Below, one piece after another: positions 1 through 36,669 of a stretch of 36,669 nucleotides of DNA (position 1 is the first letter of the stretch; each line of letters opens with the position of its first letter). Source of the DNA: Akkermansia muciniphila (GTDB lineage Bacteria; Verrucomicrobiota; Verrucomicrobiia; Opitutales; Opitutaceae); contig CAMCZZ010000025.1 in the NCBI GenBank assembly GCA_945888375.1, forward strand, positions 1-36,669, in the 5' to 3' direction. Made by a program: the position numbers and the translations under genes. The notes below the pieces were generated by a model, which was given only the letters and a program-made list of their open reading frames with translations, made no database searches and was not told the DNA's origin.

Positions 1-58
1 CCAGCATCTGCTCGCGCGCGTCGCTCATCTTCTCTACTTTCTTCTTCTGTCGGGTCAT
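1..58 (-). CDS. N-terminal fragment of an unidentified protein, possibly a transposase
   Basis: Nineteen codons are visible before the window edge, beginning MTRQKKKVEKMSDAREQML. A clean ribosome binding site supports the start: on the minus strand AAGGA (66-70) lies 7 nt before the ATG (56-58). The peptide is highly charged and I do not recognise the family. About 100 bp separate this start from the point (near 160) where sequence resembling a LacI-family C-terminus begins abruptly. That arrangement fits an insertion sequence whose end lies near 160 and whose transposase starts here. The other end of the element is outside the window, so terminal repeats cannot be checked. It could equally be an ordinary small gene. 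Confidence 0.35.
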   Translation of the reverse strand, partial: MTRQKKKVEKMSDAREQML

Positions 59-162
59 GGTCGGTTCCTTGTTCGTTTGTGGTTTAGGTTTGGTCACCAA
101 AACCACCCTTCCATGACCCGACCTTTTGCTGAACTTTTAAGACACTACCATTTTTCAGTCTG

Positions 163-360
163 AATTGGAACGAGCGGCGCTGCAACGTGGCGGGGCTGGA
201 TCTGAGGCCGCAGTTGCAGGGGGAGGTGGCGGTGGAGATGGTGGTGGCACGGGTGCAGCGCAACGAGCGCAGCCCATGGGCGGAGCCCCGCACCGCGATG
301 TTGGCGGGACGTTGGGTAGAGGGGCCGACGGTGCGGGCACAGGGTCGGCAAGGCGCGTGA
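163..360 (+). pseudogene. C-terminal fragment of a LacI-family regulator
   Basis: The frame ending at the TGA 358-360 reads ...AGLDLRPQLQGEVAVEM followed by VVARVQRNERSPW and ends with LAGRWVEGPTVRAQ. This is the usual last part of LacI-type effector domains: 'D', then a G-x-x-A-V-E-x-x-x helix, 'NER', then a 'P...LxGxWVxGPT' strand. The intact LacI protein at 14652 ends in a comparable way (GAVAIEQ...GERGIPASPR...LVNGHY). Only about 60 residues remain and the helix-turn-helix and most of the effector domain are missing. Upstream the frame runs into sequence without LacI similarity, so truncation by an insertion near 160 is likely. The frame itself is not interrupted after that point. Confidence 0.6.
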
Positions 361-669
361 TGCGCACCATGGTCCGGGGTGGAACCACACGTTGGCGGGC
401 GCGCAGCCCTTCGCGTCCGCGCCGGCCGGGCGGTTTCCGATGCGAGATCCCAGCGCCCATCGCTTCGTGCCCGAGGACTGCCAAGAGGCCGATCAGCTCG
501 CGACCAAGGAAAGGCCACGAACCATGGAAGGATCCCAACCACGTGGCGCGGCGGGCCACCAGCGCGACACGTGAACGGGGATGAGCGGGAAGGCCGCTAC
601 CCGCTGCTTTTACTCACCTCGGCCCGACCGCCGCTCCGGAAATCGGTTCCAACTGAGCCGATAGCAACG
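361..669. other. Stretch without a recognisable gene
   Basis: All three plus-strand frames and the minus frames were read. Several are open because of the high GC content, but none gives a peptide with recognisable motifs, hydrophobic periodicity or a plausible start. It lies between two remnants of carbohydrate-related genes and is probably decayed coding DNA. Confidence 0.5.
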
Positions 670-1150
670 CCGCCACCACCGACCTCTTTATCTGGTAAAG
701 TCCCGCCCCCGGCCGCACCCACGGCGTCATCACTTTACAACAGCGCAACTCTCGCGCCAACGCACCGTCTTCTCACACCGATCCATCGCCGACTCTCCCC
801 GGCCCATCCGGTTCACCACGGTTCTCATTCCTCACGCACCATCCGTCTCCGGGGCCACCCTCGACTCCGCCCTCGCCGTCACGGACTCCGGTGACGACGG
901 CCTCGGTCGCACCGATCTGGCTTATGGTCTCGATGGAGTGACCCACCGTGCATTTCCATTTCTGGATTTCCTTCGCTACGACGGCGCTTCTTCCATCATC
1001 GAGTTCGGTGATCCCCTCGGACTTTCATCTTACGTCGCGCGCAGCCCATCCCGCTTACGTCAGACCACCTCTTTGCTCGATACCGATGCCGCCGAACTCC
1101 GGCTAGCGGAAGTGCTGACGCGCGCGGTGGTGGGGCCGGTAGACGAGAAG
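670..1150 (+). pseudogene. Possible remnant of a polysaccharide-lyase-like C-terminal domain
   Basis: One plus-strand frame stays open across this stretch and has more protein-like composition than its surroundings, for example RTVFSHRSIADSPRPIRF, then TTVLIPHAPSVSGATLD, and later FPFLDFLRYDGASSIIEFG. The 'RxVxF...RP..F..VL.PH' run loosely resembles the C-terminal beta-sandwich of heparinase II/III-type lyases. No start, catalytic region or clear end is present. This is a weak call based on reading by eye; it may be random open frame in GC-rich DNA. Confidence 0.2.
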
Positions 1151-1279
1151 TTTAGGGAATGCACATCCACGGGGGGGCGAGGCGGTGGAGAGAGTGCGGG
1201 TGCCGAGCGAGAGGTTTTTGAGAGCGGTGGCGGCGAGACGGACGGGGGAGCGACCGCTCGCGGCGATGCGGGTATCTAG

Positions 1280-1375
1280 CAACCCGCCGACATCCGCATC
1301 TACACCCGCGCCCTAACCCCTGCCGACCTCGCCCTTCCGGCCGGCGCACCCGCCACCACCACGGCACCAAGGGCG
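1280..1375 (+). pseudogene. Tail of a LamG/concanavalin-type domain protein (remnant)
   Basis: The frame starting right after a TAG (1277) reads QPADIRIYTRALTPADLAL then PAGAPA. 'DDIRIYNRALSxAEIAxL' is the standard final strand and tail of LamG-like jelly-roll domains in Verrucomicrobiota and Planctomycetota exoproteins. Only about 30 residues are left. The frame has no stop of its own before it runs into the antisense of the GH3 gene, so the original terminus has been lost. It is a decayed fragment. Confidence 0.4.
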
Positions 1376-1396
1376 ACTGAGCCCGGCGGCCGGGGC

Positions 1397-3553
1397 TCAG
1401 TTTTGGGCGCGTCTGCCGGCGAGCCTGGTCTCTACCCGCGCGCGCACCGGCTCTGGCGCGCCCTTGGCCACCGCACTGGGCGCAGGCGAACAGCCTCCCG
1501 CCACCACCGTGAACGCCACCGGAACGCGCTCCCGTCGTCCGGCGTCGTCCACCAAGCGCAAGCTCTTCGCCGGCACCGAAAACCTCACCGTGCGGCTCTG
1601 CCCGGCGGCGAGCTTCACCCGGCGAAACGCCAGGAGGTTCTCCACCGGCACCGGCCCGCGCCCGTCCGTCGCGATCTCTTTCGCGTAGAGCTGCACCACT
1701 TCCTCCGCCGCCCGCCCGCCGGTGTTCGTCACCGTCACCGCCACCCGAAGCGGGCCTTTGCCCGACCAGATTTTAGGCGTATCCAGTTCCGAATACACGA
1801 TACGTCCGTAGCCCAGCCCGAATCCAAAGGGATACGCCGTCTCGCCTTCGAACCAGCGGTGCGTGCGCCCGCGCATCGCATAGTCCGCGTAGGCCGGCAG
1901 GTCTTCGATGCGGTGATAAAACGTGACCGGCAGCTTTCCCGACGGCGTCGCGTGGCCAAACAGCAGATCCGCCACCGCCCGCCCGCCTTCCTGGCCGGGA
2001 TACCCCGCCCACAGGATCGCGTGAACTTTGTCCGCCAGCGGCCCGAGCGAAAGCGCCCCGCCGCCGGTGAGCACCACCACGATCTTCGCGCCGCGTTCGA
2101 TCAGACGGCCAAGAAAAGCGAGCTGATCAGCGGGCAACAAGATATCCTCCCGGTCGCCGCGCGAACCCGAGGCAATGGCGTCGCCTTCCTCGCCTTCCAG
2201 CAAGGAGGTCAGCCCGAGGCACACCACCGTGACCTCACAGCGCGAGGCCTCGTATTCCGCCCATTCGAGTTCGTTGCGCTTCGGGGTCGAGGCGAGGCAG
2301 CCGGGGCGGTAATCGCACCGCACTCCTTCCGGCAGCGCCGCCGTGATGCCTTCGAGCAAGGTCGTGCAGCGCGCCGGCAACCCGTAGTAGTTACCCAGCA
2401 GCGCATCCACCGACGCCGCCTGCGGGCCGGTGATGTAGAGGCTGCGCAGATCGCTCCGCAGCGGCAGGATCGCGTCCTGATTTTTCAGCAACACGCAGGA
2501 TCGAACCGCCGCCTCGTAGGCGAGTTTCGCGTGCCGCGCCGACGCCACCATCGAGACCGGAATCGCCGCCCAACGCACCCGCTCCGGCGGATCAAACATC
2601 CCAAGCTTAAACCGGGTCGCGAGGTGCCGCCCGAGCGCGCGATCCAGGTCCGCCTCCGCCACCAGTTCACGCCGCACCGCCTCGCCCAGCAGATCGAAGG
2701 TGCACCCGCAGGAAAGGTCACACCCGCGCAGCAAGGCCAGCGCGGCCGAGTCCACCGGGTCGCTCGTCACGCCGTGGTTTTTGTGAATGTCGCTCAGTGC
2801 CCAGCAGTCCGACACCACGTGGCCCTCGAAACCCCAACGGTCCCGCAAAATGTCCGACAACAGAAACCGGCTCGCACAGCACGGTTCACCGAGAGTGCGG
2901 TTGTAGGCCCCCATCACGATTTCTACTTTAGCCTCGCGAACGAGTTTCTCGAAGGCGGGCAGATAGGTGTCCCACAGGTCGTGCGCGCTCACCACCGCGT
3001 TAAAGGAGTGCCGGTCCTTCTCCGGGCCGGAGTGCACCGCGTAATGTTTTGCGCAGGCCGCCGTCTTCAGATGCGCGGAGTCATCGCCCTGCATTCCCGC
3101 TACGAAAGCGCTCGCCAGCTCGCCGGTGAGCACCGGGTCCTCGCCCCAGGTCTCCTGCCCGCGTCCCCAGCGCGGATCGCGGTAGATGTTGATGTTAGGC
3201 GACCAAAACGTGAGCCCCTGATACTGGCCGGTCTCGCCGAAGCGGCGAAGCGCCTCGTGGTGTTTGGCGCGCGCCTCGTCGGAGATCGCGGTCGCCACCC
3301 GTTTCACCAGCGCCGGATCCCACGCCGCCGCCAGGCCGAGGATCTGGGGAAACACCGTCGCGCGCCCGTTGCGTCCCACCCCGTGCAGCCCTTCGTTCCA
3401 GTGATCGTAAGCCGGGATGCCAAGCCGCGGGATCGCCGCGCAGGTGTGCAGCATCTGCGAAACTTTTTCATCCAGAGTCAGACGCGAGACTAGATCCCGC
3501 ACCCGCTCGGCGAGAGGCAGGTCAGCATCACGAAAGGGTAAACGAGGCGACAT
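1397..3553 (-). CDS. Glycoside hydrolase family 3 beta-glycosidase (beta-xylosidase/beta-glucosidase type)
   Basis: This 718-residue protein removes sugars from the non-reducing ends of oligosaccharides. The N-terminal (beta/alpha)8 domain (about 1-310) contains the 'DHWNEGLHGVGR' region typical of plant/bacterial beta-xylosidase-type GH3 enzymes, 'SPNINIYRDPRWGRGQE', the AKHY substrate-binding motif (about 168-171), and the nucleophile motif VVSDCWAL with Asp249. The second alpha/beta/alpha domain (about 350-560) carries 'LLEGEEGD', the loop that holds the acid/base Glu in this branch. A fibronectin-III-like domain follows (about 600-700, 'VTNTGGRAAEEVVQLY'). There is no signal peptide, so it probably acts in the cytoplasm on imported oligosaccharides. 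It is divergent from the GH5-like gene at 3640 across an 86-bp gap. Family is certain; whether xylose or glucose is released is inferred. Confidence 0.95.
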   Translation of the reverse strand: MSPRLPFRDADLPLAERVRDLVSRLTLDEKVSQMLHTCAAIPRLGIPAYDHWNEGLHGVGRNGRATVFPQILGLAAAWDPALVKRVATAISDEARAKHHEALRRFGETGQYQGLTFWSPNINIYRDPRWGRGQETWGEDPVLTGELASAFVAGMQGDDSAHLKTAACAKHYAVHSGPEKDRHSFNAVVSAHDLWDTYLPAFEKLVREAKVEIVMGAYNRTLGEPCCASRFLLSDILRDRWGFEGHVVSDCWALSDIHKNHGVTSDPVDSAALALLRGCDLSCGCTFDLLGEAVRRELVAEADLDRALGRHLATRFKLGMFDPPERVRWAAIPVSMVASARHAKLAYEAAVRSCVLLKNQDAILPLRSDLRSLYITGPQAASVDALLGNYYGLPARCTTLLEGITAALPEGVRCDYRPGCLASTPKRNELEWAEYEASRCEVTVVCLGLTSLLEGEEGDAIASGSRGDREDILLPADQLAFLGRLIERGAKIVVVLTGGGALSLGPLADKVHAILWAGYPGQEGGRAVADLLFGHATPSGKLPVTFYHRIEDLPAYADYAMRGRTHRWFEGETAYPFGFGLGYGRIVYSELDTPKIWSGKGPLRVAVTVTNTGGRAAEEVVQLYAKEIATDGRGPVPVENLLAFRRVKLAAGQSRTVRFSVPAKSLRLVDDAGRRERVPVAFTVVAGGCSPAPSAVAKGAPEPVRARVETRLAGRRAQN

Positions 3554-3639
3554 GCGCCGGAGCCTACACGACTCGCGGCCACCTCAGAGAACGAAAAGTA
3601 AGTCGCTTCACTGTAAAGTAGAGTTGTTCGCCTGCAATC
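3554..3639. promoter_or_regulatory. Divergent promoter region between GH3 and GH5-like genes
   Basis: This 86-bp gap must hold the promoters of both divergent genes. It contains a less GC-rich patch with two near-identical words, AAAAGTA (about 3594-3600) and TAAAGTA (about 3614-3620), roughly two helical turns apart. That spacing would suit a regulator binding two sites on the same face. No clear -35/-10 pair was found. Confidence 0.3.
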
Positions 3640-4728
3640 TTGCCTGCACCACGCACGCTCGTCGCTTTCTCCTTGATGGCTCTCCCCGCCTTAGCCCAAC
3701 CGCTCCAACCCGCCTGGCGCGGCTTCAATCTGCCCGAGATGTTCGTCCTTCCCGAGGATCCGCGCTGGCCCGAGATGACCCTCTCCGGTCGCGGCCGTTT
3801 TCAGCCCAACCACTTTCGCTGGATCGCCGGATGGGGTTTTAACTTTGTCCGCCTGCCTCTCTGTTACCGCTACTGGAGCCGGCCCGAAAATCCCTTCCTG
3901 ATCAACGAGGCCGCTTTCGCCCCGCTCGACGAGGCCATCGCCTGCGCCCGCACAAACGGACTCCACCTCTCACTCAATCTTCACCACGTCCCGGGCTTCT
4001 GCATCAACGAGGGGCTGCGCGATGCCTTCCTCCCCCCAGAGCCCTTCAATCTCTGGCGCGACGCTGAGGCCCTGCGCTGCTTCGTTCATCACTGGAGCAA
4101 CCTCGCCCGGCGCTACGCCGGCATACCGTCCGCCACGCTTTCATTCGATCTCGTCAACGAACCCGCCCGCTGCACCCGCGAGGAACACGAGGTCGTTATC
4201 CGCGCCACCGTCGCCGCCATCCGCGCCATTTCACCAGACCGGCTCATCGTCATAGACGGTCTCGACGCCGGAAACCTCCCTTGCCCCGAGCTCACCGACC
4301 TCGGACTCGTGCAAAGCTGTCGCGGCTACGCCCCACACGAGCTCACCCACCACCGCGCATGGTGGGGCGGCGACCACCGCCTGCCTCCCGCCTGGCCGCT
4401 GCCCGCCGACACCGCCGGCCGCCGCTGGGATCGTGCCGCCCTCGAGGCGTTCTATTTGCCGTGGTTCGCGCTTCGCCGCTCCGGAGTGCCCGTGCACTGC
4501 GGCGAACTCGGCGCCCACCACGCCACCCCGCACCGCGTTTTCCTCGCTTGGCTCGACGACCTCCTCGGCGTGCTCGGCGAACAAGGTATCGGCTTTGGTC
4601 TCTGGAATTTTCACGGCGCCTTCGGCGTGCTCGACCACGGCCGCCCCGACGCCTCTACGGTAAACTGGCACGGACATCGCCTCGATCCCGAGCTGCTTTC
4701 CCTTCTCCAGCGCCACCACCCGGCGTGA
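3640..4728 (+). CDS. Secreted GH5-like endoglycanase
   Basis: This 362-residue protein has a signal peptide (about 1-19, ending ALPALAQ) and a clan GH-A (beta/alpha)8 fold. 'WRGFNLPEMF' at the N-terminus, 'GFNFVRLPLCYRYW' (strand 2), 'LNLHHVPG' (strand 3), 'FDLVNEP' with acid/base Glu174 and 'VPVHCGELG' with nucleophile Glu289 match the GH5 layout, as does the 'GLWNF.GAFGVLD' end region. Members cleave beta-glucans, mannans or related polymers; specificity cannot be read here. The only start preserving the signal peptide is TTG at 3640, because the in-frame stop at 3619 excludes earlier starts and the next ATG (3676) lies inside the signal peptide. No strong ribosome binding site is visible. 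It heads the plus-strand series that ends with GH10. Confidence 0.85.
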   Translation: MPAPRTLVAFSLMALPALAQPLQPAWRGFNLPEMFVLPEDPRWPEMTLSGRGRFQPNHFRWIAGWGFNFVRLPLCYRYWSRPENPFLINEAAFAPLDEAIACARTNGLHLSLNLHHVPGFCINEGLRDAFLPPEPFNLWRDAEALRCFVHHWSNLARRYAGIPSATLSFDLVNEPARCTREEHEVVIRATVAAIRAISPDRLIVIDGLDAGNLPCPELTDLGLVQSCRGYAPHELTHHRAWWGGDHRLPPAWPLPADTAGRRWDRAALEAFYLPWFALRRSGVPVHCGELGAHHATPHRVFLAWLDDLLGVLGEQGIGFGLWNFHGAFGVLDHGRPDASTVNWHGHRLDPELLSLLQRHHPA

Positions 4729-4763
4729 GCCTCCTCGCTTAACCTCCTTACCCTACCCCGGGT

Positions 4764-6299
4764 ATGACACTCCGCCTGCCCTTCGCCTCCGTCCTTGCAG
4801 TCGCTCTTCCTTGGGCCAGCACAGCTCTCCCGAATATTCCAATCACCACCACCCCCGTGTATTCGCTACATCTCGACGGCGATTTCCGCGCCGCTCCCAC
4901 TTCCGCTGCGCCCACCGTCGAAGGCCCGCACCGCTTCATCGAGATCGGCGGCCGCACCGGCTATCAACCACTAAGCCTCAAAACGAAACTCCACCTTCCC
5001 TGCACGGTTCAACAAGGCGAACGCGGCTCGTTCACGCTGTGGGTTTCACCGCTCGAAACCCTCGGCGTATCGCCCTTGCTCGACTACGTCGCTCGCCAGG
5101 ATCCGCACTGGCAACGCTACGCGCTGCTCTCCGACGGTTGGCCCGGCAACAACCCCGACAAGTCCGTCTTCGCCTGGTATTGGCAAAGCTCGTGGCACCC
5201 GCAAATGATCGCCAAGTTCAAGAGCGGCGCCGCCGGGAACACCGCCGCCGACTTCGGCGTGACGCCCTACGTTCCGGTCGAGCACCTGCCTTTGCATCGC
5301 GGCGCCTGGTATCAGTTTGTTTTCACTTGGGATAAACAGGCGAGCCGCTTCCTCATCTACGTAAACGGCATTCTCTGCGCCACTACGGGCTTCCCCTTCC
5401 GCTGCGATGCGGCGGCCGATTCGCTCTATCTGGGCAACACCGCCATGGTCTTCGCCGGCCTCGAGGCCGAAAACGCCGAACTGACTGAAGCGGAAATCAT
5501 TCGGCGCTACGCGGCTGACCCGACGCCGAAGAGCCCGGCCGTGAACGGGGAACTCGCGCAACTCTTCACCGTGCAAGAAACCCCGAAGCTCGACTGGGTT
5601 CCCGGCCCGGAGTGGAAACAGGTTTACCACCGCGCCCTCACCAAACCGGGCGACTTCGATGGCTGGCGCCAGCAGGGTTGCCTCACCGCCCCCTTCACGC
5701 TTCTCGCCAAAGAAATCACCGCCGAAGGCCTGCTCGTCCAGACGCCCGACACCATAGACACCGAGTCACGGGTGTATTTCTGGAGCCCCGATCGCTTCGA
5801 GGGCGACCTCGCGGTGGATTTCGATTTCCGCCCGGAACAGGGCACCGGCCTCGCCCTGCTGGTCGTCCAGGCCAACGGCATGCAGCGCGAGGATTTCCTC
5901 ACCGACCACCCGCCGCGCACCAGCGGCGCGATGGATACGATCATCTCCGACCGCGTGCGTAACTACCACTGGGAGTTCTTCCGCCACGCCGTGGATGTGC
6001 GCGGCGACCTCGCCACCCAGGTCATCGTGAAGAACCCGTGGATGAAACCGCTCGGCATGTCGTCCCTCGCGCCCCTCGCGCTCGATCAGTGGCACCGTCT
6101 CACCTTCCTGCAGGAGGGCTCCCGCCTGCGCGGTCTGATTAACGGCCATATCGCCTTCGATGTGACCGACGACCCGCTGGCCCACTCCGGCCCAGTGCTC
6201 GACTGCGGTCGCATCGGTCTGCGCCTCATGTATGGCACAAAAATGCGCTTCCGAAACCTGAGCGTATGGAATGCGCCCCCCTTCTCTGCTCACCCCTAA
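4764..6299 (+). CDS. Secreted LamG-like plus DUF1961 (YesU-like) protein
   Basis: A signal peptide (about 1-22) is followed by two jelly-roll domains. Residues about 30-255 look like a LamG/concanavalin-type domain ('FTLWVSP', 'YQFVFTWDKQASRFLIYVNG', 'LYLGNTA', then 'AELTEAEI'). Residues about 325-505 match DUF1961, the family of Bacillus subtilis YesU: 'SRVYFWSPDRFEGDLAVDFDF', 'MQREDFL', 'YHWEFFRHAVDVR' and the end 'GRIGLRLMYGTKMRFRNLSVW'. YesU lies in a rhamnogalacturonan-use cluster; related proteins are thought to be carbohydrate-binding or hydrolytic, and the activity is not settled. The gene begins 35 bp after the GH5-like stop. A binding or hydrolase role on a plant or algal polysaccharide is inference. 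Confidence 0.7.
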   Translation: MTLRLPFASVLAVALPWASTALPNIPITTTPVYSLHLDGDFRAAPTSAAPTVEGPHRFIEIGGRTGYQPLSLKTKLHLPCTVQQGERGSFTLWVSPLETLGVSPLLDYVARQDPHWQRYALLSDGWPGNNPDKSVFAWYWQSSWHPQMIAKFKSGAAGNTAADFGVTPYVPVEHLPLHRGAWYQFVFTWDKQASRFLIYVNGILCATTGFPFRCDAAADSLYLGNTAMVFAGLEAENAELTEAEIIRRYAADPTPKSPAVNGELAQLFTVQETPKLDWVPGPEWKQVYHRALTKPGDFDGWRQQGCLTAPFTLLAKEITAEGLLVQTPDTIDTESRVYFWSPDRFEGDLAVDFDFRPEQGTGLALLVVQANGMQREDFLTDHPPRTSGAMDTIISDRVRNYHWEFFRHAVDVRGDLATQVIVKNPWMKPLGMSSLAPLALDQWHRLTFLQEGSRLRGLINGHIAFDVTDDPLAHSGPVLDCGRIGLRLMYGTKMRFRNLSVWNAPPFSAHP

Positions 6300-6306
6300 A
6301 ACCGCC

Positions 6307-7491
6307 ATGCAACTCACCCACGCTTCAGACATTTTGGCCGCGACCGCACCGTTCCGCCCTTCTCGCGGCGGCACCATCTCCGCCTCTCGCCTTCACTCCT
6401 TGCTTGGTGCCACCCACTGCGCCGGCCGCTACTCGTTCACCACCGAGCCCTACCTGATCGAGGGCGCTAGGGTGATTCACGAGCGACTCGACTACCGGCA
6501 CCTCAAGCTCTGGTTCTACGAGTGCGAACAGGTGTATTCACAAAACAGTAACTGGGCTCGCCCCCGCGATCACTCGATGGTCTGGCTCGCCAAGCATCCT
6601 TACTACACCGCTGCCTTCGACCTGCCCTTTGAGACCATCGCGCTGGAGGTAAAGTTCAGCTGCCGTGGCGAACACCACCCGCGCCCGCCCGGCCACATGA
6701 TCGCGCCCGACCTCGACTTCGCCCACGAGGAACAGGAGCTCTACGATCTCGCCCGCCACTTCCTCGAAACCTACCGCCGCCGCGACATCACCTTTATCCT
6801 CCAAAACTGGGAGGGCGACTGGATGCTGCGCGAGTTCCCCGGCGCACAATGGACCGACCCCGCCAAAGTCCCCGCTGACATCGCGGCCCGCCTTGAAACC
6901 TTCACCCGCTGGGTTGCCATCCGTCAGCGCGCCGTGGACCGCGCCCGCGCCGACGTGCCCGACACCCGCTGCCGTGTGCTGCACGCCGTCGAGGTCAATC
7001 GCGTCTTCGACGCCCTCCTCGGCGCTCCCACCGTCGCCAGCCACGTGCTCCCGCAGGTCGAGGTGGATCTCGTTTCCTGGTCGTCCTACGATGGCATGCA
7101 GTGCGACGCCCACGGCACCGGCGACGGCGCCGCCATCGGTATGTGGCAGGGCCTCGAAATCATTCGCCACTACGCCCGCACCCGCCTGCGCGATTCGAAG
7201 GGTCGCCCCAAGGTCATGATCGGCGAATTCGGTCTCTCCGAAACCCGCCTTCCCGACCACAAAATCCCCGAACAAATCCTCGAAGGCACCCTCGCCGCCT
7301 GCCTAGCTCAGGATACCTGGTTGCTCCACTACTGGGAACTCTACTGCAACGAGCCGCTCGACCAATCCTACAAAGACGCACCGCTCACCCGAAACCTCCG
7401 CGCCGATGAACTCAACGGGCTCTGGTTGATCAATACCGATAACCAGCTCAGCCGCACCGGCGCGTATTTCGCCTCGCTTCTTCGCCCATGA
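6307..7491 (+). CDS. Putative (beta/alpha)8 glycosidase of an unassigned family
   Basis: The 394-residue product shows clan GH-A landmarks without matching a family I can name. Strand-4-like 'DITFILQNWEGDW' offers an acid/base Glu169, and strand-7-like 'KVMIGEFGLSE' offers a nucleophile Glu307 (numbered from the ATG at 6307). 'VDLVSWSSYDGMQ' resembles strand 6, and 'WLLHYWELYCNEP' strand 8. There is no signal peptide. The frame is open from 6271, overlapping the previous gene by 29 bp, but the ATG at 6307, just after the DUF1961 stop, is the more economical start. The stop overlaps the ATG of the 7488 micro-ORF, which suggests co-translation. Glycosidase function is inferred from the two Glu motifs and the neighbours. 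Confidence 0.6.
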   Translation: MQLTHASDILAATAPFRPSRGGTISASRLHSLLGATHCAGRYSFTTEPYLIEGARVIHERLDYRHLKLWFYECEQVYSQNSNWARPRDHSMVWLAKHPYYTAAFDLPFETIALEVKFSCRGEHHPRPPGHMIAPDLDFAHEEQELYDLARHFLETYRRRDITFILQNWEGDWMLREFPGAQWTDPAKVPADIAARLETFTRWVAIRQRAVDRARADVPDTRCRVLHAVEVNRVFDALLGAPTVASHVLPQVEVDLVSWSSYDGMQCDAHGTGDGAAIGMWQGLEIIRHYARTRLRDSKGRPKVMIGEFGLSETRLPDHKIPEQILEGTLAACLAQDTWLLHYWELYCNEPLDQSYKDAPLTRNLRADELNGLWLINTDNQLSRTGAYFASLLRP

Positions 7492-7574
7492 AATCCCGCC
7501 GCTTCGGCCGCCATTCCTTCCCCGGCACCGAGATAGGCGTCGGCGGATTTCCCCGCGAATCCTCCCCGCTATGA
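7488..7574 (+). pseudogene. N-terminal remnant of an aldo/keto reductase
   Basis: A 28-codon frame starts MKSRRFGRHSFPGTEIGVGG and stops soon after. 'M(K)xRxFGRTxxxVSEIGxG' is the hallmark beginning of aldo/keto reductases, so the rest of the enzyme appears to have been deleted. The ATG overlaps the stop of the previous gene (ATGA), and its own stop overlaps the ATG of the GH10 gene (ATGA at 7571). The stub therefore still forms a continuous translational bridge between two genes. It is too short to be an enzyme. It may be a deletion scar, or a retained coupling element. Confidence 0.5.
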
Positions 7575-9421
7575 GCCCGTTCGTCCGCTTTTATCGTTTC
7601 ATTCCTCCTTACGTGCGCAACGCCTTCGCTGCGCTTTTGGTCCTGCTTGGAATGTCCATCAGCATCCGCGCCGATGCCTCCTCTGACGCCACGCTCCTCA
7701 TCCCGACCGATCTTCACACCCTTACTCCGTCGGGCCCGGAAGCCGCCACCCATGGCCGCTTCGAGTTTGTTCCCGTCACCGGCCAGCCCTTCACCAAAGC
7801 CATGCGCGCCGAGACCGTCCACCGTCCGGCCTACCCGTGGGATGTGCAGCTCGATGTCCGCACACGGTCCGCCGTCAAAAAGGGCGATACCCTCTGGCTC
7901 GGACTCAACGCCCGCCGTTTCAAAACCCTTCAAGAAACCGGCGAGGCCCTCGTCGAGGTAATCCTCGAACAGTCCTCACCTCCGCACCAAAAACTCCTAG
8001 AACGCGCCCTCTCCTTCGGTCCGGCGTGGTCGCACGCGCGCATCCCGTTCACCGCCGACCGTGACGCCGCCGCGGGCGAACTCAAGGTCACGCTCCGCCT
8101 CGGTTACAATCCGCAAACCCTCGAACTCGGAGCACTCTCTCTGCTCAACTACGGCCCGTCCGTCGCCCCGTCTTCTCTGCCCCGCACCGACACCGCCTAC
8201 GAGGGCTCCGAGCCCGACCACCCGTGGCGCGCCGCCGCTGCCGCTCGAATCGAAAACATCCGCAAGGGCGATCTCGCCATCCAGGTCAACGACGCCGAGG
8301 GCCGCCCCGTCGAGGGTGCCATCGTCAAGGTGCGCATGAAGCGCCACGCCTTCGCCTTCGGCACCGCAATCCAATCAGCCCGCATCGCGGGCGACGACTC
8401 ACCCGATAACCTTCGCTACCGCGCCATCATCGAGAAGTATTTCAACAAGGTCGTCTTCGAGAACGACCTGAAATGGCCCGCCTGGGTCGGTGGCAAGGAC
8501 GCCGGGAACGTCGGGAGGGGGCAAATCTTGCGCACGCTCGATTGGTTCGGCGCCCGCTCCATCGCCGTGCGTGGCCATGTCATGGTCTGGCCATCTTGGC
8601 GTTACACGCCGGAATTCATCAAACCACTCGCCGCCGAACCGTATAAGCTTCGTGCCGCCGTGCTCGACCACATCGTCGACCAGACCGCCGCCCTCGGCCC
8701 GCGCCTCGCCGAGTGGGATGTGATCAACGAGTCCTACGCCCATCATGACCTCATAGATATCCTCGGCCGCGAGGCCATGGCCGACTGGTTCCGCGCCGCC
8801 CACACCGGCGCGCCTGCCGTCCGTCTTTTCTACAACGACTACACCATGTTCTCCGGCGAAGGGCCCGGATCGCCGAGCCAGCACTTTTACGATACGATCC
8901 GTTTTCTGATCGACCAAGGCGCGCCGATCGGCGGCATTGGGGAACAGGGACACTTCGGCGGCAGTCCGCCCCCGCCCATGAAGGTGCTCGCCACCTTCGA
9001 CCGCTTCGCCGCCTTTGGCCTGCCGATACAAATCTCCGAGTTCGACATAGACACCTCTGACGAGGATCTGCAGGTCGCCTACACCCGTGACTTCCTCACC
9101 GCCGCCTTCAGCCACCCGGCCGTGACCGGAGTGATGAGCTGGGGCTTCTGGGCGGGCAGCCACTGGAAACCTCGTGCCGCCTTCTGGTCCAAGGACTGGA
9201 GCCTGCGCCCCAATGGAAAGGTCTTTCTCGATCTCATCCAAAACGAGTGGTGGACCAATGCCGAACTGAAGACCGACGCCGTCGGCCGCGCCGTCGTGCG
9301 CGGCTTTTGCGGAGACTATGAGATAACCATCACCTCCAGCGACCCTACGCCGGCACCCGTCCACATCAACCTTCAGAACGCAGGCACCGCTCTCGAAATC
9401 GTGGTCGGTAAAACAAAGTAG
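7571..9421 (+). CDS. Secreted GH10 endo-beta-1,4-xylanase with N-terminal beta-sandwich
   Basis: The 616-residue protein begins with a signal peptide (about 1-36). A carbohydrate-binding-like beta-sandwich follows (about 40-195), then a short linker strand region ('DLAIQVNDAEGRPVEGAIVKVRM', common before GH10 in this group). The GH10 barrel (about 250-560) shows 'FNKVVFENDLKW', 'VRGHVMVW', 'EWDVINESY' with acid/base Glu387, 'RLFYNDY' and 'QISEFDID' with nucleophile Glu490, and the strand-8 'SWGFW'. Family members hydrolyse internal beta-1,4 bonds of xylan. The usual NEP after strand 4 is NES here. It is the last gene of the plus-strand series, coupled to the preceding micro-ORF by ATGA, and ends 15 bp from a convergent pseudogene. 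Confidence 0.92.
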   Translation: MSPFVRFYRFIPPYVRNAFAALLVLLGMSISIRADASSDATLLIPTDLHTLTPSGPEAATHGRFEFVPVTGQPFTKAMRAETVHRPAYPWDVQLDVRTRSAVKKGDTLWLGLNARRFKTLQETGEALVEVILEQSSPPHQKLLERALSFGPAWSHARIPFTADRDAAAGELKVTLRLGYNPQTLELGALSLLNYGPSVAPSSLPRTDTAYEGSEPDHPWRAAAAARIENIRKGDLAIQVNDAEGRPVEGAIVKVRMKRHAFAFGTAIQSARIAGDDSPDNLRYRAIIEKYFNKVVFENDLKWPAWVGGKDAGNVGRGQILRTLDWFGARSIAVRGHVMVWPSWRYTPEFIKPLAAEPYKLRAAVLDHIVDQTAALGPRLAEWDVINESYAHHDLIDILGREAMADWFRAAHTGAPAVRLFYNDYTMFSGEGPGSPSQHFYDTIRFLIDQGAPIGGIGEQGHFGGSPPPPMKVLATFDRFAAFGLPIQISEFDIDTSDEDLQVAYTRDFLTAAFSHPAVTGVMSWGFWAGSHWKPRAAFWSKDWSLRPNGKVFLDLIQNEWWTNAELKTDAVGRAVVRGFCGDYEITITSSDPTPAPVHINLQNAGTALEIVVGKTK

Positions 9422-9436
9422 ATTAAAGACGGCGAC

Positions 9437-10110
9437 TCACCCGCGCAATTGCTGCCCGCGCACCAAGTCTTGGAAAAGCCCTTCGCGATTCATCGATTCG
9501 TCGTAGCTTCCGGCATGCGCCACCGTGCCGCCGGCCAGCACAAAAATGCGGTCGGAGCGCTTCACCGTCGCCAACCGGTGCGCGATAAAAATCGCGATGC
9601 GGTCGCCGAGGTTTCTCTCAATCGCCTCCGAAATTAGGCGTTAGCTCAGCGTGTCCAGCGCGCTCCTCGCCTCGTCAAAGACGAAGCACGGCGGCGCCGC
9701 CAGCAACGCGCGCGCGATCGCGAGGCGCTGCCGCTGCCCGCCCGAGAGCATGGACCCGCCCTCGCCCACCCGCGCGTCGAGTCCGCCGGGCAATGCGGCG
9801 ATGGACTCCCACGCATTGGCCCGCTCGCACACGCGACGGATCGCCGCGTCGTCCGCATCCGGCCCCGGCACGCACAAATCATCGCGCAGCGTGGTGTTGA
9901 AAATGAACGGATCCTGAGGGACCACCCCGAAATGACGGCGCGGGGTTCGCGTCGAGTAGACGCGCAAATCTGTGTCGCCCAGACGCCCACCCCCGCCTGA
10001 GGATCGTGGAGCCGGAGCAGCAATTGGGTCACCGTCGTTTTGCGGCGACCGAGGGTCCGACGAACGCCGCCCGCGCGCCGGCCGCAAGCCGGAACGCGGG
10101 CCGACGGGAG
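9437..10110 (-). pseudogene. Degenerate ABC-exporter ATP-binding domain
   Basis: The minus strand encodes most of a nucleotide-binding domain of the MsbA/lipid-exporter type: 'HFGVVPQDPFIFNTTLRDDL' (Q-loop), 'MLSGGQRQRLAIARALL' (signature), 'CFVFDEARSALDT' (Walker B, D-loop) and 'IAIFIAHRLATVKRSDRIF' (H-loop). It is broken in several ways. The Walker A region ('AAFVGPS', then damaged bases, then 'TVTQLLLRLHDPQAG') changes frame. Another shift lies at about 9990-10000. An in-frame TAA (9641-9643) follows 'ALDTLS', exactly where a Glu is expected. The transmembrane domain is missing. It lies behind the sugar-permease operon but is of the wrong ABC class to be its missing ATPase. Confidence 0.85.
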
Positions 10111-10161
10111 CAGAGAGATCGCTCATGGAACCCCGTTATCGAATAGCCTTGGGCGGCCGAC

Positions 10162-11331
10162 TCAACCTTTTGAACCGGTCGTCGCGATCCCTTGGATGAA
10201 TGTTTTCTGGGCCAGGAAAAACACCACGATCACCGGCAACACCGTCACCAGGCTGGCCGCCATCAGGTGATGCCATTGCACACCGCCCTGCTGGCTCTGG
10301 AAGTTTTGCAGCGCGAGGGCCAGGGTGAAACCCGACTTGCGCGTGATGTAGAGCAGTGGCCCCAGAAAATCATTCCACGCGTGAAGAAAATGGAAGAGCG
10401 CCGCCACCGCCAGCACCGGACGGCTCAGGGGCAGGATCACCCGCCAGAATATCTTCCACTCGCTGGCGCCGTCTATCCGGGCCGCCTCGCTCAACTCCTC
10501 GGGGATGGTCAGGAAAAACTGCCTCATCAGGAAAATGTTGAACGCACTGCCAAACCAGTAGGGCACCCAAAGCGGAAGCAGCGTTCCGATCCAGCCCAGC
10601 TCCTTGAAGATGCCGTAGAGCGGCACCATCAGCACGGGAAAGGGCACCATCATCGTCGCCAGCGTGATTGCAAAAAAAACGTCGCGCCCCCGCCACCGGA
10701 TGCGGGCGAAGCCATACGCGATCAGGGCGTTTGAAAGCACCGTGCCGACCACACCGAGCACGCAAACGATGAGTGTGTTAGCCAGAAAGGTCAGGAACCC
10801 CGCGTCCGTCTCCGGGTTCGGCGGACGCTCCGCCACCGTGCCCTCCACCGCCTCCACGCTGCGTCCGCCCATCGAGGCCAGCGCCACACGAAAATTATCC
10901 CAGCGAAACTTCACCGCCGTGGTGATCGCGTCCGGCGGCACCACGTCGCGTTTCGGCACCGCCGAGATGACCTTGGTCGCGGAGCGCTCCTCCACCAGCC
11001 ACCAGCCCGTCTCCGCCTTCCGGATCACGCGCCTTGCGCCCTCCTCCGGCGGGGCGGCCTCCCCCGTCACCAGTTCGCGCCGGCCACCCTCGTATCGCTC
11101 AATCAAATACGAGGGCACCGTCACTTCCTGCACCCGCGTCACCTCGGTCTCCTTTCCGTCCAGGGCCGCCCTTTCCACGGTGGGCAGCCAGACCGGCGGC
11201 TGCGCCATCGTCTGCTCGATGGGTTTGAGGGCGGTCAGTGTCATCCAAAGCAGGGGGAAGCCAAACAGGGCCGAGCCCGCGAGCAGAAGCCCGTAGGTGA
11301 CCAAACGTGATACGCGGGAGGGGCGGCGCAT
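10162..11331 (-). CDS. Carbohydrate ABC transporter permease (MalG-type, CUT1)
   Basis: This 389-residue inner-membrane protein is one half of a sugar channel. It has TM1 at about 9-35 and five further membrane segments from about 180 on ('FLANTLIVCVLGVVGTVLSNAL', 'VFFAITLATMMVPFPVLMVPLYG', and others). The EAA loop that docks to the ATPase is clear: 'SEAARIDGASEWKIFWRVI' then 'LPLSRP'. It is longer than the usual 270-300 residues because about 90 extra, mostly charged residues (about 52-141), with further residues at about 155-176, sit in the external loop between TM1 and TM2. It starts 8 bp after the MalF-type permease stop, as the last gene of the importer operon. Confidence 0.9.
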   Translation of the reverse strand: MRRPSRVSRLVTYGLLLAGSALFGFPLLWMTLTALKPIEQTMAQPPVWLPTVERAALDGKETEVTRVQEVTVPSYLIERYEGGRRELVTGEAAPPEEGARRVIRKAETGWWLVEERSATKVISAVPKRDVVPPDAITTAVKFRWDNFRVALASMGGRSVEAVEGTVAERPPNPETDAGFLTFLANTLIVCVLGVVGTVLSNALIAYGFARIRWRGRDVFFAITLATMMVPFPVLMVPLYGIFKELGWIGTLLPLWVPYWFGSAFNIFLMRQFFLTIPEELSEAARIDGASEWKIFWRVILPLSRPVLAVAALFHFLHAWNDFLGPLLYITRKSGFTLALALQNFQSQQGGVQWHHLMAASLVTVLPVIVVFFLAQKTFIQGIATTGSKG

Positions 11332-11339
11332 GGGTGGGT

Positions 11340-12239
11340 TTAGCTGGAGGTGTGGACTCTACGAGCGGCGACGCGGCCCGCCACCCAGGTGAGCCCGGCG
11401 ATCAGGATGAACAACACCCACGCCATCGCCGAGGCGTAGCCCATGCGCAGGTCGTAAAAGGCGGTCGAATACAGGTAGAGTGCGTAGAAAAGCGTGGAAC
11501 GCGCCGGGTTGCCGTCCGGTCCGCCGCTCATGATGAAGGCCTGGGTGAATACCTGCATCGCGCCGATCATGCCCATGACGACGTTAAAGTAGATAACCGG
11601 GGAGATCAGCGGCAGCGTCACATGCCAGAAGCGGCGTATCGGCCCCGCTCCGTCGAGCTCGGCGGATTCCAGAAGTTCGCGCGGCACATCCTGTAATCCG
11701 GCCAGGTAGATGATGACCGAGTTGCCCCCCCCCCACAGGCTCATCAGCACCAGCGCAGGCTTGGCCCAGGCCGGGTCGCCCAGCCAGGCGGGCGGGCTTA
11801 TCCCGAGCGGTCGCAAGAAGGGACCGAGCGCCTGGTTGAGCACCCCGTATTCACCGTTGAATATCCACAGCCACAGCATCGAGGAGGCCACCGCCGGCAC
11901 GATCGATGGCAGATAAAAGAAGGTGCGGAATATCGCCCGTCCGCGCACTTCGCAGTTGAGCAGCACGGCAAGGGAAAGGGAGAGCACACAGCCTACGGGC
12001 ACTGATAAAATCGTGAAGAACAGGGTGTTTCTTAACGAGAGCCAGAACACGTCGTCGCCGAGCAGTTGCTGGTAGTTTTCCACGCCAATCCAAACCGGGC
12101 GCTGCAAGATCGAGTAGTCGCAAAAACTGTAATACAACGAGGCCAGCACCGGGTAGGCCGTAAAGGTCCCGAGCCCGATCACCCAAAGTCCGGTGAAGGC
12201 CAGTCCGTGAAACACTCGGCGGCGAGAATGAAGACTCAT
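11340..12239 (-). CDS. Carbohydrate ABC transporter permease (MalF/UgpA-type, CUT1)
   Basis: The 299-residue partner permease has six predicted membrane segments. They include 'GLAFTGLWVIGLGTFTAYPV' (TM1), 'LFFTILSVPVGCVLSLSLAV', 'FFYLPSIVPAVASSMLWLWI' and 'VILIAGLTWVAGR'-like sequence at the end. The EAA loop reads 'LLESAELDGAGPIRRFWHVT', then 'LPLISP'. Its ATG overlaps the stop of the solute-binding protein gene (ATGA, 12236-12239), so the two are translationally coupled. A run of ten identical bases (G on the coding strand, 11725-11734) encodes part of 'SLWGGGNS' and is a possible slippage site. No ATPase gene follows; such CUT1 systems often share an ATPase encoded elsewhere. Confidence 0.92.
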   Translation of the reverse strand: MSLHSRRRVFHGLAFTGLWVIGLGTFTAYPVLASLYYSFCDYSILQRPVWIGVENYQQLLGDDVFWLSLRNTLFFTILSVPVGCVLSLSLAVLLNCEVRGRAIFRTFFYLPSIVPAVASSMLWLWIFNGEYGVLNQALGPFLRPLGISPPAWLGDPAWAKPALVLMSLWGGGNSVIIYLAGLQDVPRELLESAELDGAGPIRRFWHVTLPLISPVIYFNVVMGMIGAMQVFTQAFIMSGGPDGNPARSTLFYALYLYSTAFYDLRMGYASAMAWVLFILIAGLTWVAGRVAARRVHTSS

Positions 12240-13684
12240 GGCGGAGAGGGGTTTTTAGACGCCGCCGCCTGCTGCCGTGCGAGGCTCGCGCGGTGCCGTG
12301 CCCAACTGGCCTCGACTCGGCGCTGCACGTAGTCGTAGGTGGTCTCTGGGTCAGCCGCTGCCAGTCGCACTTTCTCGTTGGCTGTATTCAACTCGCGCAA
12401 ATACTCCTGCCAGATTCCCATTGAGGGATTGAACTGCGCCCGCGGGCTCTCCGCCAGGGCGCGGAATAACGCGATGTGGGGATGGGGATGATGACCGCTA
12501 AAAAACGGACTCCACTCGCGCAGGGGAGAGTTTTTCTCCTGGAGGTAACAGAGCGTCTCCATGCCGCGCAGTTTCTCTCGCGAATCCGCCCCGATGTTCG
12601 CCGAACTCAAATACCGGATAAACTCCCAGGCCTCTTTCGGATGCTTGGCCCCTCTGGGGATCACGATCATATCCGCCTCGGCCACGGTGAAGGGCGCGCC
12701 GCCTCCCTCCCCTTCCCGCACCGATGGCCAGGCGGCGACGCCATAGTCCATGCCCGGCGCAAACTGGCGGATGTAGTTGTTCATCCATACACCTTGAAGC
12801 ACCATCGCCACCTTGCCGTTGAAGAAGGCCGACTGGGGCGAGCCGAAGGTGCCGAAGCCGCTGGTGAAGCGCTGCAACGAGTCGCTTCCATACTCGTCCG
12901 TGTAGCCGCGCAGCCAGCGAAGGGCGGCCACGTTGGCCTTGTCGCGCCCAACCGAAATCTCGCCTTCGGCATCCATGAAGCTGCCGCCAAACCAGAGTGG
13001 GTTCGCCCACAGCCACCATCCCGGCTCCTGGGGTAAAAAGCCGGCCTGCAAGATCGCCCCCGTGACCGGATCGCGCCGGGTGAGTCGCCGGGCAAACTGA
13101 TCCAGTTCCGCCAGCGTGCGCGGTGGCTTCTCCGGATCCAGACCCGCCTCGCGAAACAGGGTCTTGTTCCAGTGCAACGCGACCGTCGAGGGAGTCGTGA
13201 CCAGCCCGTAAACCCGTCCGCGGTGGAGCGACATTTTCGCATACACCGGCACATAGCGGGCGAGAAAATCGCCTCCCGCCCGGGCGAAGTCGGGCGCGGG
13301 GCTTTCCGACGACCGGTCCGCCTCCATGAACTCGTCCAGCGGGAGCAAGGCGCCGCAGTCAGCGAAGGACGCGATGTAGGGCAGCCAGATGCCCGCCAGA
13401 TCGGGTGGATTGCCGCCCGCCGTCGCCGCGATCACTTTCCGGTCCATCTGCGAGACACTCACGAAATCCACCGTGATTCGATCCTGCGAGGCGTTGAATT
13501 CGTCCACCACCGCCTGCATCGCGGCACTCTCCGCACCGGTCCATTTCTCCCAATACGTGATGCGCACCCGTTCGCCGCCGGAGCGATCGCCGCAGCCTCT
13601 GCCCGCAAGCGCGATCAATCCAAGTGCGAGACTGGCTCCGGTTAAAACAAGCCGTCTGCGGCGGGACTGGCCGGCTTTGCTCAT
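12236..13684 (-). CDS. Extracellular sugar-binding protein of the ABC importer
   Basis: This 482-residue protein is a family-1 solute-binding protein that captures oligosaccharides outside the membrane. Typical features are 'RITYWEKWTGAE...MQAVVDEFNAS' after the signal region, 'NPPDLAGIWLPYIASFADCGAL', 'VYGLVTTPSTVALHWNKTLFREAG', and 'FFNGKVAMVLQGVWM'. The N-terminus (QSRRRRLVLTGASLALG) has a twin-arginine-like run, and Cys31 follows 'ALAGRG', a poor lipobox, so it may be a lipoprotein or a Tat-exported soluble protein. Its ATG overlaps the stop of the PL14-like gene (ATGA, 13681-13684), and its stop overlaps the permease start. The ligand is unknown; the neighbouring lyase suggests uronate-containing oligosaccharides. 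Confidence 0.93.
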   Translation of the reverse strand: MSKAGQSRRRRLVLTGASLALGLIALAGRGCGDRSGGERVRITYWEKWTGAESAAMQAVVDEFNASQDRITVDFVSVSQMDRKVIAATAGGNPPDLAGIWLPYIASFADCGALLPLDEFMEADRSSESPAPDFARAGGDFLARYVPVYAKMSLHRGRVYGLVTTPSTVALHWNKTLFREAGLDPEKPPRTLAELDQFARRLTRRDPVTGAILQAGFLPQEPGWWLWANPLWFGGSFMDAEGEISVGRDKANVAALRWLRGYTDEYGSDSLQRFTSGFGTFGSPQSAFFNGKVAMVLQGVWMNNYIRQFAPGMDYGVAAWPSVREGEGGGAPFTVAEADMIVIPRGAKHPKEAWEFIRYLSSANIGADSREKLRGMETLCYLQEKNSPLREWSPFFSGHHPHPHIALFRALAESPRAQFNPSMGIWQEYLRELNTANEKVRLAAADPETTYDYVQRRVEASWARHRASLARQQAAASKNPSPP

Positions 13685-14520
13685 GGAGCAGGTGCGGCGC
13701 GCGCGGCTTCAGATGCGCCTTCAATAGCGGTCGGGGGAGCGGGCTCAGTCGCCACGGTAGTCCAGCAAAAGTCGTCCACCTCGATCACATAGTCCTTGGC
13801 CGGAAACGCCCCTCCACCGCCTGGAAAAAGCTCCGCCCGCACCCGGTTGATCGCCAGACCTTCCGGCTTCGACACCAGTCGCAGGCCGGACGCATCGATT
13901 TTTTTTTCGCCGTCGCACCAGACCTCAATTCGACCGTCGCTTGTCTCTGCCGTGGTTTGCGCCGTCGCACGTAGTCGAATCGAATGCCAGCGGCCGCGTT
14001 GCAGTTGGTAACTCCCCGCCCTCAGCGACTCGCCATATTTGGCCGCCATCCCGGAGTGGTAAACGTAAAGACTGTTGCGGATCGAATCCTTCAGCGCGTC
14101 GAACTGAATGCGCACGCTCCAGCCGTCTCCCTTTGCCCGCGCCTCCTCGCCCCTCCCTCCGTCGTAGCCGGCGCCTCCGCTCATTCCCATTTGTTTACCA
14201 TGCAGTCCGGCCTCAAAATCCTCCGGATACCGGATGCGAAATGAAATTTCGCATGACTTCGCGTCAGGCACCCTCGCCTGAAGTCCGAGCCCCGTTTCCG
14301 TGACTTTTTTCCCGGCCTTGAACGTGACCCGCAATGTGCCGTCCTGGATCGCGGCGAAATCCCGTCCTGCGGGCGCGCCGCCATTGCCGAAATCCTCCGT
14401 GATCTCGGCTGCGGTGTAGGCACCGTTGTCATGCTCAAAGCCTACTTCGCGGCGCGCATAGTCCTTTGCGTTCACGACCAGCGTGCAGAACAAAAAAAGA
14501 GCGGGGGGTATCCACTTCAT
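13681..14520 (-). CDS. Secreted polysaccharide lyase 14-like beta-jelly-roll protein
   Basis: From the ATG at 14518-14520 the product is 279 residues with a signal peptide (MKWIPPALFLFCTLVVNA). The longer frame to 14643 adds a basic, unconvincing leader, whereas GAGG sits just upstream of the chosen start. The body follows the PL14 pattern: 'EISFRIRYPEDFEAGLHGKQMGM'-like strands, 'GGAGYDGGRGEEARAKGDGW', 'SVRIQFDALKDSIRNSLYVY', 'RGRWHSIRLRATAQT', 'DGRIEVWCDGEKKIDASGLRL' and a final strand 'FPGGGG'. PL14 enzymes cut alginate or glucuronan-type polymers. It is first in the importer operon and overlaps the binding-protein gene by 4 bp, implying that its products are what is imported. Assignment rests on fold-level resemblance; it might be binding only. 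Confidence 0.65.
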   Translation of the reverse strand: MKWIPPALFLFCTLVVNAKDYARREVGFEHDNGAYTAAEITEDFGNGGAPAGRDFAAIQDGTLRVTFKAGKKVTETGLGLQARVPDAKSCEISFRIRYPEDFEAGLHGKQMGMSGGAGYDGGRGEEARAKGDGWSVRIQFDALKDSIRNSLYVYHSGMAAKYGESLRAGSYQLQRGRWHSIRLRATAQTTAETSDGRIEVWCDGEKKIDASGLRLVSKPEGLAINRVRAELFPGGGGAFPAKDYVIEVDDFCWTTVATEPAPPTAIEGASEAARAAPAP

Positions 14521-14651
14521 AACCTCATCCCATATCTCAGAAGAATTCGCCGCAAACGCCAAGGCCTGCACGGACGGTATTTTCAGTTGTTTCGTAAAGT
14601 CACGTCGGCGGCGAAGTCGCCGTTTGCGCGGGGGGGAAATCAACTTCCGGC
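14521..14651 (-). promoter_or_regulatory. Leader/promoter region of the lyase-importer operon
   Basis: A gap of 131 bp separates the LacI stop from the PL14-like start, both on the minus strand. It contains a compact hairpin, CGGCGA-AG-TCGCCG (14609-14622), about 30 bp after the LacI stop. It could attenuate read-through or serve as an operator, but no T-tract follows it. The operon promoter is probably in the AT-richer part nearer 14521-14600, but no confident -35/-10 pair was found. Confidence 0.35.
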
Positions 14652-15710
14652 CTACGCAGTCTTCTTCTTTTTCTCAGCGGCAGACAACGATGGCGTGGCG
14701 CAATAGTGCCCATTAACCAGCGTCACACGGGGGCTGGCCGGTATGCCCCGCTCCCCGTGTTGATACATCCAGTCGAGTTGCTCGATCGCAACCGCTCCGA
14801 TGCCGCGCGCGTCTTCCTGCATACCGGCGTAACGGGCAGTCTCCCTCGGCGGCATCGTGGTGAGTGCGAAAAAAACCTTCGACCGGTCCTTCTGGGGAAT
14901 CAACGCACGCATCTCGTCGAGGTAGCCTTGAGCGTCTGCGACGATGGCGTCCGGACGAACCCGTTTATACCAGGTGAGAAATTCCCTGGAGTCCACCGCC
15001 CACTCTTTGAAAATAAGCGGTGTCACCTCCGGAACACCCTCCTCGTGATTGTGCCACAAAACCGCCGCCGCCGCCCGGTGTTCCACCCGCACATCCTGGT
15101 GTTTTACCGTAACCAGTCCGATGCGCCGGCACCCCTCGGTCTTGAGCGCGGCGCACAGCGCTATCATGTTACCAAACTGGGCGGGCAAAACCGAGTGGAC
15201 ATGCGGAGCCGTGATCGTCGCCGAGGTCGCAACCGCAGCGAGCTCCTTCCAGTCCAGCACCTCGGTGAGGTCAATCGGACGGGCCATCGGCAACAACAAC
15301 ACCGCTTCCACTCCTCGGCTTCGGAGCAGGCGCTTGAGCCGCATCGGATCCAGTCCCGTCTCATCCAACCAGAGCCGATCGAGGACGAAACCGAGCTCGT
15401 CGGCCCGGGCCTTGGCGCCTTCCAGCACATCCTCTGCAAAACCGTGCTGCTTGTGGGCAAAGCGCAGGCAGAGCGCGCAAATCAACGCGCTTTGCCGCTG
15501 CGGCGCACCCGCGCGCAGATGGCGCATGAGCCGGCCCACCAGAGGATCGGGCGTGTAGCCGTGACGCTGCGCAATCAACTGGATGCGCTCACGCGTGGTT
15601 TCAGGTATGCTGGGATGGTTGCGCAGCGACAACGAGACGGTCATCGGGCACACGCCGGCAATTTTTGCCAGGCTGCGCATGGAGGGGCGATTGCTTGGAG
15701 GGCGGGGCAT
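14652..15710 (-). CDS. LacI-family transcriptional regulator
   Basis: The protein is 352 residues from the ATG at 15708-15710. The frame is open to 15788, but that would leave 8 bp to the divergent sulfatase start. The helix-turn-helix is 'MRSLAKIAGVCPMTVSLSLRNH', followed by the hinge 'TRERIQLIAQRHGYTPDPLVGRLM'. A periplasmic-binding-type effector domain follows, with 'GVEAVLLLPM', 'CRRIGLVTVKHQ' and 'PDAIVADAQGYLDEM'. It ends 'EQLDWMYQHGERGIPASP' then 'RVTLVNGHY', with a lysine-rich tail. Such proteins usually repress sugar genes until a sugar is bound. It lies between the divergent sulfatase and the co-oriented lyase-importer operon and probably controls both. Confidence 0.92.
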   Translation of the reverse strand: MPRPPSNRPSMRSLAKIAGVCPMTVSLSLRNHPSIPETTRERIQLIAQRHGYTPDPLVGRLMRHLRAGAPQRQSALICALCLRFAHKQHGFAEDVLEGAKARADELGFVLDRLWLDETGLDPMRLKRLLRSRGVEAVLLLPMARPIDLTEVLDWKELAAVATSATITAPHVHSVLPAQFGNMIALCAALKTEGCRRIGLVTVKHQDVRVEHRAAAAVLWHNHEEGVPEVTPLIFKEWAVDSREFLTWYKRVRPDAIVADAQGYLDEMRALIPQKDRSKVFFALTTMPPRETARYAGMQEDARGIGAVAIEQLDWMYQHGERGIPASPRVTLVNGHYCATPSLSAAEKKKKTA

Positions 15711-15796
15711 ATGGGGCAGACTGGCTATACTGTCTAGTCGTCCACGCGGTGCAAGCTTCACCCGCAGCATCAATCTGCCTTTAATCATATTTCTCC
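15711..15796. promoter_or_regulatory. Divergent LacI/sulfatase control region
   Basis: This 86-bp stretch separates the two divergent starts. It holds a -10-like TATACT (15726-15731, plus strand) and a small inverted repeat with arms GGTG and CACC around a 7-bp centre (15748-15762), a candidate LacI operator. A second loose symmetry, AGAC...GTCT, spans about 15718-15735. None is strong enough to name the operator. Confidence 0.3.
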
Positions 15797-17296
15797 ATGG
15801 CCCACCCCAACCTGCTTTTCATCCTCACCGACCAGCACCTCGCGACCACGCTCGGAGCCTACGGATCCACCCTTTGCCGCACGCCACATCTTGACGCCCT
15901 CGCACGCGACGGACTGCTCTTTCGCAACGCCTACGCCGCCTGCCCGATCTGCACTCCCGCGCGCGCCTGTCTTCAGACCGGACTGCTGCCGTTCCGCCAC
16001 GGCATGCAGAACAATATCTACAACCGGGGCTGCCAGGTCCACGAGTTGCCCGACCATCCCACCTTGCTCTCGCGCCGCCTCCAGGCGCTCGGCTACCGCA
16101 CCGGTCTCACCGGAAAATGGCACCTCGGTTTCGGACCCGATGCCATCAACCAGCCTGAATACCAGTCCCACATCGCCGCCTGCCCCGGCCTCGGCCGCGT
16201 CCCCCTGCACGGCTCCCTTCCCAGCACCGTCGGCTATGAGGGGGACGACTTCCCCGGTCACGGCGGCGTCGGCATCCACACTCCGCAATACCGCGCCTGG
16301 CTCGCCGCGCGCGGCCGGACCCTCGAAACCCGCGTTTATCACGACGCCTACCCGCGCATTTTCGAGGTGACCTCCGGCGCCGACACCACCGTCAACCATT
16401 TCCTGACCGAGCGAGCCCTCGGCCACATCAACGGCTTCCTCGATGCGGACGCGCCGTTCTACTACCAGCTCAACTACTGGGGACCGCACGCCGACTACCA
16501 CGCTCCCACCGAGTTTCTCGATCTCTACCGCGACCTGCCGATCCCGCCCTGGCCATCCTTCGATGAGGACCAATCCGGAAAACCCTCGCTTCACGACGCC
16601 CACCGCGCCGAGGCCACGCGCCACTGGGGATGGCCGGACTTCGAACGCGCCCTGCGCATGTATTTCGCCACCATCACCGAACTCGATGCCCAGATCGGCC
16701 GCCTGCTCGCCCACCTGAAAGCTCGGGGCGTTTACGAGGATACGCTCGTCGTTTTCTCCGCCGACCACGGCGATTCCCTCGGCATCCACCGGGGCCTCAC
16801 CGACAAGGCCCTCTTCATGTATGAGGAGACCAACCGCATCCCGCTCCTCATCAAAGCGCCTGGCCAACCCGCTCCGCGCACCGGCGGAACCGAGGACCGT
16901 TTCGTCGGCACCTGCGACTTCTACTCCACCTTCCTCGACTACGCCGGCCTCCCACGCGCCGACGCAGAACTCGATGGCCGCTCCCTGCGCCCGCTCATCG
17001 AGGGCGAACCCGGCACCGCATGGCGGGATTCCATTGTCACCGAGTGCTCGGGTCTCGACTTCCTGCTGACCACCCAACGCGCGCTTCGGTATCGGAATTA
17101 CAATTACGTATTCAACGCGGGCGATACCGACGAACTTTACGACCTTGCCGCCGATCCGCACGAACTCCGCAACCTTGCCGATGAATCGTCATTCGCAGCC
17201 CTGCTTCTGGAACTTCGGCGCAAGCTCGACGATTGGCTCACCCAACACGGCGATGGACTGGCCGAGCGCTTCCGGCGCATGCGCGGCCTGGTTTGA
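15797..17296 (+). CDS. Formylglycine-dependent sulfatase (type I)
   Basis: The 499-residue enzyme removes sulfate esters from sugars. 'NLLFILTDQH' supplies the metal-binding Asp12-Gln13. 'CPICTPARACLQTG' contains the C-x-P-x-R core (Cys52-Arg56), where Cys52 is converted to formylglycine, and 'TGKWHLG' follows. 'FSADHGDSLGIHRG' gives the Asp/His metal ligands. The end 'DELYDLAADPHELRNLAD' is typical of the family. There is no signal peptide, so it should act in the cytoplasm on imported sulfated oligosaccharides. It is divergent from the LacI gene, so co-regulation with the importer is likely. No sulfatase-maturating enzyme is encoded in the window. The precise substrate cannot be read. Confidence 0.95.
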   Translation: MAHPNLLFILTDQHLATTLGAYGSTLCRTPHLDALARDGLLFRNAYAACPICTPARACLQTGLLPFRHGMQNNIYNRGCQVHELPDHPTLLSRRLQALGYRTGLTGKWHLGFGPDAINQPEYQSHIAACPGLGRVPLHGSLPSTVGYEGDDFPGHGGVGIHTPQYRAWLAARGRTLETRVYHDAYPRIFEVTSGADTTVNHFLTERALGHINGFLDADAPFYYQLNYWGPHADYHAPTEFLDLYRDLPIPPWPSFDEDQSGKPSLHDAHRAEATRHWGWPDFERALRMYFATITELDAQIGRLLAHLKARGVYEDTLVVFSADHGDSLGIHRGLTDKALFMYEETNRIPLLIKAPGQPAPRTGGTEDRFVGTCDFYSTFLDYAGLPRADAELDGRSLRPLIEGEPGTAWRDSIVTECSGLDFLLTTQRALRYRNYNYVFNAGDTDELYDLAADPHELRNLADESSFAALLLELRRKLDDWLTQHGDGLAERFRRMRGLV

Positions 17297-17568
17297 TATC
17301 GGGAAAAACAGCCAAACTGCCCGGTCCGAACGGGACTCGAAAGGGTGGAAGCGTGGCCACCCAGGCCAGTGCCGGGAAATTTGTCGCGCCTGAGGAAAGA
17401 CGCACCGCTCGGGTCAGAGGTAAGATTAAGGTCAATTTTTGAGGAATTTTCTGATAGCCGTCACCCCCCCGCCGCCAGAGCCGATTCGCCTTGGTTATAC
17501 GGTATCATATTTGAGTTTTCACGCCTGTTTGCCTGCAGTCGCGAATTACATTCCGTTTCTAAGGCCCG
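17297..17568 (+). promoter_or_regulatory. Promoter region upstream of the PL8 lyase gene
   Basis: No gene was found in these 272 bp. The AT-richer patch at about 17491-17525 stands out from the GC-rich background and contains a near-perfect small palindrome, ATAC-G-GTAT (17497-17505), about 65 bp before the PL8 start. It is a candidate operator or core promoter. TAAGG lies 5 nt before the ATG at 17569, a usable ribosome binding site. Confidence 0.35.
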
Positions 17569-20500
17569 ATGATCGCCCCATTTTTTCGACGCTTAGGTGC
17601 TTTCGCACTTATGGCAGGAATCGTCTCCGCCTCCCTGCCCGCTCAAACCGCCGCCAACTACGCGACCGTGCGCGCTCGCTTCAGCGACAGCCAGACCGGC
17701 GGCACGGCCCTCAATACCTCCGACACCACCTACTCCGGCAAGATCTCCGCCCTCAACTCGGCCGCTCAAACCAATTGGAACAACCTGATCAAAACCGCCA
17801 ACCGAACCCAACTCTGGTCCGATCTGCCCATCTCCACCACCGCCTCCGATTCCCTCACCGCCCCATACGCCCGTCTCAACAGCCTCGCCGTCGCCTACGC
17901 CACCCCCGGCGCGGGTCTCTACCGCAACACCGCCTTGCGCGACGACATCCTCTCCGCTTTGGAGTGGCTCAACACGAATCACTTCAACCCGTCCCGCCCC
18001 TTTTACGGCAACTGGTTCCCGTGGCACCTCGCCATCCCGCTCAATGTCGTCGGCACCTTCGCCTGCCTCCACGATGGCATCACCGACACCGCCCGCCGCA
18101 CCGCCCTCTACTCCGCCTACGTTTCCGCGATAGACTACTACCAAAACACCGCCGGACGCACTTTCTCCTGGAGCGGCGCCAACCTGGTCTGGCGCGCCAA
18201 AATTGACCTCGGCCTCGGCGCCGCCCTCGAGTCCTCCTCCCGCCTGGCCCTCGGTCGCGACCGTCTCTCCGCTCTCGCCGGCGTAGGCAACGAGCGCAAC
18301 GTCTTCGCCTACGTCACCACGGGCGACGGCTTCTACACCGACGGTTCTTTCATCCAGCACAACACCCACGCCTACACCGGCGGTTACGGCCTCTACCTGC
18401 TCAACGAGCTGTCCATCGTGGTCGAGACCATCGCCGCCACCCCGTGGGCCATCACCGACCCCAATTTCGCCAACCTCTTCAAGTGGGCCGACGACGCTTT
18501 CGATCCCGTCATGTTCCGCGGTGGCCTTATGACGCACACGCAGGGCCGCGAGGTGGCCCGCTCCGGTAGCTCCGAACACGGCTACGGTCACGTCGCCCTC
18601 ACCAGCATCGCCCGTCTCGCGCGTTTCGCCCCCTCCGCCGACGCCGCCCGCTTCCGCGCCCTCGTCAAACAACAGATCAACTCCGACGCCTACCGGAACT
18701 TCCTTAGCAGCGCCAACCTCGCCTCCGCCGCCCTCGTCAAACCCCTCCTCGACGACTCCGCCGTGGTCGCCCGCTCCCCCCGCAACGGCCTCTTTGTCCT
18801 CGCCGGCATGGATCGAGTCGTCCTCCAGCGCGGCACTTGGGCCTACGCCGTCAGCCTCTCCTCCAAGCGTATTTCCAAATACGAATCCATCAACGGCGAA
18901 AACCTCCGCGGCTGGTATCTCGGCGACGGCGCCGCCTACGTTTACAACGGCGACCTCGCCCAATACTCCGACGCCTACTGGCCCACCGTTAACCCCTACC
19001 GCCTCGCCAGCACGACGGTGGACAACCGCGCCCGCGCCAATGCCGGCACCTCCTCGCCCAACACCATTGATCCGCGCACCTCCAAGGCCTGGGTCGGCGG
19101 CTCCTCCGTCCTCGGCGACTACGGCGCCGCAGGCATGGACCACGAGGCCGCCCAGTCCGACCTGCGCGGCAAACTCTCCTGGTTTTTCTTCGACGACGAG
19201 GTCGTTCACCTCGGCGCCGGTCTCACCACCAGTTCCACCAATACCAACCGCGTCGAATCCGTCGTCATGGCGCGCATGGTCGGCCACGCCGGCAACAACG
19301 GCGCCGCCACCTTCACCGCCAACGGCACCGCCCGGGCCGCCACTTCCGGCGTCACCGAGTCGCTCACCGGCGTCACCTACGCGCACCTCGACGCCCCGTT
19401 CCAAACCGCCTACGGCACCGGCAGCATCGGCTACTACTTCCCTTCGCCTTCCGCCCTCCAGGCCCGCCGTGAGGCCCGCACCGGCGCGTGGAGCGATATC
19501 AATACCGGCGGCTCCACGACCGCCATCACGCGCAACTTCCTCAATCTCTGGTTCGACCACGGCACCGGTCTCCTCGCCCCCGGCGCTTCCTTCGCCTACG
19601 CCGTCCTGCCCGGTAAAACCGCCAATCAGACAGCGACGTATCAACAAAACCCCGGCATCCAGGTCCTCGCCAACTCCGCCTCCGTCCAGGCCGTGCGCGA
19701 GCGAACGCTGAACGCCCTCTCCGCCAATTTCTGGAGCGCCTCTCCCGCCGTGCCCGACACCGTCGCAGGCCTCACCGCCGACCGCCCGTGCTCCGTCTCC
19801 CTCCTCACCCGCAACGGCCAGCTCAACCTCGGCGTCAGCGACCCCACCCAGGAACTCACCGCTGCCTCGCCCCTCATCCTCGAACTTCCCGCCGGCGCCT
19901 CCGCCACCGTGTCCAAGGATGCCGCCATCACCGTCCTCGCCCTCACCCCGCGCGTGCGTCTTTCCATCAACCTCGCCGGCACCCGCGGTCGTTCCCTCGC
20001 CGCCACCTTCTCCGTCGCCCCGCTCACCGCCGCGCCCGACACCGCCGCCACCAGCCCGGGCACCCCCGTTCGCATCAACGTCCTCGCCAACGATTCCTCC
20101 GCATCAGGCAACCCGCTCACCGTCACCGCCGCCACCTTCGCTCCGCCCGCCGTCTTCACCGCCCTGCCCCACGGCGTCGCCGTGCTCGATGCCGCCACCG
20201 CGTCCACCTTCCCCGCCAGCCTCACCAACGCCGCCGGCGCAGCCGCCCCCGCCAACTTGTCCGCACTCCCCGGCTTCTCCGCTCTCACCGCCTGGCGCGA
20301 CGCATTCCGTGCCTTTGCCCCCAAGGGCGCCTCCGCCAACGGCATCACCAACTACCAACTCCGCTCCGACGCCGCCAGATCCGCCCTGCGCTTCCAGATC
20401 AACGCCAACACCACCTCCAACCCCTCCGCCGGTGGCGCTACCACCAGCATTGATCTCACCGGCTCGGCCGGCGACGCCCTCTACGTTGGCGCGGTCGGCG

Positions 20501-22143
20501 CTTCATTCACCGGCGTCGCCCTCACCGTCGGCGCCTACTCCACCGTCTCCCAGGATGCCGCCACCTTGGGTTTCCGCACCACCGAGGCCGCATCCGGCCG
20601 GCCTCTCGTTGTGCGCGCCCTCGGCTTCGTCGTCGCCGGCGCCTGCTCCGGCAGGACTTTTACCGCCGAGTTCCGCGGCGTGCGCGGTCAGCTTCTCGCC
20701 ACCCAGTCCGCCACCGCCGCCTCCGCCGGCCTCAAACTTTTCTTTGGCCTCGACGCCGGCACGGTCACCCAGGAATGGATACACTCCGTCGTTCTTAGCG
20801 GCGATAACGCCTCCGCCAACATCGGCCTCGATGATGTCGGCTACACTCCCGTTACAGCAGTGAACAACGGCGCGCTCGCCTTTGTTGACGGTCTGCCCGT
20901 TTACACCGCGCCTGCTGCGTTCTCCGGCGTCTCCCGCTTTTCCTACACCGTCACCGATGGCGTCAACACCGCCGACGCCGAGGTCACCGTCACCATCTCG
21001 ACCGCTCCGGTCGCCATCGCCTCCGCCACCGCTTCCACGTTTCAAGATCCCAACACCCCCGCCAATGTCCTGGATGGCATCACAGACGCGTCCATCTCCC
21101 GCTGGTCCGGCTTCGGCGACGGGGCCACTCTCACCCTCACCCTCGCCTCCCGTCAAAAGATCGGCGCGATTAACATCTCCACTTTCGAGGGCAACTCGCG
21201 CCGCGCCATTTTCGACGTGCAGACAAGCGATGACGGCACGAACTGGACCACCGTCTTCATCGGCTCCAGTTCCGGCACCACCACCGATCTCGAACGCATC
21301 GCTCTCACCCCCAGTTGGGGACTCTTCCTCCGCATCGTCGGCCACGGCTACGTCCGCAACGACGCCCAGCCCGGCGCGCTCTGGAACAGCTTCGGCGAGG
21401 TCCAGGTCATTCCCGCCGCCAACTCCGCGCCGCTCGCGTCCCCCGTCTCCGCCAATCTTCGCGCGGGCGCCCCGGTCGTTCTCAACCTACTCGCCTCCGC
21501 CAGCGATCCCGACGCCGGCCCCGCCGCTCTCACCGTTACCACCTCCACGCCCGCCAGCGGAACCGTTCAGCTCTCCGCCGGTATCGCCACCTATACTCCT
21601 CCCACCGGTTTTCGCGGTCTCGCTTCTTTCAACTACACCGTGAGCGACGGGGGCCTCTCCGCCACCTCCCTTGTGTCGCTCAACGTCGGCGCCCCCGCTT
21701 CCGCCGAGGCCTTCACCAATCTCTACTTCGATGGCAATCAGCGCGACGACCCGGACATCAGCGGCGATGATGCCGACTTCGACCGCGACGGCCTCTGCAA
21801 CCTCCTCGAATACGCCCTCGTCACCGACCCTCTTTCCGAAACCTCCGTCTCTCCTCCCTCCCTTCAAATTTCCGGTCTCAGCCCTCAGCCGTTATTTCTT
21901 CAGCTCACCTTCCGCCGCAATCTCGCCGCCACCGATCTCACCTACACCGTCGAGGCCAGCTCCAACCTCACCACCTGGACACCCATCGCCCGCGCCATCG
22001 GCCAGTCCTCGTGGGTGAACCTAAGCGGCGGCGCTCAATCAATCAGTGAAACTCCCCTTGATGCCGTCACCAGCCAAGCGACCGTCACCGACGCCACCGC
22101 CATCACCGCCGCTCGTTACCTCCGCCTTCGCGTCAGCCATTAG
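17569..22143 (+). CDS. Giant secreted polysaccharide lyase family 8 protein with Ig-like and F5/8-type domains
   Basis: The 1524-residue protein starts with a signal peptide (about 1-25). The PL8 alpha/alpha toroid (about 30-370) contains 'GNWFPWHLAIP' (Asn148) and 'DGSFIQHNTHAYTGGYG', where His264 and Tyr273 have the same nine-residue spacing as the His/Tyr pair of streptococcal hyaluronate lyase; 'GREVARSGSSEHG' supplies the Arg region. Beta-sandwich domains follow (about 400-800). After the lyase come an Ig/cadherin-type module ('PVRINVLANDSSASGNPLTV' and 'FSYTVTDGVNTADAEVTV'), an F5/8-type C domain (about 1145-1285), another Ig-like module (about 1290-1380), and the shared tail beginning 'DRDGLCNLLEYAL' and ending 'ARYLRLRVS'. 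PL8 enzymes cut hyaluronan, chondroitin or xanthan; the substrate here is unknown. Confidence 0.92.
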   Translation: MIAPFFRRLGAFALMAGIVSASLPAQTAANYATVRARFSDSQTGGTALNTSDTTYSGKISALNSAAQTNWNNLIKTANRTQLWSDLPISTTASDSLTAPYARLNSLAVAYATPGAGLYRNTALRDDILSALEWLNTNHFNPSRPFYGNWFPWHLAIPLNVVGTFACLHDGITDTARRTALYSAYVSAIDYYQNTAGRTFSWSGANLVWRAKIDLGLGAALESSSRLALGRDRLSALAGVGNERNVFAYVTTGDGFYTDGSFIQHNTHAYTGGYGLYLLNELSIVVETIAATPWAITDPNFANLFKWADDAFDPVMFRGGLMTHTQGREVARSGSSEHGYGHVALTSIARLARFAPSADAARFRALVKQQINSDAYRNFLSSANLASAALVKPLLDDSAVVARSPRNGLFVLAGMDRVVLQRGTWAYAVSLSSKRISKYESINGENLRGWYLGDGAAYVYNGDLAQYSDAYWPTVNPYRLASTTVDNRARANAGTSSPNTIDPRTSKAWVGGSSVLGDYGAAGMDHEAAQSDLRGKLSWFFFDDEVVHLGAGLTTSSTNTNRVESVVMARMVGHAGNNGAATFTANGTARAATSGVTESLTGVTYAHLDAPFQTAYGTGSIGYYFPSPSALQARREARTGAWSDINTGGSTTAITRNFLNLWFDHGTGLLAPGASFAYAVLPGKTANQTATYQQNPGIQVLANSASVQAVRERTLNALSANFWSASPAVPDTVAGLTADRPCSVSLLTRNGQLNLGVSDPTQELTAASPLILELPAGASATVSKDAAITVLALTPRVRLSINLAGTRGRSLAATFSVAPLTAAPDTAATSPGTPVRINVLANDSSASGNPLTVTAATFAPPAVFTALPHGVAVLDAATASTFPASLTNAAGAAAPANLSALPGFSALTAWRDAFRAFAPKGASANGITNYQLRSDAARSALRFQINANTTSNPSAGGATTSIDLTGSAGDALYVGAVGASFTGVALTVGAYSTVSQDAATLGFRTTEAASGRPLVVRALGFVVAGACSGRTFTAEFRGVRGQLLATQSATAASAGLKLFFGLDAGTVTQEWIHSVVLSGDNASANIGLDDVGYTPVTAVNNGALAFVDGLPVYTAPAAFSGVSRFSYTVTDGVNTADAEVTVTISTAPVAIASATASTFQDPNTPANVLDGITDASISRWSGFGDGATLTLTLASRQKIGAINISTFEGNSRRAIFDVQTSDDGTNWTTVFIGSSSGTTTDLERIALTPSWGLFLRIVGHGYVRNDAQPGALWNSFGEVQVIPAANSAPLASPVSANLRAGAPVVLNLLASASDPDAGPAALTVTTSTPASGTVQLSAGIATYTPPTGFRGLASFNYTVSDGGLSATSLVSLNVGAPASAEAFTNLYFDGNQRDDPDISGDDADFDRDGLCNLLEYALVTDPLSETSVSPPSLQISGLSPQPLFLQLTFRRNLAATDLTYTVEASSNLTTWTPIARAIGQSSWVNLSGGAQSISETPLDAVTSQATVTDATAITAARYLRLRVSH

Positions 22144-22174
22144 GCCGCCCCCCCGCCGCCTGAGCCCCACGCCC

Positions 22175-25100
22175 ATGCCATTCCTTCGTTTTCTTCTACC
22201 ACGTTTCTGCCTGGCCGGCCTGGCCGCGCTCTGCCCCCCGTTCGCCTCCGCACAAACCCCGCCTCCTGTCGTCACTCGTCCGCTGGAAGTCTGGTGGGGC
22301 GGCTACAAGGGCTCGCAACAACTCGTGGACGGAGGCGCCACCCAATGGAATTTTGTCCGCCAGAACATGGATGGCTTTATCCTCCACGGCGCGTATTGGA
22401 ACTACTCGACCAACACGTTCGGCGCACCCTCGCCTGACGTCGTTGGCCCCAAGCTCGCCCCCCTTCTCAACGAGTTCTCCAAGCCCGTGCTCGTCGAGCA
22501 TATGCTCGCGGGCGAATACCCCGACATAGACTCCGCCTTCGGGACCGCCTTTGCCGGCAATCTCTCCGATTCCGCCGCCTTCGGCTCCGCCATCGCCAAC
22601 ATCAAGCGTCTGCAAAACTACGGCTTCCCCCGGCCCGACGTCTCCAGCGATTTCATCATGAACTCGTGGCAGGAGGCCGTGCGTTTCCACCCCGAGTGGA
22701 CGTCCAAGGAATTTTTCACCGCTCTCACCGGCGCCTGGGAGACCTACGACGGCACCCAGTTCGACCCCGCCCCCGGCTCCGCCGACCGCCTGCGCTACGG
22801 CTGGTTTCGCCAATGGGTCGAGCGCCTCGCCACCGCTTTTCCCAGCATCAAAGTCACCGCTACCAACTCCCCCGTTTATCTGCCTTGGACCGACAATGGC
22901 GATACCCGCCGCGAGCTCGGCGGCTCGCTCAATAACTTCTACACGTGGCTGAAACTCGAACGGCGCGGCGACACAGTAACCGCCCTGTATTCTGGCGACG
23001 GTTTCGGCTGGGCCCCGCTCGGCTCCGCCACCGTCCCGCTCGGCGCCTCCCCGCGCGCCGGCCTCTACGTTTCCTCCGCCAACCCCGCCCGCCTCGCCCA
23101 GGCCCGCTTCACCGACGTGCGTGTCCTGCCCGTGTTCACCGCCGATATCGGCAAAACCGGTCGCGGCGGCACCATCGCCGTCTCCGGTTCCACCTACACC
23201 CTAACCGGACGGGGCAACGATTTCACCCACCCAGGCAACAACACCACCGACGCCCAGTTCTACGCCTGGCGCGACTGGAGCGGCGACGGCACCTTTACCG
23301 TGCGGCTCGATTCCCTCGCCGGCTCCAACCCCGCCCGCACCAATCCCGCCGGTGAACTGCCCACCGCCGGCCTCACCCTGCGCGAATCCTCCGCCGTCGG
23401 CGCCCTCCAGGTCTCCCTCCACGCCAACCTCGCCAACCAGCTCGAATTCCTCGCCCGCACTTCCACCAACGGCGGCCTCGCCGCCGTCTCCGGCAGCGGC
23501 TCCCCGCTCGCCTCTCTCGGCGTCGCCTCCGTCCCGCGCTGGCTCCGCCTCACCCGTAGTGGCATCACCCTTACCGCCGCGCACTCGCCTGACGGCACCA
23601 CGTGGACCACCCTCGCCGGCTCCGCCTCGGTCGCCTTCCCCACCGCCATCCAGGTCGGCGTCGTCGCCGACAGCCAGGTGCGTTTTGAGACCGCCACCGC
23701 CGTTTTCTCCAATGTCTCTTTTCTCACCGCACCCACCGTCGCCTTCTCCGGCGCTGATCTTGGCGCCGCCGGCGCCGGAGCCGCCTCCTCCCTCGCCGGC
23801 TCCACTTACACCCTGAAGGCCGCCGGCACCGGCATCGCCACCGGGGCCACCGGCGACGCGCTCCGCCTTCACTCCACCGCCTGGTCCGGTGACGGCACTT
23901 TGATCGCCCGACTCGAGTGGTTTGCCGACGACGCTTCACCCGCCACCGCTCTCGCCGCCGCCGCCCAGATGGGTCTCACTCTGCGCGCCTCCACCGCCGC
24001 CGACGCCCCCGCCGTCGCCATCGCCTTCACTCCGCAACAGGGCCTGCGCACCTTCGCCCGCACCGCTTCCGCCGCCGCCGCCACTAACCCCGCCACTTAC
24101 GGCGTGGGCGAGGTTTCCATCCAGCCGCTCGGCGCCAACTACCGCCCGCTCCTCCACTACTTCACCGGCAACGCCTACCTCGCCGGGCTGCACGAGGCCT
24201 TCCCCGTTGCCAGCGCATTCCACGACAACTACGCGGGCTTCACCACCGATTCCCCCTACGCTGACTACCAGAAATGGGGCGGCTCCGAGACCCACCCCGA
24301 CGCCCTTCGCCATCGCCGCAAAATCATCCTCTATGAGCGCTGGCTCCAGGATCGCGGCCGCGTCCACGACTTCATCGCCAACTCCACCGGCGGCGATTTT
24401 AGCGGTTTCAACACCGCCACCCAACCCGGTCGCGACGCCTGGGATCTGCTCTACAAACAACACTCCTTGCGCTCCCTCCAGCTCCACCAGCTCGAGGGCG
24501 GGCGCGCCGACAAGGTCTATCTCGAAAGCTGGTATGACGGCCCCTTCACCCTCGTGCCCGAGTCTCAAAACGGCACCTTCGCCAACCTCGTCCGTGACGC
24601 GATTTACTACGTCAAGGGCATAGACCAGACCCTTGCCCTCACCGCCCTCACGCCAACCACCGCCACACCCGCCGCGATGGGCGCACCGGTCACCTACACC
24701 GTCCGCCTGCAAAACACCGGCACCGTCCCCGCCCTGCCCGTCCTTCACGCCTTCGAGAGCGGCGGCTCAGGCTGGTCCGCCACCTACACGCTCAACGCCG
24801 CCGACGTCACCGCCTCCATCACCTCCTCAGCCGGCCTCGCCGTCACCGACGCCGCCCTCTACTCCGCCAACGAGCTCATGGACGCCGGCGCCTCGATTGA
24901 CCTCACCGTCACCCTCACGCCCAACGCCGCCACCGCCCCGCGCTCCATTCTCCTCCGCGCCTTCTGGAATCCGCAGGACCCCTCCGCCGCCGTCCGCTCC
25001 AGCATCACTCTCTCCGCCTCCGCTCCCACCCAGCTCCTGGCCAACGGCTTCGCCGAGGCCGGTTCCACCTCCGGTTGGATTTCCAATGGCGGCGGGTCCG

Positions 25101-27493
25101 TCTCGCTCGACACCTCCGTCTTCCGCTCCGGCACCGCCTCCATCCGCGGCAACCGCTCTCAAACCTACCAGGGCCCCGCCCAAAACGTCCCCGGCCGCCT
25201 GCACCCCGGCCAGACCTACCGCCTCACCGCTTGGACCCGCGTCAGCACCGGAACGCCGAGCGTGAAAGCCACCCTCGCCTACACCGGCACCACCGGTTCA
25301 GCCATTTTCAACAGCCTCCAAATCGTCACCGCCGACGCCACCGGTTGGACACCCCTGGACGTCACCTTCCGCTACCTCGAGCCCAACGGTCCCGCCACCG
25401 CCCTCGTGCTCTACTTCGAGGGTCCGCCCGCCGGCACTTCCCTCTACATTGACGACGCCAGCCTCGTCCTCCTGCCGCCCGTTTGGACCCAGACCGCCGC
25501 CGGTATCCAATCTTGGACTACCGCCGCTAACTGGTCTTCCAACCAGCCGCCAGCCTCCTCGTCTCTCATCCCGCTCTCCTTTTTCCCCGGCCAGACGCTT
25601 CCCGCCGGAAACCTCACCTCCACCCAAAACAGCGCCACCCCGTTCCAGACTTCCGCGCTCACCGTCGCCGGCGCCGCGCCCGCCTCCGGCAACGCCTCCG
25701 TCACCCTCGCCGGCCAGACCATCGAGACACCCTCGCTCACCCTCGCCGCCACCGGTCCGTCCCTCGCCTACACCATAACCACTCCCCTCTCCTCACCCGC
25801 CGATTTCTCCGTCACCGGCGACGGCACCGCCAGCTTCACCCTCGCCGCCCCGCTATCGGGCAACGGCTCGCTGACCAAATCCGGTAACGCCACCCTCGCC
25901 CTCACCTCCGCCAACACTTTCACCGGCGGCACCACCGTCGCAGCAGGCACCCTCAGCGTGGGCAACGCCACCGCCCTCGGTTCCGGCTCCGTCACCCTCT
26001 CCGGCGGCGCGCTCTCCGCCGCCCCTTCCACTAACCCCATCCTCGCCAACCCACTCACTTTCGCCGCCGACACCACCCTCACCGGCAACCTCACCTTCTC
26101 CAGCCCGGCCCAGCTCTCCCTCGCCAACCGCATCCTCACCGTCCCTTCCGGCACCGTTACCCTCTCAGGCGTCCTGTCCGATGATGCTTCACGCAACCTC
26201 ACCAAAACCGGCCCCGGCACACTCGTGCTCTCCGCCGCCAACACCTATCGCGGCACCACCACGATTTCCGCCGGCGCTCTGCGCGTCTCCCATCCTTCAG
26301 CGCTCGGCAACTCCACCGCCAAAATCTTTCCCCCCGGCGGCGCCGCCCTCGCCGCCCTCGAGCTCGCGGGCGACATCACGTTCAACCGCCCGGTCGAGCT
26401 CGCCATGCACAACACCGTCGGCCACGCCCAGCTCCGCAACACCTCCGGCAACAACACTTTTTCCTCCGCCCTCACCCTCAACGGCGGCGGCGCCCGCTGG
26501 GAGATCACTTCAATCGCCGGTAATCTCATCGTCTCCGGCCCGGTCGCCAACATCGTCACCGGCACCGACACCTGGCGCACCCTCTTCCTCAACGGCCCCT
26601 CGGCCGGCGCTTTCACCGGTAACGTCACCGACTCTCCCACTTCGAAGCTCAACCTCACCGTCGTCTCCGGTGCATGGTCGCTCTCCGGCCCCGCCAAAAC
26701 TTACACCGGCCCCACTTTCGTTTCCGGCGGTAGTCTCCGCGCGGATACTGCGCTCGCTTCCGCCGTCACTGTCCAGTCCGGTGCCACCTTCTCCGGCTCC
26801 GGTTCGACTTCCTCAACCCTCACCCTCCAGACCGGCGCAACTTTCTCCACCCGCCTCACCGACTGGAACGCCACGCCCTCCGCCTTTTCCGCCGCGCAAC
26901 TGATCGCCACCGGGGCCACGTCCTGGACCGTCCGCTTCGACACCACCGGCCTCGCCAACTTCTCCGAAACCGCCCGCACCGTTCCCCTCGTCTCCACCTC
27001 AGGCGGTCTCGTCAACGTCGCCCCTGCCTCGATCACGCTCACCCCGATCGGGTTTCCCGGATCAGGCACGTTTTCGTTAAGCACCTCCGGCAACTCCCTC
27101 GCCCTCGTTTACGCTCCAAATCTCTACGCCGCCTGGACCGCCGGCGTCGCCTGGGGCGGCGCCAACTCCGCCCCCACCGCCGACCCCGACGCCGACGGCC
27201 TGCCCAACCTCCTCGAATACGCCCTCAACTCCGGCCCGCTCGATTCGAGTAACACAGACACACCTGTCTGTGGTCTGAGCTCTTCCCCTTCAGCTTTAAC
27301 CTTAACCTTCACCCGCATCGCCGATCCCGCCCTCACCTACGAAGTGCAGGCCTCCGCCGACCTGATCACGTGGGACGCACCTTTCTGGTCCAGCACCGGC
27401 GCAGCCAACCTCGCCGGCTCCGTCACCGTCACCGACCTCACTTCCCTCTCCGGCAACCCCCGCCGTTTTGTCCGCCTGCGTGTCACGCGTTAG
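22175..27493 (+). CDS. Giant secreted protein: split unassigned catalytic-type domain, DUF1349-like array, CBM, beta-repeat region
   Basis: The ATG at 22175 starts a signal peptide (MPFLRFLLPRFCLAGLAAL...), making 1772 residues; the frame upstream of it is read-through. Residues about 35-255 ('LEVWWGGYKGSQ', 'MDGFILHGAYWNY', 'VKVTATNSPVYLPW'-like) and about 640-815 ('LLHYFTGNAYLAGLHEAF', 'VYLESWYDGPF') look like two halves of one enzyme domain. Between them lie a C-terminal half, a whole, and an N-terminal half DUF1349-like sandwich. Next come an Ig-like module (about 823-948), a CBM4/9-like domain (about 953-1102), autotransporter-associated beta-strand repeats ('LTKSGNATLALTSANTFTGG', 'LTKTGPGTLVLSAANTYRG'; about 1225-1400) and the shared tail ('ADGLPNLLEYAL ... 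RRFVRLRV'). I cannot assign the enzyme family. It begins 31 bp after PL8 and is probably co-transcribed. Confidence 0.8.
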   Translation: MPFLRFLLPRFCLAGLAALCPPFASAQTPPPVVTRPLEVWWGGYKGSQQLVDGGATQWNFVRQNMDGFILHGAYWNYSTNTFGAPSPDVVGPKLAPLLNEFSKPVLVEHMLAGEYPDIDSAFGTAFAGNLSDSAAFGSAIANIKRLQNYGFPRPDVSSDFIMNSWQEAVRFHPEWTSKEFFTALTGAWETYDGTQFDPAPGSADRLRYGWFRQWVERLATAFPSIKVTATNSPVYLPWTDNGDTRRELGGSLNNFYTWLKLERRGDTVTALYSGDGFGWAPLGSATVPLGASPRAGLYVSSANPARLAQARFTDVRVLPVFTADIGKTGRGGTIAVSGSTYTLTGRGNDFTHPGNNTTDAQFYAWRDWSGDGTFTVRLDSLAGSNPARTNPAGELPTAGLTLRESSAVGALQVSLHANLANQLEFLARTSTNGGLAAVSGSGSPLASLGVASVPRWLRLTRSGITLTAAHSPDGTTWTTLAGSASVAFPTAIQVGVVADSQVRFETATAVFSNVSFLTAPTVAFSGADLGAAGAGAASSLAGSTYTLKAAGTGIATGATGDALRLHSTAWSGDGTLIARLEWFADDASPATALAAAAQMGLTLRASTAADAPAVAIAFTPQQGLRTFARTASAAAATNPATYGVGEVSIQPLGANYRPLLHYFTGNAYLAGLHEAFPVASAFHDNYAGFTTDSPYADYQKWGGSETHPDALRHRRKIILYERWLQDRGRVHDFIANSTGGDFSGFNTATQPGRDAWDLLYKQHSLRSLQLHQLEGGRADKVYLESWYDGPFTLVPESQNGTFANLVRDAIYYVKGIDQTLALTALTPTTATPAAMGAPVTYTVRLQNTGTVPALPVLHAFESGGSGWSATYTLNAADVTASITSSAGLAVTDAALYSANELMDAGASIDLTVTLTPNAATAPRSILLRAFWNPQDPSAAVRSSITLSASAPTQLLANGFAEAGSTSGWISNGGGSVSLDTSVFRSGTASIRGNRSQTYQGPAQNVPGRLHPGQTYRLTAWTRVSTGTPSVKATLAYTGTTGSAIFNSLQIVTADATGWTPLDVTFRYLEPNGPATALVLYFEGPPAGTSLYIDDASLVLLPPVWTQTAAGIQSWTTAANWSSNQPPASSSLIPLSFFPGQTLPAGNLTSTQNSATPFQTSALTVAGAAPASGNASVTLAGQTIETPSLTLAATGPSLAYTITTPLSSPADFSVTGDGTASFTLAAPLSGNGSLTKSGNATLALTSANTFTGGTTVAAGTLSVGNATALGSGSVTLSGGALSAAPSTNPILANPLTFAADTTLTGNLTFSSPAQLSLANRILTVPSGTVTLSGVLSDDASRNLTKTGPGTLVLSAANTYRGTTTISAGALRVSHPSALGNSTAKIFPPGGAALAALELAGDITFNRPVELAMHNTVGHAQLRNTSGNNTFSSALTLNGGGARWEITSIAGNLIVSGPVANIVTGTDTWRTLFLNGPSAGAFTGNVTDSPTSKLNLTVVSGAWSLSGPAKTYTGPTFVSGGSLRADTALASAVTVQSGATFSGSGSTSSTLTLQTGATFSTRLTDWNATPSAFSAAQLIATGATSWTVRFDTTGLANFSETARTVPLVSTSGGLVNVAPASITLTPIGFPGSGTFSLSTSGNSLALVYAPNLYAAWTAGVAWGGANSAPTADPDADGLPNLLEYALNSGPLDSSNTDTPVCGLSSSPSALTLTFTRIADPALTYEVQASADLITWDAPFWSSTGAANLAGSVTVTDLTSLSGNPRRFVRLRVTR
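22940..24110 (+). repeat. Permuted array of DUF1349-like domains inside the 22175 gene
   Basis: Three stretches of the protein align by eye. 'FYTWLKLERRGDTVTALYSG...' (about 22940-23140) is a C-terminal half. 'ADIGKTGRGGTIAV...GSTYTL' to 'PRWLRLTRSGITLTAAHSPD...ATAVFSNVSF' (about 23140-23730) is complete. 'GADLGAAGAGAASSLAGSTYTL...WSGDGTLIARLEWF' (about 23750-24090) is an N-terminal half. Together they make two domain lengths, inserted out of phase between two halves of another domain. Confidence 0.55.
27253..27272. repeat. Perfect inverted repeat inside a coding region
   Basis: CACAGACA (27253-27260) and TGTCTGTG (27265-27272) are perfect complements around CACC. They lie inside the shared C-terminal tail of the 22175 gene, where the four tail copies differ most ('NTDTPVCGLSS'). 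The base composition is clearly less GC-biased than the surrounding codons. Confidence 0.6.
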
Positions 27494-27525
27494 AACATTT
27501 CAAGTATAACTGTATCCGTTCGGAA

Positions 27526-27559
27526 GGTAGGGCGGAACAACAGCGGTCCCGCCCCTACC
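27526..27559. terminator. Intergenic GC-rich hairpin: terminator or REP-like palindrome
   Basis: GGTAGGGCGG and CCGCCCCTACC form a strong stem with one bulged base and a loop of about 13 bases. The hairpin lies 33 bp after the stop of the 22175 gene and about 40 bp before the convergent AraC stop. No T-run follows directly, so it may be a bidirectional terminator or a dispersed REP-like element. Only one copy was noticed in this window. Confidence 0.5.
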
Positions 27560-27601
27560 TCGGAATACCCTGACTACAGCTACAGTTTTATTCAAGAGGC
27601 T

Positions 27602-28498
27602 CTAAATCAAAGTGCCTGCGCCGTGCTGTTTTCGATAGGTGCGGGCATTTAACCCACCCGTGCAGCGCTTAAAAACCTGCGCAAAATACTGGCTCGTGCC
27701 AAACCCGCATTCCATCGCGATGTGCGTGATCGAACGCTCGGTATCGCGCAGCATTCGGCACGCCTCCCTCACCCGCATCCGGTTGAGGAATCGCGTCGGA
27801 GAGTCGCCCGACTGGTCGCGGAAAACCGTCGCGAAGCGCGTCCGGCCCAGCCGGCAATACTCCGCCATCTCGCCCAGCGTCCATGCCCGCGCTGGTTCAT
27901 TCGCAATCGCCGCCACCAGGCGCCGCACGCGTTCCTGCGCCCCGCTGCGCACCGTCGGCGCCGTCGTGCTGCGGTGCGCCCGCACGCAGCGGGCGAGTTC
28001 GATCACCGCCGCCCGCGCCAGCGCCGCCACCCGCGCTTCGTGCAGGTATCCGGGCGCGTTGACCTCCTCGACCAAGGCCGCCAGCAGTCCCTCCATCGCC
28101 GTCCCCCCGCCGAGCGAGTGACGGCGCGCCTCGCGTAACAGGGCCTCGATCTCCGTCGTCTCCGCGCGACTAAACCCCAGCGCCGGGTGCAGCGGGCCGC
28201 TTTTCCCCGGCGCGAGAATCACGTAGATCCACTCGTGCCCCGGTTCGAATTCCTCCGCGCTGCCGTGCTCCTGCTCCGGCAAAGTAAAGTAAACCGCCCC
28301 CGGAGGCACCGGCTCGGCCACACCTTCCGTCTGCCAAAGGAGATGCCCGCGCCGCACAAACACGATTTCCAGCCCCGGGTTTCGATGCGCCGCCAGTTTT
28401 GCCAGGCTCCCGATGCCGGACTGAAGGACCAGTGATTTCACTCCGCCAGCGCAACCGCTCGGCGAGCCACGGCAAGCCTCATGTGCGCGATTTACCAC
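27602..28498 (-). CDS. AraC-family transcriptional regulator
   Basis: The C-terminal two-helix-turn-helix DNA-binding region is clear: 'AWTLGEMAEYCRLGRTRFAT', 'FRDQSGDSPTRFLNRMRV', 'REACRMLRDTERSITHIAME' and 'CGFGTSQYFAQVFKR'. The N-terminal part is a cupin-like sensor ('HRNPGLEIVFVRRGHLLWQT' and 'PPGAVYFTLPEQEHGS'). The frame is open to 28600, but starting there would overlap the divergent isomerase start at 28593. The GTG at 28498 (VNRAHEACRG...) gives 298 residues, the usual AraC size, and leaves about 94 bp for promoters. That start is a judgement. It probably activates the divergent isomerase-oxidoreductase pair in response to a sugar. Confidence 0.88.
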   Translation of the reverse strand: MVNRAHEACRGSPSGCAGGVKSLVLQSGIGSLAKLAAHRNPGLEIVFVRRGHLLWQTEGVAEPVPPGAVYFTLPEQEHGSAEEFEPGHEWIYVILAPGKSGPLHPALGFSRAETTEIEALLREARRHSLGGGTAMEGLLAALVEEVNAPGYLHEARVAALARAAVIELARCVRAHRSTTAPTVRSGAQERVRRLVAAIANEPARAWTLGEMAEYCRLGRTRFATVFRDQSGDSPTRFLNRMRVREACRMLRDTERSITHIAMECGFGTSQYFAQVFKRCTGGLNARTYRKQHGAGTLI

Positions 28499-28592
28499 CG
28501 GCTCCAAACGAACGCCACCACGCCCGCTTTGCGCTATATTCACCACCTCCCCCACCCCGTTCCTCAACGTCCCCACCCTACCCCCACTCCCC
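28499..28592. promoter_or_regulatory. Divergent AraC/isomerase control region
   Basis: If AraC starts at 28498, this 94-bp gap separates the two divergent genes. TATATT (28535-28540) is the only good -10-like word in an otherwise C-rich stretch, 52 bp before the isomerase ATG. No convincing -35 or AraC half-site pair was found. Confidence 0.25.
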
Positions 28593-29438
28593 ATGATCAT
28601 CGGATGCTTTGCCCTCGTTCAGCCGTTCAGCAGCATGGACCGCCAGTTCCAGCTCATCCGTGAGCTGGGCTTCGACTACGCCGACCTCACCGACAACCAC
28701 GACGGCGCCACCCTCGGCACCGAATACGGGTTTTCCGCCTCGGTCAGCCTCGACGGCCACCCGTCCCGCGTCCGCGAGATGCTGGCCCGCCACCGCCTAA
28801 CCCTCACCAGCGTCTGCGCCCACGCCAACCTCCTCGACCCCGCCAGCCCCGACCGCTACGGCACTTCCGAGATCATCAAGGCGGTCAAACTCGCCCATTT
28901 CCTCGGCGTCAAACAGGTCATCACCACCGAGGGCGACCCCAAGACGGACTTCGGCCACGGCCTCTCCGACGCCGAACGCGTCTTCTCCGTCCGCGAAAAA
29001 CTCCACGCTTCCATCGAGTGGGCCGAATCCCTCGGCATCGAGCTCCTCCTCGAACCCCACGGCATCCTCACCGACACCGTGGACGGCATGTCCCGCCTGC
29101 TCGACGCCCTCGGCCACGAAAAGACCGTCGGCATCAATCTCGACACCGGCAACTCCTGGCTGGGCGGTGGCGATCCCCATGCGTTTGTCCGCGTATTTGG
29201 GACTCGGATACGCCACGTCCACTGGAAGGACATGGACGCCCGCTGGGAATCCAAACGCGGCACCGTCTACGGCTGCGGCATGGGCGACATTCCCCTCGGC
29301 GACGGCGTCGTCGGCATAGAGAGCCTCGTCGCCGCACTGCTCGAAAGCGGATTCGACGGCCCCACCACCCTCGAGGTCGCCGGTCCCGAAAACATGAAAA
29401 AATCCGCCGATCGTCTCCTCGCCTGGAGTCGCCGCTGA
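28593..29438 (+). CDS. Sugar phosphate isomerase/epimerase (xylose isomerase-like TIM barrel)
   Basis: The 281-residue protein belongs to the AP-endonuclease-2/IolE-like TIM-barrel family, whose members isomerise or epimerise sugars or inositol derivatives with a divalent metal. The metal ligands can be followed in order: 'ELLLEPHG' (Glu), 'VGINLDTGNSW' (Asp), 'IRHVHWKDMD' (His and Asp) and 'TTLEVAGPE' (Glu). 'LGFDYADLTDNHDG' is the first strand and helix. There is no signal peptide, so it is cytoplasmic. It is divergent from the AraC regulator and lies 43 bp before the Gfo/Idh-ThuA gene, a pairing often seen for catabolism of oxidised or uncommon sugars. The exact substrate is not known. Confidence 0.88.
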   Translation: MIIGCFALVQPFSSMDRQFQLIRELGFDYADLTDNHDGATLGTEYGFSASVSLDGHPSRVREMLARHRLTLTSVCAHANLLDPASPDRYGTSEIIKAVKLAHFLGVKQVITTEGDPKTDFGHGLSDAERVFSVREKLHASIEWAESLGIELLLEPHGILTDTVDGMSRLLDALGHEKTVGINLDTGNSWLGGGDPHAFVRVFGTRIRHVHWKDMDARWESKRGTVYGCGMGDIPLGDGVVGIESLVAALLESGFDGPTTLEVAGPENMKKSADRLLAWSRR

Positions 29439-29481
29439 CCCAGCCCCTGCCTTGCGCCGTTCCCTCCCTTTTTTTAATCAC

Positions 29482-31146
29482 ATGAACACCTCCACTTCCC
29501 CCCGCACCGCCGCCGTCATCGGCTGCGGCCGCTTCGTCGAAGGCAAAGAGGGCTGGGCCATCGGCCACGCCCACGCCGACGCCTACCGCAAAGCTGATCC
29601 GTCCCTGCGCCTCTGCGGCGTGGACATCAACCCCGACAACCTCCGCGCCTTCGGCGAGCGGTTTAACGTTCCCGCCTGCGACCTCTTCACGTCCACCACC
29701 GACGCACTCTACGCCGCCCTCACGCCCGACTTCGTGAGTGTCTGCACCTGGCCCAAGCTCCACGCGCCCCAGGTCATCGAGGCCGCCGCCAAGGGCGTGC
29801 GCGGTATCCTCTGCGAAAAACCCATGGCCCTCAACGGTGGCGAAATCGACGCCATGCTCGCCGCCTGCGAAAAGGCCGGCGCCCGCCTCGCGATCGCTCA
29901 CCAGCGCTGCTACAACGGCCCCTACAAGCTTGCCAAAAAACTCCTTCACGCCGGCGCCATCGGCGACAAGTGGGTGCTCGAGGCCCGCGTCGGCGACGGT
30001 TGGGATATCCTCTCGTGGTCCGTTCATTGGTTCGACCTCACCCACTGGCTCTTCGACGCCGCCCCGCTCTCCGTGCTCGCCGGTATCGACCACTCGGGCG
30101 TGCGCCGCTACCAGCACGCGGTCGAAAACGCCTCAGTCATTTTCGCCGATTACCCGGAGTCGCGCCAGGCCGTCTTCATCACCGGTCCGCACAACCACCA
30201 GGGCGAGCAGGGCGACATTTTCATTCGCGGCACCACCGGCTTCATGCGCATCCGCGGAGATGTCGAGGTCTGGAGCGACACCACCGGCTACAAGCGCATG
30301 AAACCCGTCGCCGAAGGCCCCGAGGATTTTCACGCGCTCCTGCTCGATTTGTTCAACGCCGTCGCCACCGGCGCGCCCATGCGCTGCGATGCCTCCCGCT
30401 GTGCAAACTCCACCCGCACCGCCTACGCCGTGCACGAATCCGCGCGCACTTTGCGCACGGTTCACGCGCCCTTCAACACCGGCTACGCCCCGCTCGAAAT
30501 CCTCCAGCATCCGGCCAAACCCGCCGTCCCCGCCGGCAAAATCGTCCTCTTCGCCGATGAACACTACGGCTCCGGCGGCCGAGAGGGCATCGCCGACGCG
30601 CTCACCGCGCTCACCGGCACCGCCCCGGTCGTCATAGATGCCACCAAGGGTATCACCACCGCCGATCTCGCCGACGCCGGCGCGCTCCTGCTCTACCACA
30701 CCCAAGCCGAGCCCAGCGCCGACACCCGCGCCGCCCTCACCGCCTGGGTCGAGTCCGGCAAACCCACCGTTTTCGTCCACTGCGCCTGCGGCGGCTACCC
30801 AAACTGGGAAGCTTACAAACAATGGGCCGGCCGCGTCTGGTGCTGGGGCCCCGGAGGCTCCGAGCATCCCTACGAAGAATGCACCCTCACTCCACTCGGT
30901 GCCGGCGTAGGCAACCTCGCCTCCGCCTGGATACCTCTCGACGAGGTGTTCATAAAACTCGCCCCCACCTCCGAAGTTGAAGATCTCGCCGAGGTTACCA
31001 TTTCCTCCGGCAAGTTCCCCGCCGCCTGGCGCTCGAAACGCTGGCCAAACATCACCGCTTGGATCCCCGGCCACCGCCGCGAGATCTGGAGCGTGCCCGC
31101 TCTCGGCCAAGGTCTGCTTGCGCAAATTCGACTCGCGACGTCCTGA
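29482..31146 (+). CDS. Gfo/Idh/MocA-type oxidoreductase fused to a ThuA-like domain
   Basis: The ATG at 29482 is preferred over the TTG at 29452, giving 554 residues. The N-terminal Rossmann domain starts 'AAVIGCGRFVEGKEGWAIGH'; 'VCTWPKLHAPQVIEAAAKG' and 'ILCEKPMALNGGEIDAML' (Lys of the EKP motif near 112) are typical of Gfo/Idh/MocA dehydrogenases, as is 'SVHWFDLTHWLF' in the C-terminal half. From about residue 350 a second module begins: 'GKIVLFADEHYGSGGREGI', 'ALLLYHTQAEPSADTRAALT', 'TVFVHCACGGYPNWEAYKQW'. It resembles ThuA, the glutamine-amidotransferase-like partner found beside such oxidoreductases in trehalose use. The dinucleotide-binding loop is longer than the standard GxGxxG. It is cytoplasmic and is the second gene after the AraC promoter. 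Confidence 0.8.
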   Translation: MNTSTSPRTAAVIGCGRFVEGKEGWAIGHAHADAYRKADPSLRLCGVDINPDNLRAFGERFNVPACDLFTSTTDALYAALTPDFVSVCTWPKLHAPQVIEAAAKGVRGILCEKPMALNGGEIDAMLAACEKAGARLAIAHQRCYNGPYKLAKKLLHAGAIGDKWVLEARVGDGWDILSWSVHWFDLTHWLFDAAPLSVLAGIDHSGVRRYQHAVENASVIFADYPESRQAVFITGPHNHQGEQGDIFIRGTTGFMRIRGDVEVWSDTTGYKRMKPVAEGPEDFHALLLDLFNAVATGAPMRCDASRCANSTRTAYAVHESARTLRTVHAPFNTGYAPLEILQHPAKPAVPAGKIVLFADEHYGSGGREGIADALTALTGTAPVVIDATKGITTADLADAGALLLYHTQAEPSADTRAALTAWVESGKPTVFVHCACGGYPNWEAYKQWAGRVWCWGPGGSEHPYEECTLTPLGAGVGNLASAWIPLDEVFIKLAPTSEVEDLAEVTISSGKFPAAWRSKRWPNITAWIPGHRREIWSVPALGQGLLAQIRLATS

Positions 31147-31322
31147 ACAATTCCGGTCACTCAATGAATCCGCGCCAGGACAACCCTATGAGACGCCACC
31201 GGCGCCGAAAATGAGACCGAGGGGACCGTTATAAAAATCAACGGCCCTGACTATGTCCGAAACATGGATACAAACATGGGCAAGGTTCGCCATCGCGATG
31301 GCAGTTTGGAAAAGTTCGGACC
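31147..31322. other. Convergent intergenic region with nested inverted repeats
   Basis: The two flanking genes converge here, so terminators are expected. Inverted repeats seen are CCGTT...AACGG (31226-31244), GTCCGAA...TTCGGAC (31255-31321), and inside the latter a perfect 14-bp palindrome, GCCATCGCGATGGC (31289-31302). One plus-strand frame is open from about 31190 and reads rather protein-like ('GTVIKINGPDYVRNMDTNMG' then 'KVRHRDGSLEKFGPYGVV'), possibly a relic gene piece; I cannot identify it. Confidence 0.4.
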
Positions 31323-34300
31323 TTATGGCGTGGTCGCGCGCAGACGCGCGAAGCAGGGCGCTGTGCCGGGGTTGGCAATGGTCACCGTAACCGTGTCCAT
31401 GTCCGGAGACGGCGTGTTTTGCTGAACGTTGACAGCACCGGAGGAGGTCGCTCCGACGGGAATATCGGTCCAGGTGACCAAGTTGGTGGAGTATTGCACA
31501 ACCAGACTCGTCCCGGTTTGGGAAATGTCGCTGCGCCGAAAGGTGAACAGGTAGTCGCCTCCGGTGTTTCGGGAAAGCGTGGGCAGCAGCGGGCCGGCGT
31601 CACTGAGGTTGGGTTGCCCTCCGAGCACATATTCGAGAAGGTTTGGGACGCCATCGCCGTCGACGTCGGCAGTGGCGGTGCGATTGGCAACGGAGAGCGC
31701 GAAGCCGGGAGCGGCCGCCCAGGAGGCGAAGCTGCTGGCGGTCGCATCGCCCCAGGTAAAAGCACCGCTCGCGGTCGCCACCAACGCGGGGGATTTGTAG
31801 GGTGTGCCGTTGTAAGTGGTGTAGGTCTCATCAAGGCCGATCAGGAAGGTGCGTTCATCGCCCGGGACGCCGAAGCTGACCGTCACCCCATAGGTATCAG
31901 CCGAGGTTACGGCCCGGGTGATGGTCGGGGTGCGCGCGGCGTTGGCGGCGGGGGAAGCGGCCAGGACGTAGGCCATCTGGGTGTCGCCCGCGACCGTGCG
32001 GTCGTAGCGAACGGTGGGGATGGCACGCTTATTGGGGTTGGTGTCCTTGATGTAGAGCCAGCCGAGCGGATAGGGCGTGTCCTGGGCCTCGATAATCTGG
32101 CTGGTCTGGCCGTTTGCGAGCAGCGGAGTAATGGTAAGGGACGCACGGGCGGAGGTGACGGTCGTCAACGTGTAGGGATCCACTTCGGTGGGGGTAAGCT
32201 GCACAGTGATGCGCTGGGTGGTGGGGTCGCGCACGACGGTGTCGTCGTTGCAATGGAAGAGGGCGCTGTAGCGGTGCGCGGCGGCGGCGGCGGGTTTGAA
32301 GGCGTCTATCACCACCCACCAGTCGGGTTTCACGAAAAACACATGGCGGCGCGTCGTGGCGGGGCGGATACGGGACGGACCCCAGCCCTCGAAGCTTTGC
32401 ACGCCGTAGCTGGCGGCGGCGTAGTCGTAGGAGGCGTGGGTGCGCCACGCGAACGGGGTGCGGGTAAGCCAGTTGGCGCTGCCGGAGGCTTTGCGGTTTT
32501 GCTCAAGATCGTCCACCAGCGGCTGGCTGTTGGCGCGGGAGCCGAGGCTGGCGGTGCGGTAGGGAGAACTCGCATCGTAGTCGTAGGTGCCGCCGTCGAT
32601 GATGTGGCGGATGCCGTAGCCGTTAACGTTGAGGGACAACTTATCTTCGTTCTGGTGGGCGTTAACGCCATAGGGGCCGGCTTCAAAGAGCGCGTAGCCT
32701 GCGGTGGAGGACCACCCGGAGCGCATCACGGCCTGACCGGCCTCGGTGAAGAGATGCGACGTAACGCCTGGCATGGTGCCCGAAGCGCCATTGCTGCCGA
32801 CCCACTGGAAGTCGGTCCGGGAAGGAAACAGGGTCGCGGCCTCGGCTAGGCGTAAACGCACGTCGAGGGGCCACGAATCGTTCAGGGTCGGGACGTTTCC
32901 GGAAGGCTCCATGGCAAGCATCAGATAGCTGTAAAGTGATTCGAGCTTTGCATCGAACGCCGCCAGATCTGAGGCCGATGGCGAAAGCGGGATGTTGTTG
33001 AGCACACCCAGGCTTTTCGCGCCCGCCAAATCGTCTATCACCCCACTGTGGTAGCCGGGAGAGAACTCATCGTGCGATCCATCGGACAAGACGTCTTCGT
33101 TAATCAAAGCAAGAAGCCGCTGCACCCCGGTGCTGCGCCAAGTGGGCGCGAGGGTGAATTCCGGGAAGAGCGCGCCGACGGTGAAGAGTCCGTTGCCTTC
33201 CATGGCCATCCAATTGCCCGAGCCGGCGGTGACGGCGCGCAGGAACTCGGCGTGCATGTAGAAGGATTTGAGCCAGAGAATGAGCAGGTCGTCGCCGAGT
33301 TGAGGCGCGTTTTTTACCCGGTAAAAAGCGCTTGGCCAAGTATCCATGATTCGAATACCAGTCTCGATGGTGCGCCAGCGCGATCCCGGGGCGTTGTCGC
33401 GGGCGGGCGGGGTCGGGCTGGTGCTGATCCAGTCCTGCAGTTCATAGAGGAACTGTTGGAGGTAGACGAGATTCGTGGCGGGGTTGGACCGGTATTTTTG
33501 CGCGAGGTCGTCCCACCAATTGTGGCGGTTGAGCTGCCAGGTCCACTCGCGGTTCGTGGTGGGGTTGAAGGACCAATCAAGGGTCGCGCCGAAATCGTAG
33601 GTAACGGCGATGACGGTGTAGGTTTCGTTCAGCGCGTTGGTGATGGCGGTGTTATCCGGGGTGAAGGTCGGAATGGGAAACACCGGAGTGGAGCGGGCGC
33701 GGAAATAGGCGGCCAGGGCGGCGCGCGCGGCGGGGTAGTCGGGGCCACCGGGGGCGGCGAGCGCGTTCTTGTAACTAGTGACGTGAGGCAAGAGCGCGGG
33801 AGCGGTCACGAAATCCAGGTTGATTTGCGCGAAGAAGGCGGGATCGCTGGGGATGGTGGCGTTGCCCTCGCTGGAGGTGATGACGAGTTGTCCGGAGGCC
33901 TCCTGTAGCGTGAAGCTCAGACCTGAAAACGTGCCCCGCCACTCGCGGGCGGCCGCATCACGGGTCAGCGAACCGGCCTGCACGCCCGTCAGGGATACCG
34001 AGCTAAACGTGTCGGAGGACGCCAGGGTGGGCGCGGAGAACAAAGTATATACCCCCGCCCGGTAGGCACCGCCCGAGGTAAAATCCAGAGTGAGTATGCC
34101 ACCGTAGGTCAATTGGGTGGCGGCGTTGATCCGCCCGGCGCTGGTGGCGGAGAACTTGATGCGGGTGGACCCGGCGAGGGTGGCCGAACCGGGCAGATTA
34201 AGTGTGCCGCCGACCGTGAAACGGGGCGCTGCGGCCGGGGCTGGCGCACCGCTGAGCAGACTGAGCGTGCCGCTCTCGATCTGATAATCAAGGAGGGCCG

Positions 34301-35666
34301 CAGTCGAGGCGAGGGTGGCCGAGCCGTTGCCGGTGTAGCGGAATACGGGAGCAACGCCGGGCGAGACGGTGAGGCCCGAGAGATTGTTGACGAGGGGTTG
34401 GGACGGGGTGCCGGAGCCGGTGGCCTCGAAGGTGAGATTGCCATCCACGACGGTGGTGACGTTGGCGGTATTGAACAGGAAGGCCTGAGCCTTGAGCGCG
34501 CCTGAGCCGGATAGTTGCCAGCCGGTGGAGGTGACGCCGGACTGGGTGCTGGCGTTGGGCGACCAGACGCCGGTGCCGGCGCCGGCGGAGAGATCGAGGG
34601 TGTAGCCGTTGGTATCTATGCCGAGGTCGATTCGACCGGCCTCGGCGGTATTCCCGAAGGACTGCGCGGCGGGCTGGCCCCGCCCGGAGGTGAGCGTGAG
34701 ATTAGAGCCGAGCTCCAAGGTGGTGCGGCTGTTGACGGTGGCGTTGTTGCCATCGAAGAGCTGGAGCTGGCCGATACCCGTGCCGGGCGCGCTGCTGGTA
34801 AGCGTTTTGATGCCGGTGCCGCGCACCAGGATATTGCCGAGGGTCTGGTTGGTGGAGAGCGCCTGGCCGGACCCGGATTCCAAGGATACGTTGAGGTCGG
34901 TATCGAAAGCGGCGGGGTTCAGTGTGATCTGCGCACCCTGGAACGCCAGGCTGCCGTTTATCCCCGCGAGCGTGCTGGAGATCGTGCCGCCCGTGATGGT
35001 GACGTTGCCCGAAACAGTCAGGCGACGATCCGGTTTGCTGGCGCCGCCGCCGGCGTTGTCTATGACCAGCGAGCCGGACGTCATGACGAGGTTGCCGGAA
35101 AGCGTGTTGGCGGCCGAGCCGCTGCTGGAGTTGCCGGTCGTAGGGGCAACGGCAAAGGTGCCGCCCTGAAGGGTGAACGTCGTATTCGCCGAGCCGACGT
35201 TGCCGTAGTTAAAGCCGCTCCCGCCATTTCCCGTCGCGGTGAGGACAAACTGGCCGCCTGGGTCGAGCGTGATGCCGCCGGAGGAAATCAAGGTAACGCC
35301 CGCCGTGGCGGTGCTTCCCACACTGATCCGTTCTGTGCCGGTGACAGCTCCCAAGTTGACGGGGGAGTTGACGCTTAAGGAGCGCTGCAGATCGAGCCGG
35401 TTTGCGAAAGCGGATGTCTGGGTGATAGTCAGGTTACCGAGTGCTCCGCTCGCCGCTGAATCGTAGGTAACGGTGCGGTCCGCGCCGGTATCGCCGAGGA
35501 CGGCGGTGTTGCCGATGGTCGGGGCGACGTCGCCCGACCAGTTTACGGCGGTGGACCAGTTACCGCCGGCGCTGCCAGTGCCGTTGCCGTCCCAGGCAAT
35601 CTGAGCCGAAACCGCCAGCGGCACAAATCGCGCGAGCGCGAACGCGACGTAGATGCGAATGTTCAT
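31323..35666 (-). CDS. Giant secreted heparinase II/III-type lyase with N-terminal beta-strand repeat region
   Basis: The 1447-residue protein has a signal peptide (about 1-21, ending AVSAQ). Residues about 25-600 are glycine-, serine- and threonine-rich beta-strand repeats like autotransporter-associated repeats ('WSTAVNWSGDVAPTIGNTAV', 'FTLQGGTFAVAP', 'GNVTITGGTISS'). A heparinase II/III-type alpha/alpha toroid (about 610-930) shows 'REWTWQLNRHNWWDDLAQKY', 'GNWMAMEGNGLFTVGALFPE' and 'DGSHDEFSPGYHSGVIDDL'. The beta-sandwich (about 960-1300) has 'YGVNAHQNEDKLSLNVNGYG' (His1004). The shared tail starts 'VDGDGVPNLLEYVLGG' and ends 'PCFARLRATT'. Such lyases (PL12, 15, 17, 21) cut heparan-type glycans or alginate oligomers. 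The order, with repeats before the lyase, is unlike the 22175 protein. It follows the 35774 gene, separated by a strong terminator. Confidence 0.9.
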   Translation of the reverse strand: MNIRIYVAFALARFVPLAVSAQIAWDGNGTGSAGGNWSTAVNWSGDVAPTIGNTAVLGDTGADRTVTYDSAASGALGNLTITQTSAFANRLDLQRSLSVNSPVNLGAVTGTERISVGSTATAGVTLISSGGITLDPGGQFVLTATGNGGSGFNYGNVGSANTTFTLQGGTFAVAPTTGNSSSGSAANTLSGNLVMTSGSLVIDNAGGGASKPDRRLTVSGNVTITGGTISSTLAGINGSLAFQGAQITLNPAAFDTDLNVSLESGSGQALSTNQTLGNILVRGTGIKTLTSSAPGTGIGQLQLFDGNNATVNSRTTLELGSNLTLTSGRGQPAAQSFGNTAEAGRIDLGIDTNGYTLDLSAGAGTGVWSPNASTQSGVTSTGWQLSGSGALKAQAFLFNTANVTTVVDGNLTFEATGSGTPSQPLVNNLSGLTVSPGVAPVFRYTGNGSATLASTAALLDYQIESGTLSLLSGAPAPAAAPRFTVGGTLNLPGSATLAGSTRIKFSATSAGRINAATQLTYGGILTLDFTSGGAYRAGVYTLFSAPTLASSDTFSSVSLTGVQAGSLTRDAAAREWRGTFSGLSFTLQEASGQLVITSSEGNATIPSDPAFFAQINLDFVTAPALLPHVTSYKNALAAPGGPDYPAARAALAAYFRARSTPVFPIPTFTPDNTAITNALNETYTVIAVTYDFGATLDWSFNPTTNREWTWQLNRHNWWDDLAQKYRSNPATNLVYLQQFLYELQDWISTSPTPPARDNAPGSRWRTIETGIRIMDTWPSAFYRVKNAPQLGDDLLILWLKSFYMHAEFLRAVTAGSGNWMAMEGNGLFTVGALFPEFTLAPTWRSTGVQRLLALINEDVLSDGSHDEFSPGYHSGVIDDLAGAKSLGVLNNIPLSPSASDLAAFDAKLESLYSYLMLAMEPSGNVPTLNDSWPLDVRLRLAEAATLFPSRTDFQWVGSNGASGTMPGVTSHLFTEAGQAVMRSGWSSTAGYALFEAGPYGVNAHQNEDKLSLNVNGYGIRHIIDGGTYDYDASSPYRTASLGSRANSQPLVDDLEQNRKASGSANWLTRTPFAWRTHASYDYAAASYGVQSFEGWGPSRIRPATTRRHVFFVKPDWWVVIDAFKPAAAAAHRYSALFHCNDDTVVRDPTTQRITVQLTPTEVDPYTLTTVTSARASLTITPLLANGQTSQIIEAQDTPYPLGWLYIKDTNPNKRAIPTVRYDRTVAGDTQMAYVLAASPAANAARTPTITRAVTSADTYGVTVSFGVPGDERTFLIGLDETYTTYNGTPYKSPALVATASGAFTWGDATASSFASWAAAPGFALSVANRTATADVDGDGVPNLLEYVLGGQPNLSDAGPLLPTLSRNTGGDYLFTFRRSDISQTGTSLVVQYSTNLVTWTDIPVGATSSGAVNVQQNTPSPDMDTVTVTIANPGTAPCFARLRATTP

Positions 35667-35689
35667 GAAGCGTGATCCAGATACACAAA

Positions 35690-35719
35690 CGCGCGCCCAA
35701 GGTCTGCCTCGGGCGCGCG
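35690..35719 (-). terminator. Strong rho-independent-type terminator of the upstream exoprotein gene
   Basis: CGCGCGCCC (35690-35698) pairs with GGGCGCGCG (35711-35719), and AGG/CCT extend the stem past one mismatch around a TCTG loop. On the minus strand the stem is followed by a T-rich stretch (TTTGTGTAT). It lies about 55 bp beyond the stop of the 35774 gene and 24 bp before the start of the next minus-strand gene, so those two genes are probably separate transcription units. Confidence 0.8.
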
Positions 35720-35773
35720 CGTGAGTTTCGTTTTCGATTGTTGAGCGACTTGAGGACTTGTGACGCCGCCGGA

Positions 35774-36669
35774 TCAGTTGGAGACCTTCAGGCGAAGGAA
35801 GCGGCGGGTGCCCGGCAGCGTGGTGTCGGCGATCGTCTGCGGGCCGGCACCGAGTGTCGCGCCAGTGGCGGTGAACACGTTGGACCAGGCACCGGTGAGG
35901 TCACTGGAGCCCTCGACGGTGTAGGTGATGGTGGCGTCGGCCACGGAGTTAAAGGAGATGGTCAGGAAGCCGCCGACGTTGCGGTCCAGGACCGTCGGAG
36001 CCGGGCTGGAAACCGTCGGGTCGCTTCCGGTCGCGTATTCGAGCAGGTTGGGGACTCCGTCGTTGTCGAAGTCGAAGGTATCGGCGGCGTTGCCCGTGTT
36101 GCCCGTGATCGAGAAGTAAGTCTGGCGCCAGGACTGGAGGGCGGAAAGGGCGCTGCCAACCACCAGGTTGCCGGTGGACTCGGTAAAGGTGAAGTTGAGG
36201 CCGGAGTTGCTCCCCGTCCACACGCCGCCGGCACCGGTGAGGGCGACGACGTGTGAGCCGGTGAGGTTAACGGCCCCGAAGGTGCCGGAAGGCGAAAGGG
36301 CGGGTGCAAAAAGACTGTAGGTCGCTCCAGCTGTGGCCGGGACGGAGAAGGCGGCGGACAAGGTGCCGCCGTAAGTGAGGTTGCCGCCGACGTTGATTCC
36401 ATCGTGGGTGATGCCGCGCACGCTGCCACCGACTTCAAACTGGGTGGAGGAGCCGGAAGCGAGAGAGAGATCGCCGGAGAAGGCGAGCACACCGACGCCG
36501 GCGGAACCCGGGCTGAGTGTGGCGTTGGCGCTGACGGTCGTGGCCTGGCCGATGGTGCCGTTGCCGCCCAAGGTGGCGTTGCTGAAGACGGTGAGGTTGC
36601 CCAGGGCGAGCGAGCTATCACCGTTGATTAGCAGCGTTCCGGCCGAGACGGTGGTGTTACCGGAGTAGC
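35774..36669 (-). CDS. Secreted beta-repeat exoprotein, C-terminal part (partial at window edge)
   Basis: The frame is open to the window edge (36669), so the protein's N-terminus is missing; the internal ATG at 36571 is not a real start. About 298 residues are visible. The first part is autotransporter-associated beta-strand repeat sequence ('YSGNTTVSAGTLLINGDSSL', 'LGGNGTIGQATTVSANATLS', 'GSAGVGVLAFSGDLSLASGS'). It is followed by a beta-sandwich-like stretch ('VGGNLTYGGTLSAAFSVPAT') that also appears in the 31323 protein ('LTYGGILTLDF'). The shared tail begins 'FDNDGVPNLLEYATGSDP' and ends 'RRFLRLKVSN'. No catalytic domain is visible, and what lies upstream is unknown. Confidence 0.85.
   Translation of the reverse strand, partial: YSGNTTVSAGTLLINGDSSLALGNLTVFSNATLGGNGTIGQATTVSANATLSPGSAGVGVLAFSGDLSLASGSSTQFEVGGSVRGITHDGINVGGNLTYGGTLSAAFSVPATAGATYSLFAPALSPSGTFGAVNLTGSHVVALTGAGGVWTGSNSGLNFTFTESTGNLVVGSALSALQSWRQTYFSITGNTGNAADTFDFDNDGVPNLLEYATGSDPTVSSPAPTVLDRNVGGFLTISFNSVADATITYTVEGSSDLTGAWSNVFTATGATLGAGPQTIADTTLPGTRRFLRLKVSN

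Follow-up and report, generated by a model that had tools for sequence, protein, structure and literature searches.

Two DUF1349-like sandwich domains inserted out of phase in a probable polysaccharide-degrading enzyme of Verrucomicrobiota

The stretch of DNA analyzed here (the window, 36,669 bases) is the whole of one contig, C25, of a 3.22-Mb draft genome in 39 contigs. It contains a gene, P0001, which encodes a protein of 1772 residues on the + strand (coding positions 22175–27490; Table 1). We used the ATG start chosen in the original prediction, and the open frame already begins upstream, at 22046, with GTG; the first base of residue r lies at window position 22175+3(r-1). The upstream neighbor of P0001 encodes a polysaccharide lyase of family 8, which matched Lyase_8_N (E 8.2e-65), Lyase_8 (E 9.8e-66) and Lyase_8_C (E 5.3e-16). 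Genes for polysaccharide degradation are abundant on the contig (window 1397–35666), which also codes for GH3, GH5, GH10, PL14-like, heparinase II/III-type and DUF1961 proteins. Parts of a sugar ABC transporter and regulators of the LacI and AraC types are encoded on the same contig. Because of this gene setting, P0001 is probably a polysaccharide-degrading enzyme; its N-terminus reads as that of an exported protein, and the enzyme is predicted to be of the (beta/alpha)8 type. Export and the barrel fold were both deduced from sequence: eight strand-like conserved motifs were recognized by reading the enzyme alignment, and the enzyme part of the structure model was poor.

Table 1. Features of the P0001 gene and its upstream neighbor, with positions in the window
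Feature	Residues of P0001	Window position	Strand	Basis
Polysaccharide lyase family 8 gene, upstream neighbor of P0001		17569..22143	+	Pfam-type domain matches
P0001 gene	1772-residue protein	22175..27493	+	ATG start as chosen in the original prediction
Enzyme domain part 1, read as beta1–beta5	37–241	22283..22897	+	relatives' family profile 2–170 of 330, 164.5 bits
DUF1349-like sandwich, C-half	254–317	22934..23125	+	sandwich profile 113–176 of 182, 46.0 bits
DUF1349-like sandwich, whole	323–518	23141..23728	+	sandwich profile 4–178 of 182, 118.1 bits
DUF1349-like sandwich, N-half	525–643	23747..24103	+	sandwich profile 2–111 of 182, 53.7 bits
Enzyme domain part 2, read as beta6–beta8	654–816	24134..24622	+	family profile 177–329 of 330, 188.1 bits
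CBM_4_9 carbohydrate-binding domain	954–1086	25034..25432	+	Pfam PF02018, E 1.6e-16
Passenger-type beta-strand repeat, best of three matched	1342–1371	26198..26287	+	Pfam PF12951, E 3.4e-21

The enzyme part of P0001 had no Pfam match. When a 14-row alignment of the enzyme was searched, no member matched NCBIfam at E 0.1, and at E 1 Pfam returned seven families with one member each, the best being GH97 (0.053). Sequence searches of the PDB with the protein, a joined profile, one relative and the 14-row profile found nothing credible for the enzyme; the best rows were Oskar (E 0.32), methionine synthase (E 0.33) and MgGH51 (E 1), and the whole-protein query gave none. The enzyme family, which adjoins a polysaccharide lyase here, is thus without any Pfam or NCBIfam model. 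Residues E73, D124, S356 and W357 (numbering of the joined first row) are invariant in the 14-row alignment and D263 is nearly so; all five were read as candidates for active-site residues. A plasmid collection yielded four weak matches, which were confined to the sandwich region.

The enzyme domain of P0001 breaks off near residue 245 and restarts near residue 650. The original prediction had placed this split near residues 255 and 640, and it was borne out by a family profile of relatives, which matched residues 37–241 and 654–816. The break follows the motif KVTATNSPVY, read as beta5, and precedes alpha5. Between the two enzyme parts lie the C-terminal half, a whole copy and the N-terminal half of a DUF1349-like sandwich domain, in that order, and the sandwich profile coordinates differed from the predicted interval (22940–24110) by at most 10 bases. 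The sandwich profile was built from 19 domains of other proteins of related genomes, among loci L008–L033, with P0001 excluded; the seed for collecting these domains was the middle domain of P0001, and four of the 19 came from one array. In local alignments, the middle domain was matched at its C-terminal part by residues 258–318 (score 90, z 10.3) and at its N-terminal part by residues 541–632 (score 101, z 8.2), and in neither case did any of 500 shuffles score as high. No similarity was detected between the C-half and the N-half by local alignment (score 29, with 280 of 500 shuffles as high). Profile and shuffled alignments thus agree with the earlier reading of the insert as half, whole and half of one sandwich type, amounting to two domain lengths inserted out of phase.

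When the outer halves were rejoined in the order N then C, the sandwich profile recognized one domain of 109.6 bits at positions 19–176 (the first residues being clipped), compared with 122.5 bits for the middle domain and 53.0 and 54.1 bits for the halves separately. Left in their native order, the outer halves gave two pieces of 49.8 and 53.3 bits. At the sequence level, the outer copy is the same domain with its halves swapped and complementary, that is, a circular permutant. P0001 as a whole marginally reached the gathering score of DUF1349 (PF07081; 32.6 versus 32.4 bits) with two stretches, the better of which (residues 454–516) corresponds only to the C-terminal part of that profile (116–176 of 179).

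The arrangement is conserved. A whole-genome search found it complete in two further genomes of the genus, and spread over two contigs in a third. A scan of the genome contigs of 84,980 species gave seven loci (L075–L081), of which L075, L076 and L077 are labeled Opitutaceae and correspond to the three genomes just mentioned; L078 is labeled Akkermansiaceae, and L079 and L080 Verrucomicrobia. The order C-half, whole domain, N-half was present in five of them (L075, L077, L078, L079 and L080) with a nearly identical cut, the N-half ending at position 104–112 and the C-half beginning at position 110–114 of the sandwich profile. Nine profile positions are absent between the halves of L080; in L079 the halves overlap by one or two positions, the N-half starts at position 14, and the first enzyme portion is incomplete. 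L076 starts inside the middle domain, at a contig end, and its genome carries the arrangement over two contigs. L081 encodes an uninterrupted enzyme. The inserts of the five other genomes were 42–94% identical to that of P0001; since the project names of L075 and L076 are similar, as are those of L077 and L078, the genomes represent fewer projects than their number. Native order was absent, and all six proteins with a complete insert in one frame had the C-half, whole, N-half order, which upholds the view that this is not simple domain insertion. At L079 1–440, the frame has an N-terminus unlike the enzyme that reaches the contig end, possibly a misjoin.

Uninterrupted relatives were gathered with enzyme profiles from sets of 387, 143 and 384 genomes, of which 13, 5 and 17 matched, respectively (the genome of P0001 was counted in two sets, and some genomes twice). 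Duplicate frames and a truncated paralog (L088/L090) were removed before counting, which left 39 rows in the enzyme tree. The enzyme was uninterrupted in 32 of these rows, so that the contiguous homologs called for in the original prediction do exist, and the sandwich was absent from the frames of all 32. The seven insert-bearing rows formed one clade (support 100/100), and a single change explains the trait. The uninterrupted rows nearest to this clade (L081, L105, L110 and L106) are all long-branched, and the placement of L081 as its sister was weak (86/77). From the 32 sandwich-free, one-piece rows and the single clade of insert-bearing rows, it follows that the sandwiches entered the enzyme. 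Among the matched genomes, many of them drafts and with some candidates scored per genome, we found no intermediate form of this enzyme, neither one with a single permuted sandwich nor one whose insert is in phase. The truncated paralog (G291:C38) is a 207-residue relative of the enzyme whose domain lacks its central portion (profile about 70–232).

In the sandwich tree, the outer and the middle sandwiches formed separate clades (99/91 and 100/99), and their divergence predates the split of the host lineages. The two clades were not sisters among the sampled domains, the outer clade joining a long-branched row. The two units were therefore already different on entry, or diverged soon afterwards. 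Trees of the separate halves were short (64 and 109 columns) and left the source of the outer halves unsettled. The usual view is that inserted domains come as complete, in-phase units, since their two ends have to be close together. Here, two full periods of a tandem array of sandwiches may have been inserted in the enzyme as one segment; any cut point in such an array would give the series C-half, whole, N-half, and a segment of whole-number period length would close again at whatever point it was cut.

We consider it likely that the beta5–alpha5 loop of the enzyme carries a two-domain insert in which the outer sandwich, circularly permuted, is assembled from the complementary halves, with the middle sandwich in between. 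The insert would then comprise two DUF1349-like (concanavalin-like) sandwiches placed out of phase in that loop, and the halves would most probably fold together as a complete outer sandwich. The loop of this sandwich between profile positions 111 and 113 would be opened and spliced to the enzyme, so that both tethers would leave from adjacent points. Its native termini, normally neighbors, would be bridged by the middle sandwich, attached through its own native termini. The original prediction had the halves pairing across the enzyme, which needs rewording, because in the chain they are separated by the middle sandwich and not by the enzyme. The insert may serve to hold polysaccharide near the active site.

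The pattern of core residues is preserved in both halves. In P0001, hydrophobic residues occupied 12 of 13 core positions versus 6 of 48 other positions in the C-half, 14 of 17 versus 7 of 87 in the N-half, and 25 of 31 versus 22 of 141 in the middle domain; the lowest core values in the set were 9/12 (C-half of L080) and 13/17 (N-half of L077). Between P0001 and its nearest relative, L075, dN/dS was 0.03–0.23 across five parts, indicating purifying selection. Against L077 and L078 it was locally higher (0.65 and 0.34 in the middle domain, 0.95 and 0.77 at one junction), which shows that parts of the insert evolve fast. An AlphaFold2 model of the insert alone had a mean pLDDT of 79.3 and a pTM of 0.69. 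Ten-residue means were 75–90 in nearly all of the C-half and 77–92 in nearly all of the N-half, with five strands in the former and eight or nine in the latter; the pLDDT values of the five insert models were 79, 70, 42, 40 and 39, so that one or two were good. For the whole region, the mean pLDDT was 53.7, and the ten-residue means of the enzyme were 29–58 (part 1) and 24–41 (part 2). In structure searches with the models, the middle domain aligned with 3mep_C (Z 19.0–19.4, rmsd 2.3 over 166 residues) and 3o12 (Z 18.8), which we take to be DUF1349 members; CBM66 (4b1m, Z 14.8) and the C-terminal domains of GH43 scored lower. According to the models, the whole middle domain has the concanavalin-like sandwich fold. 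It filled the lists of the searches with both models, and the missing outer sandwich is uninformative there because the aligner works in order and cannot show a permuted pair.

Further cases of a C-half preceding its N-half were sought in sandwich-bearing loci, in larger stretches and in 71 genomes of the family, of which 32 matched; a class-wide sandwich search matched 66 of 150 genomes, with the strongest matches listed. By sequence comparison, two more conserved proteins show the arrangement again and a third possibly does; the cuts are of at least two kinds. One of these is a protein of 2972 residues (L116 20–8935, genome G040) with eight Calx-beta stretches and weak metalloprotease-like matches. 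The C-half of its permuted sandwich was taken to start at residue 1497 and the N-half to end at residue 1674, and the rejoined halves scored 139.9 bits as one domain. In the full frame, the C part matched from profile position 64, overlapping the N-half; we read positions 64 to about 112 as host sequence, because the Pfam DUF1349 match starts at residue 1500 and residues 1441–1470 alone scored 0.1 bits. On a Calx-beta profile built from L116 itself and its relative L118, the two flanks matched positions 3–37 (9.1 bits) and 32–96 (50.3 bits). Joined, they matched positions 4–96 with 48.8 bits, which does not exceed the score of the second flank by itself, and the first flank thus adds little. 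One Calx-beta domain of L116 is probably interrupted by the permuted sandwich. The same arrangement was found in G080 (L118 557–9367) and G154 (L148) at 77–78% identity, so that within one genus this host of about 2950 residues has kept the permuted sandwich in three genomes. Further along the same protein, L116 (2189–2553) and L118 carry a tandem of two in-phase sandwiches; the tandem of L116 is a possible donor of the permuted insert.

The second protein (L115 2636–6085, genome G015) has a C-half at residues 164–227, a whole sandwich at residues 242–409 and then a stretch read as the N-half, which the profile missed in full frames and which scored 8.4 bits alone. C-half and N-half rejoined gave 53.4 bits versus 48.1 bits for the C-half alone. 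The flanks are rich in helices, have no Pfam name and read as TPR-like. The layout was also found in G198 (L129) at 57% identity over nearly the entire protein, and over two contigs in G164 (L130 and L134); this type of helical-repeat protein is conserved at 57–66% in the genus. The possible third case is a protein of the histidine-kinase type (L119 13–3654, genome G028), in which a C part (residues 469–516, profile 126–172) precedes an N part (residues 528–660, profile 4–131), the cut lying one hairpin further on than that of the enzyme-type insert. An OB-like domain as its host is only suggested by the sequence and received no support from a profile built on three repeats within that protein. 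A PA14 domain is present in this protein near the OB-like stretches. Three other candidates were rejected. L117 and L120 resembled orphan halves, but L117 lies close to where its frame ends, and Pfam identifies L120 as a complete DUF1349 protein (E 3e-34); L121 has both parts in the normal order. In L127 (G020:C18), some 50 residues with a high content of glycine and proline interrupt a sandwich at profile position 62.

We tentatively propose that, in Verrucomicrobiota, DUF1349-like sandwiches have repeatedly entered loops of unrelated hosts out of phase, as one or two whole periods, with the outermost copy permuted and joined through a hairpin. The hosts would include an enzyme barrel and a Calx-beta domain as well as a helical-repeat protein and, less surely, an OB-like domain. 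Recombination between repeats to form a circle, followed by integration, is one example of how out-of-phase insertion could occur. If the proposal holds, tandem arrays would be reservoirs of insertable, already closed modules.

Other explanations of the P0001 layout concern its reality and its direction of origin. An assembly collapse, raised in the original prediction, or a chimera might be suspected, given that the window is one contig of a 39-contig draft and that the genomes of the relatives are drafts as well; nevertheless, both junctions are repeated in five other assemblies that diverge by 6–58% over the insert, and with the same arrangement in five other genomes this explanation is excluded as far as the data go and can be regarded as hardly conceivable. 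The reverse history, in which the enzyme grew inside a sandwich protein or became inserted there, with the array as host and a later permutation at the gene level, has some appeal in that, viewed cyclically, the enzyme occupies a loop of the outer sandwich. That the barrel grew inside one sandwich repeat had been among the predicted possibilities. It is disfavored by the 32 of 39 rows without a sandwich, which include L081, L105, L110 and L106 beside the insert clade, and by the restriction of the insert to one clade, and we judge it very improbable.

A more serious alternative is that the halves are unpaired, being what is left of tandem sandwiches after degeneration and trimming at both ends, and now serve as linkers around a working middle domain. 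The outer halves do score below the middle domain (46.0 and 53.7 versus 118.1 bits), their pairing is not visible in the available model output, and the final half in the helical-repeat host fell under the profile threshold in full frames. Remnants of this kind are, however, difficult to reconcile with halves that are nearly complementary in all six proteins having both, with a hydrophobic core retained in both halves in relatives down to 44% identity, with the low dN/dS against L075, or with the Calx-beta host, in which the rejoined halves behaved as one domain. Unpaired halves are therefore unlikely, and pairing of the C-half with the N-half in three dimensions, as deduced from their sequences, is the reading that we prefer.

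Simple insertion (A1-B-A2) shares with P0001 a host that is contiguous in relatives (32 of 39 rows), but the native order of the insert is not shared. With respect to DUF1349 (PF07081), the sequence match is just over the cut-off and the middle domain matches 3mep and 3o12 in fold, whereas the outer copy is permuted here. A close likeness is found in the GH10 xylanases Pm25 and Xyn10C, for which two CBM4 modules in the beta3–alpha3 loop are described (ranges 161–321 and 324–486; PMC7848910). As in P0001, two modules occupy a beta–alpha loop of a barrel enzyme in a setting of polysaccharide degradation; in that account, however, the modules are in phase, whereas the outer module of P0001 is split with its order reversed, and the loop and the enzyme family also differ (PMC7848910). 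A survey of domain insertion notes that circular permutation can occur in inserted domains and cites RNA polymerase (PMC13114784). Its nested A1-B1-C-B2-A2 architectures resemble P0001 in having a discontinuous host and inserted domains, but there B1 precedes B2 in native order, whereas the C-half of the outer sandwich of P0001 precedes the N-half; moreover, the host enzyme and the middle domain of P0001 would occupy two opposite openings of the outer sandwich, unlike a nested insertion as outlined there (PMC13114784). The HABAS domains of the bacterial RNA polymerase beta-prime subunit are likewise small beta domains that are recursively inserted, with variants related by circular permutation (PMC11515920). 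They have another fold and mainly one host, in contrast to the sandwiches here, with several unrelated hosts and about one or two whole periods (PMC11515920).

In the literature, judged mostly by titles and the openings of abstracts, we found no description of an out-of-phase insert of whole sandwich periods. P0001 unites insertion and permutation with a second domain carried on the native termini of the permuted one. The novel point is the recurrence of inserts with the C-half ahead of the N-half in other hosts. These proteins suggest an alternative route of domain insertion, in which a piece of an array with a whole number of periods closes whatever its phase, its terminal half-domains being reunited. 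Such a route also gives an easy criterion by which to look for permuted inserts, which domain libraries reveal incompletely: the Pfam DUF1349 model matched two stretches in P0001 and one each in L115, L116 and L118.
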